From Planococcus shenhongbingii (GTDB lineage: Bacteria > Bacillota > Bacilli > Bacillales_A > Planococcaceae), in assembly GCF_030413635.1 (NCBI RefSeq), contig NZ_CP129235.1, forward strand, positions 1,674,001 to 1,738,000: 64,000 nucleotides of DNA, in the 5' to 3' direction. How positions within the stretch are numbered: the first letter of the stretch is position 1; each line of letters opens with the position of its first letter. Made by a program: the position numbers and the translations under genes. Shown here piece after piece: positions 1 through 64,000 of this stretch. Below the pieces are notes generated by a model. The model was not told where the DNA came from. It did no database searches and worked only from the letters and a program-made list of their open reading frames with translations.

Positions 1-682
1 GAAAGTATATATTACGAATGCCAGCTATGCGAAGCATTTGGCCATCACGGCTATCACTGGAATCGAAAACGGCAAAAAAGAAATCAGCGCCATTATCGTT
101 CCGACAGATGCTGAAGGATTCACCATTATTGATAATTACGAGAAAATGGGCCTTCATGCATCCAATACGACTGAATTGGTGCTTGAGAATGTCCGCGTGC
201 CAAAAGAAAACCTTCTAGGGAAGCGTGGAGAAGGCTTCAAGCAGTTCTTGGTGACATTGGATGGCGGGCGCATTGGCATCGCTGCAATGGCAGTAGGAAT
301 CGCTCAGGCGGCATATAATAAAGCATTGAATTATTCTAAAGAACGCAAGCAGTTCGGCAAGCCGTTATCTGAATTCCAGGTGACGCAGTTCAAATTGGCT
401 GATATGGCTTTGAAAATCGAATTGGCCCGCAATATGGTATACAAAGCGGCATGGCTGAAAGACCAAGGCCGGCTGTTCACTAAAGAAGCCTCAATGGCAA
501 AACTGTATGCTTCTGAGATTTCAATGGAAGTGGCGGATGAGGCCATTCAGATCCACGGCGGATATGGCTATATGAAAGAATACGAAGTGGAACGCTATAT
601 GCGGGATGCGAAACTGCTTGAAATTGGCGAAGGCACGTCAGAAATACAGCGAATGGTCATCGCTCGCCAAATCGGCTGTTAA
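1..682 (+). CDS. acyl-CoA dehydrogenase, C-terminal part (cut by window edge)
   Basis: Flavin-dependent dehydrogenase that introduces the alpha-beta double bond in an acyl-CoA during fatty-acid or branched-chain acyl-CoA oxidation. The reading frame is already open at base 2, so the N-terminus lies outside the window. Visible family marks are ITNA near the start, RKQFGKPLSEFQ in the middle and, near the end, the acyl-CoA dehydrogenase signature QIHGGYGYMKEYEVER followed by GEGTSEIQRMVIAR. In this last block GYGY and the preceding Glu/Gly region line the active site in known members. The exact chain-length specificity cannot be told. A gene of this kind before cccA is not part of the B. subtilis order, where sigA stands there (established knowledge), so it is a lineage-specific neighbour. 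Confidence 0.93.
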   Translation, partial: KVYITNASYAKHLAITAITGIENGKKEISAIIVPTDAEGFTIIDNYEKMGLHASNTTELVLENVRVPKENLLGKRGEGFKQFLVTLDGGRIGIAAMAVGIAQAAYNKALNYSKERKQFGKPLSEFQVTQFKLADMALKIELARNMVYKAAWLKDQGRLFTKEASMAKLYASEISMEVADEAIQIHGGYGYMKEYEVERYMRDAKLLEIGEGTSEIQRMVIARQIGC

Positions 683-810
683 ATTGCTGAATTTGTCACA
701 AACGATTAAAAGTTGCCCGATATGGCTTTTCGTTTTGCTAATAATACAGTACAATAATGAATGATACGAACAATATCATAAAGCAGAACTTAAAGAGGGA
801 GGGGTAACGG

Positions 811-1200
811 ATGCAAAAAAATGCAATTGTACCTTATATCTTAATCATGGCGTTCGGTATTGGTCTGATTTTCTTCTTATCATTAGAAGGCGTCAATAAC
901 GAAGCTGAAATTGCTGAAGAGAATGCAGAAGAAGAAGGCGCAGGCGGAGAAGCACAAGGCGAAGACGGTGGCAGCACTGAATCAGCTGAGTTCGATCCTG
1001 AAGCGCAAGCACAGCAGAGCTGTGTATCATGCCACGGTTCAAGCTATGAAGGCGGAGTAGGTCCATCATTAGTTGATACAGACATGGATCAAGCAGCACT
1101 TGAAGATATTATTGCAAATGGTAAAGGCGCAATGCCAGGTGGTCTTGTTGAAGGCGAGAACATCCCAGCAATGGCTGAGTGGATACTTTCGCTCGAATAG
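811..1200 (+). CDS. cccA: membrane-anchored cytochrome c-550
   Basis: Small cytochrome c of 129 residues that carries electrons at the outer face of the membrane. Residues 7-24 form one hydrophobic segment that should be an uncleaved anchor. A long acidic Glu/Gly/Ala linker follows, at about residues 30-65. The heme-binding motif CVSCH comes next, and GAMPGG near residue 109 supplies the likely axial Met ligand. The start has a strong Shine-Dalgarno (AGGGAGGGG). In B. subtilis cccA also lies next to trmK and yqfO, which supports the name. A terminator follows at once, so the gene is probably monocistronic. Confidence 0.93.
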   Translation: MQKNAIVPYILIMAFGIGLIFFLSLEGVNNEAEIAEENAEEEGAGGEAQGEDGGSTESAEFDPEAQAQQSCVSCHGSSYEGGVGPSLVDTDMDQAALEDIIANGKGAMPGGLVEGENIPAMAEWILSLE

Positions 1201-1205
1201 TATTT

Positions 1206-1239
1206 AAAACCCTTAGTTCACCAAGAGCTAAGGGTTTTT
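1206..1239 (+). terminator. terminator after cccA
   Basis: An 11-bp perfect inverted repeat (AAAACCCTTAG and CTAAGGGTTTT) with an 11-base loop is followed by a T run, six bases after the cccA stop. Confidence 0.85.
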
Positions 1240-1422
1240 CTTTAGATGTCGGGCTCTAATGGCCAGGATTTCAGGCGGCAAGACGTTCCGTGTTCGTTCA
1301 CAGCGCCCAGCTCTTCGGTGTAATCAGTCAACCAGCTAGGCGGCACAGAAATCACTTCGCCGAACGCTTTGGGCTGTCGAACATTCATGGCCATTGGTGC
1401 TTTTTAAGTTAGGAGGATTTTA

Positions 1423-2136
1423 ATGAATGCTCAACAATTATCAATTCGGCTGGCACGGGTAGCAAGCCATGTACCCAAAAATTCGGTGGTTGCCGATATT
1501 GGCAGTGATCATGCGTATCTGCCATGTTACCTGGTTTCGCAAGGCCTGGCTGAAAGGGCTGTCGCCGGGGAAGTCGTAAAAGGCCCATATGAATCAGCAA
1601 AAAAACAGGTTATCCAGGAACAGCTGGAAGATAAAATTGCCGTCCGGCTGGCAAGCGGCTTAGAAGCGATCCATCAAGAAGACGGAATAACCGCAGTAAC
1701 CATTGCCGGCATGGGCGGCCCTTTGATTGTCTCCATTCTGGATCAGGGAAAAGACCGCTTGGCGGGAATCGAGCGATTGATACTCCAGCCTAATGTGCAT
1801 GCCTTGGCGATCCGGGAGTGGGCAGCAGCCAACCAATGGACGGTTATTGAAGAAGAAATCATCAAAGAGAATAATAAAATATACGAAATTATCGTGCTCG
1901 AGCCAAGCAATCAGCCCGTAACATTTACGCCAGCTGAACTGCTGATGGGGCCAGTACTCATGAAAGAAGGGTCCGAAGCTTTCCGGGAAAAATGGCAAAG
2001 AGAAAGTACACAATGGAAGAATATTATCGCGTCGATAGAATCGACCGAGCAGACGCTTGAAATAGTGGAAAAGAAACATGAATTAGTGAGTAAAATCCAA
2101 CTGGTTGAAGAGGTGCTGAATCGTGAAAATTCCTAA
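1423..2136 (+). CDS. trmK: tRNA (adenine-22-N1)-methyltransferase TrmK
   Basis: SAM-dependent enzyme that methylates N1 of A22 in the D-loop of bacterial tRNAs. The N-terminal half is a Rossmann methyltransferase domain with the SAM-binding loop VVADIGSDHAYLP at about residues 23-35. A helical C-terminal region follows. The length of 237 residues fits the family. The ATG is preceded by AGGAGG. It overlaps the next gene by 14 bases, so the two are translationally coupled, as trmK and yqfO are in other Bacillales. Confidence 0.93.
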   Translation: MNAQQLSIRLARVASHVPKNSVVADIGSDHAYLPCYLVSQGLAERAVAGEVVKGPYESAKKQVIQEQLEDKIAVRLASGLEAIHQEDGITAVTIAGMGGPLIVSILDQGKDRLAGIERLILQPNVHALAIREWAAANQWTVIEEEIIKENNKIYEIIVLEPSNQPVTFTPAELLMGPVLMKEGSEAFREKWQRESTQWKNIIASIESTEQTLEIVEKKHELVSKIQLVEEVLNRENS

Positions 2137-3232
2137 TGGGCAGCAAATCATCGAAGAGTTTGAAAAATGGTCACCGAAGTTCCTGGCGATGGAAGGCGAC
2201 CCCATCGGCTTGCATGTCGGGACGCTGAACAAAAAAGTGGAACGGGTTCTCGTCACGCTGGACGTCAATGAACAAGTGGTGGATGAGGCGATTGAAAAAG
2301 GCGCTGGGTTGATCATTGCCCATCATCCGCCGATTTACCGTCCGATGAAAAACCTGCAGACGGATTTTCCGCAGGGGCGCATGATCGAAAAACTGATCAA
2401 GCATGATATTGCGGTATATGCTGCCCATACCAATCTGGATGTCGCGAAAGGCGGCGTCAATGATTTATTGGCAGAGGCGCTCGGCCTTGCAGAAACCAAA
2501 GTGCTGGTCCCTACATACGAAGCGGAACTGGTTAAAATCGCGGTATTTGTGCCGGAAAGCCATGAAGAACAAGTGCGCGAAGCGCTTGGAAAAGCTGGCG
2601 CAGGAGCCATCGGGGACTATGATTTCTGCAGCTATACATTGTCTGGCACCGGCAGATTCCGTCCGACCGATGCCGCCGAACCGTATATCGGCGAAGCAGG
2701 CAAGATGGAAGTCACGGCAGAATCGAAAATTGAAGTGGTCATCCGAAAATACGAGAAAGACCGTGCCATTAAAGCGATGATTGCCGCTCATCCATACGAA
2801 GAAGTGGCTTATGATGTGTTTACGCTAGAGAACAAAGAAGAAGCGATGGGCCTCGGGCGCGTCGGGACGTTGCCGGAAGAAATGAGCTTGGAAGAGTTTA
2901 CGGAGTTCGTAAAAGAACGGCTCGATGTCCCGGCTGCACGCGTTGTCGGGGATCTTTCCAAAAAGGTCCGGAAAGTGGCAGTCCTTGGAGGCGATGGCAA
3001 TAAATACATTCAGGCAGCCAAACGTTCTGGTGCAGATGTCTATGTAACAGGCGATTTGTATTTCCATGTAGCACAAGACGCGGAAGCGATGGATCTGGCA
3101 GTCGTTGATCCTGGTCATCATGTTGAAAAAGTCATGATCAAAGGCGTCGTCAATCATATGTCGAACCAGCAGAACTGGCAATGTGAATTCTTGCCTTCGG
3201 AAGTGCATACAGAGCCTTTTCGGTTCAAATAA
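2123..3232 (+). CDS. yqfO: Nif3-like dinuclear metal center protein (YqfO family)
   Basis: Member of the Nif3/YbgI family, annotated elsewhere as GTP cyclohydrolase I type 2 homologue; its true reaction is unsettled. The 369 residues show the metal-site segments LIIAHHPPIY (about residue 64), AAHTNLDVAKGG (about 99) and, at the end, DPGHHVEK. A PII-like insert domain lies in the middle, about residues 130-235, which is the long form usual in Firmicutes. The start is GTG inside the end of trmK, preceded by GAAGAGG. A hairpin terminator follows directly. Confidence 0.9.
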   Translation: MKIPNGQQIIEEFEKWSPKFLAMEGDPIGLHVGTLNKKVERVLVTLDVNEQVVDEAIEKGAGLIIAHHPPIYRPMKNLQTDFPQGRMIEKLIKHDIAVYAAHTNLDVAKGGVNDLLAEALGLAETKVLVPTYEAELVKIAVFVPESHEEQVREALGKAGAGAIGDYDFCSYTLSGTGRFRPTDAAEPYIGEAGKMEVTAESKIEVVIRKYEKDRAIKAMIAAHPYEEVAYDVFTLENKEEAMGLGRVGTLPEEMSLEEFTEFVKERLDVPAARVVGDLSKKVRKVAVLGGDGNKYIQAAKRSGADVYVTGDLYFHVAQDAEAMDLAVVDPGHHVEKVMIKGVVNHMSNQQNWQCEFLPSEVHTEPFRFK

Positions 3233-3235
3233 AAT

Positions 3236-3285
3236 AAAAAAGCGAGTGCACCGGCTACGGAATTGTAACGGTGCTCTCGCTTTTT
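3236..3285. terminator. bidirectional terminator between convergent genes
   Basis: The arms AAAAAGCGAGTGCACC and GGTGCTCTCGCTTTTT pair with one mismatch. A runs on one side and T runs on the other serve both strands. The right arm lies inside the last codons of the minus-strand kinase gene, so the two convergent genes share one compact hairpin. Confidence 0.85.
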
Positions 3286-3785
3286 ATATTCTCTAAGAAT
3301 TGCTGAGCTTCTTTAGGGGATTTTAAAATAATAATTTCTTTTTTCCCATGATACTGTTCAAGTTTTTTCAAAACACCCGGCCGTTTGTCAATCGGATACA
3401 TCCACACCCACTTTAAAAAACTGAAATTAAAATGTTCTTCACAGCCGGTAGCCATATCTGGCCGTTGCTTGTTGCGGTAGCGCACCATGCGCAAAAGCAC
3501 ACGGTACAGGCAAAGCGAACGGGGGAGATCCATGAAAATGATACAATCAGCCGCCCGAAGGCGAATATCGAGAGTTCCATTATAGTTGCCGTCGATAATC
3601 CATTGGGATTTGGCGATCAATTGATGCTGGATGATCTTTTGCTGTTCTTTTGTAACAGCTTCCCAATCGGGTTTCCATAACACCGCATCGAGATGGAATA
3701 CTTCGATGGATAGTTTTTTACCCAATTTTCTTGAAAAAGTCGATTTGCCGGAGCCTCCGGAACCGATCACCGCGATTTTCTTCAT
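3255..3785 (-). CDS. small P-loop nucleoside kinase-like protein (topology modulation/FlaR-like)
   Basis: P-loop NTPase of 176 residues related to adenylate-kinase-like proteins annotated as DNA topology modulation protein FlaR. The true substrate is unknown. The Walker A motif GSGGSGKST lies near the N-terminus. A LIDAV-like HLDAVLWKPDW segment follows, then an IIDGNYNGT motif typical of this group. I place the start at the ATG of MKKIAVIG because GGAG lies nine bases upstream. A GTG three codons earlier would overlap that site. The gene is not part of the B. subtilis order here and may be a lineage insertion. Confidence 0.8.
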   Translation of the reverse strand: MKKIAVIGSGGSGKSTFSRKLGKKLSIEVFHLDAVLWKPDWEAVTKEQQKIIQHQLIAKSQWIIDGNYNGTLDIRLRAADCIIFMDLPRSLCLYRVLLRMVRYRNKQRPDMATGCEEHFNFSFLKWVWMYPIDKRPGVLKKLEQYHGKKEIIILKSPKEAQQFLENIKSESTVTIP

Positions 3786-3816
3786 CTTATCCACTCCATA
3801 GTAAAGATGTAATGTA

Positions 3817-3855
3817 CAAAAAAACCGCGAGACTTTTTAGAAAGCTCACGGTTTA
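3817..3855 (-). terminator. terminator after ispH
   Basis: Read on the minus strand, AAACCGTGAG and CTCGCGGTTT form a 10-bp stem with one G-U pair, followed by seven T. It separates ispH from the kinase gene downstream on the same strand. Confidence 0.8.
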
Positions 3856-3936
3856 CTTGTCGTCGGAGGCAGGGACAAATGGTGTATGGTTTTGTATTTA
3901 ATTATATGCCCGATCCGGCAATATACTAGAGTCTAA

Positions 3937-4917
3937 TTACTCATTGACCGGATACGGTTCAATACGATCAGAAGGTTTAGGGTGCTTAATTTTTGGCAGT
4001 ATTTTATTGAGTGGTACACTGCGAGCCAAATCATGCGTCGCTGGGTCTTCCGGATCGTATTTATCAAGGAATGCCATCACTTCTTTGACGATCGGCGTCG
4101 GAGTTGATGCGCCAGCGGTGATCGCCACAGTTTCAATGCCATCCAGCCATTCCAGTTTCAACTCGGACAAGTCGGAAATCCGGTAGGCAGGAGTGCCCGC
4201 GATATCCTGGGAAACTTGAGCGAGGCGGTTCGAGTTATTGCTCATCGGGTCTCCGATGACAATCAGCAAGTCAGCCTCTGGTGCTTGAGTGGCAACCGCT
4301 TCTTGCCGCACTTGCGTAGCAAGGCAAATTTCTTTATGGACTTCTGAATGCGGGAATTTTTCTTTCAGCCGCTTCATCATATCCACAACGTCCCATTGAC
4401 TCATTGTTGTCTGATTGGTGACAATTATTTTTTCGGAGTCCAGCTCCAGCTTATTGACGTCTTCAACCGTTTCCACTAAATGGACCATATCTGGAGCTAC
4501 GCCGATTGCGCCTTCCGGTTCCGGGTGGCCGCTTTTGCCGATATAGACAATTTGGTAGCCTTCGGCGGTCTTTTCGCGGATCAAGTCATGGGTAACCGTA
4601 ACATCCGGGCAAGTGGCATCAATGGATACAAGGCCTTTCCGTTTTGCCAATTCACGCACTTGAGGAGATACACCATGCGCTGTAAAAATGACGGTTCCTG
4701 ATTCGACTTTCTCCAGAATTTCAAGCCGGTTTTTGCCATCCAATGTAATGATGCCATCCGCTTCAAATGCATCTGTTACGTGCTTGTTGTGTACAATCAT
4801 GCCTAGTATATAAATAGGGCGGGGCAAAGTTTCGTCCATTGCCGCATTTTTTGCAATAACCATTGCGTCAACCACTCCATAGCAATACCCTCTTGGAGAT
4901 ATTTTCATTACTTTCAT
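3937..4917 (-). CDS. ispH: 4-hydroxy-3-methylbut-2-enyl diphosphate reductase
   Basis: Last enzyme of the MEP pathway: it reduces HMBPP to IPP and DMAPP with an Fe-S cluster. The three cluster cysteines expected in the family are visible in GYCYGV (residue 12), DATCPDVT and [18 protein letters not shown] and [16 protein letters not shown] are further family marks. The length of 326 residues is full. The ATG follows AAAGGAGTG. ispG, dxs and ispA are in the same window, so most of a complete MEP route is encoded nearby. The gene is divergent from cshB, with its own promoter. Confidence 0.96.
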
Positions 4918-4946
4918 AACCGCACTCCTTTCAAAAACATACTTTC

Positions 4947-4975
4947 ATTATAACGGAGACGGCCCAGCTTTACAA
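4947..4975 (-). promoter_or_regulatory. ispH promoter
   Basis: On the minus strand a -35 TTGTAA and a -10 TATAAT are separated by exactly 17 bases, about 30 bases before the ispH ATG. This is a good SigA-type promoter. Confidence 0.7.
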
Positions 4976-5002
4976 AAGTTGCAAACGGAAAAGCCAATTT
5001 CA

Positions 5003-5011
5003 TGCTATAAT
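5003..5011 (+). promoter_or_regulatory. cshB extended -10 promoter
   Basis: TGCTATAAT is a perfect extended -10 element 31 bases before the cshB ATG. TTGCAA lies 21 bases further upstream, which is too far for a normal -35. Confidence 0.6.
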
Positions 5012-5041
5012 GTCAAGAGCATAAGGAGGGGATTCAATCCC

Positions 5042-6337
5042 ATGACAAAATTTAGTGATTTTAACTTAAAGCCGTTTATACTTGAAGCGGTAGAAAAACT
5101 AGGATTTACAGAACCGACACCGATTCAAAGAGAAATCATGCCTCATATATTGAAAGGCAGCTCTGCAATCGGGCAATCCCATACAGGTACAGGGAAGACA
5201 CATAGTTTCATCATCCCGATCGCAGAGCGCATCGATACGAGCAAACAGGAAGTACAGGCTGTGATCTGCGCACCGACTCGCGAACTGGGAACTCAGATCT
5301 ACGCAGAAATGATGAAGCTTGTCGAAGGATCAGACATCGAAGTGAAAAGCTTTATCGGCGGTACGGACAAACAGCGTTCGATCAATAAACTGAAGACACA
5401 GCCGCATATCGTCATCGGCACGCCAGGGCGTTTGAGAGATTTAGTAAAAGAAAACGCGCTTTTGGTCCACACAGGCAAAATCCTCGTTGTAGATGAAGCA
5501 GATCTGGCTTTCGACCTCGGATTTATCGAAGAAATCGACCAAGTAGCAGGCAAAATGCAGGACAAGCTTGAGATGTACGTTTTCTCCGCCACGATTCCTG
5601 AGAAATTGAAACCATTCCTGAAAAAATACATGGAATCTCCTATCCATATTAAAATTGGTGATAAACGGCCGACTGCAGAAGGGCTGGATTTCTATCTGGT
5701 GCCGGCACGAAGCAAACGCAAAGTGGAACGCTTGAAAGAAATTATGGGCATCATCAATCCGTATTTGGCCATTATCTTTGTCAATACGAAGACCAACGCC
5801 GATTATGTAGCAGGAGAACTGGGGAAAGCAGGCATCCGCGTTGGACGCGTGCACGGCGATCTTGCGCCGCGGGAACGTGTGAAAATGATGAAACAAATCC
5901 GCGATTTGGAATACCAATATATCGTTGCAACGGATTTAGCGGCTCGCGGCATTGATATCCAAGGAGTCAGTCACGTCATCAACTACGAATTTCCGGAAGA
6001 CCTGGAATTCTTTGTCCACCGTGTTGGCCGTACGGCCCGTGCAGGCATGAAAGGCTTGGCCATTACGATTTTCAACCCGGAAGAAGAAGATGCGGTCGTC
6101 CGCGTTGAAAAAATGGGCATTCCATTCCAGCAAAAAGACATCGTCAAAGGCGAATTTGTCGATTTGAAAGAGCGCCACAGCCGAAAAACACGTGTAAGAA
6201 CTCAAAACGAAGCCGATGCTAAAGCTAAGACAATGGTTCATAAGCCGAAAGCGGTTAAACCGGGATATAAAAAGAAAATGAAGTGGAAAATGGATGAAAT
6301 CAAAAAAGTGGAACGACGCAAAAACCGCAAAAAGTAA
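5042..6337 (+). CDS. cshB: DEAD-box ATP-dependent RNA helicase CshB
   Basis: RNA helicase that unwinds structured RNA, with a role in cold adaptation and ribosome or RNA turnover known for the family. The motifs are in order: Q-motif PTPIQRE, motif I TGTGKT, PTRELG, GTPGRL, DEAD in VVDEADLA, SAT, and HRVGRTARAG (motif VI). After about residue 350 a strongly basic tail follows, likely for RNA binding. I chose the ATG of MTKFSDFN because AAGGAGGGG lies just before it; an upstream in-frame extension has no such site. Position between ispH and nfo matches the B. subtilis order. Confidence 0.94.
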   Translation: MTKFSDFNLKPFILEAVEKLGFTEPTPIQREIMPHILKGSSAIGQSHTGTGKTHSFIIPIAERIDTSKQEVQAVICAPTRELGTQIYAEMMKLVEGSDIEVKSFIGGTDKQRSINKLKTQPHIVIGTPGRLRDLVKENALLVHTGKILVVDEADLAFDLGFIEEIDQVAGKMQDKLEMYVFSATIPEKLKPFLKKYMESPIHIKIGDKRPTAEGLDFYLVPARSKRKVERLKEIMGIINPYLAIIFVNTKTNADYVAGELGKAGIRVGRVHGDLAPRERVKMMKQIRDLEYQYIVATDLAARGIDIQGVSHVINYEFPEDLEFFVHRVGRTARAGMKGLAITIFNPEEEDAVVRVEKMGIPFQQKDIVKGEFVDLKERHSRKTRVRTQNEADAKAKTMVHKPKAVKPGYKKKMKWKMDEIKKVERRKNRKK

Positions 6338-6349
6338 GGAGTTTTTTTC

Positions 6350-7243
6350 ATGTTATTAGGATCACATGTATCAATGAGCGGCAAGAAAATGCTGCTGGCA
6401 GCCAGTGAAGAAGCCACCTCTTATGGAGCCAGCACTTTCATGATTTATACCGGTGCGCCGCAGAACACGCGCCGCAAACCGATCGAAGAGCTGAATATTG
6501 AAGCGGGGCAAGCGCATATGGCTGCGAATAATCTGTCGAATATCATTGTCCATGCCCCTTATATTATCAATATCGGCAATTCCTTAAAACCTGAAACTTT
6601 TGGGCTTGGAGTGGAATTTCTGCAAAAAGAAATTGAACGCACAGCGGCATTGGGGGCCAAACAGATTGTCTTGCATCCCGGTGCACATGTAGGAGCAGGA
6701 ACTGAAGCTGGCATTGCGAAAATCATCGAAGGCTTGAACGAAGTGCTGACGCAGGATTTCCCGGTTAATATTGCATTGGAAACAATGGCTGGAAAAGGCA
6801 CTGAATGCGGCAGGAGCTTTGAGGAGATCGCTGCCATCATCAACGGCGTCACCCATAATGAGCGCCTGTCTGTTTGTTTCGATACTTGCCATACGCATGA
6901 TGCAGGCTACAATATTAAAGAAGATTTTGACGGAGTGCTGGAAGAGTTTGACCGCCTTGTCGGCATCGAGCGCCTGCAAGTGCTGCATATCAACGACAGC
7001 AAGAACATCCGCGGGGCTGGAAAAGACCGCCATGAAAATATCGGGTTCGGGGAAATTGGCTTTGAAGCGTTGAATGGGATTGTCCACCATCCCGATTTAA
7101 TGCATGTGCCTAAAATCCTGGAAACGCCTTATGTCGGCGCCGATGCAAAAAGCAAAAAACCGCCTTACGCTTTTGAAATCGAAATGTTCAAAAGAGGGAT
7201 ATTCACTCCAGGCGTAATAGAAGAATTGAAAGCTCCGCTTTAA
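6350..7243 (+). CDS. nfo: endonuclease IV (AP endonuclease)
   Basis: Zn-dependent AP endonuclease of base-excision repair. The TIM-barrel signature segments are present: [46 protein letters not shown] and LHINDSKN. Together they carry the His, Glu and Asp metal ligands. The length of 297 residues is usual. The ATG is 12 bases after the cshB stop with an AAGGAG site, so the gene is probably cotranscribed with cshB. A strong hairpin follows. Confidence 0.96.
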
Positions 7244-7244
7244 T

Positions 7245-7297
7245 AAAGAGGGAGTTTAGGCTGCAGGTGCCCGGGGGCGCCTGCAGCCTTCTCTTTT
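7245..7297 (+). terminator. terminator after nfo
   Basis: GGCTGCAGG and CCTGCAGCC form the core of a GC-rich stem. It is flanked by further pairing between AAAGAG and CTCTTT. Confidence 0.75.
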
Positions 7298-7402
7298 CTG
7301 GGGAGTTTTATTTGCGGTATGATCCTGCTCCAGAATTCACGAGAAGCTTGAAGGGGTTTGCTGTACGCATCATTGAGATTGAAAGAATTCGAGATTTTTC
7401 TG

Positions 7403-7431
7403 TTTACAACGAGTCCGAAGTCATCTATACT
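7403..7431 (+). promoter_or_regulatory. promoter of the znuCB-zur operon
   Basis: A -35 TTTACA and a -10 TATACT are separated by 17 bases. The predicted transcription start is near 7438, just before the Zur box, so a bound repressor would block initiation. Confidence 0.75.
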
Positions 7432-7445
7432 TTTCTAATGGTTGT

Positions 7446-7466
7446 AAATCGTAATCATTATTAATT
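7446..7466 (+). promoter_or_regulatory. Zur box
   Basis: The left half AAATCGTAAT and the centre C match the known Bacillus Zur consensus exactly. The right half ATTATTAATT matches at 8 of 10 positions. It lies between the -10 element and the ribosome-binding site of znuC, in an operon whose last gene is the Fur-family regulator itself. Confidence 0.85.
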
Positions 7467-7483
7467 AGGAAAGAGGCGGCTTT

Positions 7484-8257
7484 ATGGACGCGCCATTAAT
7501 CAACATTAAAGATATCAGTTTTGAATATGAACAAACGAAAGCTCTGGAGAATATTTCACTTAAAGTGGAAAAAGGGGATTTTTTGGCGATTCTTGGACCG
7601 AATGGCTCCGGAAAATCAACGTTGTTGAAAATTATGCTCGGTTTGATCAAGCCGACAAAGGGCACCATCGAGCTGTTCGGTGAGGACTCGAAAAACTTTA
7701 AAAATCGGGAATGGGTCGGGTATGTCTCGCAAAAGTCGAATTCCTTCAATTCGGGATTTCCAGCGACCGTTGAAGAAATCGTGGCAGGCGGCCTTGCGAA
7801 AAAGACCGGATTATTTCATCGGCTGCCGAGAAACTACAAAGAAGAAGTTCATCATGCTTTGGTAGCGGTCGGCATGGAATCTTTCACTGGCCGGAGCGTC
7901 AGCGAGTTGTCCGGCGGGCAGCAGCAGCGGATTTTTATCGCCCGCGCTTTAGTGGCCAAACCGAAAGTGCTGATTCTGGATGAGCCGACTGTCGGCATTG
8001 ACCACCAGAACGTCCAGTCATTTTACAATATGCTGGCGTCGCTGAACCGTGACAAAGGAATTACACTTGTTCTGGTGACACATGATGTTGATACAGTGAC
8101 GGATAAAATTACACATGTGGCGTGTTTGAACCAGACCATCCACTTCCATGGATTTAAAGACCAGCTCCATACGATGAGTGATGCACAGCGCGAAGCCTGG
8201 TATGGCCATTCTGTCCGGAAAATTCACCATATCGGAGGAGTTCATACCCATGATTAA
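7484..8257 (+). CDS. znuC: zinc ABC transporter ATP-binding protein
   Basis: ATPase subunit of a high-affinity zinc importer. Walker A GPNGSGKST, signature LSGGQQQR and Walker B VLILDEPT are all intact, and a switch histidine stands in VLVTHD. The C-terminus is rich in His (HSVRKIHHIGGVHTHD), which may bind metal (inference). The operon continues with the permease gene, which overlaps it by 8 bases, then zur. No gene for the substrate-binding lipoprotein lies in the window; it must be elsewhere, as in B. subtilis. Confidence 0.94.
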   Translation: MDAPLINIKDISFEYEQTKALENISLKVEKGDFLAILGPNGSGKSTLLKIMLGLIKPTKGTIELFGEDSKNFKNREWVGYVSQKSNSFNSGFPATVEEIVAGGLAKKTGLFHRLPRNYKEEVHHALVAVGMESFTGRSVSELSGGQQQRIFIARALVAKPKVLILDEPTVGIDHQNVQSFYNMLASLNRDKGITLVLVTHDVDTVTDKITHVACLNQTIHFHGFKDQLHTMSDAQREAWYGHSVRKIHHIGGVHTHD

Positions 8258-9104
8258 TGCTATTTTTACGTATGAGTTTCTGCAAAATGCTTTTGCATCC
8301 GGAATTATTATCGGGGTGATTGCACCGCTCCTCGGCGTTTTCATCGTGGTGCGCCGTTTATCCCTGATTGCCGATGCTCTAAGTCATGTAACGTTAGCCG
8401 GAATCGCGGGAAGTTTGTACTTAAGTCAAAGTGTCGCTGCGTTTGCTTTATTGAATCCGCTGTTTCTCGGAATTGCAGCGTCGGTCGGCGGTTCTATTTT
8501 AATTGAGCGGCTGAGAAGTTTGTACAAACATTATGAAGAACTTGCGATTCCGATCATTCTTTCCGCCGGAATCGGCTTCGGCGCCATTTTTATTTCATTG
8601 GCACAAGGCTTTTCGAATGATTTGTTCGGTTACCTTTTTGGTTCGGTATCCGCAGTCAGCAGGGAAGATTTGATGATCGTTTCCGGCATCGCCGTCGTCG
8701 TGCTGATGTTCATCTTGTTGTTTTTCAAAGAGCTGTTTGTCTTGTCGTTTGATGATGAGTACGCAAAAGCTTCCGGCTTGCCGGCTAAATGGATCCATTT
8801 TCTCTTTATGATCGTGACGGCACTAGTCATCTCCGGATCGATGCGGATTGTAGGGATTTTATTGGTCTCATCGCTGATGACCATTCCGGTAGCTGCAGCG
8901 ATGCGCGTTTCAAAAAGCTTCAAGCAGACGATTTGGCTATCGATTCTTTTCGGGGAAATCTCGGTGATTACCGGACTTGTAACGGCTTTCTATTTTAATT
9001 TGGCACCTGGAGGCACCATTGTTGTGACATCGATTTTATTGCTGTTAATCGTCATTGGCTATAAAAAGATCTCTGTTTCAATGAAAAAGGGGGCAGTTGC
9101 GTGA
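8250..9104 (+). CDS. znuB: zinc ABC transporter permease
   Basis: Membrane subunit of the zinc importer, ABC-3 family, with about eight hydrophobic segments across 284 residues. GVFIVVRRLSLIADALSHVTLAG near the start and FDDEYAKASGLP in the middle are typical of this family. The start is the ATG eight bases before the end of znuC, preceded by GGAGGAG; a longer upstream reading would only repeat znuC sequence in another frame. It overlaps zur by four bases, so the three genes form one coupled operon. Confidence 0.93.
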   Translation: MINAIFTYEFLQNAFASGIIIGVIAPLLGVFIVVRRLSLIADALSHVTLAGIAGSLYLSQSVAAFALLNPLFLGIAASVGGSILIERLRSLYKHYEELAIPIILSAGIGFGAIFISLAQGFSNDLFGYLFGSVSAVSREDLMIVSGIAVVVLMFILLFFKELFVLSFDDEYAKASGLPAKWIHFLFMIVTALVISGSMRIVGILLVSSLMTIPVAAAMRVSKSFKQTIWLSILFGEISVITGLVTAFYFNLAPGGTIVVTSILLLLIVIGYKKISVSMKKGAVA

Positions 9105-9511
9105 ACATCTCAAAAGCATGGGAGATATTAAAGGAAAACGGCTATAAGGAAACATCTAAACGTACGCAGATTTTGGAGCTTTTTTCAAATGATGAACGCT
9201 ATTTGACGGCCCGCGACCTATTGGACGTAATGCAAAAAGATTATCCGAGCATGAGTTTTGATACGGTCTATCGCAATCTTGCAACTTTTGTTTCACTCGG
9301 CATTCTGGAAGAAACCGAGTTGTCCGGTGAACGCCATTTCCGCATGCAATGCGAAAGTGACCATCACCACCATCATTTCATTTGCATGGATTGCGGTAAA
9401 ATTAAAGAAATTCCGGTATGCCCAATGGATATGTTGGGTGCAGCATTGCCTGCATACGAAATCGCTAATCATAAATTTGAGATCTACGGGAAATGCCCGG
9501 CGTGTAAGTGA
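9101..9511 (+). CDS. zur: Fur-family zinc uptake regulator Zur
   Basis: Winged-helix repressor of 136 residues that senses zinc and shuts off zinc import genes. The N-terminal DNA-binding part holds TSKRTQILELF and MSFDTVYRNLATFVSLGILEE. The C-terminal part has a histidine cluster (DHHHHHFICMDCGK) and two CxxC pairs (CMDC, CPAC) that would hold the structural zinc. The start is GTG overlapping the znuB stop, with AAAAAGGGGG upstream. Assignment as Zur rather than Fur or PerR rests on the operon and on the Zur box at its head. Confidence 0.9.
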   Translation: MNISKAWEILKENGYKETSKRTQILELFSNDERYLTARDLLDVMQKDYPSMSFDTVYRNLATFVSLGILEETELSGERHFRMQCESDHHHHHFICMDCGKIKEIPVCPMDMLGAALPAYEIANHKFEIYGKCPACK

Positions 9512-9521
9512 GGAAAATGAA

Positions 9522-9621
9522 GGTGCCTATGTAGTCCCGACAAGCGCTGGAGGGATTGCAGTAAATGGCAGATTTTAGCCATTTGCTGCAAGGCCGAAGC
9601 GACCTCGAGGGACTAGGCACC
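9522..9621. repeat. dispersed stem-loop repeat, copy A
   Basis: About 100 bases bounded by GGTGCCT and AGGCACC, with a second arm pair AGTCCC and GGGACT. The inner stem is GCAGTAAATGGC and GCCATTTGCTGC, with one mismatch. The tail reads AACTGGACA and is followed by GAAAAGCGGAAA, the same flank as in the repeats before buk at 63,283-63,553. I know of similar elements scattered in Bacillales genomes, but the copy number here cannot be seen. Confidence 0.75.
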
Positions 9622-9683
9622 GTAACTGGACAGAAAAGCGGAAACAGCGGTTCAGCTAGTGATCCTCCCTTAACCGATATTCC

Positions 9684-9785
9684 GCCAACCAGCTGCGAAG
9701 ACATTGGCTGAGGATTGTGAGGCCATGTCTTTGCGACGAAGCGCGCAGCACTGCAGGAGCAGTATGTTTTCCTCCGCTGGTTGGC
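9684..9785. repeat. long inverted repeat (about 100 bp)
   Basis: GCCAACCAGC at 9684 pairs perfectly with GCTGGTTGGC at 9776. Inside, GACATTGGC and GCCATGTC pair with one bulge. No T run follows, so it is not a simple terminator. Confidence 0.65.
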
Positions 9786-9879
9786 TCCATATCTTAATAG
9801 CTGGAAGCAACAGAAGAGAGCTTACTTAAACAACTATGATTTTAGAGAGTCTCTAAAAGTGATAAAAGAGAGCTGAATG

Positions 9880-10005
9880 CAGCGGAAGGCGGCGACTTCT
9901 GCGGAAATAACATGAGCTGAAGGGCCCCGCAGGAGCGAAGCGACGAGGAGACTGAAGCCATGTCCGCGAAAAGCGTCCGCCCTGGAGCGAAATGGAAAAG
10001 GCTGC
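9880..10005. repeat. GC-rich dispersed repeat
   Basis: The block with CCCCGCAGGAGCGAAGCGAC, GAGGAGACTGAAGCCATG and GCGAAAAGCGTCCGCC closely resembles a repeat I recall from many Bacillus and Planococcaceae intergenic regions. Its GC content is clearly above the flanks. Family membership is from memory and was not searched. Confidence 0.55.
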
Positions 10006-10026
10006 CTAGAGTTTCTTGACAGCCTG

Positions 10027-10061
10027 GAAACGCAAGCAGAATTTCTTCTGCTCGCGTTTTT
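10027..10061 (+). terminator. isolated hairpin with T run
   Basis: AAACGCAAGCAGAA and TTCTGCTCGCGTTT form a 14-bp stem with one mismatch, followed by TTTTCTTTTT. No gene ends nearby on the plus strand. It may end zur read-through or belong to the adjoining repeat. Confidence 0.55.
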
Positions 10062-10080
10062 CTTTTTGTCGAAAAATGGT

Positions 10081-10175
10081 GAACGCAAATAAACCTGGAT
10101 TGAACGCAAATAAAGTCATTTAAACGCAAATAAACTTAGATTGAACGCAAATAAACCATTTTAAGCGCAAATAAA
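10081..10175 (+). repeat. five helically phased 13-mers (RARCGCAAATAAA)
   Basis: The 13-mer begins at 10081, 10102, 10122, 10143 and 10163, so the steps are 21, 20, 21 and 20 bases. The intervening bases alternate between two types (C-T-GATT and -CATTT), so the array is a 41-bp unit repeated about twice plus a half. Nothing encodes protein here. Confidence 0.9.
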
Positions 10176-10222
10176 TCGGCATTTCCATGAAACCGTATCA
10201 GAAAAAGAGAGAGGTTAGCCGC

Positions 10223-10260
10223 AAAAAAAGCCAACAGCAAAGATTGCTGTTGGCTTTTTT
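10223..10260. terminator. terminator after yqfW-like gene
   Basis: AAAAAGCCAACAGCAA and TTGCTGTTGGCTTTTT pair perfectly over 16 bases with a three-base loop. The A and T flanks make it work on both strands. It lies directly downstream of the minus-strand nucleotidase gene. Confidence 0.9.
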
Positions 10261-10261
10261 A

Positions 10262-10852
10262 TTATTTCATATTCAAGCTGTTTTGAAGTGCAAATTCATT
10301 TTTCACCCAATGTTCCGCTTCGAGCCAATTGTAAACGCGGATCACATTTTTTGGAATGGGCTGACGGTTATAAGGTGTATCAAATAACAATACCGGTATA
10401 TCAAGTTCTTCTGAAATTTCAACGGCGTTGTCGTGCTTATCTTCAAAAAATAGATGCACATTATGTCTTTTGGCCGTTTCGATTTTTTTATGTGTGCCGA
10501 TCAATTCGATATGGTCGTAAGCAATAGCATGTTCCGCAAACCAATCGATTGTGATGTCCCGGACGTTTTCACCGCGTGCCGATATGAAATACAGTTCGTA
10601 CTGGTCTTTCCATTTATCCAATATGTTTTTAGCGTTTTCCGAAACTGGGGAAGCGGCGTAGATCTTCGCTTCCGAGTCGCGGAACCAATTGTAAAACTCA
10701 CCTCGCGGCAAATGGGGAAGAGCTGCAGTCAAATCGTATTCTTTTATATCGTCGAGCGTTAATGTACTGTTGAATGCTTCATTGATATGAGGGATCAGCG
10801 ACGTCGGGGACGTCACTGTTCCATCGATATCGATGCCAAAGCGGTATCTCAT
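10262..10852 (-). CDS. yqfW: HAD-type 5'-nucleotidase-like protein (YqfW)
   Basis: Predicted phosphatase of the HAD superfamily (5'(3')-deoxyribonucleotidase-like), 196 residues. The catalytic DxD is in FGIDIDGTVT near the N-terminus. The second motif Ser is likely in YFISARGE and the final acidic motif in LFFEDKHDNA. The natural substrate is not known. The ATG starts 12 bases after the ispG stop on the same strand, so the two are likely cotranscribed, as yqfW sits in the same neighbourhood in B. subtilis. Confidence 0.85.
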   Translation of the reverse strand: MRYRFGIDIDGTVTSPTSLIPHINEAFNSTLTLDDIKEYDLTAALPHLPRGEFYNWFRDSEAKIYAASPVSENAKNILDKWKDQYELYFISARGENVRDITIDWFAEHAIAYDHIELIGTHKKIETAKRHNVHLFFEDKHDNAVEISEELDIPVLLFDTPYNRQPIPKNVIRVYNWLEAEHWVKNEFALQNSLNMK

Positions 10853-10864
10853 AGCTTCACAACC

Positions 10865-11992
10865 TTATGCTTGTTGTTCAAGAGCTTCTTGTTCTGCTTT
10901 TTCAGCAGCTTGTTTGTCGAAGTATTCTTGTGCAAGTTTATCAATTTCCACTTTCAGTTCATCTACCATTGTTTCTTCAGGCACTTTACGTACTGTTTTT
11001 CCGTGCATAAACAGTAAACCTTCGCCGCGGGCACCTGCGATGCCGATATCTGCTTCGCGTGCTTCACCAGGTCCGTTTACCGCACAGCCGAGTACTGCCA
11101 CTTTGATTGGTGCTTTGATATGGGAGATGTATTCTTCCACTTCGTTGGCGATACTGATTAAATCGATTTCGATGCGTCCGCAAGTCGGGCAAGAAATCAA
11201 AGTAGCTGCGTTAGAAGACAGTCCGAACACTTTCAACAATTCGCGCGCGACTTTTATTTCTTCAACAGGGTCAGCGCTTAAAGAAATACGTAATGTGTTG
11301 CCAAGTCCTTTTGCAAGAAGGGCACCTAGGCCAGCAGAACTTTTTACCGTACCAGTAAATAGAGTACCCGATTCAGTGATTCCTAAATGCAGAGGGTAAT
11401 CGAAAGCTTTGGAAGCTTTTTCGTATGCTTCGATTGCCAGACTGACATCCGATGCTTTCATTGAAACGATGATGTCGTGGAAGTCTAGGTCTTCAAGGAT
11501 TTTGATGTGATGAAGGGCACTTTCAACCATGCCGTCTGCAGTTGGGTATCCGTATTTTTCAAGGATTTTGCGTTCAAGAGAACCGGCGTTAACGCCGATG
11601 CGGATCGGAATGCCTTTTGCTTTCGCTGCATTGACGACCGCTTCCACTTTTTCGCGGCGTCCGATATTGCCTGGGTTGATGCGGATTTTGTCCGCTCCTT
11701 GCTCGATGGCGATCAAGGCCAATTTATAGTCAAAATGGATATCAACAACAAGCGGGATATTGATGCGTTTTTTGATCTCACCGATTGAATAAGCAGCGCG
11801 CTCATCCGGGCAAGCTACACGGACGATTTGGCAGCCCGCTTCTTCAAGGCGCAGGATTTCCGCCACTGTCGCTTCCACATCATGGGTTTTTGTTGTCGCC
11901 ATACTTTGAATGAATAATTCATTGCTTCCGCCAACTGTCAGGTCTCCGACTTTAACGGGGCGTGTTTTCGTACGGTGAATACTTTCACTCAT
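10865..11992 (-). CDS. ispG: 4-hydroxy-3-methylbut-2-en-1-yl diphosphate synthase
   Basis: Enzyme of the MEP pathway that converts MEcPP to HMBPP with a [4Fe-4S] cluster. The N-terminal TIM-barrel part starts with [20 protein letters not shown]. The cluster cysteines are in [10 protein letters not shown] and [13 protein letters not shown]. The 375 residues fit the short bacterial form, with a slightly extended Glu/Ala/Gln-rich tail. The ATG has AAAAAGGAGAG upstream. It heads an operon with the yqfW-like gene. Confidence 0.96.
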
Positions 11993-12126
11993 TAAAATTC
12001 TCTCCTTTTTGGGATGGTTGCTGCTTCGCAGCCAGTTCCCATTTCTATAACTAGTTCAAATAATAGTATATTCCCTTACCTATAGCCATTTTAGCAGTCT
12101 CCTATTGGAAAAGACAAGAATAACGG

Positions 12127-12645
12127 TCAAGCCGGCGTATTTTTGACAGGTGGCTGCTTCGGATAATAATTGGTTGCCAAATGCAAATACAGGACGGTCA
12201 GAAGGCTGAGTGCCATTGTCACCCAAAACGAAACGCCGAAAAAGCTGAAAGCGAACGAGAGAAGTGTCGGAACTGTGACCGCCAATGCTGCTGTCCTCCA
12301 AAGATGGCGATACTCGCCTTTGCGTTTTTTCAGACGGACAAAAGCAACGCCGATCATTGCGAAAAGGCTGATTTTGACAAAGTGGTAAAGTGTCGTTGAG
12401 ACGAACAAGAAAACAAAAGCAAAAGGGTACAACAGAAACTGAATTTCCTCCACAAAGTCCAAAAGTCCTTCCATATTGCCAGCTGTATCACCAAGGCCCG
12501 TTGCCAATTCGATAAAAGAAACGAGGGTCATCAGTAAAATCAGTGCAAAAACATAGCGTAAAATTTTTCCGATGGTCATAATACGGACGGCTGCCTGTTT
12601 TTTAGGTTCCATCAAACTTGCTTTAAATAATTGAAATAAATTCAC
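12127..12645 (-). CDS. DUF1189-like membrane protein
   Basis: Integral membrane protein of 172 residues and unknown function. The N-terminal LFQLFKASLMEPKKQAAVRIM resembles the conserved opening of the DUF1189 family. Four or five hydrophobic segments follow, at about 25-45, 70-100, 120-140 and 140-160, separated by a basic loop RLKKRKGEYRHLWR. It sits alone between ispG and the Na/Pi transporter gene, which runs the other way. No enzymatic motif is visible. Confidence 0.7.
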   Translation of the reverse strand: MNLFQLFKASLMEPKKQAAVRIMTIGKILRYVFALILLMTLVSFIELATGLGDTAGNMEGLLDFVEEIQFLLYPFAFVFLFVSTTLYHFVKISLFAMIGVAFVRLKKRKGEYRHLWRTAALAVTVPTLLSFAFSFFGVSFWVTMALSLLTVLYLHLATNYYPKQPPVKNTPA

Positions 12646-12741
12646 AGCGATCTTCCTTTCAAGCTATAAGAGTATCGTAACATGCCAAAGCGGCTAAAAA
12701 AGAACGCTTTGTTACGAGATTGTAAATATTTCTTGAAGGTG

Positions 12742-12780
12742 TTTACAACTTCTTATCAAAGTATTCATAATAGGTTAAGC
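12742..12780 (+). promoter_or_regulatory. Pho box and promoter before the Na/Pi cotransporter
   Basis: TTTACA, TTATCA, TTCATA and TTAAGC start at 12742, 12753, 12764 and 12775, an exact 11-bp period with 5-bp spacers, which is the known architecture of PhoP-binding repeats (TT-A/C/T-A-C/T-A). The first two good repeats also overlap a -35 TTTACA and a -10 CATAAT 18 bases apart. Phosphate limitation control of the downstream transporter is inferred. Confidence 0.65.
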
Positions 12781-12805
12781 GTGAAATCGCATATCTAGGA
12801 GTTGA

Positions 12806-14446
12806 ATGAATATCGTGGAAACGAATTGGCAAGAAATGCTCTTCACCTTTTTTGGAGGGCTGGGAATCTTCCTGTTTTCAATCAAATATATGGGAGATGC
12901 ATTGCAAAAAGCTGCAGGCGATAAACTGCGCGGCATTTTAGACCGCTTTACGACCAATCCGTTCATGGGAGTACTCGTCGGCATCGCCGTTACTGTTTTG
13001 ATCCAGTCAAGTTCGGGGACAACCGTTATTGTTGTGGGTCTTGTAAGCGCAGGATTTATGACACTTCGCCAAGCAATCGGTGTTATTATGGGAGCCAATA
13101 TCGGGACAACCATTACAGCATTCATTATCGGTTTGGATGTCGGTGCATATGCTCTGCCGATTATGGCAGTAGGGGCGTTTTTGATTTTCTTCTTTAAGAA
13201 AAATCAGATTCAAAACTTTGGACAAGTCGTTTTTGGATTCGGTGGATTATTCTTCGGGCTTGAACTAATGAGTGACGGGATGAAGCCGCTCCGGGAGTCA
13301 GCCACATTTATCGACTTAACTGTCAGTTTAAGTGATATGCCGATTCTCGGTGTAGTAGTGGGAACGGTATTCACGTTGATTGTCCAAAGTTCCAGTGCAA
13401 CTGTTGCGATTCTGCAAGGGCTATACGCTGAGAATATCCTGTCTTTAGGAGCCTCATTGCCCGTATTATTTGGAGATAATATTGGAACCACTATTACTGC
13501 GGTGCTGGCTTCACTCGGAGCATCAATTGCGGCACGCCGTGCTGCAGCTGTCCATGTATTATTCAATGTGCTGGGAACCATTATTTTCATGATTCTGCTG
13601 ACGCCCTTTACGGCTTATGTGGCATGGATCGCGCAAGCGCTTAGCCTGGAACCGAAAATGCAGATTGCATTTGCCCACGGAACTTTTAACGTTGTGAATA
13701 CCATCATTCAATTCCCATTGATCGGGGCTTGGGCTTACCTCGTTACTAAAGCGATTCCGGGCCAGGACGTGACAATCGAATTTAAGCCGAAGCATTTGGA
13801 TGTTCATTTTATCGAACAATCTCCTTCGATTGCGCTTGGCCAGGCTAAAGAGGAAGTATTGCGGATGGGAGCATTTTCTGTCCAAGGGCTCCAGGAAACT
13901 TACGAATACTTAAAAACAAAGAACAAAAAGAATGCGGAAACAGGATATCAGATAGAAGATGCCATTAATAACCTGGACCAGAAAATTACAGATTACCTGG
14001 TGTTGATTTCAGCAGAACCTTTATCAGCAATCGATTCTACACGCCATACGATGCTCATGGAAACGGTCCGCGATATTGAACGGATCGGTGATCATTTTGA
14101 GAATATTATCGAGTTGGTTGATTACCAGGAAAATAATCGAGTGAAAATCACTGAAGATGCGATGGACGATTTAGCTGAGATGTTCACGTTAACGATTGCT
14201 ACGGTGCAAAAAGCAATTGATGCTCTGGACAACAATAGCCATGAACTGGCTAAAGAAGTAGCGGCACAAGAAGATTTGATCGACAAAATGGAACGCAAAT
14301 TCCGCAAAAAGCACATTATGCGTTTGAATGAAGGCCTTTGTTCAGCACAGGCAGGAATTGTCTATGTTGATATGATCAGTAACTTGGAACGCATCGGGGA
14401 CCATTCAGTGAATATTGCTGAAGCGATCCTCGGCAACCGTTCATAA
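12806..14446 (+). CDS. Na+/phosphate cotransporter with C-terminal PhoU-like domain
   Basis: Type II Na/Pi cotransporter family (NptA/YqeW type), 546 residues. The N-terminal 300 residues are highly hydrophobic and carry the duplicated signature QSSSGTTVIVVGLV (about residue 70) and QSSSATVAILQGL (about 195). They also carry two GANIGTT/GDNIGTT loops. The last 200 residues form a helical PhoU-like domain with repeated IERIGDH and LERIGDHSVNIAE motifs. The ATG has TAGGAG upstream. A Pho box before it suggests that it works alongside the pst system, also in this window. Confidence 0.9.
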   Translation: MNIVETNWQEMLFTFFGGLGIFLFSIKYMGDALQKAAGDKLRGILDRFTTNPFMGVLVGIAVTVLIQSSSGTTVIVVGLVSAGFMTLRQAIGVIMGANIGTTITAFIIGLDVGAYALPIMAVGAFLIFFFKKNQIQNFGQVVFGFGGLFFGLELMSDGMKPLRESATFIDLTVSLSDMPILGVVVGTVFTLIVQSSSATVAILQGLYAENILSLGASLPVLFGDNIGTTITAVLASLGASIAARRAAAVHVLFNVLGTIIFMILLTPFTAYVAWIAQALSLEPKMQIAFAHGTFNVVNTIIQFPLIGAWAYLVTKAIPGQDVTIEFKPKHLDVHFIEQSPSIALGQAKEEVLRMGAFSVQGLQETYEYLKTKNKKNAETGYQIEDAINNLDQKITDYLVLISAEPLSAIDSTRHTMLMETVRDIERIGDHFENIIELVDYQENNRVKITEDAMDDLAEMFTLTIATVQKAIDALDNNSHELAKEVAAQEDLIDKMERKFRKKHIMRLNEGLCSAQAGIVYVDMISNLERIGDHSVNIAEAILGNRS

Positions 14447-14515
14447 CGAAGTCTTTCCATAGTAGCAGATAAAAATTCATCTCCCGTTTACCGTTTTCTA
14501 GCGGGATAAACACCT

Positions 14516-14578
14516 CTCCGTTTCATCGTGCTTTACATTTTTTAAAATGTAAGGCACGATGAAAGGGAGTTTTTATTT
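14516..14578 (+). terminator. strong terminator after the Na/Pi cotransporter gene
   Basis: Arms TTTCATCGTGCTTTACATTTT and AAAATGTAAGGCACGATGAAA pair with one wobble, and the flanks CTCC and GGAG extend the stem to about 26 bp. TTTTTATTT follows. Confidence 0.85.
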
Positions 14579-14591
14579 AGGAGGCTGAAAG

Positions 14592-15071
14592 ATGGAAGTA
14601 ATCGGCTGGATTGTCATTATCCTGTTTTTTGTCATCGGCTTTATCGGGCTTGTGTATCCGATCATACCGGCGGTGCTGTTTATATTTGGCGGATTTCTGA
14701 TGTATGGTTTATTTTTTGATTTCAGCGACTTGCCGTGGTGGTTCTGGGTGATTCAATCACTGTTTGTTATTTTGTTGTTTGGAGCAGACGCATTGGCGAA
14801 TGCTTTTGGAGTGAAAAAGTTTGGCGGATCAAAAGCGGGATTATGGGGCAGCACGATCGGTTTGATCATAGGACCGTTTGTTATTCCGATTGTAGGCATT
14901 TTGGTTGGGCCATTTTTAGGAGCAATTATCGCGGAACTGATTTTCAATCGTTCGACCATCAAACAATCAATCAGATCAGGGATTGGATCGGTAGTCGGGT
15001 TTATCACTTCTGTTTTTACAAAAGGGATTATCCAAATTATTATGGTCGCTTTATTCTTTTTCCTGGTTTAA
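14592..15071 (+). CDS. yqgC: DUF456 membrane protein (YqgC-like)
   Basis: Small integral membrane protein of 159 residues, unknown function. It has five or so hydrophobic segments and the glycine-rich repeats IIGPFVIPIVGILVGPFLG and GIGSVVGF typical of DUF456. AGGAGG precedes the ATG. Its place directly upstream of sodA is the same as that of yqgC in B. subtilis, which supports the name but tells nothing about the role. Confidence 0.85.
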   Translation: MEVIGWIVIILFFVIGFIGLVYPIIPAVLFIFGGFLMYGLFFDFSDLPWWFWVIQSLFVILLFGADALANAFGVKKFGGSKAGLWGSTIGLIIGPFVIPIVGILVGPFLGAIIAELIFNRSTIKQSIRSGIGSVVGFITSVFTKGIIQIIMVALFFFLV

Positions 15072-15114
15072 ATCAGCCGAAAGTCTGATTAAGTCGTCAA
15101 ACCGTGCATATTAA

Positions 15115-15143
15115 TTGTAAGGTTTTGAAAACTTTGTTACGCT
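15115..15143 (+). promoter_or_regulatory. possible sodA promoter
   Basis: TTGTAA and TACGCT lie 17 bases apart, about 39 bases before the sodA ATG. A TTGAAA in between offers a weaker alternative -35. Confidence 0.4.
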
Positions 15144-15181
15144 AAGACAGTAGAACAATAGACTCAAGGAGGAATTTGACC

Positions 15182-15790
15182 ATGGCATATGAATTACCAG
15201 AATTACCTTACGCGTATGACGCACTTGAACCACACATCGACAAAGAAACGATGAACATTCACCACACGAAACACCATAACACGTATGTAACGAACGTGAA
15301 CGCGGCATTAGAAGGCCACCAAGACCTTGCTTCAAAATCAGTTGAAGAGTTGATTTCTGATCTACAAGCTGTCCCTGAAGACATCCGCACAGCAGTGCGC
15401 AACAACGGCGGCGGACATGCTAACCACTCATTGTTCTGGCAATTGCTAACGCCAAATGGCACGGGTGCTCCATCTGGCGCACTTGCTGAAGCAATCAACA
15501 GCAAATTCGGCAGCTTTGATGAGTTCAAGACCAAATTCGAAAACGCTGGCAAAACACGTTTCGGTTCTGGCTGGGCTTGGCTGGTTGTCAACAACGGCGA
15601 GCTGGAAGTGACTTCCACTGCTAACCAGGATTCTCCTCTTATGGAAGGGCAAACGCCAATTCTGGGAGTAGACGTATGGGAGCATGCTTACTACTTGAAA
15701 TATCAAAACAAACGCCCTGACTATCTTGCGGCATTCTGGAATGTAGTCAACTGGGAAGAAGTTTCTAAACGCTTCGAAGCAGCAAAATAA
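15182..15790 (+). CDS. sodA: superoxide dismutase (Mn or Mn/Fe)
   Basis: Converts superoxide to hydrogen peroxide and oxygen in the cytoplasm. The metal ligands are visible: His27 in MNIHHTKHH, the His in [10 protein letters not shown], and Asp and His in [16 protein letters not shown] and the general layout favour manganese, but iron use cannot be excluded by eye. The length of 202 residues is normal. The ATG of MAYELPEL has AAGGAGG nine bases upstream; a TTG two codons earlier is too close to that site. Flanked by yqgC and a terminator. Confidence 0.95.
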
Positions 15791-15810
15791 TTAAAACCAT
15801 ATGAAACCTT

Positions 15811-15848
15811 ACACACACTTTTTCGTCTGAAAAAGTGTGTGTTTTTTT
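15811..15848 (+). terminator. terminator after sodA
   Basis: ACACACTTTTTC and GAAAAAGTGTGT pair perfectly over 12 bases with a four-base loop, then eight T follow. Confidence 0.9.
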
Positions 15849-15901
15849 ATGTTCGATGATATACTTACAAATGGTTATTTGGTGGAAGGAGTGCGCGAAC
15901 A

Positions 15902-18085
15902 ATGAATACCCCCCAGAAAAGACGTGTTTCTCTGGCAAAAGCGAAATTAAAGTCACATACCGTCTTTCGGATGAATATCCTCTTTTTCTCCATCTTCCTA
16001 TTATTCTCGGTATTGATCCTTCGCCTCGGCTATTTGCAAATTGTAAAAGGCGAGGATTTCACTCGTGCATTAGCGAGAACAGAAGAAGTTCCGGTAAATA
16101 CGAGTGTGCCAAGAGGCCGCATTTTCGACAGTGAAGGCCGTGTCCAGGTTGATAATAATCCAGTCAATGCCATTACATATACTAAGATGCAGACAACCAA
16201 GCAGGAAGAGATGCTGGAAGTAGCTTCTGAACTAGCAAAATTGATTGAAAAAGAATTGGATAAAGTGACATTGAGGGACAAGCAGGATTTCTATATAATG
16301 CTGCATAATGAAGAAGCAACCGCAAAAGTGACAGATGAAGAAAGACAAGCGATAGAAAATGAAGACATCGATGAAAAAGAAAAGCAGCGAAAACTCGACG
16401 CCTTGATCCGGGAAAAAATCACGGATGAAGAGTTGAACAGTTTAACTCCGGAAGAACTTGAAATTTTGGCCATCTACCGGGAAATGACTTCGGGTTATGC
16501 TTTGTCGCCTCAGATCATCAAAAACGAGAACGTCACCGATGAAGAATTTGCCCGTGTTTCGGAACGCCTGACGGATCCGAAACTAAAAGGCGTCAATACC
16601 GTCACAGACTGGAAACGCGTCAAATCCAGTGACTTGACGATTCTCGGAAGCACGACCACACCGGAACAAGGAATTCCCGCAAGCAAGCTGGACTATTATC
16701 TGGCAAGGGATTATTCCCGCAATGACCGGGTCGGCACCAGTTTCCTGGAGCAGGAATACGAAGAAGTCCTGCAGGGACAAAAATCGATGGTTAAAAACAT
16801 CACCGACGGCCGCGGCCGGGTCATTGACACGGTCCCTGTCGATGAAGGGAAACCGGGAAAAGATTTGATTTTGACGATTGACAGTGAAATTCAAAGTGCT
16901 ATGGAAAAAATTGTTGCTGATAAATTGCTTGAATTGAAAAAAGGCCCGAATTCCCAATTAGTGAAAGATGCTTATCTAGTCATGATGGATCCAAAAAACG
17001 GGGATATTATTTCACTGGTGGGCAAAAGATTGGGGACTGACCGAAACGGCAAAACGGTGGTCAACGATAATGCATTCGGCGCATTTACAGCCAGCCATGA
17101 AATGGGTTCTACTGTTAAAGGGGCCACTTTACTGGCCGGTTATGAACATGATGCCGTTGAGCTGAACGAAGTAATGATTGATGAACCGTTAAAAATTGCG
17201 GGTACCGCACAAAAAAATTCGGTTTTCAATACGACTTTATTCAATCGCATTCCAATGAGCGATCTGCAGGCGATCGAGCGTTCATCAAACGTCTATATGT
17301 TTAAAATTGCGCTTCGCATTGCCGGAGCCACTTACGAATATAATAGAGGCATTAAAATTCCGGAAGAAAGCTTCACGGCGATGCGAAATTCATATGCCCA
17401 ATTTGGTTTAGGCGTAAAAACAGGCATTGATTTGCCCAATGAAGCAACCGGCTATGCCGGCGGGTCTTCAAACGGCGGCTCTTTGCTGGATTTATCGATA
17501 GGGCAGTACGACACCTATACGCCGCTGCAATTGGCACAATACATCGCCACTATCGCCAATGATGGATACCGGGTAAAACCGCATCTTGTAAAAGAAATCC
17601 GCCAGGCTTCTGAAGACGGAATGACTTTGGGGCCGATTGAAACGACTGTCGAGCCGCAAGTGCTAAATCGGATCAACAATACCCAAGAAGAAATTAACCA
17701 AGTCAAAGAAGGCATGAGACGTGTTTACTCGGGCGCATATGGATCAGCAAGAGCTTATTTCAGTGATGCTAAGTATGAAGCAGCTGGAAAAACCGGAACA
17801 GCAGAAGTGACCTATTATGATAAAGGGCACCCGTTCCATGGGAAATATTCGATCAATATTGCCCATGTCGGATTTGCCCCGTTTGAAAATCCTGAAATTG
17901 CGTATGCTGTTGTTATCCCTTATGTCACCACCAGTGCACGTGGAGTGCCAAAAGCGAATAATGAAATTGCACGGGCTGCAGCTGATAAATATTTTGAAAT
18001 AACCAACTCGAAGACGAATGATTCAACGAGTGAAATACTGCCGCCTTTTAATGCCACGGAAGTGGAAGAAGAGAAAGCACAGTAA
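15902..18085 (+). CDS. pbpA: class B penicillin-binding protein 2 (transpeptidase)
   Basis: Cell-wall transpeptidase for peptidoglycan cross-linking during elongation. An N-terminal transmembrane anchor lies at about residues 25-47. A dimerisation domain follows with the PRGRIFD motif, then a transpeptidase domain with the active-site STVK (Ser403), SSN (about 461) and KTGT (Lys630). The 727 residues match the PBP2a/PbpA type. AAGGAGTG precedes the ATG. B. subtilis has a transporter gene (yqgE) between sodA and pbpA that is missing here. Confidence 0.94.
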   Translation: MNTPQKRRVSLAKAKLKSHTVFRMNILFFSIFLLFSVLILRLGYLQIVKGEDFTRALARTEEVPVNTSVPRGRIFDSEGRVQVDNNPVNAITYTKMQTTKQEEMLEVASELAKLIEKELDKVTLRDKQDFYIMLHNEEATAKVTDEERQAIENEDIDEKEKQRKLDALIREKITDEELNSLTPEELEILAIYREMTSGYALSPQIIKNENVTDEEFARVSERLTDPKLKGVNTVTDWKRVKSSDLTILGSTTTPEQGIPASKLDYYLARDYSRNDRVGTSFLEQEYEEVLQGQKSMVKNITDGRGRVIDTVPVDEGKPGKDLILTIDSEIQSAMEKIVADKLLELKKGPNSQLVKDAYLVMMDPKNGDIISLVGKRLGTDRNGKTVVNDNAFGAFTASHEMGSTVKGATLLAGYEHDAVELNEVMIDEPLKIAGTAQKNSVFNTTLFNRIPMSDLQAIERSSNVYMFKIALRIAGATYEYNRGIKIPEESFTAMRNSYAQFGLGVKTGIDLPNEATGYAGGSSNGGSLLDLSIGQYDTYTPLQLAQYIATIANDGYRVKPHLVKEIRQASEDGMTLGPIETTVEPQVLNRINNTQEEINQVKEGMRRVYSGAYGSARAYFSDAKYEAAGKTGTAEVTYYDKGHPFHGKYSINIAHVGFAPFENPEIAYAVVIPYVTTSARGVPKANNEIARAAADKYFEITNSKTNDSTSEILPPFNATEVEEEKAQ

Positions 18086-18087
18086 GA

Positions 18088-18126
18088 GAAACGGACGCCA
18101 GCTTATGACTGGTTTCCGTTTTTTTA
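18088..18126 (+). terminator. terminator after pbpA
   Basis: AAACGGA, CCAG, CTGG and TCCGTTT build an interrupted stem, followed by a run of T. Confidence 0.75.
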
Positions 18127-18287
18127 TTTGGCAGGACGCGTACAGCCACGTATTTGTGAGTTTAGTACCGGAGAAAATTTTTTCTTAGGCCTAAAGCGTT
18201 CAAATTTAGGCTATTTTTCTGGCTTCTTGCAGTAATTCAGCAAGTGTTATGGAATATTTAATAATAATCTTTGAAAAAAACCATCTC

Positions 18288-18326
18288 TTTACAATCTCTT
18301 AACAATTGCTTTATATGTCCTCAATA
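18288..18326 (+). promoter_or_regulatory. Pho box of the pst operon
   Basis: TTTACA, TTAACA, TTTATA and TCAATA begin at 18288, 18299, 18310 and 18321: four hexamers at an exact 11-bp period with 5-bp spacers, matching the known PhoP repeat. A -10 TATAGT stands at 18336 with no good -35, the arrangement of a PhoP-activated promoter. The upstream part (18,127-18,287) shows nothing else I can name. Confidence 0.9.
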
Positions 18327-18381
18327 ATTCCGCTTTATAGTAAAGAGTGTAAAGCAAACATACATTAGGAGGAACTGCAAA

Positions 18382-19329
18382 ATGAGAATCTGGAAATATG
18401 CATTGGCATCAACTATCCTGGGTACGGCTTTAGTTCTTGGAGCTTGTGGTAACGGCGAAGAAACGTCATCACAAACTGCAGGAGAAGAAACTGCACAAAT
18501 AGAAGGATCTGTCTCAGGCGATGGTTCATCTACAGTAGCTCCAATCATGGAAGGCATTGTGGAAGAATATGCAGGAGCTCAGCCAAATGTTCAAGTAACA
18601 GTAGGCGTTTCTGGTACTGGTGGAGGATTTGAAAAGTTCATCCAAGGAGAGACAGCTTTCTCAAATGCATCACGTCCTATTAAAGAAGAAGAAGCAGCCA
18701 AGCTTAAAGAAGCGGGCATTGACTATACAGAACTCCAACTGGCATTTGACGGGTTGACAGTAGTAGTCAGCAAGGAAAATGACTGGGTGGAAGATTTAAC
18801 AGTCGAAGACCTGAAAAAACTATGGGTTGAAGACGGAACAACTAAAAAATGGTCGGACATCAACCCTGAATGGCCAGATGAAGAAGTAATCTTCTACTCA
18901 CCGGGAACTGACTCAGGAACATTCGATTATTTCAATGAAGTTATTCTTGAAGATGAAGACCTAGTAAGCTCTGCAACACTATCGGAAGATGACAACGTCT
19001 TGGTGCAAGGAATCCAAGCTGATCCAAATGCCATCGGATTCTTTGGTTATGCTTATTACGTAGCTAACCAAGATACATTAAAAGCTGTGAAAATCGGTGG
19101 AGTTGAACCGACGGACGAAACAATTGAATCTGGAGAATACGCTCCATTGTCACGCCCGCTCTTCACATATGTAAGCAATAAAGCAGTTGCTGAAGATCCA
19201 GCAGTTTATGATTTCATGAAATACACAATGGAAAATGCAGGGGAAATGGCAGAAGCAGTCGGCTATGTAGCTCTTCCTGAAGCAGATTATGAAAAAGGCT
19301 TGGCAGATTTAGAGGCATTGAAAAAATAA
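18382..19329 (+). CDS. pstS: phosphate ABC transporter substrate-binding lipoprotein
   Basis: Extracytoplasmic phosphate receptor. The signal peptide ends in the lipobox LGAC, with the lipidated Cys at about residue 22. The phosphate-binding loops SGDGSSTVAP, GVSGTGGGFEKF, SNASRPI and GTDSGTFDYF are all present. The length of 315 residues is usual. AGGAGG stands before the ATG. It heads the pstSCAB-phoU operon and should be strongly induced by phosphate starvation given the Pho box. Confidence 0.97.
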   Translation: MRIWKYALASTILGTALVLGACGNGEETSSQTAGEETAQIEGSVSGDGSSTVAPIMEGIVEEYAGAQPNVQVTVGVSGTGGGFEKFIQGETAFSNASRPIKEEEAAKLKEAGIDYTELQLAFDGLTVVVSKENDWVEDLTVEDLKKLWVEDGTTKKWSDINPEWPDEEVIFYSPGTDSGTFDYFNEVILEDEDLVSSATLSEDDNVLVQGIQADPNAIGFFGYAYYVANQDTLKAVKIGGVEPTDETIESGEYAPLSRPLFTYVSNKAVAEDPAVYDFMKYTMENAGEMAEAVGYVALPEADYEKGLADLEALKK

Positions 19330-19350
19330 TATTTGAAGTTCAAATCTAAG

Positions 19351-19375
19351 GGTGAGCAGCCGCTGCTCGCCTTTT
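19351..19375 (+). terminator. attenuator hairpin between pstS and pstC
   Basis: GGTGAGCAG and CTGCTCGCC pair over nine bases and only TTTT follows. Such a weak stop would let the binding protein be made in excess over the permease (inference). Confidence 0.6.
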
Positions 19376-19396
19376 GCGGTTGAAAGGGGATTCTAT

Positions 19397-20323
19397 ATGC
19401 GTCAATCGGTGCAAGAAATGATCGCGCAGTCGAAAGGTAAAAAGAACAAGAAAATAATTGAAAAAATCATTCCTATTATTTTATTTTTGATTGCATCAGT
19501 ATCCGTACTGACAACAATTGGTATTGTTTTAACATTGATTATCGAAACCATCACTTTCTTTACACGAGTGCCAATTACCGATTTCTTATTTGGCACAACA
19601 TGGCTGCCATTTTCCAATAAAGATGCTCAGTTTGGCATTTGGCCATTAATCATCGGTACGTTGAAAGTCACATTGATCGCGATTATCGTTGCAGTGCCAA
19701 TCGGTATCGGAGCTGCAGTTTACTTGAGTGAATATGCCAGCGAAAATGTTCGCCGCATCGTAAAACCGGTATTGGAAATTCTTGCCGGCATTCCAACAAT
19801 CGTTTATGGCTTTTTCGCTTTAACATTTGTAACACCTGTTTTGCAAAGCTTTTTCCCAGAAATTAAGATCTTCAATGCCATATCACCGGGGATTGTGGTT
19901 GGGATTATGATCATTCCTATGATTGCTTCTTTATCAGAAGACGCCATGAGTTCTGTACCGAAACAAATTCGTGAAGGTGCATTAGCTATGGGCTCTACTA
20001 AGTTTGAAGTGGCGATGAAAGTGACAATGCCTGCCGCGTTATCCGGAATCATGGCTTCAGTCGTACTTGCCATTTCCCGCGCAATTGGAGAAACGATGAT
20101 TGTTTCATTAGCAGCAGGATCTACGCCTCGTATGGACGGAGACTTTACCGGTTCCATCCAGACAATGACATCGTATATTGTCCAAGTATCAAAAGGGGAT
20201 GCCGGGTATGGCACGACCATTTACTATTCCATTTACGCAGTAGGATTTACACTTTTCGTCTTTACGATGGCTATGAATATCCTCGCGGGATACGTTTCGA
20301 AACGTTTCAGAGAGGAGTATTAA
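19397..20323 (+). CDS. pstC: phosphate ABC transporter permease PstC
   Basis: One of two membrane subunits of the Pst importer, about six transmembrane segments in 308 residues. The cytoplasmic coupling loop is visible as EGALAMGSTKFEVAMKVTMPAALSG. I choose the ATG of MRQSVQEM because GAAAGGGG is placed well before it. The upstream in-frame extension would cover the attenuator hairpin. It is followed by pstA with a one-base gap. Confidence 0.95.
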   Translation: MRQSVQEMIAQSKGKKNKKIIEKIIPIILFLIASVSVLTTIGIVLTLIIETITFFTRVPITDFLFGTTWLPFSNKDAQFGIWPLIIGTLKVTLIAIIVAVPIGIGAAVYLSEYASENVRRIVKPVLEILAGIPTIVYGFFALTFVTPVLQSFFPEIKIFNAISPGIVVGIMIIPMIASLSEDAMSSVPKQIREGALAMGSTKFEVAMKVTMPAALSGIMASVVLAISRAIGETMIVSLAAGSTPRMDGDFTGSIQTMTSYIVQVSKGDAGYGTTIYYSIYAVGFTLFVFTMAMNILAGYVSKRFREEY

Positions 20324-20324
20324 T

Positions 20325-21203
20325 ATGAGATATATTGATCAAAAACTAGTCCTTAAACGAATGAACGGAAGAAATGCAGTCAACACAATTTTCAAAGGCA
20401 TTTTCATGTTGGCGACTTTAGTATCCTTATTGGTTCTGGCGATACTTCTTTACCGGATCGTCACACAAGGAGCCAGCCATTTGTCGCTGGAATTCCTAAC
20501 CAACTTTGCTTCCCGTTTCCCGGAAAAAGCCGGCATTAAAGCAGCGCTGGTCGGTTCTTTATGGCTCATGGCTGTTGTCGCACCGACATCGATCATTCTG
20601 GGTGTTGGATCTGCGATTTATTTGGAAGAGTATGCTAAGAAAAACCGAATGACCGATTTTATCCGTATGAACATTTCAAATTTAGCGGGTGTTCCTTCAG
20701 TAGTATTCGGTTTGCTTGGATTAACGATTTTTGTCCGTGCCCTATCTCTGGGCAACAGCGTTCTAGCTGCCGGATTTACAATGAGTTTATTGATTTTGCC
20801 GGTTATCATCGTAGCGGCCCAGGAATCCATTCGTTCGATTCCAGGGGAATTGCGTGATGCATCTTACGGCATGGGAGCAACAAAATGGCAGACAATCGTA
20901 AAAGTGATTTTACCGGCAGCAATTCCGGGTATACTAACAGGGAGTATCCTTGCTTTGTCCCGTGCAATTGGGGAAACAGCTCCGCTAATCGTTATAGGGA
21001 TCCCGGTCATTATTCAGTTCCTGCCGTCAGGAGTTATGGATACGTTCACCGCCTTGCCAATGCAGATCTATGACTGGTCAAGCCGACCGCAGCAAGAATT
21101 CCAAGTTGTAGCGGCCGCGGGAATCATCGTATTGATGGTTGTCCTTCTGTTAATGAATACAGTAGCAGCTTTGATCAGAAATAAATTCCAGAAACGTTAT
21201 TAA
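20325..21203 (+). CDS. pstA: phosphate ABC transporter permease PstA
   Basis: Second membrane subunit of the Pst importer, 292 residues with about six hydrophobic segments. The ABC coupling loop reads DASYGMGATKWQTIVKVILPAA. The ATG is one base after the pstC stop with GAGGAG upstream, so both are made together, as expected for partners in one heterodimer. Confidence 0.95.
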   Translation: MRYIDQKLVLKRMNGRNAVNTIFKGIFMLATLVSLLVLAILLYRIVTQGASHLSLEFLTNFASRFPEKAGIKAALVGSLWLMAVVAPTSIILGVGSAIYLEEYAKKNRMTDFIRMNISNLAGVPSVVFGLLGLTIFVRALSLGNSVLAAGFTMSLLILPVIIVAAQESIRSIPGELRDASYGMGATKWQTIVKVILPAAIPGILTGSILALSRAIGETAPLIVIGIPVIIQFLPSGVMDTFTALPMQIYDWSSRPQQEFQVVAAAGIIVLMVVLLLMNTVAALIRNKFQKRY

Positions 21204-21230
21204 TTTTATTTATGCGGAAGGGGATTCACA

Positions 21231-22046
21231 ATGACAACAGTAAGTATACAGAAAGCGCGGAATGGGTTAAGCTCTAAAGAGGTAGACAATAAAAAATCCG
21301 TATATCTGACTAAACAATTGAATTTATGGTATGGTGAAAAGCATGCGTTGAAAAACATTGACCTGGATATTAAAGAAAATGAAGTTACAGCGATTATCGG
21401 GCCATCAGGCTGTGGGAAATCTACCTATATCAAAACCTTGAACCGTATGGTGGAACTTGTGCCAACAGTGAAGACGTCTGGAGAAATCCTGTACCGCGAC
21501 CGCAACATTTTCGATTCAGACTACGGGGTAGAGGAATTGCGGACAAGAGTCGGCATGGTTTTCCAGAAGCCGAATCCGTTCCCGAAATCAATTTATGACA
21601 ATATCGCTTATGGGCCTCGCATCCATGGCATTAAAAATAAAAAAATTCTTGATGAAATTGTTGAAAAAAGTTTGCGCGGCGCAGCTATTTGGGATGAAGT
21701 AAAAGACCGTTTGACTGAAAATGCTTATAGCATTTCAGGCGGCCAGCAGCAGCGGATTTGTATTGCTCGGGCTTTGGCGATTGAACCGGATGTAATTTTG
21801 ATGGATGAACCGACTTCAGCACTTGACCCGATCTCTACGTTGAAAATCGAGGAATTGGTGCAAGAATTGAAGCAGGACTATAGCATCATTATCGTTACCC
21901 ACAATATGCAGCAGGCAGCACGTATCTCAGATAAAACAGCATTCTTTTTAAATGGCGAAGTTATTGAATACGATAAAACTGATTCTATTTTCTCTAATCC
22001 AGCAGATAAACGCACGGAAGACTATATCTCTGGCCGATTTGGCTAA
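21231..22046 (+). CDS. pstB: phosphate ABC transporter ATP-binding protein
   Basis: ATPase of the Pst importer. Walker [10 protein letters not shown], the phosphate-specific segment [12 protein letters not shown], signature SGGQQQR and Walker [14 protein letters not shown] are intact. There is an N-terminal extension of about 28 residues before the core. The 271 residues and the single copy contrast with the two pstB genes of B. subtilis. Confidence 0.96.
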
Positions 22047-22063
22047 GAAAGTGAGGGTTTTAA

Positions 22064-22723
22064 ATGGCTGTACGCGAAAGATTCGATTCTGAATTGCAGA
22101 ATGTCGAAGAACAACTGATTTTGCTCAGCACGATGGCAGTCACTGCCTTAACGAAATCCATAGAGTCCTTGATGAATCACGATACAAAGGCAGCTAACGA
22201 AGTGATCGAAGATGATCAAAAGATTAATGATCTGGAAGAAGACCTCAATGATCATGTCATTTTGACGATTGCTAGGCAGTCACCGGTCGCTACAGATTTA
22301 AGAAGATTGATCGTCTCTATCAAAGTGGCAACCGATATGGAACGAGTAGGCGACTACGCGGTCAATATCGCAAAAGAAACCATTCGGATAGGCGATGCTG
22401 AATTGCTGCCGCATATCCAGCAGATCAAGCAAATGCATGATTTATCTACGGCGATGCTGCTGCAAGTTATTGAGGCTTTTGTAGAAGAAGATGTAGTCAA
22501 AGCAAAAGAAGTTGCTGAACTGGATGATCAAGTGGATCTTTTATACGGGGAAGTCATTACAAAATTAATGAAAGCAAGTGTTGAGCATCCTGAAAATCTC
22601 AGCCAGATCACACAGCTTGCATTTATTTCCCGCTATATGGAACGCTCCGCAGACCACGCCACCAACATTGCAGAAGAATTATTTTACCTGGTGCGCGGAC
22701 AGCATTTTGATTTGAACAAGTAA
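22064..22723 (+). CDS. phoU: phosphate signalling regulator PhoU
   Basis: Two-repeat three-helix-bundle protein of 219 residues that links Pst transport to PhoR signalling in bacteria that have it. The metal-binding repeats are visible as MERVGDYAVNIAKE and MERSADHATNIAEE. The gene follows pstB by 17 bases with its own Shine-Dalgarno. B. subtilis lacks phoU at this site, so the operon here has the fuller form found in many other bacteria. Confidence 0.95.
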   Translation: MAVRERFDSELQNVEEQLILLSTMAVTALTKSIESLMNHDTKAANEVIEDDQKINDLEEDLNDHVILTIARQSPVATDLRRLIVSIKVATDMERVGDYAVNIAKETIRIGDAELLPHIQQIKQMHDLSTAMLLQVIEAFVEEDVVKAKEVAELDDQVDLLYGEVITKLMKASVEHPENLSQITQLAFISRYMERSADHATNIAEELFYLVRGQHFDLNK

Positions 22724-22727
22724 CCCT

Positions 22728-22762
22728 GTTTCCGGCGGCCAAACGGCGCCGGAAATTTTTTG
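22728..22762 (+). terminator. terminator of the pst-phoU operon
   Basis: TTTCCGGCG and CGCCGGAAA form a nine-base perfect stem followed by six T. Confidence 0.85.
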
Positions 22763-22793
22763 TTCGTGGCCAAGAAAAGTTGGATAGAAGCAG

Positions 22794-22821
22794 TAGACTT
22801 TACAGCAGAATGTGCTATAAT
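22794..22821 (+). promoter_or_regulatory. rpmG promoter
   Basis: TAGACT and TATAAT lie 16 bases apart, about 65 bases before the rpmG ATG. Confidence 0.6.
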
Positions 22822-22886
22822 AATTAAGTCGTATAGATCAACCGCTTATTTACAAATGATCTTTGAAAGAATTAGGAGGGATACCG

Positions 22887-23036
22887 ATGCGTGTTAACAT
22901 CACTTTAGCTTGTACAGAATGTAGCGAACGTAACTACAGCACTGTTAAAAATAAGCGCAACAACCCTGAGCGTCTTGAAATGAAAAAATATTGCTCACGT
23001 GAAAAGAAAATGACTCTACACCGTGAAACAAAGTAA
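22887..23036 (+). CDS. rpmG: 50S ribosomal protein L33
   Basis: Ribosomal protein of 49 residues. The sequence starts [12 protein letters not shown] and ends [14 protein letters not shown], as in the RpmGA type. Cysteines 9, 12 and 36 are present, so part of the zinc site is kept. The start has AGGAGGG eight bases upstream. In B. subtilis an rpmG copy also stands close to the 5-formyl-THF cyclo-ligase gene. A promoter and a terminator make it a single-gene unit. Confidence 0.95.
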
Positions 23037-23045
23037 TTCATTGAC

Positions 23046-23076
23046 TGCCAAAACCTTTACGGGTTTTGGCTTTTTT
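23046..23076 (+). terminator. terminator after rpmG
   Basis: GCCAAAACC and GGTTTTGGC pair perfectly, then six T follow. Confidence 0.9.
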
Positions 23077-23503
23077 CTTTATGGTTCGATAAATTTTTTG
23101 GTTTTACATAAATTGGTACTTGCGCAGCTTCCGATTTTTTTCTGGATGCCTGATGGATAAGTCCAGATCAATACATAACCCATCGTTTCAAAACCCGCAT
23201 TCCCTGAAAATCATTTATTCGGCTGCTATTATGCAAAACAGCTCCAATACCTTAACTTACGCCTTCGAAATACATATAATAACTTCATAAACTGCAACGC
23301 ATTTTCATGCCACGAATATCGATGCAAGTGCAAGGCAGAAATAGGTGTCTTCGCCTTCTCCAAAGTGGCATGCAAAAAGATTATACTTTAGATCAGCTTG
23401 TACACTTCTAAAAAATGCAAAACGTTCTATATAATTAAAAGAGAGTTCATTCTTTTAGGCAGGTGTATAAAAAGCATTACAGCAGATGAGAGGAGAACAA
23501 TAG
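23077..23503. other. intergenic stretch before yqgN
   Basis: No gene is visible in about 425 bases. CATGCCAC at 23306 and GTGGCATG at 23365 are an inverted pair that encloses a second pair (AAGGC, GCCTT). A TATAAT at 23430 is a possible -10 for yqgN but has no clear -35. Confidence 0.5.
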
Positions 23504-24079
23504 ATGGATAAATCAATTCAGCGAAAATATGTTTTAGATGAAATGAATAAAATGGATTATGAAGAGCATCGGGAAAAGTCCCGGATTATTGCAGGCAGAT
23601 TAATGGAAGATCCCGCTTTCATTCAGGCAAGAACTGTCGGAGTGACAGTTTCTGCATTTCCGGAAGTGGATACTCATGAACTGATCAGAGAGTGCTGGAA
23701 GGCTGGGAAAAACGTGGCTGTTCCGAAATGCCTGCGGAAAAGCCGTCAAATGGATTTTCATGTCATAACGGATTTTGGCCAATTGGAAGTTGTTTATATG
23801 CATTTGAAAGAGCCGAAAGTGGGAGAGACCCAGTACGTGAAGCCGGAAGAAATTGATTTGCTGATTGTGCCGGGAGTGGTGTTTTCGAAATCAGGCTACC
23901 GCATCGGTTTCGGAGGCGGTTATTATGACCGCTATTTAGCGGATTATGCAGGAACGACCAGATCGTTGGCTTTTGATCTGCAGCTTGCAGAATCTGTGCC
24001 TGTAGAACCTCATGACATTCCAGTGGATGCCATATATACAGAAAGCCGATTGGTAGTGGCGGGAAAGGTGAGCGGATGA
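23504..24079 (+). CDS. yqgN: 5-formyltetrahydrofolate cyclo-ligase
   Basis: Converts 5-formyl-THF to 5,10-methenyl-THF with ATP, feeding one-carbon metabolism. The C-terminal signature GFGGGYYDRYL at about residue 140 and VPGVVF just before it mark the family. The 191 residues are a normal length. GAGAGGAG precedes the ATG. The next gene, yqgQ, starts inside its stop codon. gcvT-P and folD elsewhere in this window serve the same folate pool. Confidence 0.93.
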   Translation: MDKSIQRKYVLDEMNKMDYEEHREKSRIIAGRLMEDPAFIQARTVGVTVSAFPEVDTHELIRECWKAGKNVAVPKCLRKSRQMDFHVITDFGQLEVVYMHLKEPKVGETQYVKPEEIDLLIVPGVVFSKSGYRIGFGGGYYDRYLADYAGTTRSLAFDLQLAESVPVEPHDIPVDAIYTESRLVVAGKVSG

Positions 24080-24261
24080 AGACATTATATGATGTAATGC
24101 AGCTGCTTAAGCGCTATGGCACCATTATTTATACGGGAGACCCCAAAGCAGATCTTGAACTGATGGAAGAAGAAATCCGGGAACTTTACCGGCTCCAGTT
24201 TATCAGTGCAAAGGAATTCTCAACGGCCATGCTGATTCTGCGCCAAAAGAAAAGCCAATAA
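24076..24261 (+). CDS. yqgQ: YqgQ family protein (DUF910)
   Basis: Small protein of 61 residues, conserved in Bacillales, function unknown. The segment LLKRYGTIIYTGDPKADLELMEEEIRELYR matches what I know of YqgQ. It may bind nucleic acid, but that is weak knowledge. It overlaps the yqgN stop (ATGA). In B. subtilis a rhomboid protease gene stands before it and glcK after it; both are missing here. Confidence 0.88.
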   Translation: MKTLYDVMQLLKRYGTIIYTGDPKADLELMEEEIRELYRLQFISAKEFSTAMLILRQKKSQ

Positions 24262-24280
24262 TCAAAAAAAATAGTAAAAA

Positions 24281-24312
24281 GGAACCTGGAAAAGTTTCAT
24301 GCGTCTTATAAT
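24281..24312 (+). promoter_or_regulatory. possible promoter(s) of ltaS
   Basis: TATAAT at 24307 lacks a good -35. A GGAACC at 24281 and CGTC at 24302, 15 bases apart, recall an ECF-sigma promoter (SigM type TGAAAC-N16-CGTC) with two mismatches. Choosing between them needs transcript data. Confidence 0.3.
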
Positions 24313-24375
24313 GGGTACACTTTATGTTGAGTAAACAATAAAATTGTTACAAATTTGTGTAGTGGACATAAAGGG

Positions 24376-24397
24376 TAATTTACGATATGGTAAATTA
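24376..24397. promoter_or_regulatory. palindrome in the ltaS leader
   Basis: TAATTTAC and GTAAATTA are perfect eight-base arms around GATATG, 28 bases before the ltaS ATG. It could be an operator; no T run follows. Confidence 0.4.
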
Positions 24398-24424
24398 TGA
24401 TTTCGAAAAAGGAGGATGTAAAGG

Positions 24425-26377
24425 ATGTTGAAAAAAGAATGGCCAAAACATTCTATCCTTGCAATCGCCATCATAGCTACTTGGCTAAAAACTTATATCA
24501 CTTACAAAACTAGTTTTTCCATAACAATTGATAATGCATTGCAAGAGTTTATCTTATTTATAAACCCGTTAAGCATGCTGTTGTTCGCCTATGGTATTTC
24601 ATTGTTCTTTAAAAGTGAAAAAGCAAAAAACCGTTATATTGTGGCAGTAGCAATTATTTCTTCTATCATACTTTACTCCAATGTAGCATTTTATCGATTC
24701 TTTAGTGACTTCATTACATTGCCGATCTTGTTCCAAACAGACAATTTTGGAGATTTGGGTTCCAGTGCTTCTGAAAGTATATTCCTGACAGATATCGTCT
24801 ATTTTACTGATGTCATCCTGATTTTGCTTGCTATTAAATTTGTCCGTGTTATGCCTTCATCAGAATTGAGTGTAGCTGCGCAGAGAAAAGCTTATTTCAT
24901 CATCTCAGCAGCGGTGCTGTTCTTTAACTTGGGCCTTTCTGAAGCAGAACGCCCTCAGCTTTTGACGCGAAGCTTTGACCGTGAAATGCTGGTCAAGAAC
25001 ATCGGCATGTACAATTACCATTTATACGACATTTACATCCAATCGAAATCCCAAGCCCAGCGTACTCTGGCAAACGGCTCGGAATTGGTTGAAGTAAACA
25101 ACTACATCCGCGCCAACCAGCCGGAACCGTCGGATGAAATGTTCGGGGCAGCAGAAGGCCGGAATTTGATTGTCGTTACGCTTGAATCATTGCAGTCGTT
25201 TACAATCAATGGTGAAATGAATGGCAAACCTATTACACCTTTCTTAAGTGAACTGACAAAAGACGAAGATACGATTTATTTTCCGAATTTCTATCATCAG
25301 ACCGGACTTGGCAAAACATCCGATTCAGAATTTATCCTTGAAAATTCTCTTTATCCGCTGAGCGGTGGAGCTGTTTTCTTTACCCATAGCGGAAATACGT
25401 TCAACTCGATGGCGGAAAGTCTGGGCAATAGTGGCTATCACACGGCCGTCCAGCATGCCAATACGAAGAGCTTTTGGAACCGCGATATGATGTATGAATC
25501 CTTGAATATTGATCAATTCCTTGATGTGGAGAGCTACACGATCGGTGAAGGAGACGCTGTCAACTGGGGCATGAAAGATATTCCGTTCATGGAACAATCC
25601 GTGGAGCAGATGACGGAAATGCCGCAGCCATTTTATACCCGCCTTCTTACATTGACTAATCACCATCCATTCTATTTGGATGAAGAAGATAAGATGATTG
25701 AAGAATTCAATTCCAGTTCAGGCACGCTAAACCGCTATTTCCAGACAGCACGTTATTTGGATGAATCTATTGAAGTCATGTTTGACGAGTTAAAAGAAAA
25801 AGGGCTGTATGAAAATTCCATTATTGTGATGTACGGCGACCATTATGGCATCTCTGAAAACCATAATGAAGCCATGGCACAGTATCTTGGAAAAGAAATT
25901 ACGCCTTTTGAATCTGCGCAATTGCAGAAAGTTCCATTCTTCGTCCATATTCCTGGATACGGCGAAGGCCAGATAAATAAAGAAATCGGTGGGCAAATTG
26001 ATATCCGCCCGACAATCATGCATTTGATGGGCTTGGAAACCGAAAAAGATATTCAGTTCGGCGGCGACTTGTTCTCTGAAGAACATGAAGAATTCGTTGT
26101 GTTCCGTGACGGCCGTTTTATTACCAATCAGCATGTCTTTGCAGGCAACGTCTGCTATGACATTGAAACCGGCATTGAAACGGATATGGCCAGCTGCGAG
26201 CCTTATATCGAGCCAGCATTGACGGAACTTGAGTTTTCCGAGTCAATCATCAATGGCGACCTTTTAAGGTTCTACGACGAGAACAATGGCCAGTTGATCC
26301 TTTCTGAAGAAGAATTGGAAAAACTCGAAAAAGAGCGTCAGCAGCAACAAGAACTTGAACTAGAAATTCAGAACTAA
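24425..26377 (+). CDS. ltaS: lipoteichoic acid synthase-type sulfatase-fold transferase
   Basis: Polymerises glycerol-phosphate from phosphatidylglycerol onto the lipoteichoic acid chain, or primes it. Five transmembrane segments fill residues 10-170. The extracellular alkaline-phosphatase-like domain follows, with metal and catalytic motifs VTLESLQSF (Glu254), GLGKTSDSEF (Thr298, the expected nucleophile), NHHPF and YGDHYG. The linker near residue 210 (SKSQAQ) is where LtaS proteins are usually cleaved. Among B. subtilis paralogues the location fits yqgS. The C-terminal end is a charged Glu/Gln-rich coil. AAAGGAGG stands upstream. Confidence 0.9.
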   Translation: MLKKEWPKHSILAIAIIATWLKTYITYKTSFSITIDNALQEFILFINPLSMLLFAYGISLFFKSEKAKNRYIVAVAIISSIILYSNVAFYRFFSDFITLPILFQTDNFGDLGSSASESIFLTDIVYFTDVILILLAIKFVRVMPSSELSVAAQRKAYFIISAAVLFFNLGLSEAERPQLLTRSFDREMLVKNIGMYNYHLYDIYIQSKSQAQRTLANGSELVEVNNYIRANQPEPSDEMFGAAEGRNLIVVTLESLQSFTINGEMNGKPITPFLSELTKDEDTIYFPNFYHQTGLGKTSDSEFILENSLYPLSGGAVFFTHSGNTFNSMAESLGNSGYHTAVQHANTKSFWNRDMMYESLNIDQFLDVESYTIGEGDAVNWGMKDIPFMEQSVEQMTEMPQPFYTRLLTLTNHHPFYLDEEDKMIEEFNSSSGTLNRYFQTARYLDESIEVMFDELKEKGLYENSIIVMYGDHYGISENHNEAMAQYLGKEITPFESAQLQKVPFFVHIPGYGEGQINKEIGGQIDIRPTIMHLMGLETEKDIQFGGDLFSEEHEEFVVFRDGRFITNQHVFAGNVCYDIETGIETDMASCEPYIEPALTELEFSESIINGDLLRFYDENNGQLILSEEELEKLEKERQQQQELELEIQN

Positions 26378-26412
26378 AAAAGGGTTCCGGAAAAATTCCG
26401 GAGCCCTTTTTG
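26378..26412 (+). terminator. terminator after ltaS
   Basis: AGGGTTCCGGAA and TTCCGGAGCCCT form a 12-base stem with one mismatch, followed by T's. Confidence 0.88.
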
Positions 26413-26564
26413 TTTTCGGCGATTTGAACGGAAGAATCTTTCATTACACCTAGTTTTAGATGCTTTAAGCGCTGTGTTGACCATGAGTCATTCTTTGCAG
26501 CGCCGCCGCGGCAAAAGGCGTGCAGGTGCGGAATACGCTTAATAAGCGGAAGGCGCCCTTCATA

Positions 26565-26600
26565 TAAAAAAGCTGGTGCACGAATGCACCAGCTTTTTTA
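26565..26600. terminator. terminator after yqgW-like gene
   Basis: AAAAAGCTGGTGCA and TGCACCAGCTTTTT pair perfectly with a four-base loop. It serves the minus-strand small gene and can also stop plus-strand read-through. Between this and the ltaS terminator lie about 150 bases with a short stretch (AAGCGGAAGGCGCCC) that may be a worn fragment of the dispersed repeat. Confidence 0.88.
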
Positions 26601-26604
26601 GGAA

Positions 26605-26784
26605 TTAGTGTAGGCTTGGCGGATAACCTTGCGTAATGATGGTCGCTACTGTGAAAGCACCGAAAATCAAAAACGTACCAAAATTAAAGATCAATCCTAA
26701 AAATTGTTTGTTTTTCAAGGTTTGCACAGTGCCTACTGCTGCTAAAATAGCAATCAGCCCAAAAATAACCATAAGTAAGTTCAT
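26605..26784 (-). CDS. DUF2759 small membrane protein (YqgW-like)
   Basis: Protein of 59 residues starting MNLLMVIFGLIAILAAVGTV and ending TIITQGYPPSLH. Two hydrophobic segments (about 2-19 and 30-50) flank a short basic loop LKNKQ. This fits DUF2759, known as yqgW in this neighbourhood of B. subtilis. GGGAGTG lies before the ATG, and a perfect terminator follows the stop. Function unknown. Confidence 0.8.
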   Translation of the reverse strand: MNLLMVIFGLIAILAAVGTVQTLKNKQFLGLIFNFGTFLIFGAFTVATIITQGYPPSLH

Positions 26785-26897
26785 CTATGACACTCCCTTC
26801 ACCATTAACAGCCAGTGCCGTTGCGTTCTCTTTTATTGTAAAGAATTTGTCTATGTTTGTCGAGCGCTAAAAATGTCATTCCGTTGAACAGTTGAAA

Positions 26898-26906
26898 TGA
26901 TATAAT
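26898..26906 (+). promoter_or_regulatory. yqgX extended -10 promoter
   Basis: TGATATAAT is a perfect extended -10 only 18 bases before the yqgX ATG, so the leader would be very short. Confidence 0.55.
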
Positions 26907-26924
26907 TTAAGGGAGGTGAACAGA

Positions 26925-27563
26925 ATGCTGAAAATTAATCAAATGGAATTGGGTCCTGTCCAGACCAATTGCTATATCATTTCAAATAGCCAAAAAGAAT
27001 GCCTGATTTTTGATCCGGGGGAAGAAAGCAAAAAAATCATCGGCTTTCTGAAAAAGAAAGAGCTGGAGCCAATAGCAATTTTATTGACACATGCCCATTT
27101 CGACCATATCGGTGCCATCGATGATTTAAGGGAAGCTTATCCGATTCCAGTGTATTTGCATCGCTTGGAAAAAGACTGGCTTGGAAAACCCAATTTGAAT
27201 GGGTCCGGAAAGTACGGCATGCTGCCGGATTACCGGATGAAAGATGCGGATGTGCTGCTTGACCAAGAAAAGATGCTGGAAATCAGTACTTTTAAAATGG
27301 ATGTTCTCTATACACCGGGGCATTCTCCTGGCAGTGTGACGTATTCTTTCGGTGAAGAAGGGTTTGCGATTGTAGGGGACACGTTATTCCGGGGCAGTAT
27401 CGGGCGCACCGATCTGATCGATGGCTCCGAGAAAAAGCTGTTGCAATCAATTCAGGATTCCCTGCTGACATTGCCGGAGCATATGATCCTTTATCCCGGG
27501 CACGGACCGGAAACTACGCCTGAACGTGAAAAGATGAGCAATCCATTTTTGAACAGGTTTTAA
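26925..27563 (+). CDS. yqgX: MBL-fold hydrolase (glyoxalase II-like, YqgX)
   Basis: Metallo-beta-lactamase-fold hydrolase of 212 residues, often described as a hydroxyacylglutathione or bacillithiol thioester hydrolase. The dinuclear site motif HAHFDHIGA, then TPGHSPGS, VGDTLF and PGHGPET are in the right order. The true substrate is not known; B. subtilis YqgX is linked to bacillithiol-dependent methylglyoxal removal. The ATG of MLKINQMEL is chosen because the GGGAGGTG site would overlap the GTG three codons earlier. Confidence 0.9.
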   Translation: MLKINQMELGPVQTNCYIISNSQKECLIFDPGEESKKIIGFLKKKELEPIAILLTHAHFDHIGAIDDLREAYPIPVYLHRLEKDWLGKPNLNGSGKYGMLPDYRMKDADVLLDQEKMLEISTFKMDVLYTPGHSPGSVTYSFGEEGFAIVGDTLFRGSIGRTDLIDGSEKKLLQSIQDSLLTLPEHMILYPGHGPETTPEREKMSNPFLNRF

Positions 27564-27569
27564 GCAAGT

Positions 27570-27600
27570 AAAAAGGCGGCCATAGCGGCCGCCTTTTTTT
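27570..27600. terminator. bidirectional terminator between yqgX and yqgY
   Basis: AAAAGGCGGCC and GGCCGCCTTTT pair with a five-base loop, serving both convergent genes. Confidence 0.9.
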
Positions 27601-27618
27601 GTTCTGCAAAGTTGTTGA

Positions 27619-27861
27619 TTAATGTCCAGCACCAGGAATATGGATGAACGTAGTGTAATAAGTAAAGCCGACGAAAAATACTGTCAAGTACGCACCAAAA
27701 ATGTACATGTACATGCGCTCAGAAATATTTAAGAATCCAAGAAGTACAAAAAATCCGGTATTAGCAACCATTAGCAATGCTACTTCTACCATATCGCCTA
27801 CATAAAAAAGAACTGCAAAAATCCCAGTCCACCATCCCATTAATTTAAACATCTTGTCCAT
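27619..27861 (-). CDS. yqgY: DUF2626 membrane protein (YqgY-like)
   Basis: Protein of 80 residues with three hydrophobic segments, beginning MDKMFKLMGWWTGIFAVLFY and ending FIHIPGAGH. This fits DUF2626 (yqgY), whose role is unknown. I start at the second ATG-like position because AGGAGGG lies eight bases before it; a longer frame upstream would include the Shine-Dalgarno itself. Confidence 0.85.
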   Translation of the reverse strand: MDKMFKLMGWWTGIFAVLFYVGDMVEVALLMVANTGFFVLLGFLNISERMYMYIFGAYLTVFFVGFTYYTTFIHIPGAGH

Positions 27862-28030
27862 GGGTAATCCCTCCTTTGCCACAAAACAATAATCTCCTGT
27901 TCATTATATAGGAGATTAAGCGATTGTGTAAACTACGAGTTGGTCCATCTTTGTGACAAACACGTGTATTGTTCCTTCAAGCTTAACAAATATTTCATTG
28001 TCCTACAAGGTGTTCTAAGAAAGCCGATTC

Positions 28031-28075
28031 AAAAATGAGATTTACCCGAAAAACCGGGGGTCAAATAATTATTTT
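28031..28075 (+). promoter_or_regulatory. possible ComK box before comG
   Basis: Two AT-boxes of the form AAAA-N5-TTTT, each with one mismatch, begin at 28031 and 28063 with 19 bases between them. Known ComK sites use spacers near 8, 18 or 31 bases. The pair ends 12 bases before the -35. Confidence 0.45.
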
Positions 28076-28086
28076 GAGGGAAAGTA

Positions 28087-28115
28087 TTCCAATTCTAAAA
28101 ACAGCTGGTTATACT
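28087..28115 (+). promoter_or_regulatory. comG operon promoter
   Basis: A weak -35 TTCCAA and a good -10 TATACT are 17 bases apart. The poor -35 suits a promoter that depends on an activator. Confidence 0.5.
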
Positions 28116-28164
28116 ATGGGGGAACAAAGAGGCGGCTTTGTTCAATCCAAAACAGGAGGTGGCT

Positions 28165-29208
28165 ATGCAAGAAATAATTGAACGCCGATGTGCCAGCCTG
28201 CTGCAGGACGCAGTGGAAAATGGCACTACAGATATCCATATCAAACCCGAACCTTCCTGCTACACGGTTTCTTACCGCTCGTTCCAATCGCTGCGGCAAG
28301 TGACAAAAATCCCCCTTGATCTTGGTGATCGCATGATTGCCTATTTCAAATACCTTTCCCTATTAGACATGAGCGAGAAACGAAAACCCCAAACTGGTTC
28401 CTTTCATCTTCCAATTCAAGACCACCCTTATTATTTTAGAATATCAACACTTCCTTCTGTTTTGACTAAGGAAAGCATCGTTATCCGTGTTATGGCTGAT
28501 GAAGTTGCGGAGTCGATCCATCAATTAGCCGCCTTCAGGGATTCTGCCCGGCTGCTGGAGAAATTGGCTGAAGCGCCTCAAGGATTGATATTGCTGACAG
28601 GCCCGACCGGCTGCGGGAAATCGACCACTTTGTATTCACTGTTGAAGCATTGCAGCGAAAAACTGAATCGCAACATCATTACATTAGAAGACCCGGTTGA
28701 ACGCAAAAACCAATCGATTCTGCAAATCCAGGTCAACGAGAAAGCGGGCCTCAGCTATGCGGCAGGTTTAAAGGCGATTCTCCGGCATGATCCCGACATT
28801 ATTATGATCGGGGAAATCCGCGACGCGGATACAGCCCAAATAGCGGTGCGGGCTGCATTAACAGGGCATCTTGTATTTTCAACGATCCACGCGAGGCATT
28901 CTGTGGGCTGTCTTCACCGGCTGCGGGATTTAGGCATTTCTTTTGAAGACATGGCGCAGACCTTGATTGCTGTTTCTGCCCAGCGTATCATCCCGGTTTA
29001 TCCCGATTTGGAAAAGCCGGAAACGGCTTACCGGGCACTTTATGAAATCCTGTACGGCGACCGCTTAGATGATGCTCTTCAATCCGCCAAAGAGCATAAG
29101 AGCTATTCGTTGCCGGAACATTTATCGTTCGGCGGGCAAATACGCGAAGGAGTGAAAATCGGTGCCATTGAATCTTCGTATGAAGTCAACACGGATCCCC
29201 ATTCGTGA
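28165..29208 (+). CDS. comGA: competence pilus assembly ATPase ComGA
   Basis: Secretion ATPase (GspE/PilB family) that drives assembly of the transformation pseudopilus at the inner face of the membrane. Walker A GPTGCGKST, the Asp box LEDPVE, Walker B IMIGEIRD and the His box GHLVFSTIHA are all present in 347 residues. The start is the ATG after AGGAGGTGG; the frame is open earlier but without a ribosome site. It overlaps comGB. Confidence 0.94.
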   Translation: MQEIIERRCASLLQDAVENGTTDIHIKPEPSCYTVSYRSFQSLRQVTKIPLDLGDRMIAYFKYLSLLDMSEKRKPQTGSFHLPIQDHPYYFRISTLPSVLTKESIVIRVMADEVAESIHQLAAFRDSARLLEKLAEAPQGLILLTGPTGCGKSTTLYSLLKHCSEKLNRNIITLEDPVERKNQSILQIQVNEKAGLSYAAGLKAILRHDPDIIMIGEIRDADTAQIAVRAALTGHLVFSTIHARHSVGCLHRLRDLGISFEDMAQTLIAVSAQRIIPVYPDLEKPETAYRALYEILYGDRLDDALQSAKEHKSYSLPEHLSFGGQIREGVKIGAIESSYEVNTDPHS

Positions 29209-30205
29209 CCGCGAGCATTTCCTCACCCGGCTGGCTGTCTTGATGAAGGAAGGGTATTTGCTGCCGACTGCCTTGACGCTGCTGCTGCCGATGCATACCA
29301 GCAAATTGGACGAAGCGTTGTCGGGCATTACTTCCATACTGAAAAGTGGAGGCAATGCCGCTGAAATTCTGAAGTTTCTGGGCTTTAAAGATCCGGTGCT
29401 GTTTCCGGTTGAAATTGCAGAACACCATGGGCGGCTGGCAGAATCCATCGAAAGCATCGCGAAAAGCTTTGCACGCACCGAGCAAGTCCAGAAAAAGCTG
29501 AAGAATATCTTGATTTATCCTGTTTCACTGCTGCTTTTCACATCAGCTCTGTTTTTATTTTTCCGCACGTCTTATGTGCCGAATTTAATGGAACTGATGG
29601 ATTCGCTCCAAACCGGTGAAAAATCAGGAGGCGTTCCCACCTATTTATTGAATTTGCCCGATGTATTTATCGGGATATTCGCTGCTATCGGTGCCTTTTC
29701 GGCTGCTTTCTGGACATTGCTGAAAAGGCAGGAAGTGCGCCGGCAAATCAGCTGGCTGCTGAATTTTCCGGTGCTCCGGAAATTTATGAAGCTGTATTGG
29801 TCCCATTTACTGGCGAGGGAACTTGGTACGCTTTTGCACAGCGGCATTTCGCTGCAAGAGTCTCTTCATTTACTGCAGCATCAAACTTATCATTCCATCA
29901 TTCAATTTATGGCAAGATCCTGCCATGAAGAAGTGGTAACAGGCAATCCGCTGTCTGCGGCTTTGTCGCACCATCCGTTTTTCGCAGATGATATGGCGTC
30001 ATTTGTCCAGCATGGCGAAATGACGGGCTATCTGGGCAAAGAGTTGATTCTTTACAGTGAAGTGCTGATGGAGCGTATGGAACAACAGACTGCCAGGCTG
30101 CTGCGCATCATCCAGCCATCCTTTTTTGTCATGATCGCTATTTGCATCGTCGGTGCCTACTTGGCGATTTTATTGCCTATGTACAATTTAGTCCACACAA
30201 TCTGA
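29162..30205 (+). CDS. comGB: competence pilus assembly membrane protein ComGB
   Basis: Inner-membrane platform protein (GspF/PilC family) for the pseudopilus, 347 residues. Two T2SSF repeats are visible, each with a hydrophobic segment (about 120-140, 165-185 and 325-345). The start is GTG with GAAGGAG nine bases before it, 47 bases inside comGA. An ATG six codons later has no such site. Confidence 0.9.
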   Translation: MPLNLRMKSTRIPIRDREHFLTRLAVLMKEGYLLPTALTLLLPMHTSKLDEALSGITSILKSGGNAAEILKFLGFKDPVLFPVEIAEHHGRLAESIESIAKSFARTEQVQKKLKNILIYPVSLLLFTSALFLFFRTSYVPNLMELMDSLQTGEKSGGVPTYLLNLPDVFIGIFAAIGAFSAAFWTLLKRQEVRRQISWLLNFPVLRKFMKLYWSHLLARELGTLLHSGISLQESLHLLQHQTYHSIIQFMARSCHEEVVTGNPLSAALSHHPFFADDMASFVQHGEMTGYLGKELILYSEVLMERMEQQTARLLRIIQPSFFVMIAICIVGAYLAILLPMYNLVHTI

Positions 30206-30216
30206 GGAGGAAAACT

Positions 30217-30531
30217 ATGCGTATTTTAAAAAGCCAAAAAGGATTTACTTTGATCGAAATGCTGATTGTCATGCTTATCATCACGGTATTGATTGCCATC
30301 GCGATCCCGAACGTTACGAAACAAACTTCTTCTGTTGATGAAAAAGGCTGTAAAGCGTTTGTGCATATGGTCCAAGGCCAAGTAGAGTCATACCGCATGG
30401 ATGAGAAGTCGGTTCCGACCATAGCAAATCTGGTGACAGGCGGGTATCTAAAAGCAAATGAAACCACTTGCCCGAACGGCGACACGGTGGAGATTTCGGT
30501 TGACGGAGTTGTCACATCAAAAGCCTCTTAA
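30217..30531 (+). CDS. comGC: major competence pseudopilin ComGC
   Basis: Main subunit of the transformation pseudopilus, 104 residues. The leader KSQKG is followed by FTLIEMLIVMLIITVLIAIAI, so the prepilin peptidase should cut after Gly9 and methylate Phe. Two cysteines (in KGCKAF and TTCPNG) can form the disulfide known in B. subtilis. GAGGAGG lies before the ATG. The gene lies 11 bases after comGB. Confidence 0.95.
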   Translation: MRILKSQKGFTLIEMLIVMLIITVLIAIAIPNVTKQTSSVDEKGCKAFVHMVQGQVESYRMDEKSVPTIANLVTGGYLKANETTCPNGDTVEISVDGVVTSKAS

Positions 30532-30956
30532 AGGAAACAGGCTTTACATTAATTGAAATGCTGCTGGTACTGGCAGTGCTGATGACGGTTGTCGGCATTG
30601 CCATCCCTTCTTACCGGACATTTGAAATCGATAAGGAAGAAGACCGTTTTTTCGATTTGCTGCTCCGCGATATTTATTTCGCCCAAAGTGAAAGCTACCG
30701 CACCAAAGCTCCGGTCATGGTCGTTTTCCGCGAGGCTGACCATACTTATGAAGTGATTTGGAATCTCAAGAAGGGGCTGCCTCCCCGTAAAATTCCGTTG
30801 TCTGTAAAAGTCAAAAAAACGAGCAATATCAATGGCGTGTATTTTACGGCCAACGGTTCTGTATCAAGTTCAGGCACCATTTACTTTTCAACAAGTACAG
30901 GAGACAAGTCGATGGTTGTCCATTTGGGAAAAGGAAGGGTGGTTTTCTCTGAATGA
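30516..30956 (+). CDS. comGD: minor pseudopilin ComGD, start codon unusual
   Basis: Minor pseudopilin of about 146 residues. The processing motif GFTLIEMLLVLAVLM begins at 30540. The first in-frame ATG is at 30558, inside this motif, and using it would remove the cleavage site. Between the in-frame stop at 30501 and the motif there is no ATG, GTG or TTG. The only near-cognate codon is ATC at 30516, with GGAG seven bases upstream, inside the end of comGC. I list the gene from there. A frameshift from comGC or a sequence error are the alternatives. The length then matches the known ComGD. Confidence 0.7.
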   Translation: MKSLLKETGFTLIEMLLVLAVLMTVVGIAIPSYRTFEIDKEEDRFFDLLLRDIYFAQSESYRTKAPVMVVFREADHTYEVIWNLKKGLPPRKIPLSVKVKKTSNINGVYFTANGSVSSSGTIYFSTSTGDKSMVVHLGKGRVVFSE

Positions 30957-31245
30957 ACAAGGATTTTCCTGGGCAGAAACGATGCTGAGCCTGTTTATGT
31001 TATTTATACTGTTCGGTACCTTGCTGCCGGTGATGCAGCAATTGCAGCAATCCATCCATTTGAAGAAAGAGCGGCTGATTGCCTATGAAACGCTGCATGA
31101 AGGAGCCAAGGAAATCCACTCGCTGAATATTTTACAGGGGGAACGGCGCGTGAACGGCGTCACTTACAGCTGGGAAATGAAGGATGAACTTTGTGTCAGC
31201 TATCAAAATTACAAACAAACAAGTGAAACGATATGCATCGAATAA
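30916..31245 (+). CDS. comGE: minor pseudopilin ComGE
   Basis: Minor pseudopilin of about 109 residues with the prepilin-like motif QGFSWAETMLSLFMLF, compare GFS..ETM in ComGE of B. subtilis. No ATG is in frame near the motif. The start is either TTG at 30916, with AGGAGA 11 bases upstream and a 16-residue leader, or CTG at 30949 with a five-residue leader. I list the TTG. It overlaps comGD by 41 bases and comGF by 13. Confidence 0.65.
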   Translation: MSIWEKEGWFSLNEQGFSWAETMLSLFMLFILFGTLLPVMQQLQQSIHLKKERLIAYETLHEGAKEIHSLNILQGERRVNGVTYSWEMKDELCVSYQNYKQTSETICIE

Positions 31246-31670
31246 AAAAGCCCGATGAGAAAGGTTTCGCATTTTTGAATTCGCTGTTCGAACTAATGCT
31301 GCTGATGATTTTATTGCCGCTTATTGTGCTGTTTTTCAGTTTTATGCTGACATTTGCAAAAGAAACAAACCCCAAACTTCTGGAATGGCAATTGTTCAGC
31401 GTTGATTTACAGGCTTATCTGGCAGGCAGTGATTCAGTTCAAATCATTAATAACGGAGGAGGGATCCGCATTCTTCAACAAAGCGTGGAATATGATATTG
31501 AATCGTTTGAATACTACGTGCGAAAACAGAAATTCAGGCAAGGTCATGAAATCATGCTGACCAATTTAAAAAAATGCCGTTTTGAATTGGTGGGGACGAA
31601 GCTGTCTGTCCGCGCAGAATTCACAAATGGCATTGTAGAGGAGGCGGAGTATGTGGTTACTCCTCCTTAA
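31233..31670 (+). CDS. comGF: minor competence protein ComGF
   Basis: 145 residues. The N-terminus EKGFAFLNSLFELMLLMILLP looks like a prepilin leader and hydrophobic helix with a weak cleavage motif (Gly-Phe-Ala). A mixed soluble part follows. The position in the operon and the overlap with both neighbours support ComGF rather than sequence alone. Confidence 0.8.
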   Translation: MHRIKKPDEKGFAFLNSLFELMLLMILLPLIVLFFSFMLTFAKETNPKLLEWQLFSVDLQAYLAGSDSVQIINNGGGIRILQQSVEYDIESFEYYVRKQKFRQGHEIMLTNLKKCRFELVGTKLSVRAEFTNGIVEEAEYVVTPP

Positions 31671-31857
31671 GTCCAATAAAGGCGCGTTGTATCCCTGTTC
31701 CGCCGTCTTTTTCTTGTCTGCGCTGCTCTTGCTTTCCCATGGATTGGCTGTCTATTCGATCCAATACAAAACATACGATGGATTGGAAAATATGCATAGA
31801 CATGCTACGATACAACTACTAATGGTAATTGAGCAAAATAAAATGCCTGAGCAGTAG
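31651..31857 (+). CDS. comGG: short ComGG-like protein
   Basis: 68 residues with a hydrophobic helix at about 14-32 (CSAVFFLSALLLLSHGLA) after KGALYP. By place this is comGG, but B. subtilis ComGG has about 120 residues, so half of the usual length is missing. It overlaps comGF by 20 bases and has GAGGCGGAG upstream. Either a natural short form or a truncated gene. Confidence 0.65.
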   Translation: MWLLLLKSNKGALYPCSAVFFLSALLLLSHGLAVYSIQYKTYDGLENMHRHATIQLLMVIEQNKMPEQ

Positions 31858-31876
31858 GGGAGTATTGGGTGGTAAG

Positions 31877-32392
31877 ATGAAAAGAATATATTTAGTCGGA
31901 TTTATGGGCTGCGGCAAAAGTGCAGTAGGCAGAAGGCTTAGTTTTTTATTGAAACTGCCCTTCTATGATATGGATAAGGAAATAGTCCGGCAGACCGGTA
32001 AAACGATACCGGAGATTTTTGAGCAATGCGGAGAAGCTTATTTTAGGGACCTGGAAACAGAGTTTTTGAAAAGCCATGGCCATGATAATTGCATTATTTC
32101 TACAGGCGGCGGTGTGCCTTTGCGTGAAGTGAACTGCAAAATCATGCGTGAAACAGGGCTAGTGCTGTTTTTGGATGCTCCTTTCAGGGAAATTTGGCGC
32201 CGGATCCACAAAGATGCAAATCGGCCGATTGTCAGAAATTCGACAAGAGAAGAAATTGAAGCTTTGTTCAAATCGCGCTACCGCCACTATAAAGCTGCTG
32301 CCCACATTACAATCCGTACGGAATTTCGTACATTGCGGCAAATTACACAATATGCCGCTTTCCAAGTAAATCGCTTAAAAGGCGAACGATGA
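31877..32392 (+). CDS. aroK: shikimate kinase
   Basis: Phosphorylates shikimate with ATP in aromatic amino-acid synthesis. Walker A GFMGCGKS, the shikimate-binding DMD (about residue 34), ISTGGGVPL and the lid RPIVRN are visible in 171 residues. I start at MKRIYLVGF because GGTGG stands a few bases before and the frame upstream only extends through the comGG end. aroQ lies further on in this window. Confidence 0.93.
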   Translation: MKRIYLVGFMGCGKSAVGRRLSFLLKLPFYDMDKEIVRQTGKTIPEIFEQCGEAYFRDLETEFLKSHGHDNCIISTGGGVPLREVNCKIMRETGLVLFLDAPFREIWRRIHKDANRPIVRNSTREEIEALFKSRYRHYKAAAHITIRTEFRTLRQITQYAAFQVNRLKGER

Positions 32393-32472
32393 ATGCGATT
32401 TAAGGTAAAACATTCGCTTCTTCAAACGCAAAACAAAATTGATTGCGCTTGCCTCCTAACAATGTTAGGATA

Positions 32473-32500
32473 TAGACAAAGTTATACTATTCTGTATAAC
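32473..32500 (+). promoter_or_regulatory. gcv operon promoter
   Basis: TAGACA and TATAAC lie 16 bases apart, about 40 bases before the riboswitch. A palindrome CCTAAC-AAT-GTTAGG (32455-32469) stands directly upstream. Confidence 0.5.
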
Positions 32501-32540
32501 GGTTTGGACCAAATGATTCGATTTGGGCGGATGATTGTAC

Positions 32541-32691
32541 GGGGAGAGAACGCGAAAGCGTCGCCGAAGGAGCAAGTAACGAAATGTTATGAATCTCTCA
32601 GGCAAAAAGACTCGTGCAGGACGCATCTCTGGAGAACGCTGCTGTGCAGCTACCAAAGAGGAAAGCCGTAAAGGTAAACTTTCAGGTTCCA
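32541..32691 (+). ncRNA. tandem glycine riboswitch
   Basis: Two glycine aptamers in a row precede gcvT. The first has GGGGAGAG, the core CGCCGAAGGAGCAAG and CTCTCAGGCAAAAAGAC. The joining part GCAGGACGCATCTCTGGAGA leads into the second, with ACCAAAGAGGAAAG and CTTTCAGGTTCCAGGACAGAG. These conserved blocks are those of the known gcvT RNA. Glycine binding should turn on the operon. A frame across this RNA is not a gene. Confidence 0.95.
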
Positions 32692-32737
32692 GGACAGAGA
32701 TTTCCCTTTCAAGGGGGAATCTCTGTCCTTTTTTTTG
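32692..32737 (+). terminator. riboswitch-controlled terminator
   Basis: GGACAGAGATTTCCC and GGGGGAATCTCTGTCC form a long stem followed by eight T. The left arm continues from the last strand of the second aptamer, so ligand binding can compete with this stem. Confidence 0.92.
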
Positions 32738-32767
32738 TGGAATTTGATTATTGGAGGAGGAAAATGA

Positions 32768-33880
32768 ATGAGTGAAGTGACAGGGCAATTACAGCGTACA
32801 CCTCTTTTTGAGGCATACTCGAAGTATGGCGGGAAGACAATCGACTTCGGCGGATGGGAACTTCCGGTGCAATTTTCAAGCATTAAAGGAGAACACGAAG
32901 CAGTTCGGACAAAGGCTGGACTATTTGATGTTTCCCATATGGGCGAAATCATGGTGACGGGTTCTGGAAGCCTGGAGTTTTTGCAGCATCTTGTGACTAA
33001 CGACGTTTCCAAAATTAAAGACGGCCAAGCGCAATACTCAGCGATGTGCTATGAAAATGGTGGTGTTGTTGATGACTTGCTGGTCTATAAAATCAGTGAT
33101 GACCGGTATATGCTGGTTGTTAACGCCTCTAATATCGAAAAGGATTTTCAATGGATGCAAGATGCCGCATTCGGTGATGTCCAACTTGACAACCAGTCCG
33201 ATCAATTCGGTTTATTAGCTCTTCAAGGACCTCTGGCAGAAACGGTATTGCAGCGTTTGACTGAAGAAGACCTTTCTGAGATCAAAGCTTTCCGCTTTAA
33301 AACGGATGTTTCAGTCGGCGGATATCCAGTAATCGTTTCACGGACCGGCTATACAGGAGAAGACGGTTTTGAAATTTATGCAAATCTGGAAGCGACAGTC
33401 GCTCTTTGGGATAAAATTTTATCTGAAGGCGAAAAAGACGGCGTTTTGCCATGCGGTCTCGGAGCACGCGATACCTTGCGTTTTGAAGCATGTTTGGCAT
33501 TATACGGGCAAGAATTGTCTAAAGATATAACGCCGCTTGAAGCCGGATTGAATTTTGTTGTAAAACTGAAAAAAGAGTCCGACTTTACCGGGAAAGAAGC
33601 ATTGGCTGCCCAAAAAGAAAATGGAGTGCCCCGCAAGCTTGTCGGCATTGAAATGATTGACAAAGGCATTCCACGCCACGGCTATCCGGTTTATGCAGAT
33701 GGCAAACTGATCGGGGAAGTTACTTCAGGCACACAGTCACCGACACTTAAGAAAAATATCGGATTGGTTCTGGTTTCAACTGATTTTGCTGAACTCGGAA
33801 CTGAAGTCGAAATTGAAATCCGCAATAAACGCCTGAAAGCGAAGACAGTTGAAACGCCGTTTTATAAACGCGTTAAATAA
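32768..33880 (+). CDS. gcvT: glycine cleavage system T protein (aminomethyltransferase)
   Basis: Transfers the methylene group from the lipoyl arm of H protein to THF and releases ammonia. The 370 residues show [29 protein letters not shown] and [17 protein letters not shown] stands before the ATG of MSEVTG. First gene of gcvT-gcvPA-gcvPB. No gcvH is in the window, as in B. subtilis, where it lies elsewhere. Confidence 0.96.
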
Positions 33881-33907
33881 TCTTATTTGAAAAGGAGACC
33901 GCATTCT

Positions 33908-35275
33908 ATGAAACATCGCTATTTACCCATGACGTCTCAAGACGAAAAAGACATGCTGGACGTAATCGGCATCGAGTCGATTGATGAATTATTTGCAGAC
34001 ATTCCTGAAAAAGTCCGTTTTAAAGGCGAATACAATATCAAAGCGGCCAAATCCGAATCTTCATTGATAAAAGAATTGGCGCAATTAGCAGCGAAAAATG
34101 CTGATTCAAACCGTTATGCTTCGTTTTTGGGAGCAGGAGTTTACGACCATTACAAGCCGATTATTGTCGACCATGTAATTTCGCGTTCTGAGTTCTATAC
34201 AGCTTATACACCTTATCAGCCGGAAATTTCCCAAGGCGAATTGCAGGCGATTTTTGAATTCCAGACGATGATCAGTGAATTGACTGGAATGGATCTTGCC
34301 AACTCTTCGATGTATGACGGCGGAACGGCATTGGCAGAAGCTGGAATGCTTGCTGCGGCGCATACTCGCCGCAAAAAAATCCTGGTGTCACGTGCGGTTC
34401 ATCCGGAGTCGCGTGATGTTGTCCGCAGCTATGCACTAGGGCAATCGATTGAAGTGGAAGAAATCCCATTGAAAGATGGCCATACAGATCTTGAAGCATT
34501 GAAAAACATGATCAATGATGATGTAGCGGCTGTGATGATCCAATATCCGAACTTCTTTGGGCAAGTGGAAGACTTGGCTTCTTTCGAATCGGTTATCCAC
34601 GGGGCAGGTGCGCTGTTTGCGGTATCTGCCAATCCTTTGGCACTGGGTGCATTGACTTCGCCTGGTGAACTTGGGGCCGACATCACTGTAGGCGATGCGC
34701 AGCCATTCGGAATTCCAGAAGCTTTCGGTGGACCTCATTGCGGGTATTTTGCTGTCACTAAAAAATTGATGAGAAAAGTTCCAGGCCGTCTGGTTGGGGA
34801 AACGGTTGATGAAGACGGGCGCCGTGGCTTTGTGTTGACATTGCAAGCACGCGAACAGCATATCCGCCGCGATAAAGCGACTTCTAATATCTGTTCGAAC
34901 CAAGCGTTGAACGCATTGGCAGCATCTGTTGCCATGACAGCGCTCGGAAAAGTCGGCACGAAACATATCGCTGTACAGAACATCACTAAAACTTATTACA
35001 TGAAACAGCAACTGAAAAAAGCAGGATTTGATATTGCATTTGAAGGCGCTCATTTCAACGAAATCGTCGTGAAAACAAAAGCTCCGGTCAAAGAAGTTAA
35101 TACCGGATTGCTGGAAAAAGGAATTATCGGCGGCTATGATCTTGGCCGCAGCTACGAAGAGTTAGAAGGACATATGCTTGTTGCTGTAACTGAGCAGCGC
35201 ACAAAAGAAGAAATCGATGCATTCGTGCAGGAAGTTGCTGCATCAGTGCAGGAAATGGGGGCTACTCATGCATAA
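33908..35275 (+). CDS. gcvPA: glycine dehydrogenase (decarboxylating) subunit 1
   Basis: N-terminal-half subunit of the split P protein that decarboxylates glycine. 455 residues with [33 protein letters not shown] and [20 protein letters not shown]. The ATG of MKHRYLPM has AAAGGAGACC upstream. It overlaps gcvPB by eight bases, fitting a fixed one-to-one complex. Confidence 0.96.
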
Positions 35276-36731
35276 AGATAATCAACCGCTCATTTTTGAA
35301 ATGACGAAAGAAGGCCGCATCGGCTATAGCCTGCCGGATCTTGATGTTCCGGAAATTGATTTGAATGACGTCTTGCCGCAAGGCTTGATCCGTGAAAAAG
35401 CAGCTGAGCTGCCGGAAGTATCGGAACTGGACATCATGCGCCATTACACGGCTTTATCAAAGCGCAACCACGGCGTCGATTCCGGATTTTATCCGCTTGG
35501 TTCTTGCACGATGAAATACAACCCAAAAATCAACGAATCAGTTGCCCGTTTCCCTGGATTCGCGAATATCCATCCGTTGCAGGACGAATCCACTGTCCAA
35601 GGCGCAATGGAACTGTTATTCGATTTGCAGGAACATCTGAAAGAAATCACTGGCATGGATGAAGTGACACTTCAACCAGCTGCTGGTGCGCAAGGCGAGT
35701 GGACAGGCTTGATGATGATCCGTGCTTACCACGAGTCAAGAGGCGACATGAATCGCACAAAAGTCATCGTTCCCGATTCTGCACACGGCACGAACCCTGC
35801 ATCTGCTACAGTTGCCGGCTTTGAGACGGTGACAGTAAAATCGAACGAACACGGCTTAGTGGACCTTGAAGATTTAAAGCGCGTAGTTGGAGAAGATACA
35901 GCTGCATTGATGTTGACCAACCCGAATACGCTTGGCTTATTTGAAGAACAGATTCTTGAAATGGCTGCCATTATCCATGAAGTAGGCGGCAAATTGTATT
36001 ATGATGGTGCCAACTTGAACGCAGTTATGTCAAAAGCACGCCCTGGAGACATGGGCTTTGACGTGGTGCATTTAAACTTGCACAAGACATTCACTGGCCC
36101 ACACGGCGGCGGCGGCCCAGGTTCAGGCCCTGTAGGCGTGAAAAAGGATTTGATTCCTTACTTGCCGAAACCGGTTTTGGTGAAAACAGCAGAAGGTTTG
36201 ACATTCGACTACAACCGCCCGGATTCTATCGGACGCGTCAAGCCGTTCTACGGCAACTTTGGCATCAACGTCCGTGCTTATACGTATATCCGCTCAATGG
36301 GGCCGGACGGCTTAAAAGCGGTAACAGAATACGCGGTATTAAACGCCAATTACATGATGCGCAGACTGGCGCCTCATTTCGATTTGCCGTATGACCGCCA
36401 TTGCAAACACGAATTCGTATTAAGCGGCCGACGCCAGAAGAAACTGGGCGTGCGTACTTTGGATATGGCAAAACGCCTGCTTGACTTCGGCTACCATCCG
36501 CCAACGATCTACTTCCCGTTAAATGTGGAAGAAGGCATGATGATCGAACCGACAGAAACCGAATCAAAAGAAACCTTGGATTCATTTATCGACGCGATGA
36601 TCCAAATCGCTAAAGAAGTGGAAGACAATCCGGAAATCGTCCAGAATGCCCCGCATACGACGGTTATCAAACGGCTTGATGAAGCGCAGGCAGCCCGTAA
36701 GCCAGTGCTCCGCTACACGAAAGCTGAATAG
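35268..36731 (+). CDS. gcvPB: glycine dehydrogenase (decarboxylating) subunit 2
   Basis: C-terminal-half subunit of the P protein, with the pyridoxal phosphate lysine in [20 protein letters not shown]. Other marks are [25 protein letters not shown] and [11 protein letters not shown]. The start is the ATG inside the end of gcvPA. The length of 487 residues is full. Confidence 0.96.
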
Positions 36732-36737
36732 AACAAA

Positions 36738-36782
36738 GAAAAGCCCGTTTGAAGGTATACAACCTTTCAAACGGGCTTTTTT
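36738..36782. terminator. bidirectional terminator after gcvPB
   Basis: AAAAGCCCGTTTGAA and TTCAAACGGGCTTTT pair over 15 bases. It stops gcvPB and the convergent AAA ATPase gene. Confidence 0.9.
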
Positions 36783-36799
36783 CTGATTTCCTACTAAAT

Positions 36800-38071
36800 T
36801 TAAAATCCTATGGGCGAATCGGATTCTTCCCAATTGTTCTGCTCGGTCCGTTTATTTTGCTTCTGAAGCTCACGGATGCGTTTCTCGTATTCGGAATTGC
36901 CTTCATAATGCCAGTTCAGTGCAGACGACATATAAAGCTCGTTAAGCTGCGAAATAGACAAGCCTTTGGTCAATTTCGCCATATCGTCAATTTCTTCTTC
37001 AGTAAAAATGGATTTGACGTCCAGTTTCCGCAAATATTGCTTGCGCAGTTTTTTATCCGGGGAAGGAATTTCGTAAGCCCTGTCAAAGCGCCCTGCGCGG
37101 TTGATCAGCGCCGGATCGATCCGTTCGGGGTAATTCGTCGTGCCGATGATGAACAGGCCTTCACGCGATTGTGTGCCGTCGAGCGTATTGAGAAAAACAG
37201 AGCGCATGAACTCCGGCATCGAATCGATATCTTCTATGACAAGGATTGCCGGGGCCAGCCGGGAAACGATGCCGAACACTTCCTGGACAGTATAGCTATT
37301 TGTGTGTTCGGTAATCTGCCAGTAAACAACTGGAGCTTCAGTGGAGCCGGTGATGGACTTGACCAATGTTGTTTTGCCGTTGCCCGGTGAGCCGTAAAGC
37401 AGGATGCCCCGTTTAAAAGGAACGCCATAGTCTTTGAAGAACTGGCCGCCTTTTCTGAAAAACTCATCGATGGAACGGAATATGTCTTGTTTCACGCCTT
37501 CTTCGAGCATGACGTCTTGCCGGGAGACGATTGCCATCTCACCGTAATTGCGGCGTTTCACGCCTTCTTCAGCGTCCACCAGGAATGTGATATTGTTCAT
37601 CAGCGTCTGGCGCAGCATTTCATTCGTATCTTCGAGAAATTGGAATGCACCTTCAATGGATTTTGCAAAGCATTGAAACTCAGGCCAGCTATTGTCCGAA
37701 GTGGTGTAAAAAGGCAATTGAGTCAGCGCCACTTCATGCTTTGGAAAATAAATCAGCCGATTCTCAAATGTCTCTTGGATCTTTAAGTTTCCGCTATGCA
37801 AATCATCCGATGTATTGCCGATTTTGCCCATCGGACGCGCTTCGTAAATGAACGACAGTGTTTCATATGCCAGCTGGCCATTTTCCATCATATCAAGCAA
37901 GTATGTATAAAGTTGAGTGATGGTTTCCGTTATGTCGATATGCATCCAAGAACCCGGTGACCGCTCGTCAAGCTGAGTAAAAATGCGTGCCGAGACAGCG
38001 GCGACGTCGGCATAATGCGGCAACGTTTCACGGATTGAATGATGGTGCGGAAATAAAATTGTCGGTTTCAT
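36800..38071 (-). CDS. AAA-type ATPase
   Basis: Soluble AAA ATPase of 423 residues. The N-terminal 190 residues match no domain I recognise. The AAA core has Walker A GSPGNGKTT, Walker B ILVIEDID, the sensor-1 TTNYPERIDPAL, and the arginine region RAGRFDRAYEI, as in Bcs1/FtsH/p97-like ATPases. A coiled charged tail of about 35 residues (YEKRIRELQKQNKR) follows. There is no protease or transmembrane part. It stands on the opposite strand between gcvPB and yqhL, where B. subtilis has nothing similar, so it is a lineage insertion. Its substrate is unknown. Confidence 0.85.
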   Translation of the reverse strand: MKPTILFPHHHSIRETLPHYADVAAVSARIFTQLDERSPGSWMHIDITETITQLYTYLLDMMENGQLAYETLSFIYEARPMGKIGNTSDDLHSGNLKIQETFENRLIYFPKHEVALTQLPFYTTSDNSWPEFQCFAKSIEGAFQFLEDTNEMLRQTLMNNITFLVDAEEGVKRRNYGEMAIVSRQDVMLEEGVKQDIFRSIDEFFRKGGQFFKDYGVPFKRGILLYGSPGNGKTTLVKSITGSTEAPVVYWQITEHTNSYTVQEVFGIVSRLAPAILVIEDIDSMPEFMRSVFLNTLDGTQSREGLFIIGTTNYPERIDPALINRAGRFDRAYEIPSPDKKLRKQYLRKLDVKSIFTEEEIDDMAKLTKGLSISQLNELYMSSALNWHYEGNSEYEKRIRELQKQNKRTEQNNWEESDSPIGF

Positions 38072-38114
38072 ATAGTTCCCCTCGTTTCATTTTAATGGAA
38101 TGGGCATTAGGTAG

Positions 38115-38147
38115 AAAAAAAGTCTTTCCTGTTTGGAAAGACTTTTA
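38115..38147 (-). terminator. terminator after yqhL
   Basis: On the minus strand AAAGTCTTTCC and GGAAAGACTTT pair over 11 bases, followed by seven T. It separates yqhL from the AAA gene on the same strand. Confidence 0.88.
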
Positions 38148-38151
38148 TAAA

Positions 38152-38535
38152 TTATCCTTTTGATTTAATTTTGCCGGTCCATTGTTTGAATCCGCCTTGC
38201 AGCTGATACAGCTGAGTATAGCCTTTTTTCTTCAAAAACAATGCAACACGGCCGCTGCGTGCGCCGTTTTGGTCATATAAATAAACCGGCTTGTCGGAAC
38301 GGATTTCCTTGTAGCGCTGGCGCAATTGAGACTGAGGTATATTGCGTGCCCCTAAAATGTGGCCGCCGGCAAATTCTTTTGGCTCACGGACATCGATAAG
38401 CTGAGCTTTGCGATAGCCTTCGATAAATTGTTCCTGTGTAAGGTTTGTGACAGCTTTTTTAATCCGGAAATAAGAAATCAAACCGAATATGATGACGACT
38501 AGCAGTACGCCTATGATGATATACAGATAATCCAA
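38152..38535 (-). CDS. yqhL: membrane-anchored rhodanese-fold protein (YqhL-like)
   Basis: 127 residues: a transmembrane helix at about 4-22, then one rhodanese domain with [22 protein letters not shown] and [10 protein letters not shown]. The active-site loop reads [13 protein letters not shown] sulfur-transferring rhodanese has Cys where this protein has Asp, so classical activity is not expected. Position next to lipM is the same as for yqhL in B. subtilis. It is transcribed away from lipM. Confidence 0.85.
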
Positions 38536-38637
38536 TGTTCTTCTTGCCCCTTTCTATTCTCTCTTTATTATAAAAGAAGGAGTGACGTTTGTTCAATGGC
38601 AATGTTACACTATTTAATGGATTTAGGGGGCGATCTT

Positions 38638-39474
38638 GTGAAAATTTCGGAATGGTACTTTATAAATTCTGGGCGCAACAGCCCTTCATTCAACATGGCA
38701 ATGGATGAAGCTTTACTGGATTGGCATAGCGAAGGCCTTATCCCGCCGGTAATCCGGTTCTATGGCTGGAATCCAGCCACTTTGTCGATCGGCTATTTTC
38801 AAAAAGTGGAAAAAGAAATCGACATGGAGAAAGTCGAAGAGCTCGGACTCGGATTTGTCCGGCGTCCAACCGGCGGCAGGGGGGTGCTCCATGAGCATGA
38901 ACTGACGTACAGCATCATCGTCAGCGAAGATTACCCGGATATGCCGGAGACGGTTACGCAAGCCTATCGTGTGCTTAGTGAAGGCTTGTTGAAAGGATTT
39001 CATAATCTGGGGCTTGATGCATATTTTTCAGTGCCGGATACCGCGGAGAAGAGAGCGGATTTGAAGCAGCCGAAAAGTGCTGTTTGTTTTGACTCTCCAA
39101 GCTGGTACGAAATGGTCGTTGAAGGGAAGAAAGTGGCCGGCAGTGCGCAAACCCGCCAAAAAGGCGTTATCCTTCAGCACGGCGCCATTCTTCTGGATTT
39201 GGATATCGAAAAACTGCTGTCCGTCTTCAAGTACCGGAAGCCTGAAATAAAAGAAATTATGCGCGAGAAAATTCCTGGAAAAGCGGTAGCAATCAATTCC
39301 CTGAGGGAACAGCCCGCATCGATTGAAGAATGCATCGAAGCTTTTAAGACAGGGTTTCAGGATGCTTTAGGCATCAGTTTAGAGCCATACATATTGAACG
39401 AAGAACAGCTGGATTACATTAAAGCCGTTGAAGAAAAAAAGTACGGCAACGATGATTGGAATTTTCGGACTTAA
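38638..39474 (+). CDS. lipM: octanoyl-[GcvH] : protein N-octanoyltransferase LipM
   Basis: Moves the octanoyl group from ACP to GcvH in lipoate synthesis. The 278 residues have [41 protein letters not shown], the active-site Cys in [11 protein letters not shown] and [17 protein letters not shown]. The start is GTG, with AGGGGG nine bases upstream; an earlier ATG adds 14 residues not seen in the family. The link to the gcv genes, whose H protein carries the lipoyl arm, makes good sense. Confidence 0.92.
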
Positions 39475-39582
39475 GGAGCCTTTTGGCTCATTTTCAAAAC
39501 CGGGTTCATTTGAAAAGCTTGATTCTATCGGTTTTCCAATTGGAAAAAAATTCTGAGCAAAATTTTGTTATTTAAAAAAGTT

Positions 39583-39626
39583 TCAATATCTAGTATCATG
39601 GGAATTGTAGTAATACTATATATAGT
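39583..39626 (+). promoter_or_regulatory. paired NrdR boxes before nrdJ
   Basis: ACTATATATAGT at 39615-39626 is a perfect palindrome matching the NrdR consensus (ACACTATATATAGTGT, here also followed by GT). TCAATATCTAGT at 39583-39594 matches it at nine of 12 positions. The two are 32 bases apart, three helical turns, as known for NrdR. A TATAAT stands at 39638. Confidence 0.85.
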
Positions 39627-39662
39627 GTTTAACTCCATATAATACAAAGGAGGAATTGTCAA

Positions 39663-42224
39663 ATGGTTTCTGTCACACAAACTCAATACACACTTGATCC
39701 AAATTCTTTAAACAAAGATATTCAGGCATTCCCGCAAGTTCATGCGATTACTCCTGAGATGAAAATTACGCATAAAGGGGTATCCCGTCTCGTAATGATT
39801 GACCGGTATTCTTTTAAAGATACGGAAAAAAAGACGCTTAAAGCCGGCGATTTCGTCGTTTTAACCGTTAAAGAAGATCCGAAATTCCCGGCTCGCGGCC
39901 TTGGATTTATCGTTTCAATCGATAAAGAGGCAAACACAGCGAAAATCTGGATTGAAGAAGATTATCGCAGTGCCATCGACAAGGAAAGCGAACAAGAAAG
40001 CGGAATCGTCAACCGTACTTTAGATGTTATTGAAAAACCGCTTGAAGTTTATTACGAACAAATCGCAAAACGCAATGCGACCGGTCTGGCATCGGTGGAA
40101 ACGACTCCAGAGAAACGCCAGCACTGGTTCGAAAAATTCTACGAACAGCTTGTCGGTTTGAAATTCATTCCAGCAGGCCGTGTTTTGTACGGAGCGGGAG
40201 CAGATACAGATGTAACGTATTTCAACTGTTATGTCATGCCGTTTGTCGCGGATTCACGCGAAGGAATTTCGGATCACCGCAAACAAGTGATGGAAATCAT
40301 GTCAAGAGGCGGAGGGGTCGGAACAAACGGTTCAACGCTCCGCCCGCGCAATACGCTGGCACGGGGAGTCAACGGCAAATCATCGGGGTCGGTATCCTGG
40401 CTTGATGACATCGCAAAACTGACGCATCTGGTGGAACAAGGCGGCTCGCGCCGCGGTGCACAAATGATCATGCTTGCCGACTGGCATCCGGATATTGCGG
40501 AATTCATCATTTCCAAGATGCAGAACCCGCGCATCCTGCGTTATTTGATCGAAAACTCACAAGATGAAACGATCAAAAAACTGGCGCATAATAAATTGAA
40601 ATTCAAACCGTTGACTGAACAGGAAGAAGCGATGTATCAAGGCATCCTGAACTACCGGGCAATTCCTGGAATGGGCGGCTTTAACGAAAAAATCATGCGT
40701 GACGCGGAAACAAAGCTGCGCGACGGCGGAACCTATTCTGTCCATAACGAAGAATTCCTGACTGGCGCCAATATCTCGGTTACGTTGACGGACGATTTCA
40801 TGCAAGCTGTAGAACAAGACGCTGATTTCGAATTGCGCTTCCCGGCAGTGGAATCCTATTCAAAAGAAGAGATGGCGATCTACAACGAACAATGGCATCA
40901 AATCGGCGATGTGCGCGAATGGGAAAAAATGGGCCATAAAGTGCGCACTTACCGGACGATGAAAGCCCGTGAATTGTGGAATTTGATAAATGTCTGTGCC
41001 ACTTATTCCGCTGAACCCGGCATTTTCTTCATTGACAACGCCAATGAAAAAACCAATGCTACAGCGTACGGACAAAAAGTTGTTGCGACGAATCCTTGCG
41101 GTGAGCAGCCGCTTGCTCCTTATTCTGTCTGTAACTTGGCGGCAGTCAACTTGGCAAGATTTGCAGACCCGGTGACGAAACAAGTCGATTTCCAAGCTTT
41201 AAAAGAAACGGTGCGCGTCGGTGTCCGGATGCAGGATAATGTTATTGACGCGACTCCTTATTTCCTTGAAGAAAACCGCGTCCAGGCTCTTGGGGAACGG
41301 CGTGTCGGCCTTGGAGTAATGGGCCTTGCTGATCTTCTCATCTATTGCGACAAAGAATACGGTTCACCGGAAGGCAATGAGCTGGTCGATGAAATCTTCA
41401 AGACGATCGCGATTGCTGCATACGAGCAATCAACGGATTTAGCAGTGGAACGTGGAAGCTTCCCGTTCCTTGTTGGAAATACCGATGAAGAAACAGCGGC
41501 TCTCCGTAAAGCCTTTACCGAAACCGGCTTTATGCAAGGCATGCCAGAAGAAGTGCGCGAAGGCATTTTGGAAAACGGCATCCGAAATTCTCACTTGCTG
41601 ACAGTAGCGCCGACAGGATCTACTGGAACGATGGTTGGCGTTTCAACCGGCCTTGAGCCATACTATTCATTCACCTACTACCGCAGCGGCCGTCTTGGCA
41701 AATTTATCGAAGTTAAAGCCGACATCGTGCGCGAGTATCTGAAAAGCAATCCGGATGCAGATGAAGAAAACCTGCCAAAAGCATTTGTGACTTCAATGGA
41801 CTTAGCTCCGGAAGCTCATGCTGACGTGCAATGCATCATTCAGCGCTGGATTGACTCTTCGATTTCCAAAACGGTCAACGCGCCGCGCGGCTATACGGTC
41901 GAACAAGTAGAAGGCGTGTACGAGCGCTTGTACAAAGGCGGAGCAAAAGGCGGCACGGTTTATGTTGACGGCAGCCGTGATTCGCAAGTGCTGACGCTGA
42001 AAGCGGAAGAAAACACTTTCGAAGAAGAAGACCACAAAGAAGAAGTCAAAGGGAAACGCCCAATCGTCCTTATTGATACGATCCAGGATTTGCGATCAAC
42101 CAATGTAACAATCGGATCAGAAGTGGGCGACACTTGCCCGGTCTGCCGAAAAGGGACCGTTGAAGAAATGGGCGGCTGCAATACATGCACCAACTGCAAC
42201 GCTCAATTAAAATGCGGACTATAA
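39663..42224 (+). CDS. nrdJ: vitamin B12-dependent (class II) ribonucleotide reductase
   Basis: Reduces ribonucleotides to deoxyribonucleotides using adenosylcobalamin, without oxygen dependence. The 853 residues show the substrate-site Cys in FNCYVMP, the loop NPCGEQPLAPYSVCNLAAVNL with the radical Cys, and VAPTGSTG. The C-terminal zinc ribbon CPVC..CNTCTNC..LKCGL has the redox cysteines. An extra N-terminal segment of about 100 residues precedes the catalytic core. There is no ATP-cone that I can recognise. AAAGGAGG stands before the ATG. This gene sits where B. subtilis has mntR and yqhO-R, so it is a local replacement. Confidence 0.94.
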   Translation: MVSVTQTQYTLDPNSLNKDIQAFPQVHAITPEMKITHKGVSRLVMIDRYSFKDTEKKTLKAGDFVVLTVKEDPKFPARGLGFIVSIDKEANTAKIWIEEDYRSAIDKESEQESGIVNRTLDVIEKPLEVYYEQIAKRNATGLASVETTPEKRQHWFEKFYEQLVGLKFIPAGRVLYGAGADTDVTYFNCYVMPFVADSREGISDHRKQVMEIMSRGGGVGTNGSTLRPRNTLARGVNGKSSGSVSWLDDIAKLTHLVEQGGSRRGAQMIMLADWHPDIAEFIISKMQNPRILRYLIENSQDETIKKLAHNKLKFKPLTEQEEAMYQGILNYRAIPGMGGFNEKIMRDAETKLRDGGTYSVHNEEFLTGANISVTLTDDFMQAVEQDADFELRFPAVESYSKEEMAIYNEQWHQIGDVREWEKMGHKVRTYRTMKARELWNLINVCATYSAEPGIFFIDNANEKTNATAYGQKVVATNPCGEQPLAPYSVCNLAAVNLARFADPVTKQVDFQALKETVRVGVRMQDNVIDATPYFLEENRVQALGERRVGLGVMGLADLLIYCDKEYGSPEGNELVDEIFKTIAIAAYEQSTDLAVERGSFPFLVGNTDEETAALRKAFTETGFMQGMPEEVREGILENGIRNSHLLTVAPTGSTGTMVGVSTGLEPYYSFTYYRSGRLGKFIEVKADIVREYLKSNPDADEENLPKAFVTSMDLAPEAHADVQCIIQRWIDSSISKTVNAPRGYTVEQVEGVYERLYKGGAKGGTVYVDGSRDSQVLTLKAEENTFEEEDHKEEVKGKRPIVLIDTIQDLRSTNVTIGSEVGDTCPVCRKGTVEEMGGCNTCTNCNAQLKCGL

Positions 42225-42234
42225 GAAGAACCAG

Positions 42235-42268
42235 AAACGCGACGGCTCCGGCCGCCGCGTTTTTTTGC
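42235..42268 (+). terminator. terminator after nrdJ
   Basis: AAACGCGACGGC and GCCGCCGCGTTT pair with one mismatch, then a T run follows. Confidence 0.82.
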
Positions 42269-42631
42269 CGTTTCATAATTTCGTGAAGAGAAAAGGCAAT
42301 AAATGTAGAAAACTACAAGAGGAAAAATATAAAAAAGCACTAACACAAACCTTTATCAATTCAGAAACGAGTTTGGCAATCGAAAAAACTGTAAGACAGT
42401 AAAAAGATAATACATGTAAAATACTACATAAGGCCAATTTGAAAAATTCAAAACCTAAAACAAGAAATAAAAAATGAAAAAGACAGAGAAAAACCGGTTC
42501 AGTTAAAAAGAAAAGGGATTAACAAATAAATCAGCAAATCAATTGAAGAATTTCCAGTTTTTCTTTTAATGGTTGCTCGTTTTTTGCCGTATGATAAAAT
42601 AGTGAAGACTGTGATGGAGAGGAGTGGGAAA
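42269..42631. other. AT-rich gene-free stretch with twin palindromes
   Basis: About 360 AT-rich bases with no gene. TGTAGAAAACTACA (42304) and TGTAAAATACTACA (42415) are two near-identical motifs, 12 of 14 bases alike and 111 bases apart; the first is a perfect inverted repeat with a four-base centre. They could be binding sites for an unknown regulator. Confidence 0.55.
42573..42600 (+). promoter_or_regulatory. possible aroQ promoter
   Basis: TTGCTC and TAAAAT lie 16 bases apart, 31 bases before the aroQ ATG. Confidence 0.45.
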
Positions 42632-43072
42632 ATGAAGATATTGTGCCTGAATGGACCAAACTTAAATCGCCTTGGAAAGCGCGAAAAAGAAGCATACGGT
42701 ACTTTTACACTTGATGAATTGGAAGCGGACTTGATGGAGTTTTCCCAGGGCAACGGCATCAATTTAATGTGCATGCAGTCCAACCATGAAGGTGAATTGA
42801 TCGACTGGATTCATCTTGCTGCTGATGACGGCACAGAAGGCATTGTTTTAAATGCCGGAGCATTTACCCATACAAGCGTAGCCATCAGGGATGCCATCGC
42901 TTCGATCCAGGTTCCTGTCATTGAAGTACATATCTCCAATGTTTATAAGCGAGAGGAATTCCGCCATCACTCCCATATCGCTCCGGTAGCAGCCGGACAA
43001 ATAACGGGTTTTGGCCAAGACGTCTATAAATTGGCATTGCATGCATTGCTATTCAAACAAGCGAGAGGATGA
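42632..43072 (+). CDS. aroQ: 3-dehydroquinate dehydratase, type II
   Basis: Third step of the shikimate pathway. 146 residues with GPNLNRLGKREKEAYG (catalytic Tyr), LNAGAFTHTSVAIRDA and EVHISNVYKREEFRHHS (catalytic His). The frame is open 63 bases further upstream, but GAGAGGAG just before the ATG of MKILCLNGP decides the start. It runs into yqhT. Confidence 0.94.
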   Translation: MKILCLNGPNLNRLGKREKEAYGTFTLDELEADLMEFSQGNGINLMCMQSNHEGELIDWIHLAADDGTEGIVLNAGAFTHTSVAIRDAIASIQVPVIEVHISNVYKREEFRHHSHIAPVAAGQITGFGQDVYKLALHALLFKQARG

Positions 43073-43077
43073 CCCCA

Positions 43078-44136
43078 TTGAAACTTCAAAAATTGCGCAC
43101 CGAAATGGAACAGCAGCAACTCGAGGCTTTGCTGATTACTAGCCAGTATAATCTGCACTACATAACCGGATTTACCGGCACGGCTGGGCTGGCGCTTGTG
43201 ACGCAGAACAAAGCTTACTTCATTACCGATTTCCGCTATACCGAGCAAGCGGGAAGCCAAGTGAAGGAATTCGAAGTCGTCCAGGCAAAAACGAATTTGC
43301 TGGAAGAAGCTGCAGAAATCGCAAGGAATCTTGCTGTGAAATCATTGGCTTTTGAAAAAGACTACGTAACTTATGCATCATTCCTCGAATACCAAGCGAA
43401 AATCGAAGCTGACTTAAAACCAATCAGCGGCTTGATTGAAAAAATCCGGATGATAAAGACTCCGGAAGAAGTCAGCATCTTAAAAGCAGCCGCTAAAATC
43501 GCCGATGATGCCTATGAACATATCTGTAAATTCATCAAAGCAGGCCAGACAGAACTGGAGATTTCCAATGAGCTGGAATTCTTCATGAGAAAACAAGGGG
43601 CGACTTCTTCTTCGTTTGATACGATTGTCGCATCGGGCTTGCGTTCAGCTCTGCCGCACGGGGTGGCGACGGATAAAAAAATCGAAAATGGCGATTTCAT
43701 CACGCTCGATTACGGAGCTTTGTACAACGGCTATATTTCAGATATCACCCGTACTGTAGCAGTGGGTGAACCTTCCGGCAAGCTGAAGGAAATCTACCAG
43801 ATTGTTTTGGATGCCCAAGTGATGGCCGTTGAAAAAATCGGGCCGGGCATGACCGGCATTGAAGCGGATGCCATTGCCCGTGATTACATTAAATCAAAAG
43901 GCTACGGGGAAGCATTTGGACATTCTACAGGCCACGGCATTGGACTTGAAGTGCATGAAGCTCCTGGGTTATCATTTAAATCGCAGACCGTTCTTGAGGC
44001 GGGAATGGCCGTTACAGTGGAGCCGGGGATATATCTTCCGGGAATTGGCGGAGTACGCATTGAAGATGATATACTGATAACTGAGTCAGGAAATGAACGT
44101 TTAACTCACTCCACAAAAGAGCTTCGCATTTTATAA
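43078..44136 (+). CDS. yqhT: Xaa-Pro aminopeptidase family protein (YqhT)
   Basis: M24-family metallopeptidase that removes an N-terminal residue before proline. About 352 residues: an N-terminal creatinase-like domain, then the catalytic pita-bread fold with [20 protein letters not shown] (two Asp ligands), [14 protein letters not shown] (His) and [17 protein letters not shown] (two Glu). I start at TTG 43078, because GAGG lies nine bases before it and the product then opens MKLQKLR as in relatives. An ATG at 43069 overlapping the aroQ stop has no space for a ribosome site. Confidence 0.9.
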
Positions 44137-44153
44137 CAAACGGAGGAACTAAC

Positions 44154-44714
44154 ATGATTTCAGTAAACGATTTTAAAACAGGTGTAACAATTGAAGTGGA
44201 TGGCGATATTTGGCGCGTCATGGAATTCCAGCACGTAAAGCCGGGCAAAGGCGCTGCATTCGTCCGTACGAAACTTCGCAATCTGCGTTCAGGAAACGTC
44301 AACGAAAAAACGTTCCGCGCTGGCGAGAAAGTGGCGAAAGCACAAATTGACAACCGTAAAATGCAGTATTTGTATGCAAACGGCGATACACATGCGTTTA
44401 TGGATACAGAAACTTATGACCAAATCGAACTCCAGGAGAAAAGCATTGAATATGAATTGAAATTCCTTCAAGAAAACATGGAAGTTCAAGTAATTCAATA
44501 CCAGGGAGAAGTCTTGGGAGTAGAATTGCCGAATACTGTAGTGCTTGAGGTTACTGCAACTGACCCGGGCATCAAAGGCGATACTGCCAGCGGGGGTTCA
44601 AAACCGGCTACGCTATCAACTGGATTGACTGTGCAGGTTCCATTTTTCATCAATGAAGGCGACAAGCTGATCATCAACACAACAGATTCTTCATACGTTT
44701 CACGGGCACAATAA
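44154..44714 (+). CDS. efp: translation elongation factor P
   Basis: Relieves ribosomes stalled at polyproline. 186 residues, three beta domains. The loop [15 protein letters not shown] carries Lys32 at the tip, the residue modified in many bacteria. GGAGG lies before the ATG. In B. subtilis yqhV and the spoIIIA operon come next; here accB follows after 245 bases. Confidence 0.96.
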
Positions 44715-44845
44715 AAAGAACGGCCATTTAAGCGGAGGGTTTTATCCTGCTGCCAGGAAGTTCCAGAAATCGGACTCAAACGGTTAGTTGACCACTCGCT
44801 TGACAGGCTGAAGCATCAAAGCAGCCAAAGCGTGATAAAGAAAGC

Positions 44846-44873
44846 GGCCTCTTTCGCAGAGGCCTATTTTTTT
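44846..44873 (+). terminator. terminator between efp and accB
   Basis: GGCCTCT and AGAGGCC pair with a five-base loop, followed by TATTTTTTT. Confidence 0.85.
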
Positions 44874-44959
44874 AAATGTCAACTGGCTATTTCAAATTGA
44901 TTTAAAAAAGTCTAAAATGAAGTAATAACTACGATATACATAAAGGGGAGTAGAGCGAA

Positions 44960-45454
44960 TTGAAAATCCAAGAAATCCGAGAAATTATTAAACTGGTGGA
45001 TAACTCATCGATTGACGAATTCAGCTATGAAGCTGATGGAGTTAAAGTAAAATTGAAGAAAAACAGTGTATCAGCAAACGCAGCAGTTGAAGCTCCAGCA
45101 CAACCGGCACCGGCCGCACAGCCAGCACCTGCTCCAGTACCGACACCGGCTGCAAAGGCGGAAGAACTGATTTCAGAAGAAACTCCTGAAATTCCTGCTG
45201 TGCAAGACGAAAATCTACATAAGATCCTGTCGCCGATGGTTGGCACATTCTACCAATCACCGTCTCCCGATGAAGCGGCATACGTTCAGCCGGGATCAAA
45301 AGTTTCTGCCGATCAAGTGGTCTGCATCGTTGAAGCGATGAAGTTGTTCAATGAAATCGAAGCGGAAGTGGATGGGGAAATTGCTGAGATTCTCGTTAAA
45401 GACGGTCAGCTTGTCGAATATGGTCAGCCTCTATTCCTCGTAAAAACTAACTGA
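44960..45454 (+). CDS. accB: acetyl-CoA carboxylase biotin carboxyl carrier protein
   Basis: Carries CO2 on biotin between the two halves of acetyl-CoA carboxylase. 164 residues: a short N-terminal domain, an Ala/Pro linker (about residues 37-65) and the biotinyl domain with EAMKLF, Lys128 being the biotin site. The start is TTG nine bases after AAAGGGGAG. Confidence 0.95.
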
Positions 45455-45467
45455 GGAGGGGAAACCG

Positions 45468-46817
45468 ATGAAAAAAGTATTAATCGCAAACCGTGGTGAA
45501 ATAGCAGTCCGTATTATCCGCGCCTGCAAAGAAATGGATATTGAAACCGTGGCTGTTTATTCTGAAGCGGATAAAGAAGCGCTTCATGTTGAATTGGCTG
45601 ACGAAGCCTATTGCATCGGGCCGAAACTTTCTAAAGACAGCTATTTGAATTTCTCCAATATCATTTCAGTGGCCAAACTGACGAACTGTGATGGCATCCA
45701 TCCGGGATATGGTTTTTTAGCTGAAAATGCAAGTTTTGCGGAACTCTGCGAAGCCTGCGATATCATGTTTATCGGTCCGACATCGGATGCGATTTCCAAG
45801 ATGGGAACTAAAGATGTAGCGCGTGAAACCATGCGCCAAGCAGGTGTTCCTGTGGTTCCAGGATCCACTGGAATTGTCGGAAGTGAAAAAGAAGGCCTTG
45901 AAATCGCGGAAGATATCGGTTTTCCAGTTATCATCAAAGCCACAGCCGGCGGCGGCGGAAAAGGCATCCGCGTTGCCCGCGACCGTGAAGATTTCATCAC
46001 CGGCCTCCGGATGACCCAGAAAGAAGCTGCAGCAGCTTTTGGCAATCCCGGTGTTTATATTGAGAAATTCATTGAAGATTTCCGCCACATTGAAATTCAG
46101 GTTCTGGCTGATTCGCACGGCAATGCCATCCATTTGGGCGAGCGTGATTGCACCATTCAACGCCGTATGCAAAAATTAGTGGAAGAAGCGCCATCTCCAG
46201 CCCTTTCGCCGGAACTTCGTGCAGAAATGGGAGAGGCAGCTGTAAAAGCGGCTTTGGCAGTAGCGTATCGCGGCGCTGGGACAGTCGAATTCATTTTTGA
46301 TGCTGTTAACCAGAAGTTTTATTTCATGGAAATGAATACACGGATCCAAGTTGAACATCCTGTAACGGAAATGATTACCGGAATCGATTTGATTCAACAG
46401 CAATTAAAAGTGGCTTCAGGAGAAGTCCTGGCCCATAAGCAAGAAGACGTTACGTTTAAAGGCTGGTCGATTGAATGCCGCATCAATGCGGAAAACCCTG
46501 CCAAGAATTTCATGCCTTCCGCCGGTAAAGTGACGATGTATTTGCCGCCGGGCGGAATGGGAGTGCGTGTCGATTCGGCAATGTATCCAGGGTACAGCAT
46601 TCCTCCCTATTATGATTCCATGGTAGCGAAATTGATCACTTTTGCGGATACGCGTGAACAAGCGATAGCTAAGATGAAACGTGCCTTAGATGAATTTGTT
46701 GTGGAAGGTGTCCATACAACCATTCCGTTCCATTTGAAATTGATGGATCATGAAGTATTTAAAGCTGGGGATTTTAATACGAAATTCCTTGAAAAGTACG
46801 ATGTTTTAGAATCCTAA
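45468..46817 (+). CDS. accC: acetyl-CoA carboxylase biotin carboxylase subunit
   Basis: ATP-grasp enzyme that carboxylates the biotin of AccB. 449 residues with the N-terminal [27 protein letters not shown], the glycine-rich ATP loop [14 protein letters not shown], and [14 protein letters not shown]. The gene lies 13 bases after accB. Confidence 0.97.
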
Positions 46818-46832
46818 GGGGGTAATGGCACC

Positions 46833-47231
46833 ATGGCAGAAAAAACAGCACCCTATGTACAAATGAAACCAAGCGGCAAGCAGAATTTAGGCAATATTGA
46901 AGTGGCGCCTGAAGTTCTGGAAATTATTGCAAGCATCGCCGCAACCGATATTGAAGGTGTTGCCAGCATGCGAGGGAATTTTGCTTCCGGCGTTGCAGAA
47001 CGCCTTGGAAAAACGGTTCATGGCAAAGGCGTCAAAACCGATCTTTCAGAAGAAGGATTGATGATTGACGTTTATTGTGTGATGGATTATGGCGTCTCTA
47101 TTCCGCAAACAGCATTGAAAGTCCAGGAACAGGTACGGCAAACACTGGAAAATATGACTTCTCTTCAGACACAGGAAGTAAATGTCCATATTACAGGGAT
47201 TCATTTTGAAACTCAGCATTCAGAAGAGTAA
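46833..47231 (+). CDS. yqhY: Asp23/Gls24 family envelope protein (YqhY)
   Basis: 132 residues, Asp23 family. The central segment GNIEVAPEVLEIIASIAATDIEGVASM and VDVYCVMDYG-type strand are typical. In B. subtilis YqhY is linked to control of acetyl-CoA carboxylase, and it lies right after accBC here too, so it is likely cotranscribed. GGGGG stands before the ATG. Confidence 0.9.
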   Translation: MAEKTAPYVQMKPSGKQNLGNIEVAPEVLEIIASIAATDIEGVASMRGNFASGVAERLGKTVHGKGVKTDLSEEGLMIDVYCVMDYGVSIPQTALKVQEQVRQTLENMTSLQTQEVNVHITGIHFETQHSEE

Positions 47232-47240
47232 GAATAGAGA

Positions 47241-47283
47241 AGCCGTCTGTTAAGCCTTTTCGGCTTAACAGGCGGCTTTTTCT
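47241..47283 (+). terminator. terminator after yqhY
   Basis: AGCCGTCTGTTAAGCC and GGCTTAACAGGCGGCT pair over 16 bases with one mismatch, and a T run follows. A second stem (TCTTTTCGGCTT with AAGCCGAAAAGA, to 47,320) stands directly after. Confidence 0.88.
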
Positions 47284-47364
47284 TTTCGGCTTAAATCCGC
47301 TTAAGCAAAGCCGAAAAGAGCAAGAACCACTTCGGTTGCATAAATTATCTAAACATTTCAAACA

Positions 47365-47393
47365 TGGAAGTTCGCGTGTATTACCTGTATAAT
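47365..47393 (+). promoter_or_regulatory. possible nusB promoter
   Basis: A perfect -10 TATAAT at 47388 is 17 bases after a weak TGGAAG. Confidence 0.35.
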
Positions 47394-47430
47394 GAGTGAT
47401 AATTAGTACGAAAAGGAGACCGGATATTAT

Positions 47431-47820
47431 ATGAAACGACATGAAGCACGCGAAAAGGCGCTCCAGACCTTATTTCAGGTGGATGGAACGGAGCTGACCA
47501 TTACAGAAGCCAGTGAACATGTGATGGGGCTAGAGCGGGATAATTTCTATGAATTGCTGGTGGAAGGAACTCATGCCAATTTGGCGGCAATTGATGAAAA
47601 GTTGAAAGGGCATCTGGAAAACTGGTCACTTGAACGTTTGCCGAAAGTGGAGCGGACGATTCTGCGTATGGCCGTTTTTGAACTGGCCTTTATGGAAGAC
47701 GCACCCGCCAGCGTTATAATGAATGAAGCGATTGAACTCAGCAAAACTTTTGGAGATGACAAGTCAAGCCGATTTGTGAACGGCGTATTGTCTAAATTCA
47801 CTGACGAACTAGCAAACTAA
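47431..47820 (+). CDS. nusB: transcription antitermination factor NusB
   Basis: All-helical protein of 129 residues that works with NusE on rRNA transcription. It opens MKRHEAREKALQTLFQVD. LERLPKVERTILRMAVFEL and MNEAIELSKTFGDDKSSRFVNGVL are family blocks. It has AAAGGAG upstream and leads a long operon with folD, xseAB, ispA, dxs and tlyA. Confidence 0.95.
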   Translation: MKRHEAREKALQTLFQVDGTELTITEASEHVMGLERDNFYELLVEGTHANLAAIDEKLKGHLENWSLERLPKVERTILRMAVFELAFMEDAPASVIMNEAIELSKTFGDDKSSRFVNGVLSKFTDELAN

Positions 47821-47835
47821 ATTGGGGGAATTTTA

Positions 47836-48711
47836 ATGACTGCGAAAACTATTGATGGAAAAGCAGTAAGCCTTAAAATTAAAGAGCAAGTAAAGACGCG
47901 AGTGGAAAAACTGAAAGAACAAGGAATCGTTCCGGGATTGGCCGTTGTGCTGGTCGGTGAAGATTCAGCTTCCCATACATATGTCAAAAACAAGAAAAAA
48001 ACATGTGAGGCTCTGGGAATGCGTTCGGATTTGCATCAATTTCCCGATACGCTGGAGGAAGCAGAACTGCTTTCCGTCATCGATGATTTGAACAAAGACC
48101 CGGATATCCACGGCATTTTGGTGCAGCTCCCTTTGCCAAAACAAATCGACGAGTTTAAAGTGATCCAAGCGATCGATCCGTCCAAAGACGTGGATGGCTT
48201 CCATCCGGTTTCCGTAGGCAATATGGTGATCGGCAAAGAAGCCTTTTTGCCTTGTACGCCTCATGGCATCATGAAATTGCTGGAGCATTATGGCATCAAT
48301 CCAGCAGGAAAACATACGGTGGTCATCGGACGCAGCAATATTGTCGGAAAACCGATTGGCCAATTGATGCTGCAGCAAGATGCGACCGTTACGTATTGCC
48401 ATTCCAAAACAGCCGATTTGGCCTCTTTTACAAGACAAGCGGATATTTTGGTTTCTGCAATCGGCAAAGCCAAATTAATTGACCATAGCTTTGTTAAGCC
48501 AGGAGCTGTAGTGATAGATGTCGGCATGAACCGTGACGAAAACGGCAAATTATGCGGTGATGTGGATCTTGCGGATGTCCAGGAAACGGCTTCTTTCCTG
48601 ACACCGGTGCCTGGGGGCGTTGGCCCTATGACGATTGCCATGCTGATGGAGAATACCGTGCAGTCGGCTGAAAATGGGTTGTTGAAAGACAAAAACATAG
48701 AAACCATGTAA
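47836..48711 (+). CDS. folD: methylenetetrahydrofolate dehydrogenase/cyclohydrolase
   Basis: Bifunctional enzyme of one-carbon metabolism. 291 residues with VGEDSASHTYVKNKKKTCE (the catalytic Lys is in YVKNK), LVQLPLPKQID, DVDGFHP, the NADP site VIGRSNIVGKPIGQLML and PVPGGVGPMT. It works with gcvT and yqgN on the same folate pool. Confidence 0.97.
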   Translation: MTAKTIDGKAVSLKIKEQVKTRVEKLKEQGIVPGLAVVLVGEDSASHTYVKNKKKTCEALGMRSDLHQFPDTLEEAELLSVIDDLNKDPDIHGILVQLPLPKQIDEFKVIQAIDPSKDVDGFHPVSVGNMVIGKEAFLPCTPHGIMKLLEHYGINPAGKHTVVIGRSNIVGKPIGQLMLQQDATVTYCHSKTADLASFTRQADILVSAIGKAKLIDHSFVKPGAVVIDVGMNRDENGKLCGDVDLADVQETASFLTPVPGGVGPMTIAMLMENTVQSAENGLLKDKNIETM

Positions 48712-48726
48712 AATAAGTAGAAAAGA

Positions 48727-48757
48727 GGCTGTTTTTCGAAAGAAAGACAGCTTTTTA
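48727..48757 (+). terminator. hairpin between folD and xseA
   Basis: GCTGTTTTTC and GAAAGACAGC form a 10-base stem closed by a GAAA loop, and five T follow. It could lower xseA expression relative to folD. Confidence 0.75.
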
Positions 48758-48781
48758 ATTTTCAAGATTGGGGTTGAAATT

Positions 48782-50119
48782 TTGGCTACCGACCCGTATT
48801 TATCCGTTAAAGCGTTAACCAAATACATAAAAAAGAAATTCGATGCTGATCCACATTTACGGGACGTCTACGTCAAAGGGGAATTATCGAATGTCAAAAT
48901 CCATACGAGCGGGCATATTTATTTCACACTGAAAGACAATTCGGCCCGATTACCAGCGGTGATGTTCTCGGCTAATGCGCGGACTGTGAAATTCAAACCG
49001 GAAAGCGGAATGACCGTGCTGATCCGCGGTGACGTCACCGTTTACGAAGCATCCGGCCAATACCAGCTGTATGCGCAGTCGATGCAGGCTGACGGCATCG
49101 GCGACTATTACCTGGCTTTTGAACAGCTGAAAGAAAAGCTGGCGGCAGAAGGCCTGTTTAATGCTGTCCATAAAAAGCCCTTTCCGCGTTTTCCGCGTAA
49201 AATCGCGGTGGTGACAGCGCCAACAGGAGCGGCTGTACGCGATATTTGCATTACACTCCATCGCCGTTATCCTCTGGCGAAAATCGTTATTTACCCGACG
49301 CTTGTGCAAGGGGCGCAGGCAGTCCAATCAATTGTTCAGTCAATCCAAGCCGCCAACAAGTCTGATTATGATGTCATGATTGTCGGACGCGGAGGCGGCT
49401 CTATCGAAGATTTATGGGCTTTCAACGAAGAAGCGGTCGCACGGGCGATTTTCCAGTCGCGTATTCCGGTCATTTCTGCCGTCGGCCATGAAACCGATAC
49501 GACCATCGCTGATTTTGTAGCGGATTTGCGGGCAGCAACACCGACGGCGGCAGCGGAACTCGCTGTACCGAGCAAGGCGGAATTGCTGGAACGTTTGCTG
49601 AGTTACCAAACAGCCATGTACCGCATGGCTTCAAATACGATTACTAAAGATAAGACGGCTTTAAACCGGGTGACCTCTTCTATGCCGTTTGCTTATCCTG
49701 ATCGGCTTTACCGGCCGTTTATCGAACGGGTCGAACGGGCAACGGATTCTTTGCAGCGCGAAGTGATTCAGAATTACAGGCGCTCCAGAGAACGGCATGC
49801 CAATATCGAAAAGCAGCTGGCCAGCCGGAGTCCGATTAATTCAATCAAACAATCTTCAGTTGACCTTGAGCATCTGCAAAAGCGCCTTGATGGCCTGATT
49901 AGCCAGTCCTTGAAAAACCGGTCCCAGCAGTTATCCTCGGCGATGCGGACACTCGATGCCTTAAGCCCGTTGAAAATCATGGACCGCGGCTATACAATTG
50001 CGTATAAAGGCAGCCAAGTTGTAAAAAGTGTGGCACAAATTGAAGAAGGCGAAAAGCTGACGATTGCGATGAAAGACGGGAGTTTGTCAGCAACCGTAAC
50101 GGAACGGAACGCATTTTAA
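48782..50119 (+). CDS. xseA: exodeoxyribonuclease VII large subunit
   Basis: Single-strand exonuclease subunit. 445 residues: N-terminal OB fold (LSVKALTKYIKKKF, VKGELSNVKIHTSGHIYFTLKD) and a catalytic domain with VIVGRGGGSIEDLWAFNEE and GHETDTTIADFVAD-like motifs, then a long helical tail. The start is TTG with a weak GGGG site. Confidence 0.94.
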   Translation: MATDPYLSVKALTKYIKKKFDADPHLRDVYVKGELSNVKIHTSGHIYFTLKDNSARLPAVMFSANARTVKFKPESGMTVLIRGDVTVYEASGQYQLYAQSMQADGIGDYYLAFEQLKEKLAAEGLFNAVHKKPFPRFPRKIAVVTAPTGAAVRDICITLHRRYPLAKIVIYPTLVQGAQAVQSIVQSIQAANKSDYDVMIVGRGGGSIEDLWAFNEEAVARAIFQSRIPVISAVGHETDTTIADFVADLRAATPTAAAELAVPSKAELLERLLSYQTAMYRMASNTITKDKTALNRVTSSMPFAYPDRLYRPFIERVERATDSLQREVIQNYRRSRERHANIEKQLASRSPINSIKQSSVDLEHLQKRLDGLISQSLKNRSQQLSSAMRTLDALSPLKIMDRGYTIAYKGSQVVKSVAQIEEGEKLTIAMKDGSLSATVTERNAF

Positions 50120-50140
50120 CAAACAAAGGAGACAATTGAA

Positions 50141-50377
50141 ATGGCTGAAAAAGAGATCATGTTCAATCAAGCGATGGAACAACTGGAAGAGATCGTGCGT
50201 CAATTAGAGCAAGGCGATGTGCCGCTCGAAGAAGCGCTGACTTTATATCAAAAAGGAATGGAACTTTCGAAAGTCTGCCATGACAAACTGCAAAATGCGG
50301 AAAAACAATTGGTAACGATGATGAAAGATGGAAAAGAAGTGTCAGTGGACATAGAAACGGATGGTACAGCGAAATGA
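50141..50377 (+). CDS. xseB: exodeoxyribonuclease VII small subunit
   Basis: 78 residues; small helical subunit that binds several to one XseA. FNQAMEQLEEIVRQLEQGDVPLEEALTLYQKGMEL is the family core. The stop overlaps the ispA start (ATGA). Confidence 0.95.
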   Translation: MAEKEIMFNQAMEQLEEIVRQLEQGDVPLEEALTLYQKGMELSKVCHDKLQNAEKQLVTMMKDGKEVSVDIETDGTAK

Positions 50378-51252
50378 ACTTAACCCAATTCCAAGCACAT
50401 TATGAACCATTAATCCAAAAAGAGTTATCCGATTTGATCCAGTCCCTGGCTATTCCAGTTTCATTAAAAGAATCGATGGATTATTCCCTTCAAGCAGGCG
50501 GAAAAAGAATCCGCCCTGTTTTAATGCTGGCCGTTCTTCATGAACTGGACGGCGACCATCCGGAAGCATTAAAAGTGGCTGCGGCGATTGAAATGATCCA
50601 TACGTATTCACTGATCCATGACGATTTGCCGAGCATGGACAATGACGATTTGCGGCGCGGCATGCCAACAAACCATAAAGTTTTCGGCGAAGCAGTGGCC
50701 ATTCTGGCAGGAGATGCGCTATTGACTTATAGCTTCGGCATCGTGGCAAGGCTGCAGCATGTATCAAGCGATGACAAAGTCCGTCTTATTGACTTGATGA
50801 GTGTGGCCTCAGGCGCGGAAGGCATGGTCGGCGGCCAAGTACTGGACATTGAAGGTGAAGAGAAGAGATTGTCACTGGAAGAACTGGAACAAGTCCACCG
50901 TTTGAAAACGGGCGCCTTATTGACTTACAGCATTTTGGCAGGAGCAATTTTAGGAAAAGCGACGCCTGAAGAAATGCTGGCACTCAGCAAATTTGGGGAA
51001 CATCTTGGCCTCGCGTTTCAGATTCAAGACGATATTCTCGATGTCACGGGAACCTCCCAAGAGCTGGGGAAAACAGCAGGCAAAGATGAATCAAGCGAGA
51101 AAAGCACGTATCCCAGCTTGTTGACTTTGCCAAAAGCAAAAGAAAAACTGGATTATCATGCGGCAGAAGCACTCGATGCCATCAAACTGCTCGAAGGCGA
51201 AAAACCGCTTTTGAAAGAATTGACGGCGTTGATCGTGAAAAGAAAAAGCTGA
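50374..51252 (+). CDS. ispA: farnesyl diphosphate synthase (polyprenyl synthase family)
   Basis: Condenses IPP with DMAPP and GPP to farnesyl diphosphate. 292 residues with the first Asp-rich motif DDLPSMDNDDLRRG and the second DDILDVTG, plus GGKRIRPVL. dxs follows at about 90 bases, so one transcript may cover the start and the end of the early isoprenoid route. Confidence 0.95.
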   Translation: MNLTQFQAHYEPLIQKELSDLIQSLAIPVSLKESMDYSLQAGGKRIRPVLMLAVLHELDGDHPEALKVAAAIEMIHTYSLIHDDLPSMDNDDLRRGMPTNHKVFGEAVAILAGDALLTYSFGIVARLQHVSSDDKVRLIDLMSVASGAEGMVGGQVLDIEGEEKRLSLEELEQVHRLKTGALLTYSILAGAILGKATPEEMLALSKFGEHLGLAFQIQDDILDVTGTSQELGKTAGKDESSEKSTYPSLLTLPKAKEKLDYHAAEALDAIKLLEGEKPLLKELTALIVKRKS

Positions 51253-51343
51253 ATTTCGTCTCTCGAATTTGTACATTGGAGAGAGATTGCTATAATGGAA
51301 ACAGGCTATTTTATGGAAAAATTTAAAAAAGGTGTGTGATGGA

Positions 51344-53245
51344 ATGGATCTGCATACGATTACTAGTCCATCTTTCTTAAAAGAGCTGGACAATAAACAG
51401 CTCGTTCGATTAAGTGAAGATATCCGGCAATTTTTAATAGAAAACCTCTCTCGGACAGGCGGCCATATTGGACCGAACCTGGGTGTTGTTGAATTGACAC
51501 TTGCTTTGCACAAGGTCTTTGACAGCCCTGCAGATAAATTCATCTGGGATGTGGGACACCAGTCCTATGTGCATAAAATTTTGACGGGCCGTGCCAGCCA
51601 GTTTGATACGCTGCGCCAGTTCAAAGGTTTATGCGGTTTCCCGAAACGCAATGAAAGCGACCACGATGTTTGGGAAACCGGGCATAGTTCAACTTCATTG
51701 TCTGCGGCAATGGGTATGGCGGCTGCGCGCGACATCAAAAAAGCAGACAATCACGTGATTCCGATTATCGGTGATGGCGCGCTGACAGGCGGAATGGCTT
51801 TTGAAGCCCTTAACCACATCGGCCATGAAAAAACCAATATGATTATCATTTTGAATGATAACGAAATGTCGATTGCTCCAAACGTTGGAGCCATGCACAG
51901 CATGCTTGGCAGAATGCGCACAGCCGGCAAATACAATAAAGTGAAAGACGATCTGGAGTATTTGCTGAAGAAGATCCCGGCAGTCGGAGGCCGGTTAGCC
52001 TCCACGGCCGAACGTTTGAAAGACAGCCTCAAATACTTGGTGGTTTCCGGCATGTTCTTTGAAGAACTCGGATTCACTTATCTCGGCCCGATCGACGGAC
52101 ATGATTTAGAGGAATTGGAAGACAATCTTCGTTATGCCAAAAAAACCGAAGGTCCGGTCCTGCTGCATGTCATCACGAAAAAAGGAAAAGGCTTTTTGCC
52201 TGCGGAAACCGACACAGTCGGCACTTGGCACGGAACCGGCCCTTATAAAATGGAGACTGGCGATTTGGTTAAATCTTCTAACACGGCACCTTCCTGGAGC
52301 GGGTTGGTCGCTGAAACCGTCCGGAAACTTGCGCGGACCGATGAACGCATCGTCGCAATCACGCCGGCAATGCCAGTCGGTTCAAAACTGGTCGGATTCG
52401 CATCAGAATTCCCGGACCGCTTTTATGATGTCGGGATTGCAGAGCAGCATGCCGCTACAATGGCAGCGGGGCTTGCCACTCAAGACATGAAACCGTTTTT
52501 GGCGATCTACTCGACTTTCCTTCAGCGTGCCTATGACCAAGTGCTCCATGATATTTGCCGCCAGAATCTGAATGTCTTTATCGGCATTGACCGGGCGGGG
52601 CTAGTTGGAGCGGATGGCGAGACGCATCAAGGCGTGTTCGATATCGCGTTTCTACGGAATTTGCCGAATATGGTCATCATGATGCCGAAAGATGAGAATG
52701 AAGGCCAGCATATGGTTAAAACCGCGATTGATTACAACGGCGGTCCGATTGCACTCCGCTACCCGCGAGGAAACGGGTTAGGCGTGCCGATGGATGAAGA
52801 ACTGGAAGCATTGCCGATCGGATCGTGGGAAGTGCTCCAAAAAGGGACGGATGCTGTAATTTTGACATTCGGAACCACGATTCCAATGGCGCTGCATGCT
52901 GCAGAGCAACTGCGTGAAGAAGGAATTCAGGCTGAAGTGGTCAATGCGCGCTTTATCAAACCGATGGATATCAATATGCTGCATCAGATTTTTGAGCGCA
53001 ATGTTCCAATCGTCACCATTGAAGAAGCGGTTCTGCAAGGCGGCTTTGGCAGCAGTGTATTGGAGTTTGCTGAAGAAAACCAATACCGCGGCGCTGTGAT
53101 CGACCGGTTAGGAATTCCGGATCAGTTTATCGAGCACGGCGACGTTGCCGAACTTATGGATGAAATCCATTTGAATAGTGATGAAGTGGTGCGTGTTGTG
53201 AAAAAGCGTGTGAAACCGGCTACTAAAGCGGAAACGACTGTATGA
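51344..53245 (+). CDS. dxs: 1-deoxy-D-xylulose-5-phosphate synthase
   Basis: First enzyme of the MEP pathway; joins pyruvate and glyceraldehyde-3-phosphate with thiamine diphosphate. 633 residues with [28 protein letters not shown] (ThDP binding), DGHDLEEL and the transketolase-like [14 protein letters not shown] motif, here [18 protein letters not shown]. The start is set at [12 protein letters not shown] after AAAGGTGTG; four more codons upstream are open. Confidence 0.96.
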
Positions 53246-54066
53246 TGAACAAACCGAAAAAAGAGCGAGTAGATATCCTGTTAGTAGAGCGCGGAATTTG
53301 TGAAACACGCGAAAAAGCAAAACGGGCGATTATGGCAGGCATCATCTACTCCAATGAAGTGCGCATGGATCGGCCAGGCGAAAAGATCCCTGAAGATGCT
53401 CCGCTTCAAATGAAAGGCAACGACTTGAAGTATGTAAGCCGCGGTGGATTGAAACTGGAAAAAGCATTGGCGGAATTTGACTTGTCAGTCGAAGGCAAGC
53501 TGATGCTCGATATCGGTTCTTCAACCGGAGGATTTACGGATTGTGCACTTCAAAACGGCGCAAAACATTGTTATGCGCTTGACGTTGGGTACAACCAGCT
53601 GGCTTGGAAAATCCGGCAAGACGAGCGCGTCACCGTTATGGAACGCACAAACTTCCGGCATTCCAAACCGGAAGATTTTACAGAAGGACTGCCTGAATTT
53701 GCCACGATTGACGTCAGTTTTATTTCACTGCGCATCATCCTGCCGGTCTTAAAGCAGATTTTAATGCCTGGCGGCGATGTGATTGCTTTAGTAAAACCGC
53801 AGTTTGAAGCAGGGCGGGAGTCAGTAGGGAAAAAAGGCATCGTCAGAGACCCGAAAATCCATCGGGAAGTGCTTGCCAAAGTCGGAGGCTTCGCTGTTGA
53901 TGCCGGCTTCCATTTGAAAAATATGTCTTTTTCCCCCATTACCGGGGGAGAAGGCAATATCGAGTTTTTATTTCATTTGCAATCTGCCCATGAAAGCGAA
54001 GAAATCATGCCTCTTTCGGCAGAGCAGATAGCAGAAACAGTGAAAACGGCGCATGAAAAATTATAA
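53242..54066 (+). CDS. tlyA: TlyA family rRNA methyltransferase (YqxC)
   Basis: 274 residues: an N-terminal S4 RNA-binding domain ([25 protein letters not shown]), then an FtsJ-like methyltransferase domain with [14 protein letters not shown]. In mycobacteria TlyA 2'-O-methylates rRNA and affects capreomycin action; in Bacillales the role is less clear. It overlaps dxs by four bases. Confidence 0.93.
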
Positions 54067-54098
54067 ACACATTCCACAAGGAATGTGTTTTCTTTTTC
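54065..54098 (+). terminator. terminator after tlyA
   Basis: AACACATTCC and GGAATGTGTT pair over 10 bases with a short loop, followed by TTCTTTTT. Confidence 0.88.
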
Positions 54099-54202
54099 GG
54101 CCTTGACCGGCGCGTTTAGGACATTAGCCTGCTCCAAGGTTTCCACTAGCTGCAAGGTTTACGTTGCTTGCAGGACTGGATGGGTGTGCCCGCTTTCATT
54201 GC

Positions 54203-54231
54203 TTGTTTTTAGTCCTATTTAAAGGTACGAT
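54203..54231 (+). promoter_or_regulatory. possible argR promoter
   Basis: TTGTTT and TACGAT lie 17 bases apart; the predicted start lies just before the ARG box. Confidence 0.45.
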
Positions 54232-54240
54232 ATTAAATAT

Positions 54241-54258
54241 ATAGAATAATTATTCATT
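54241..54258. promoter_or_regulatory. ARG box before argR
   Basis: The 12-base palindrome GAATAATTATTC lies in an 18-base site that matches the classic ARG box AATGAATAATTATTCATT at 16 of 18 positions. It overlaps the region just before the ribosome site of argR, which suggests autoregulation. Confidence 0.8.
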
Positions 54259-54273
54259 CTAGGAGGACTAAAA

Positions 54274-54723
54274 GTGAACAAAGGTCAACGCCATATAAAA
54301 ATTCGTGATTTGATTTCCAACCGGGAAATTGAAACACAAGATGAACTCGTGGATTTATTGAAATCTGCCGGCTACGAAGTTACACAAGCTACTGTGTCGC
54401 GTGATATAAAAGAATTGCATTTGGTGAAAGTGCCTTTGCAGGATGGACGCTATAAATACAGCTTGCCGGCTGATCAGCGCTTCAACCCGATGCAAAAGCT
54501 GCACCGGGCCTTGACCGATGCATTCGTCAGCATTGATGGAGCCAGCCACTTTTTAATTATGAAGACATTGCCGGGAAATGCCCATGCCATCGGCTCTTTA
54601 ATCGACCATTTGGACTGGGAAGAAATCCTTGGAACGATTTGCGGGGATGATACCTGCTTAATCATTTGCCGTGACACAGAACAGCGGGAAGTATTGAAAC
54701 AACGATTGATCGAAATGCTATAA
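54274..54723 (+). CDS. argR: arginine regulator ArgR/AhrC
   Basis: 149 residues; winged-helix N-terminal domain ([48 protein letters not shown]) and a C-terminal arginine-binding, hexamer-forming domain ([31 protein letters not shown]). The start is GTG after AGGAGGAC. It precedes recN as ahrC does in B. subtilis. Confidence 0.95.
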
Positions 54724-54739
54724 AAAGAGGTGGATGGGT

Positions 54740-56437
54740 ATGCTTCGGGAACTGGATATACGCAATTTTGCCATTATTGATGCACTCTCAGTCAGTTTCA
54801 CAGAAGGATTGACCGTGTTGACCGGGGAAACGGGTGCCGGGAAATCCATTATCATTGATGCTGTGCATTTATTGGCCGGAGGACGAGGAAGCCAAGAATT
54901 TATACGCCATGGCGCTAAAAGAGCGGAAATTGAAGGGCTTTTCTCCTTGGAAACTATGCAGCATCCGGTGTTTCGGAAACTAGAGGAATTTGGTATTGAC
55001 GCCAGTGACGGTGATATTTTGCTGCGCCGGGAACTGAACGATAAGGGGAAAAATGTTTGCCGCATCAACGGGAAACTGGTGACGATTTCGATCTTGCGGG
55101 AAGTCGGCGCCGCTTTGATCGATATTCATGGCCAGCATGAAACACAGGAATTGATGGATGAAAAACAGCATGTGTATTTGCTGGATCAATTTGCTGGAAA
55201 ATCGATTGCCAAAGCGAAGGAAAGCTATCTTCATACCTACGATAAGTACATGAAGCTGAAGCGTGAATTTGCCTCATATAATGAAAACGAGCAGCAGATT
55301 GCCCAGCGGATTGACCTTTTGACGTTTCAGCTGCGGGAAATCGAAGCTGCTGAACTGGTTGCGGGAGAAGAAGAAGAGCTGCTGCAAGAACGCAAAAAAC
55401 TTCAGAATTTCAATAAAATCTATGAGTCGGTGTCCGCCGCGCATGAAGCGATTCAAGGAGAGTCGAAAGGCCTCGACTGGCTGGGTTCTGCAATGTCAGA
55501 AATTGAGCATGCAGCTTCGGTGGATGAGGAATTCAGCAGCCACTCCGAAATACTTTCCGGGGCTTTTTATCAGATTCAGGATGTTTCTGGCGAAATCAAG
55601 CGTATAATAGATGATATGGAATTCGATCCGGCAAGGCTGAACGAAATCGAGCAGCGTCTGGCGCTTCTTCAATCGTTAAAAAGAAAATATGGGGCTTCTG
55701 TAGAAGACATTTTGCTTTATCATGAAACGCAAGTGGATGAGCTCGACCGCTTGATTAATCGTGATCAGCGTTTGCAGCTTGACCAAGCGAAACTCAAGGA
55801 ACTTACGGAAGACCTCCGCGTGGAAGCGGAAGAGTTGACGCTGTTGCGAAAGAAAGCCGCGAAGGATTTAGGCGAAGCCATTATGGAACAGCTGCAGGCG
55901 CTGCATATGGGGAAAGCGTCATTCGAAGTGAATTTCAGTGCATTGCCGAATGGGCGTTTCGACCGGAATGGCCGCGATGCAATTGCTTTTTATATTTCAA
56001 CCAACCTTGGAGAACCGCTGAAACCACTGACAAAAGTGGCATCAGGCGGAGAGCTTTCAAGAATGATGCTGGCGTTAAAAACGATTTTTTCAAAACACCA
56101 AGGCATTACTTCCATCATATTCGACGAAGTGGATACGGGCGTCAGCGGCCGGGTGGCACAGGCAATCGCGGAAAAAATCGCCGCTATTTCCGTCCATTCG
56201 CAAGTGCTGTGCATTTCCCATTTGCCGCAAGTTGCGGCTATGGCAGACCAGCATTTATTCATCGAAAAGAATGTGGAAAATCAGCGCACCATAACGACCG
56301 TCCATGAACTGGATGGAGATGAACGTACAGAAGAAATGAGCAGAATGCTGTCTGGAGCAGAAATTACAGAATTGACATTGCAACATGCCGAAGAATTGCT
56401 GACGCTGGCACGCGACAGAAAACTGACGATGAGGTAG
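54740..56437 (+). CDS. recN: DNA repair protein RecN
   Basis: SMC-like ATPase that acts early in double-strand break repair. 565 residues with Walker A GETGAGKS (31-38), long central coiled coil, ABC signature KVASGGELSRMMLALK and Walker B SIIFDEVDTGVSG. The second ATG (MLRELDIRNFAII) is chosen because GAGGTGG is then at the proper distance. Confidence 0.96.
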   Translation: MLRELDIRNFAIIDALSVSFTEGLTVLTGETGAGKSIIIDAVHLLAGGRGSQEFIRHGAKRAEIEGLFSLETMQHPVFRKLEEFGIDASDGDILLRRELNDKGKNVCRINGKLVTISILREVGAALIDIHGQHETQELMDEKQHVYLLDQFAGKSIAKAKESYLHTYDKYMKLKREFASYNENEQQIAQRIDLLTFQLREIEAAELVAGEEEELLQERKKLQNFNKIYESVSAAHEAIQGESKGLDWLGSAMSEIEHAASVDEEFSSHSEILSGAFYQIQDVSGEIKRIIDDMEFDPARLNEIEQRLALLQSLKRKYGASVEDILLYHETQVDELDRLINRDQRLQLDQAKLKELTEDLRVEAEELTLLRKKAAKDLGEAIMEQLQALHMGKASFEVNFSALPNGRFDRNGRDAIAFYISTNLGEPLKPLTKVASGGELSRMMLALKTIFSKHQGITSIIFDEVDTGVSGRVAQAIAEKIAAISVHSQVLCISHLPQVAAMADQHLFIEKNVENQRTITTVHELDGDERTEEMSRMLSGAEITELTLQHAEELLTLARDRKLTMR

Positions 56438-56472
56438 ATTTGCAACAAGCGGTCAACAGGGGGAGAAAGTTG

Positions 56473-57231
56473 ATGGATAAGATAAAAATTGCAATCGCAG
56501 ACGATAATCGCGAATTGGTCAGGCTCATGAGTGATTATTTAAGCGGCCAATCGAACATGGAAATTGTCGCTGTCGCTTATAATGGCAAAACGTGTATCGA
56601 GATGCTGAAACAGCATCAAGTGGACGTCTTGGTCCTCGACATCATCATGCCTTATTTAGATGGCATTGCCGTTTTGGATGCCATAAAAGAAGATGAGAAT
56701 TTGCGCGGGATAGACGTCATCATGCTTTCCGCTTTTGGACAGGAATCGATTATGAGCCAGGCGGCCCAGTACGGCGCTTCGTATTTCATTATGAAACCTT
56801 TTGAAACCGCGCGGCTGGCTATCCAGATCAATCATATAATGCAAAACCGAAAAGACGGCAAGAAACCGAAAAACGAAGAAGCTGAAATCGATGAACTGAT
56901 TACCAGTCTTATTAAAGAAATCGGGGTTCCACCGCATATCAAAGGCTATACTTATTTAAAAGAAGCCGTTTCGCTGGTGCTGAAAAATCCGGATATTTTA
57001 AACAAAGTCACGAAAGAGCTGTATCCTGGCATCGCCAAAAACCTCGATTCAACGCCGGCGCGTGTCGAGCGTTCGATTCGCCATGCGATTGAGGTGGTCT
57101 GGAGCCGCAATGAAACCCAGCATATTTCCAAACTTTTCGGCTACAGCAAAGAACATTTGGCATCGAAACCGACCAATTCACAGTTTATCGCAATGGTTGC
57201 CGATAGCATTCGAATCGAATCTAAATTATAA
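56473..57231 (+). CDS. spo0A: stage 0 sporulation response regulator Spo0A
   Basis: 252 residues. Receiver domain at 1-120 with the acidic pocket Asp10-Asp11, phospho-Asp56 in VLVLDIIMPYLDG and the Lys in IMKPFE. The linker of about 20 residues is shorter than in B. subtilis. The C-terminal effector domain is well conserved, with IGVPPHIKGYTYLKEAV, RVERSIRHAIEVVWSR and KPTNSQFIAMVAD. It starts only 35 bases after recN because spoIVB is absent. In a lineage without sporulation it would be kept for other roles. Confidence 0.95.
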   Translation: MDKIKIAIADDNRELVRLMSDYLSGQSNMEIVAVAYNGKTCIEMLKQHQVDVLVLDIIMPYLDGIAVLDAIKEDENLRGIDVIMLSAFGQESIMSQAAQYGASYFIMKPFETARLAIQINHIMQNRKDGKKPKNEEAEIDELITSLIKEIGVPPHIKGYTYLKEAVSLVLKNPDILNKVTKELYPGIAKNLDSTPARVERSIRHAIEVVWSRNETQHISKLFGYSKEHLASKPTNSQFIAMVADSIRIESKL

Positions 57232-57252
57232 TAAACTGTAAAGAATCCTTGC

Positions 57253-57292
57253 CATGCAACTGACAAACAACAGCTATTGCCCCAGTTGCATG
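57253..57292. repeat. inverted repeat after spo0A
   Basis: CATGCAACTG and CAGTTGCATG are perfect 10-base arms around a 20-base loop, 22 bases after the spo0A stop. No T run follows, so it may be a protein site or a factor-aided stop. Confidence 0.5.
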
Positions 57293-57366
57293 CAGCCCGG
57301 CATGTTAATGTAAATTACCCCGTTGTTTCTTTCTATTGATAAAAAACAAGAAGGGATGAGGTTTAC

Positions 57367-57834
57367 ATGTACAAAAGATGGAGCGCGCTTGTTGTTGGGG
57401 GCATATTGTTATTGGGAGCATGTGGACAAGAAGAAGCACAGCCTGCAGAAGAAACAACGGATGTAGCGGATCATGAAATGGACAAAGGCGATCATAATGC
57501 AGATGGAAAAGCGGCAGAAGATGAACCGGAGTCTTCTTCCGTTGATCAGGCCGAGCCGCCGGAAGCGGCAAGTGGAGAAGCTTCTCCACTATTGGCTCAA
57601 GGTGAAACAACTAGTTATATTTTTAATGAAGTGGGAGAATTCCCAATTCATTGTGAGCCGCATCCGAACATGACCATGAAAGTGGTAGTGGAAGAAGGTG
57701 CTTCGACTAGCGGGGAAGCGGCAGTGGAGATTGTGGATTTTGCTTATGCTGAAGCCGAACTGACCGTGGCTCCTGGAACGGTCGTAACTTGGACCAACCA
57801 GGATACGGTCGAACATAATGTCTTTTTCGAATAA
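57367..57834 (+). CDS. lipoprotein with an apparently circularly permuted cupredoxin domain
   Basis: 155 residues. Signal peptide with lipobox LLGAC (Cys19), then an acidic low-complexity linker to about residue 70. Residues 72-109 look like the C-terminal half of a plastocyanin/amicyanin fold: YIFNEVGEFPIHCEPHPNM, with Cys96, His99 and Met102 as copper ligands (C-x2-H-x2-M). Residues 118-155 look like the N-terminal half (IVDFAYAEAELTVAPGTVV, WTNQDTVEHNVFF, with His150 as fourth ligand), and the protein stops there. In ordinary members the order is reversed. All four ligands exist once. A lost pair of tandem domains is the alternative. Likely a copper or electron-transfer protein on the outer membrane face. 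Confidence 0.8.
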   Translation: MYKRWSALVVGGILLLGACGQEEAQPAEETTDVADHEMDKGDHNADGKAAEDEPESSSVDQAEPPEAASGEASPLLAQGETTSYIFNEVGEFPIHCEPHPNMTMKVVVEEGASTSGEAAVEIVDFAYAEAELTVAPGTVVTWTNQDTVEHNVFFE

Positions 57835-57847
57835 CCAGTTGAATATA

Positions 57848-57882
57848 GGGCCGGGTGTACTGCTGCCCGGCCTTTTTATTTT
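57848..57882 (+). terminator. terminator after the cupredoxin gene
   Basis: GGCCGGG and CCCGGCC pair perfectly, then TTTTTATTTT follows. Confidence 0.88.
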
Positions 57883-57944
57883 ATAAAAATTTTGGATTTC
57901 ACTGCAGGATGACACCTGAACTGTATCTTTATAAAGGAAAGAAG

Positions 57945-58679
57945 ATGAGGAAATTGCAGGAAGTGACAGTATATGCTCACCGGGGAGCTTCCAAGTATGC
58001 CCTTGAAAATACGTGGAATGCTTTTTACAAAGCCTGCGAATTTAATGTAGGCATTGAATTGGATGTGCAAATCACCAAAGATGGTGTCGTGGTAGTTTTC
58101 CATGATGATAATTTAAAGCGGCTCGGAGGCAAAAAGTATAAAATCGAAAACATCTTGTATGAAGAACTGAAAGAGTTGAAGATCGGGAAACGATGGTCGC
58201 GGCGTTTTTCAAATGCTCAAATCCCGCTGGCTTACGAAGTATTTCAATGGTCAAAAGAAAAACAAGTGCCTTTGAATATTGAAATGAAAAATTCATTCAG
58301 CGCACATCCGGAAGGACCCAAAATTTTAGCTTCCATGCTGGAAGGGTTAGAAAATTTCCATGTATCTTCTTTTAATCCCCATTTGCTGAAAGAAATGAAG
58401 CAGCTTATGCCAGCCAGGGAAATGGCGTTGATTATCAAAAAAAGCATCCCACTGGAAGCCATCCGGAAAATGAAATGGATTGATAGCATCCATCTTCATC
58501 GGCGATTGTATTCCCTGTCATTTCTTGAAGCGCTTCAAGAAATGAAAAAAAACATCCGGATTTATAACATCATCGGTTCGGAAGCCGCTATGAAAAAAAT
58601 AGCCCCTGAATTAAAAGGAATCATCACCGATTATCCGGAGCGGATTACAAAAAAATTGCGTCTACCTGTCAAGAGGTAG
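57945..58679 (+). CDS. glycerophosphodiester phosphodiesterase family protein
   Basis: TIM-barrel GDPD enzyme of 244 residues. YAHRGASKYALENTWNAF carries the catalytic His, IELDVQITKDGVVVVFHDDNLKR the metal ligands and second His, and LNIEMKN is a further family block. There is no signal peptide, so it is probably cytoplasmic, like YqiK of B. subtilis, which holds the same place. The start at MRKLQEV follows AAAGGAAAG. An open frame runs 90 bases further upstream without a site. Confidence 0.88.
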   Translation: MRKLQEVTVYAHRGASKYALENTWNAFYKACEFNVGIELDVQITKDGVVVVFHDDNLKRLGGKKYKIENILYEELKELKIGKRWSRRFSNAQIPLAYEVFQWSKEKQVPLNIEMKNSFSAHPEGPKILASMLEGLENFHVSSFNPHLLKEMKQLMPAREMALIIKKSIPLEAIRKMKWIDSIHLHRRLYSLSFLEALQEMKKNIRIYNIIGSEAAMKKIAPELKGIITDYPERITKKLRLPVKR

Positions 58680-58692
58680 ACGCAATTTTTTA
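58648..58692. terminator. bidirectional terminator overlapping the GDPD gene end
   Basis: AAAAAATTGCGTCTACC and GGTAGACGCAATTTTTT pair perfectly over 17 bases. The left arm lies in the last codons of the phosphodiesterase gene, and the same hairpin stops the convergent DUF2627 gene. Confidence 0.92.
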
Positions 58693-58712
58693 TGCCGCGA
58701 TTAAACTTTCCT

Positions 58713-58946
58713 TTATTTCTGGAATCGCTTTGAAACCGTTCCTTTTTTGCGGTCCCGGTTCAACAGGAATCCAGCGAAAAATCCGATGCCCAGCACCACG
58801 AAAATGGTTCCTAACGTGAATTGAATCCATAAAGCCGGATAAGGCTCCAATAATTTATTGAATAAGGTATCGCGCATCAATTTAATGCCGTATGCAGCCA
58901 TGATACCAGGAATCAACAAGATAATAAATGCGATTAAACGTCCCAT
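58713..58946 (-). CDS. yqzF: DUF2627 membrane protein (YqzF-like)
   Basis: 77 residues with two hydrophobic segments (about 3-20 and 40-62) and a basic C-terminal tail. The opening MGRLIAFIILLIPGIMAAYGIKLMRD is that of DUF2627, found just before bkdR in Bacillales. Function unknown. Confidence 0.88.
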   Translation of the reverse strand: MGRLIAFIILLIPGIMAAYGIKLMRDTLFNKLLEPYPALWIQFTLGTIFVVLGIGFFAGFLLNRDRKKGTVSKRFQK

Positions 58947-59071
58947 GCTTCCACTCCTTCATCTCTATTGTTTCCAATTCGTTTATAGTTGTCAAGAATC
59001 TTATCCTCAGGTACGCTAATGGAGGTAACTGCAAAAAATTGCACATAATTATTGGAAAGGTATGAAGCGGA

Positions 59072-61117
59072 TTGCAAAATGTACTGATTATAGGCGGCGG
59101 AGCCGGTGGTTCCGTTATTCTGCAAATGCTGATGGAATCCGAATACTTGAACGTCTATGGAATTGCGGATATTAATTTGGAGGCTCCGGCGGTTCAGAAA
59201 GCAAAAAAGTTTGGCATCCCGGTTTCTCAGGACTTTAGGGAATTTAATAAAGACGAAGTGGATATGGTGGTCAACGTGTCTGGCAGCGAAAAAGTGCAGC
59301 AGGAGCTCCCGGTTCATTTTCCAAAAAAAACCGTCATTATCCCCGGCAGTATTGCGAATGTCCTGGTCAGATTAATGACGGAGAAACAACATTTCATTTC
59401 TTTGTTGCGGGAAGAAAGCCATAAGCAGAATATCATTTTTAATTCGGTGGAAGAAGGCATGGTCGGCATCAATCAGAAGGGGCAGATCAATTTCATCAAT
59501 AAAAGCGCCGCTCGGATGCTGGAAGTTGAAGCGGAAACGACCATTGGCAGGCCAATCCATGAATATATCACTGCCAGTGAATTGCCGCGCATTTATGAAA
59601 CCGGCAGAACGGAATTGAATCAGGAATTGATTTTGCCGAACGGCTCGAAAATAGTCACATCCCGTTTTCCGATGGTCGATGAGCACGGTGAAACGATCGG
59701 CGCGTTCGCCGTTTTTAAAGACATCACGGAAGTGGTATCGCTTGCCGAGCAAATCACCGATTTGAAAGAAGTCCAGACCATGCTGCAGGCGATTATTCAA
59801 TCGAGCGACGATGCCATTTCAGTGGTTGATGAAAAGGGCAACGGGCTCTTGGTGAATCCCGCTTATACACGGATTACCGGCCTTCAAATGGAAGACGTCA
59901 TCGGCATGCCGGCTTCAGCGGATATTTCCGAAGGGGAAAGCATGCACTTGAAAGCGCTTCAAACGCGCAAGCCGTACCGGGGCGTGAACTTGAAAGTAGG
60001 GCCGGCAAGCCGTGAAGTCATCGTCAATGTTGCGCCGATCATTGTCGATAATAAATTAAAAGGCAGTGTCGGAGTCATCCATGATACTACGGAAATCCGT
60101 TCATTGATGAAAGAATTGGACCGTGCCCGGAGCATCATCCGGACCTTGGAATCGAAATATACGTTTGATGACATCATCGGCTTGAGCTCGGAAATGCAGC
60201 TCAGCCTGCAACAAGCGAAACTTGCTGCCCAGACGCTCGTGACGGTTTTGCTGCGCGGGGAATCAGGGACAGGGAAAGAACTTTTTGCCCATGCCATCCA
60301 TAGCGCAAGCGAGCGGAAATACAATAAATTCGTGCGGGTGAACTGTGCCGCGCTGACTGAGGAATTGCTCGACAGTGAGCTGTTCGGCTACGAAGAAGGA
60401 GCATTGCCAGGCATCAAAAGCGGTGAAAAAAGGGGCTTGTTTGAAGAAGCGAACAACGGCAGCATTTTTCTGGATGAAATCGGCGAGCTGTCTCCGATGA
60501 TCCAAAGCAAACTGCTGCGTGTCCTTCAAGAACATGAAACCTTGCGGATTGGCGGATCGACTCCGATACCCATCAATGTGCGGGTTATTGCTTCCACCAA
60601 TGCCAATATGGAAAAAGCATTGCTAGAAGGGACATTCCGGGAAGATTTGTATTACCGGCTGAACCGGATGCCGATTCTTATCCCGCCGCTGCGCAAGCGA
60701 AAGCAGGACATTCCGAGAATCGTCGACCGCTTATTATTGAAATTGAACCAGGAATACGGCCGGAATATAGAAACGGTGACCGACAAAGCCTTGCAATTAT
60801 TGCGGGTCTACGATTGGCCTGGCAATGTCCGGGAACTTGAAAATGTCTTGAGCCGGGCCATGATTTTCATGCAAATGAATGATAAAGTCCTGACCGAAGA
60901 ACATATTCCGTTAAATATGATCAAAGCGGCAGAAGCCAAGCAGGAAGTCACTTTTGAGTCTTCAGTGCCGCTGCAGGAGCAGCTGGATACAATTGAGCGC
61001 AAGATTCTTCATCATGCACTGACACAATTTAAAGGCAATAAATCCAAAACCGCCAAACAACTTGAAATTTCACTGCGGACGCTTTATTACAAATTAGAAA
61101 AGTATGGCCTTTCATAA
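59072..61117 (+). CDS. bkdR: BkdR-type AAA+ regulator with altered sigma-54 loop
   Basis: 681 residues, named from location before ptb-bcd. Domains: N-terminal Rossmann-like part (VLIIGGGAGG, 1-110), two PAS-like regions (about 115-225 and 235-345), an AAA+ core at about 365-600 with Walker A GESGTGKE and Walker B GSIFLDEIGE, and a Fis-type helix-turn-helix at the end (NKSKTAKQLEISLRTLYYKLEKYG). The loop that should read GAFTGA is GALPGI (bases 60398-60415), so the sigma-54 contact is probably lost. The start is TTG with GGAAAGG 11 bases upstream. Confidence 0.9.
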   Translation: MQNVLIIGGGAGGSVILQMLMESEYLNVYGIADINLEAPAVQKAKKFGIPVSQDFREFNKDEVDMVVNVSGSEKVQQELPVHFPKKTVIIPGSIANVLVRLMTEKQHFISLLREESHKQNIIFNSVEEGMVGINQKGQINFINKSAARMLEVEAETTIGRPIHEYITASELPRIYETGRTELNQELILPNGSKIVTSRFPMVDEHGETIGAFAVFKDITEVVSLAEQITDLKEVQTMLQAIIQSSDDAISVVDEKGNGLLVNPAYTRITGLQMEDVIGMPASADISEGESMHLKALQTRKPYRGVNLKVGPASREVIVNVAPIIVDNKLKGSVGVIHDTTEIRSLMKELDRARSIIRTLESKYTFDDIIGLSSEMQLSLQQAKLAAQTLVTVLLRGESGTGKELFAHAIHSASERKYNKFVRVNCAALTEELLDSELFGYEEGALPGIKSGEKRGLFEEANNGSIFLDEIGELSPMIQSKLLRVLQEHETLRIGGSTPIPINVRVIASTNANMEKALLEGTFREDLYYRLNRMPILIPPLRKRKQDIPRIVDRLLLKLNQEYGRNIETVTDKALQLLRVYDWPGNVRELENVLSRAMIFMQMNDKVLTEEHIPLNMIKAAEAKQEVTFESSVPLQEQLDTIERKILHHALTQFKGNKSKTAKQLEISLRTLYYKLEKYGLS

Positions 61118-61120
61118 GGT

Positions 61121-61158
61121 TTTGCAAATTCTTGCAGGGTTTTGCAAGAATTTGCAAA
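61121..61158. promoter_or_regulatory. perfect 16-bp palindrome, likely BkdR site
   Basis: TTTGCAAATTCTTGCA and TGCAAGAATTTGCAAA are exact complements around GGGTTT. Each arm holds two TTGCA units. It starts four bases after the bkdR stop and has no T run, so it reads as a regulator site rather than a terminator. Confidence 0.75.
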
Positions 61159-61179
61159 GTATTTCAGCTGGAAACATCA

Positions 61180-61193
61180 ATAAAGCGCTTACA
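61180..61193 (+). promoter_or_regulatory. cre-like CcpA site before ptb
   Basis: ATAAAGCGCTTACA matches the cre consensus TGAAARCGYTTNCA at all but the first two bases. It suggests carbon catabolite control of branched-chain amino-acid breakdown. Confidence 0.6.
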
Positions 61194-61249
61194 AGCCTTA
61201 TATATTGCGGATTTATCTGTTTTAATTAAAAGGGAATGGGGTGACAATA

Positions 61250-62158
61250 ATGGCCACTTTAGCTGAACTAATGGATGAAATTTCTATTGAAGCAGACAAT
61301 GCCGTTGCTGTAGCTGCCGCAGCCGATTTAGAAGTGCTTGAAGCCGTCAGTTTGGCAATCGAGCGAGATTTGGCCAGTTTCAGGCTATATGACGATGAAG
61401 CGAAGCTGAAACAAATGATCAGCACAAGCTTTCCGCATCTCATTAATCATCCAAAACTATTAATCTTTCATGTCAAAGGGGCAGCCCAGGCAGCCAAAGA
61501 AGCGGTCAAATCGGTTTATATGAACGACTCCAGTGTTTTGATGAAAGGCCATATACCGACAGCCGTGCTATTAAAAGCGGTGTTGAATCCAGATTTTGGC
61601 TTGCGGACCGGCAATGTATTATCCCACGTGGCAGCTTTTGAAATTGAAGGCTTTGACCGCCTGATTTTCATTACGGATGCCGGGATGAACATCGATCCTG
61701 ATTTGCAGCAAAAAGCACAAATTATACAAAACGCCGTTCAAATCGCCCGCTCTACTGGCGTCCAATTGCCCATTGTGGCACCGCTGGCCGCAGTGGAAGT
61801 GATAAATCCAGCAATGCAAGCGACGCTGGACGCCGCTGCCTTAACGGCGATGAACAAGCGCGGCCAAATTACCGATTGCATCGTCGATGGGCCGCTTGCG
61901 CTCGACAATGCCATTTCCCCAATTGCTGCAAAGCATAAAGGCATTACAGGCGACACCGCAGGCAAGGCGGACATTTTGCTGGTGCCCAATATCGAAGCAG
62001 GCAACATCCTGTACAAATCATTAGTGTATTTTTCAAAAGCGAAAGTGGGAGGCATCATAGCCGGGGCAAAAGCGCCGATTGTATTGACATCCCGTGCAGA
62101 CAGCGCTGAAAGCAAATTGTATTCACTGGCACTCGCACTTCGCTCGTCCAACATTTAA
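61250..62158 (+). CDS. ptb: phosphate butyryltransferase-like enzyme
   Basis: Converts branched-chain acyl-CoA and phosphate to acyl phosphate. 302 residues; VLSHVAAFEIEGFDRLIFITDAGMN, KHKGITGDTAGKADILLVPNIEAGNILYKSL and GAKAPIVLTSRAD are family blocks. The ATG of MATLAELMDE has GGGGTG seven bases before; an in-frame GTG three codons earlier is inside that site. Confidence 0.93.
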   Translation: MATLAELMDEISIEADNAVAVAAAADLEVLEAVSLAIERDLASFRLYDDEAKLKQMISTSFPHLINHPKLLIFHVKGAAQAAKEAVKSVYMNDSSVLMKGHIPTAVLLKAVLNPDFGLRTGNVLSHVAAFEIEGFDRLIFITDAGMNIDPDLQQKAQIIQNAVQIARSTGVQLPIVAPLAAVEVINPAMQATLDAAALTAMNKRGQITDCIVDGPLALDNAISPIAAKHKGITGDTAGKADILLVPNIEAGNILYKSLVYFSKAKVGGIIAGAKAPIVLTSRADSAESKLYSLALALRSSNI

Positions 62159-62183
62159 CGGAACATACTAGGAGGAAATGACA

Positions 62184-63281
62184 ATGGGTATTTTTGAAAA
62201 AATGGAACAGCACGATTATGAGCAACTGGTATTTTGCCAAGATAAAACTTCAGGGCTTAAAGCAATCATTTGCATTCACGACACAACTCTTGGGCCGGCA
62301 CTTGGCGGCACTCGCATGTGGAATTATGCGACGGAAGAAGAAGCAATCGAAGATGCAATCCGCCTTGGCCGCGGAATGACTTATAAAAACGCAGCAGCCG
62401 GGCTTAACCTTGGCGGCGGCAAAACGGTTATCATCGGCGATCCGCTAAAAGACAAAAACGAAGAAATGTTCCGTGCATTCGGTCGTTTTATCCAGGGCTT
62501 GAACGGTCGTTATATCACAGCGGAAGATGTAGGCACAACTGTTGCTGATATGGACTTGATCCATGAAGAAACTGACTTTGTCACGGGCATCTCTCCGGCG
62601 TTCGGTTCTTCAGGAAACCCTTCTCCTGTAACAGCTTACGGCGTATATATCGGCATGAAAGCTGCTGCACTGGAAGCGTTCGGCGACGATTCACTTGAAG
62701 GAAAAACGATTGCTGTCCAAGGTGTAGGAAACGTAGCTTATACATTATGCAAACACCTTCACGAAGAAGGCGCTAAATTGATCGTATCTGACATTAACCA
62801 AGAAGCAGTACAGCGCGCAGTAAATGACTTTGGAGCGACAGCTGTTGAACCGAATGAGATTTATTCACAAGAAGCCGATATTTTTGCTCCATGTGCGATG
62901 GGGGCCATCATCAACGATGACACGATTCCACAATTGAAAGTAAAAGCGGTAGCCGGTTCAGCAAACAACCAATTAAAAGAAGAACGCCATGGTGATGAAC
63001 TTGAAGCTCGCGGCATCGTTTATGCGCCGGATTTTGTTATTAACTCAGGCGGCGTTATCAACGTTGCAGATGAATTATACGGCTACAATAACGAACGCGC
63101 GATGAAACGCGTTGAAACAATCTATGACAGCATTTCGAAAATCTTCGCAATTTCTAAGCGGGACGGCATTCCTAGCTACCAGGCAGCAGACCGCATGGCT
63201 GAAGAACGCATTGAACGCGTAAGCAAATCACGCAGCCAGTTCATGCGCAACGAGCACAATATCTTAAGCAGAAGATTTTAA
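62184..63281 (+). CDS. bcd: leucine/branched-chain amino-acid dehydrogenase
   Basis: NAD-dependent oxidative deaminase of leucine, valine and isoleucine, 365 residues. [27 protein letters not shown] (catalytic Lys), [14 protein letters not shown] and the NAD site [16 protein letters not shown] are visible. AGGAGG is eight bases before the second ATG, which I use. It supplies the oxo acids whose CoA products go to ptb and buk. Confidence 0.95.
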
Positions 63282-63282
63282 A

Positions 63283-63553
63283 GAAAAGTGGAAAGAGCCG
63301 GTTAGCTTCGACAGTCAACAGACAAAGAGGCGAAGCGGCGCTTTTTGCCGCTAGCAAGAAAAGCGGAAGCGGCCGTTAAGATTCGACAGACATAAGACGA
63401 TCCGGCGAAGCGGCATGTTTTCAGCCGCACAGTCTCGAAAAGTGGAAGTGCCTGTCCAGCTCTGACAGGCGTAAGGCGGACCAGCGAAGTGGCGCTTTTT
63501 GCCACACAGCTGGGTTGGTTTATGTCCCGAAGAGCTAGGCACTGAACTAGACA
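63283..63553. repeat. three stem-loop repeat units before buk
   Basis: Units begin at GAAAAG in 63283, 63358 and 63437. Each holds a hairpin: GCGGC-GCTTTTT-GCCGC in the first, GCGGC...GCCGC in the second and GTGGC-GCTTTTT-GCCAC in the third, where both sides changed so pairing is kept. The third is complete, bounded by GTGCCT and AGGCAC with inner AGCTCT/AGAGCT and CCAGC/GCTGG pairs, and has the same tail as copy A at 9522. The rest of the interval to 63,674 holds no gene. Confidence 0.8.
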
Positions 63554-63674
63554 TCGGAGTGGCTTATGATCCGAGAATCTGGCCGCTGCAGCTGGACAAG
63601 AAAAGCGCAAACGTAAATAAAATAGGCGCTATAGAAAACCTTAAATGGACTTTAGAAAGAACGGAGGGATCGCT

Positions 63675-64000
63675 GTGCAAGAACAGCTGCATCGCATTTT
63701 GGTCATCAACCCGGGTTCAACTTCGACTAAAATTGGCGTTTTTGACAACGATATCCTGATTATGGAAAAGACCATCCGCCATTCATCGGAAGCGTTAGCC
63801 GGATTTTCTTCCATCATCGACCAGTACAGCTTCCGCAAACAGACGATTCTGGAGGCGTTGGATGAAGAGGGCATGAATGTTTCCAATCTTTCTGCCGTAT
63901 GTGGAAGAGGCGGGCTGCTGCGTCCGATTGAAGGCGGTACATATGCTGTGGATCAAGCGATGCTCGAGGATTTAAGAAAAGGGATTTTAGGGCAGCATGC
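63675..64000 (+). CDS. buk: butyrate kinase, N-terminal part (cut by window edge)
   Basis: First 108 codons of an acetate/butyrate kinase-family enzyme that makes ATP from acyl phosphate. The opening [20 protein letters not shown] is the phosphate-binding start of the ASKHA fold, and [17 protein letters not shown] is typical of Buk. The start is GTG with GGAGGG six bases upstream. It completes bcd-ptb-buk, though separated from bcd by 390 bases of repeats. Confidence 0.93.

Follow-up and report, generated by a model that had tools for sequence, protein, structure and literature searches.

In Bacillus subtilis, BkdR is the regulator encoded directly upstream of the bkd operon, and it combines two PAS folds, an AAA+ domain and a helix-turn-helix (HTH). 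In Bacillus thuringiensis, the bkd promoter is reported to depend on both BkdR and sigma-54, with a GAFTGA-type motif in the regulator and the -24/-12 element TTGGCACGGTATTTGCT at its target (PMC4428206). The B. subtilis protein is listed with Ser at position 4 of the motif, and the same survey classes replacements of F3 by residues other than Tyr, and of T4 by residues other than Ser, Glu or Asp, as inactive (Francke 2011, PMC3162934). It also describes ∼110 EBP homologues with minor deviations from the motif, among which Pro is preferred at position 4 (Francke et al., PMC3162934). TyrR, DhaR (E. coli) and HupR (Rhodobacter capsulatus) are described there as having no working GAFTGA and using sigma-70 promoters (PMC3162934), while NtrC of R. 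capsulatus and Caulobacter, together with VpsR, lack a working motif and act or reportedly act at sigma-70 promoters (PMC10274813, PMC12421884). These EBP homologues are the closest functional parallels to the Planococcus BkdR described below, although they belong to other subfamilies and hosts. For the Caulobacter NtrC, an influence on sigma-54-dependent genes was reported in DNA-binding mutants (PMC12421884), an observation that counts against full sigma-54 independence of a BkdR lacking GAFTGA. Within the open-licence literature, we found no paper on the loss of GAFTGA in BkdR or on the promoter change described here in Planococcaceae.

We analysed the bkdR locus of Planococcus shenhongbingii in a window of 64,000 nucleotides (the whole stretch of DNA under analysis, to which all positions refer). 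The genes and protein motifs considered are as follows.

59072..61117, + strand: bkdR, 681 aa (ORF; Pfam domains; orthologue survey)
60257..60280, + strand: Walker A, GESGTGKE, intact (no nonsynonymous differences among 28 Planococcus)
60398..60415, + strand: L1 loop, GALPGI in place of GAF[ST]GA (ORF translation, orthologue alignment)
60461..60490, + strand: Walker B region, SIFLDEIGEL, intact (orthologue alignment)
61250..62158, + strand: ptb (phosphate butyryltransferase), first gene of the bkd operon (NCBIfam NF005837 above cut-off; ORF)
62178..63281, + strand: bcd, leucine dehydrogenase-like (ORF; named from gene order)

As in B. thuringiensis and B. subtilis, with orthology judged by gene order, the regulator lies directly upstream of the bkd operon and has two PAS folds, an AAA+ domain and an HTH. 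An N-terminal region comes first; in Pfam, the two PAS folds are followed by the PF00158 (Sigma54_activat) AAA+ domain at residues 368-535, its lid and a Fis-type HTH. The orthologue alignment also contains IASTN and FREDLYYRLN, the sensor and arginine-finger motifs. After bcd, for which no NCBIfam model scored above cut-off, the gene order gives buk, lpd, bkdA1, bkdA2, bkdB and a methylmalonyl-CoA-mutase-like gene; the names past ptb (bcd, buk, lpd, bkdA1, bkdA2 and bkdB) are ones we presume from gene order and similarity. ptb has its ATG at 61250; the earliest start listed for it is a GTG at 61241 in the same frame. Orthology is supported by the order bkdR-ptb-bcd-buk-lpd-bkdAAB and by full-length similarity, which places 94 orthologues from nine genera in one group in a tree that did not include the B. 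subtilis sequence. These 94 come from 200 family members sampled evenly out of a larger group; the sample yielded 98 bkdR-like loci, of which G053 and G045 were dropped as paralogues by score, G140 because a contig end cuts it and G158 because of an internal stop. The groups are numbered, and their names are inferred: g1 is Planococcus, g6 Viridibacillus, g17 Rummeliibacillus and g11 mostly Paenisporosarcina.

The altered loop is a property of the genus. None of the 28 Planococcus loci in the family sample has GAF[ST]GA, nor has any of the 25 named Planococcus/Planomicrobium loci, which were taken from the best 80 of 407 relatives and overlap with the first set. A sequencing error in one genome as the cause of GALPGI is ruled out by this loss in 28/28 and 25/25 loci. 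In the set of 28 Planococcus sequences, whole-gene pN/pS is 0.16; it is 0.10 for the AAA+ domain minus the loop region, 0 for Walker A and 0.53 for the six loop residues, all ratios being approximate because synonymous sites are near saturation (pS ∼0.77). Loop positions 3, 4, 5 and 6 rank 3rd, 4th, 8th and 1st in variability among the 249 AAA+ positions in Planococcus. Relaxation is centred on the sigma-54 contact, and the rest of BkdR is strongly constrained. The Pro at position 4 of GALPGI is the residue preferred among the deviating EBP homologues. A relaxed loop, together with the broken bkdR frame of one genus member (G210), could be read as a sign that BkdR is decaying and functionless and that ptb is constitutive; we regard this as very improbable, since the low whole-gene pN/pS, the unchanged Walker A, the operators kept in 28/28 loci and a BkdR-type gene in 46/46 genus genomes all argue against it.

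The gap between bkdR and ptb holds the following elements, with strand given where one applies.

61123..61156, unstranded: operator array, four TGCA half-sites in 10-bp steps
61180..61193, unstranded: cre-like element, probable CcpA site (block conserved in Planococcus, slightly changed in g11)
61198..61203, + strand: putative -35, TTATAT, 17 bp before the -10 (TTATAT in 25/28, TTATAA in 2, TTATCT in 1)
61218..61226, + strand: putative extended -10, TG-n-TTTAAT (TG and TTTAAT in 28/28; n is T in 22, C in 5, G in 1)

Two observations of the initial annotation, a GALPGI loop in an AAA+ core with intact Walker A and B and the lack of GG-N10-GC spacing between bkdR and ptb, are confirmed, the first at 60398-60415 and the second on both strands of the gap. 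The tandem operator, the cre-like element and the sigma-A-like promoter listed above go beyond what that annotation described. The gap also contains no site with a -24/-12 score of 14 or more, a cut-off reached by 46/46 outgroup loci and by 10/12 loop-intact loci of the family. With no GG-N10-GC and no score ≥14, a degenerate -24/-12 hidden in the gap of this genome is ruled out. Elsewhere in Planococcus, GG-N10-GC occurs in 5/28 gaps against 2.9 expected from shuffles, and in three of the five (G194, G097 and G105) it stands at the old -24/-12 position, in loci whose n is a C. The best of the three is TTGGCTTTTATTCTGCT, with a score of 12, in G194, a genome that has a sigma-54. Among the 25 named Planococcus loci from the best 80 of 407 relatives, GG-N10-GC is found in three, and the named locus L260 also has TTGGCTTTTATTCTGCT at the old position with a score of 12; in G194 and L260 this sequence may be a relic or chance. 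The other best scores in g1, of 12-13, come from sites in the end of bkdR or spanning its stop codon and the first operator half-site.

By its AAA+ domain with Walker A/B, sensor and arginine finger, its Fis-type HTH and its upstream operator, BkdR looks like a sigma-54 EBP, and it lacks the GAFTGA-type loop and a -24/-12 element at the adjacent target. It is a descendant of sigma-54 activators and, by loop and promoter, no working member of that class. With an altered loop and a retained ATP site, as in EBPs without GAFTGA, and with a target that, judged from sequence alone, has a conserved putative extended -10 and spacing of sigma-A type, it probably works, by analogy, like regulators of the TyrR type.

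The genome itself is not devoid of sigma-54. Complete sigma-54 loss in this organism is ruled out by two intact sigma-54 genes, which were matched at C1:631635 and C1:835651 and encode activator-interacting domains; the cggR-linked SigL is not one of them. The genome encodes four strong PF00158 proteins, BkdR included; the other three have the loops GSFTGA, GAFTGA and GTFTGA, and each adjoins a -24/-12 element scoring 15 (TTGGCACGGAACTTGCT, TTGGCACGCTTATTGCT and TTGGCATAGTTTTTGCA). Since both loops and promoters are recovered at these three EBPs, the method detects them, and the exception at BkdR is specific. In the family, a sigma-54 gene directly upstream of cggR-gapA is found in g6 (three genomes) and in g11 (two genomes, where it also lies behind clpP), and these five cggR-linked genes form one clade with a support of 100. 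No sigma-54 gene is present at the cggR locus of our genome, nor in the 1.5 kb upstream of cggR in 28 other readable loci, including nine Planococcus and four g17. One of our two genes groups with sequences from g1, g3, g5 and g11 in a mixed clade, and the other belongs to a g1 clade whose sister group consists of g5 copies. Catabolic genes and other EBPs are found close to each of the two. The tree covers 62 of 74 loci (11 second copies and the fragment L135 were left out), and 40 matched regions in the family, plus our two, were taken with their neighbours. From these placements we infer that the ancestral SigL was lost and that the other sigma-54s were separately acquired or retained, in a tree whose long branches do not prove transfer. 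Group g17 speaks against a simple version of this story: loop and promoter are kept there, and its sigma-54 has no link to cggR.

Across the genus, 12 of 46 Planococcus-group genomes have a sigma-54. A BkdR-sized PF00158 protein is present in 45/46, and the remaining genome, G210, has bkdR with a broken frame; here BkdR was recognised by length and score, with orthology established by tree for 28 of the 46. All 34 genomes without detectable sigma-54, G210 among them, have a BkdR-type gene. A second strong EBP (PF00158 above 220 bits) is found in 12/12 genomes with sigma-54 and in 0/34 without (Fisher p 2.6e-11, a value that ignores kinship). A weaker second EBP occurs in 3/34 (G069, G202 and G044), with the loop deleted in all three. 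By these counts, BkdR is the EBP that is always kept, whether sigma-54 is present or not. They also carry a caution for annotation, in that a PF00158 protein is not the same as a sigma-54 activator: 34 of 46 Planococcus-group genomes have one and no sigma-54 was found in them.

Three findings give good support to the proposal that BkdR had moved to sigma-54-independent control: the decay of the loop, that of the promoter, and the BkdR-type gene in 34/34 Planococcus-group genomes without detectable sigma-54. The accompanying suggestion, that the lineage had lost sigL, does not stand as worded, given the two intact sigma-54 genes, and survives in a refined form, in which the cggR-linked SigL is absent and the genes present belong to other clades. 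The initial annotation had named a sigL gene together with a mapped -24/-12 start of ptb as evidence against its reading; of this pair, the sigma-54 genes alone are present. The two sigma-54 genes, and the degenerate GG-N10-GC at the old place in a few other Planococcus gaps, leave some room for BkdR still driving one of the two sigma-54s through its unusual loop at a non-consensus promoter. We give this very little credence, as bkdR is kept in the 34 genomes with no detectable sigma-54, GG-N10-GC is absent from the gap here, the loop varies freely in Planococcus, and changes of this kind at F3 and T4 are classed as inactive (Francke 2011, PMC3162934).

In the family, G[AS]F[TS]GA is kept in 12/94 orthologues (g6 3/3, g17 4/4 and g11 5/9) and lost in 82/94, namely g1 28/28, g12 2/2, g2 4/4, g3 18/18, g4 8/8 and g5 18/18, with the rest in g11. 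The loss is often a deletion, and the ATP-site motifs stay recognisable. As the order-level draw returned 81 genomes that were all from the same family, the outgroup was taken from named records: from the best 80 of 407 relatives, 48 rows minus two Rummeliibacillus (L303 and L317) left 46 loci, mostly Bacillaceae with a few other names, and their promoters were searched in the 260 bases behind bkdR. All 46 have GAF[ST]GA and a -24/-12 scoring ≥14, and the intact loop and promoter are therefore taken as ancestral. On an unpolarised tree, at least three loop changes are needed; if there was no regain, there are six losses (g3; g4; g2+g5; G100; G030/G011/G072; g1+g12), a count that depends on a quickly built tree, with support under 95 for some branches. 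Among the 94 orthologues, both loop and promoter are lost in 82, both are intact in 10, the loop only is kept in two (G061 and G107) and the promoter only in none. Sign tests on independent pairs had two pairs (promoter versus loop) and three pairs, too few for significance.

Group g11 holds all of these states: loop intact with promoter broken (G061 and G107), both broken (G030, G011 and G072) and both intact (G047, G082 and G091). No sigma-54 was found in G061, G107, G030, G011 or G072, of which G107 is 81% complete, and from their sequences G061 and G107, with their sisters G030, G011 and G072, look like intermediates. G091 has loop and promoter intact without a sigma-54 match, and since its contig ends 233 bp upstream of cggR, where SigL would be, this absence is probably an assembly gap. 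The comparison of loop with sigma-54 presence that had been proposed for the lineage gives no simple match: sigma-54 is found in 35/82 loop-lost genomes and is not detected in 3/12 loop-intact ones (G091 counted), and the state of the loop thus does not follow directly from the sigma-54 that a genome has today. Circuits that outlive the loss of sigma-54 are seldom visible. Here BkdR and a homologous promoter can be seen intact, half-broken or rebuilt among related bacteria, several named isolates included, which makes it testable in what order the events took place and how few changes were enough. Unlike the TyrR-type cases, Planococcus BkdR has intact sister lineages and apparent intermediates, and its promoter change can be traced base by base.

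The putative extended -10 occupies the position of the old sigma-54 -12 and aligns with the TGC-TTAAAT of most g11 loci. This homologous stretch reads TGC-TTAAAT, with TGC as the -12 element, in seven of the eight g11 loci shown (G107 has TGA), and TGA-TTAAAT in g12. The C of the -12 TGC is needed by sigma-54. Going by this alignment, the extended -10 appears to have taken over its TG from the -12, while the C became free to vary. TGn-TTTAAT is present in 25/25 named loci (from the best 80 of 407 relatives), 21 as TCTGnTTTAATTA and four with another following base, in a set that has genomes in common with the 28 Planococcus loci. Invariant columns number 12/14 in the -35, TG and -10 and 2/14 in the spacer (the TC before TG), and by comparison 1/130 fourfold sites in conserved residues is invariant among the 28; the loci were aligned on the downstream region, and the elements were picked on the same alignment that was used to count conservation. 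Invariant columns also occur next to the putative promoter, chiefly in the cre-like block. The -35, TTATAT, is a poor match to TTGACA. The sigma-A promoter of ptb and its start are predictions.

The 61123..61156 array consists of two TGCAA-N4-TTGCA palindromes 20 bp apart; its four-half-site pattern has a single match in the window and none in 100 shuffles, and TGCA-N6-TGCA is present at all three steps in 28/28 Planococcus. This array is probably the BkdR site. Two further elements lie upstream of bkdR.

58989..59017, + strand: putative sigma-A promoter of bkdR, TTGTCA-N17-TACGCT (read from sequence)
59030..59043, unstranded: single operator, TGCAAAAAATTGCA, just downstream of the -10 of the bkdR promoter

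The single operator is probably an autoregulatory site. An operator upstream of bkdR is found in 89/98 loci, including 28/28 Planococcus, and in most other genera it lies just after a TATGAT-like -10 (judged by eye), a placement that suggests autorepression by BkdR. In g2-g5, the array behind bkdR is found in 0/50 loci and the upstream operator in 47/50; with the array gone and the upstream operator left, control of the whole operon is probably exerted via the upstream operator, and BkdR in g2-g5 may be an autorepressor of the whole operon, the least certain step of our reading. Genome-wide, TGCAA-N4-TTGCA occurs at eight places, three of them at bkdR/ptb, compared with four for the reversed control; a wider BkdR regulon drawn from this pattern is weak, and no further targets are claimed.

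These operators also fit a different picture, in which BkdR is a repressor that keeps two sigma-A promoters, that of bkdR and that of the bkd operon, low until branched-chain amino acids or their keto acids release it. The upstream operator just after the putative -10 in most genera, and the probable shift of operon control to that site in g2-g5, both agree with it, and a TyrR-type protein is described as able to repress (PMC3162934). In Planococcus, however, the array is situated ∼75-110 bp before the inferred ptb start, clear of the promoter, a placement more in keeping with activation. An extended -10 with a poor -35 is typical of activated promoters, and that is the arrangement predicted at ptb. 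On balance, we consider repression of both promoters unlikely, though it has the most weight among the alternatives.

We find it probable, from the sequences compared, that BkdR operates without sigma-54 as a TyrR-like regulator of a promoter rebuilt in place as a sigma-A extended -10. The ancestral cggR-linked SigL would have been lost first, after which the sigma-54 contact loop of BkdR would have drifted and the -24/-12 of the ptb-bcd-buk-lpd-bkd operon would have turned, on the same spot, into the sigma-A promoter TTATAT-N17-TTTAAT with TGn before the -10, the new TG standing where the old -12 TGC stood. BkdR would have retained its sensor domains, ATP site, HTH and operators. Its most likely binding place is the four-half-site array, whose centre lies ∼93 bp before the inferred ptb start, and from there it most likely recruits sigma-A polymerase as a class I activator, like other EBPs without GAFTGA; ATP binding probably governs its assembly, and its own promoter is probably repressed through the operator that directly follows the -10 of that promoter. 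The start, the activating direction of control, the role of ATP and the order of events are the inferred parts of this scheme, and the loop loss, promoter loss, conserved sigma-A-like elements, operators and sigma-54 distribution are read from the sequence itself. The complete combination, namely in-place conversion from sigma-54 to sigma-A reusing the -12 TG, BkdR as an ATP-gated class I activator, autorepression in g2-g5 and at least six losses if there was no regain, is offered more tentatively.

Compared with the Bacillus system, Planococcus has neither the GAFTGA-type motif nor the -24/-12 element of B. thuringiensis (PMC4428206) and has a sigma-A-like promoter instead. A partial parallel, sigma-54 decay with a gene still expressed, is reported from Neisseria meningitidis, in which rpoN is defective and pilE is expressed without sigma-54 (PMC6755734). 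The class II -12/-24 of pilE is described as conserved and as having no overlap with the sigma-70 site (PMC6755734), whereas at ptb the -12 position itself appears to have been turned into the extended -10, and the activator is kept. The reading of the cre-like block at 61180..61193, between the array and the putative -35, as a probable CcpA site follows the cre consensus.

The two TGCAA-N4-TTGCA palindromes of the operator array at 61123-61156, the probable BkdR site, lie 20 bp apart in 28 of 28 Planococcus and in 2 of 2 from g12, a further group of the same family, a spacing that places all four half-sites on one face of the helix. The spacing is 19 bp in seven loci of g11 (mostly Paenisporosarcina, by inferred genus name) and one of g6 (L047, L049-L054 and L056), a count limited to the g11 and g6 loci where both palindromes match. 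Downstream of the array there is a further element:

61180-61193, cre-like sequence, between the operator array and the promoter; g11 has one too

Catabolite control may thus have persisted here when the sigma factor changed. Locus L015 (genome G194), ~87 bases past the bkdR stop, has a degenerate GG-N10-GC, TTGGCTTTTATTCTGCT, where the old -24/-12 lay, and the named locus L260 has it too; at both loci it occurs together with the extended -10, and it is either a relic or a chance match.

In the sigma-54 tree, the genes of G194 and G187 form a separate long-branched pair. EBPs of these genomes (L225 and L227, respectively) carry a GAFTNA loop, and it is possible that loop and sigma-54 have co-varied there. 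The window's own genome, G000, of the Planococcus group, holds two sigma-54 genes of different types and clades (G000:C1:617058-632111 and 826000-841500; L043, L044, L045), both set in amino-acid/peptide catabolic regions with EBPs close by.

In Planococcus-group genomes without sigma-54, three PAS-EBP-like proteins have the entire loop deleted (L336, G069; L337, G202; L338, G044), and Walker B reads FLEQIEE in the first two. The bkdR frame of L339 (G210) is broken within the AAA+ domain, which may be an assembly error.

Upstream of the bkdR/ptb region lies an ORF (56440-57231) that resembles a sporulation-type, Spo0A-like response regulator; a methylmalonyl-CoA-mutase-like gene (L046:11513-13207) immediately follows the bkd operon on its 3′ side.
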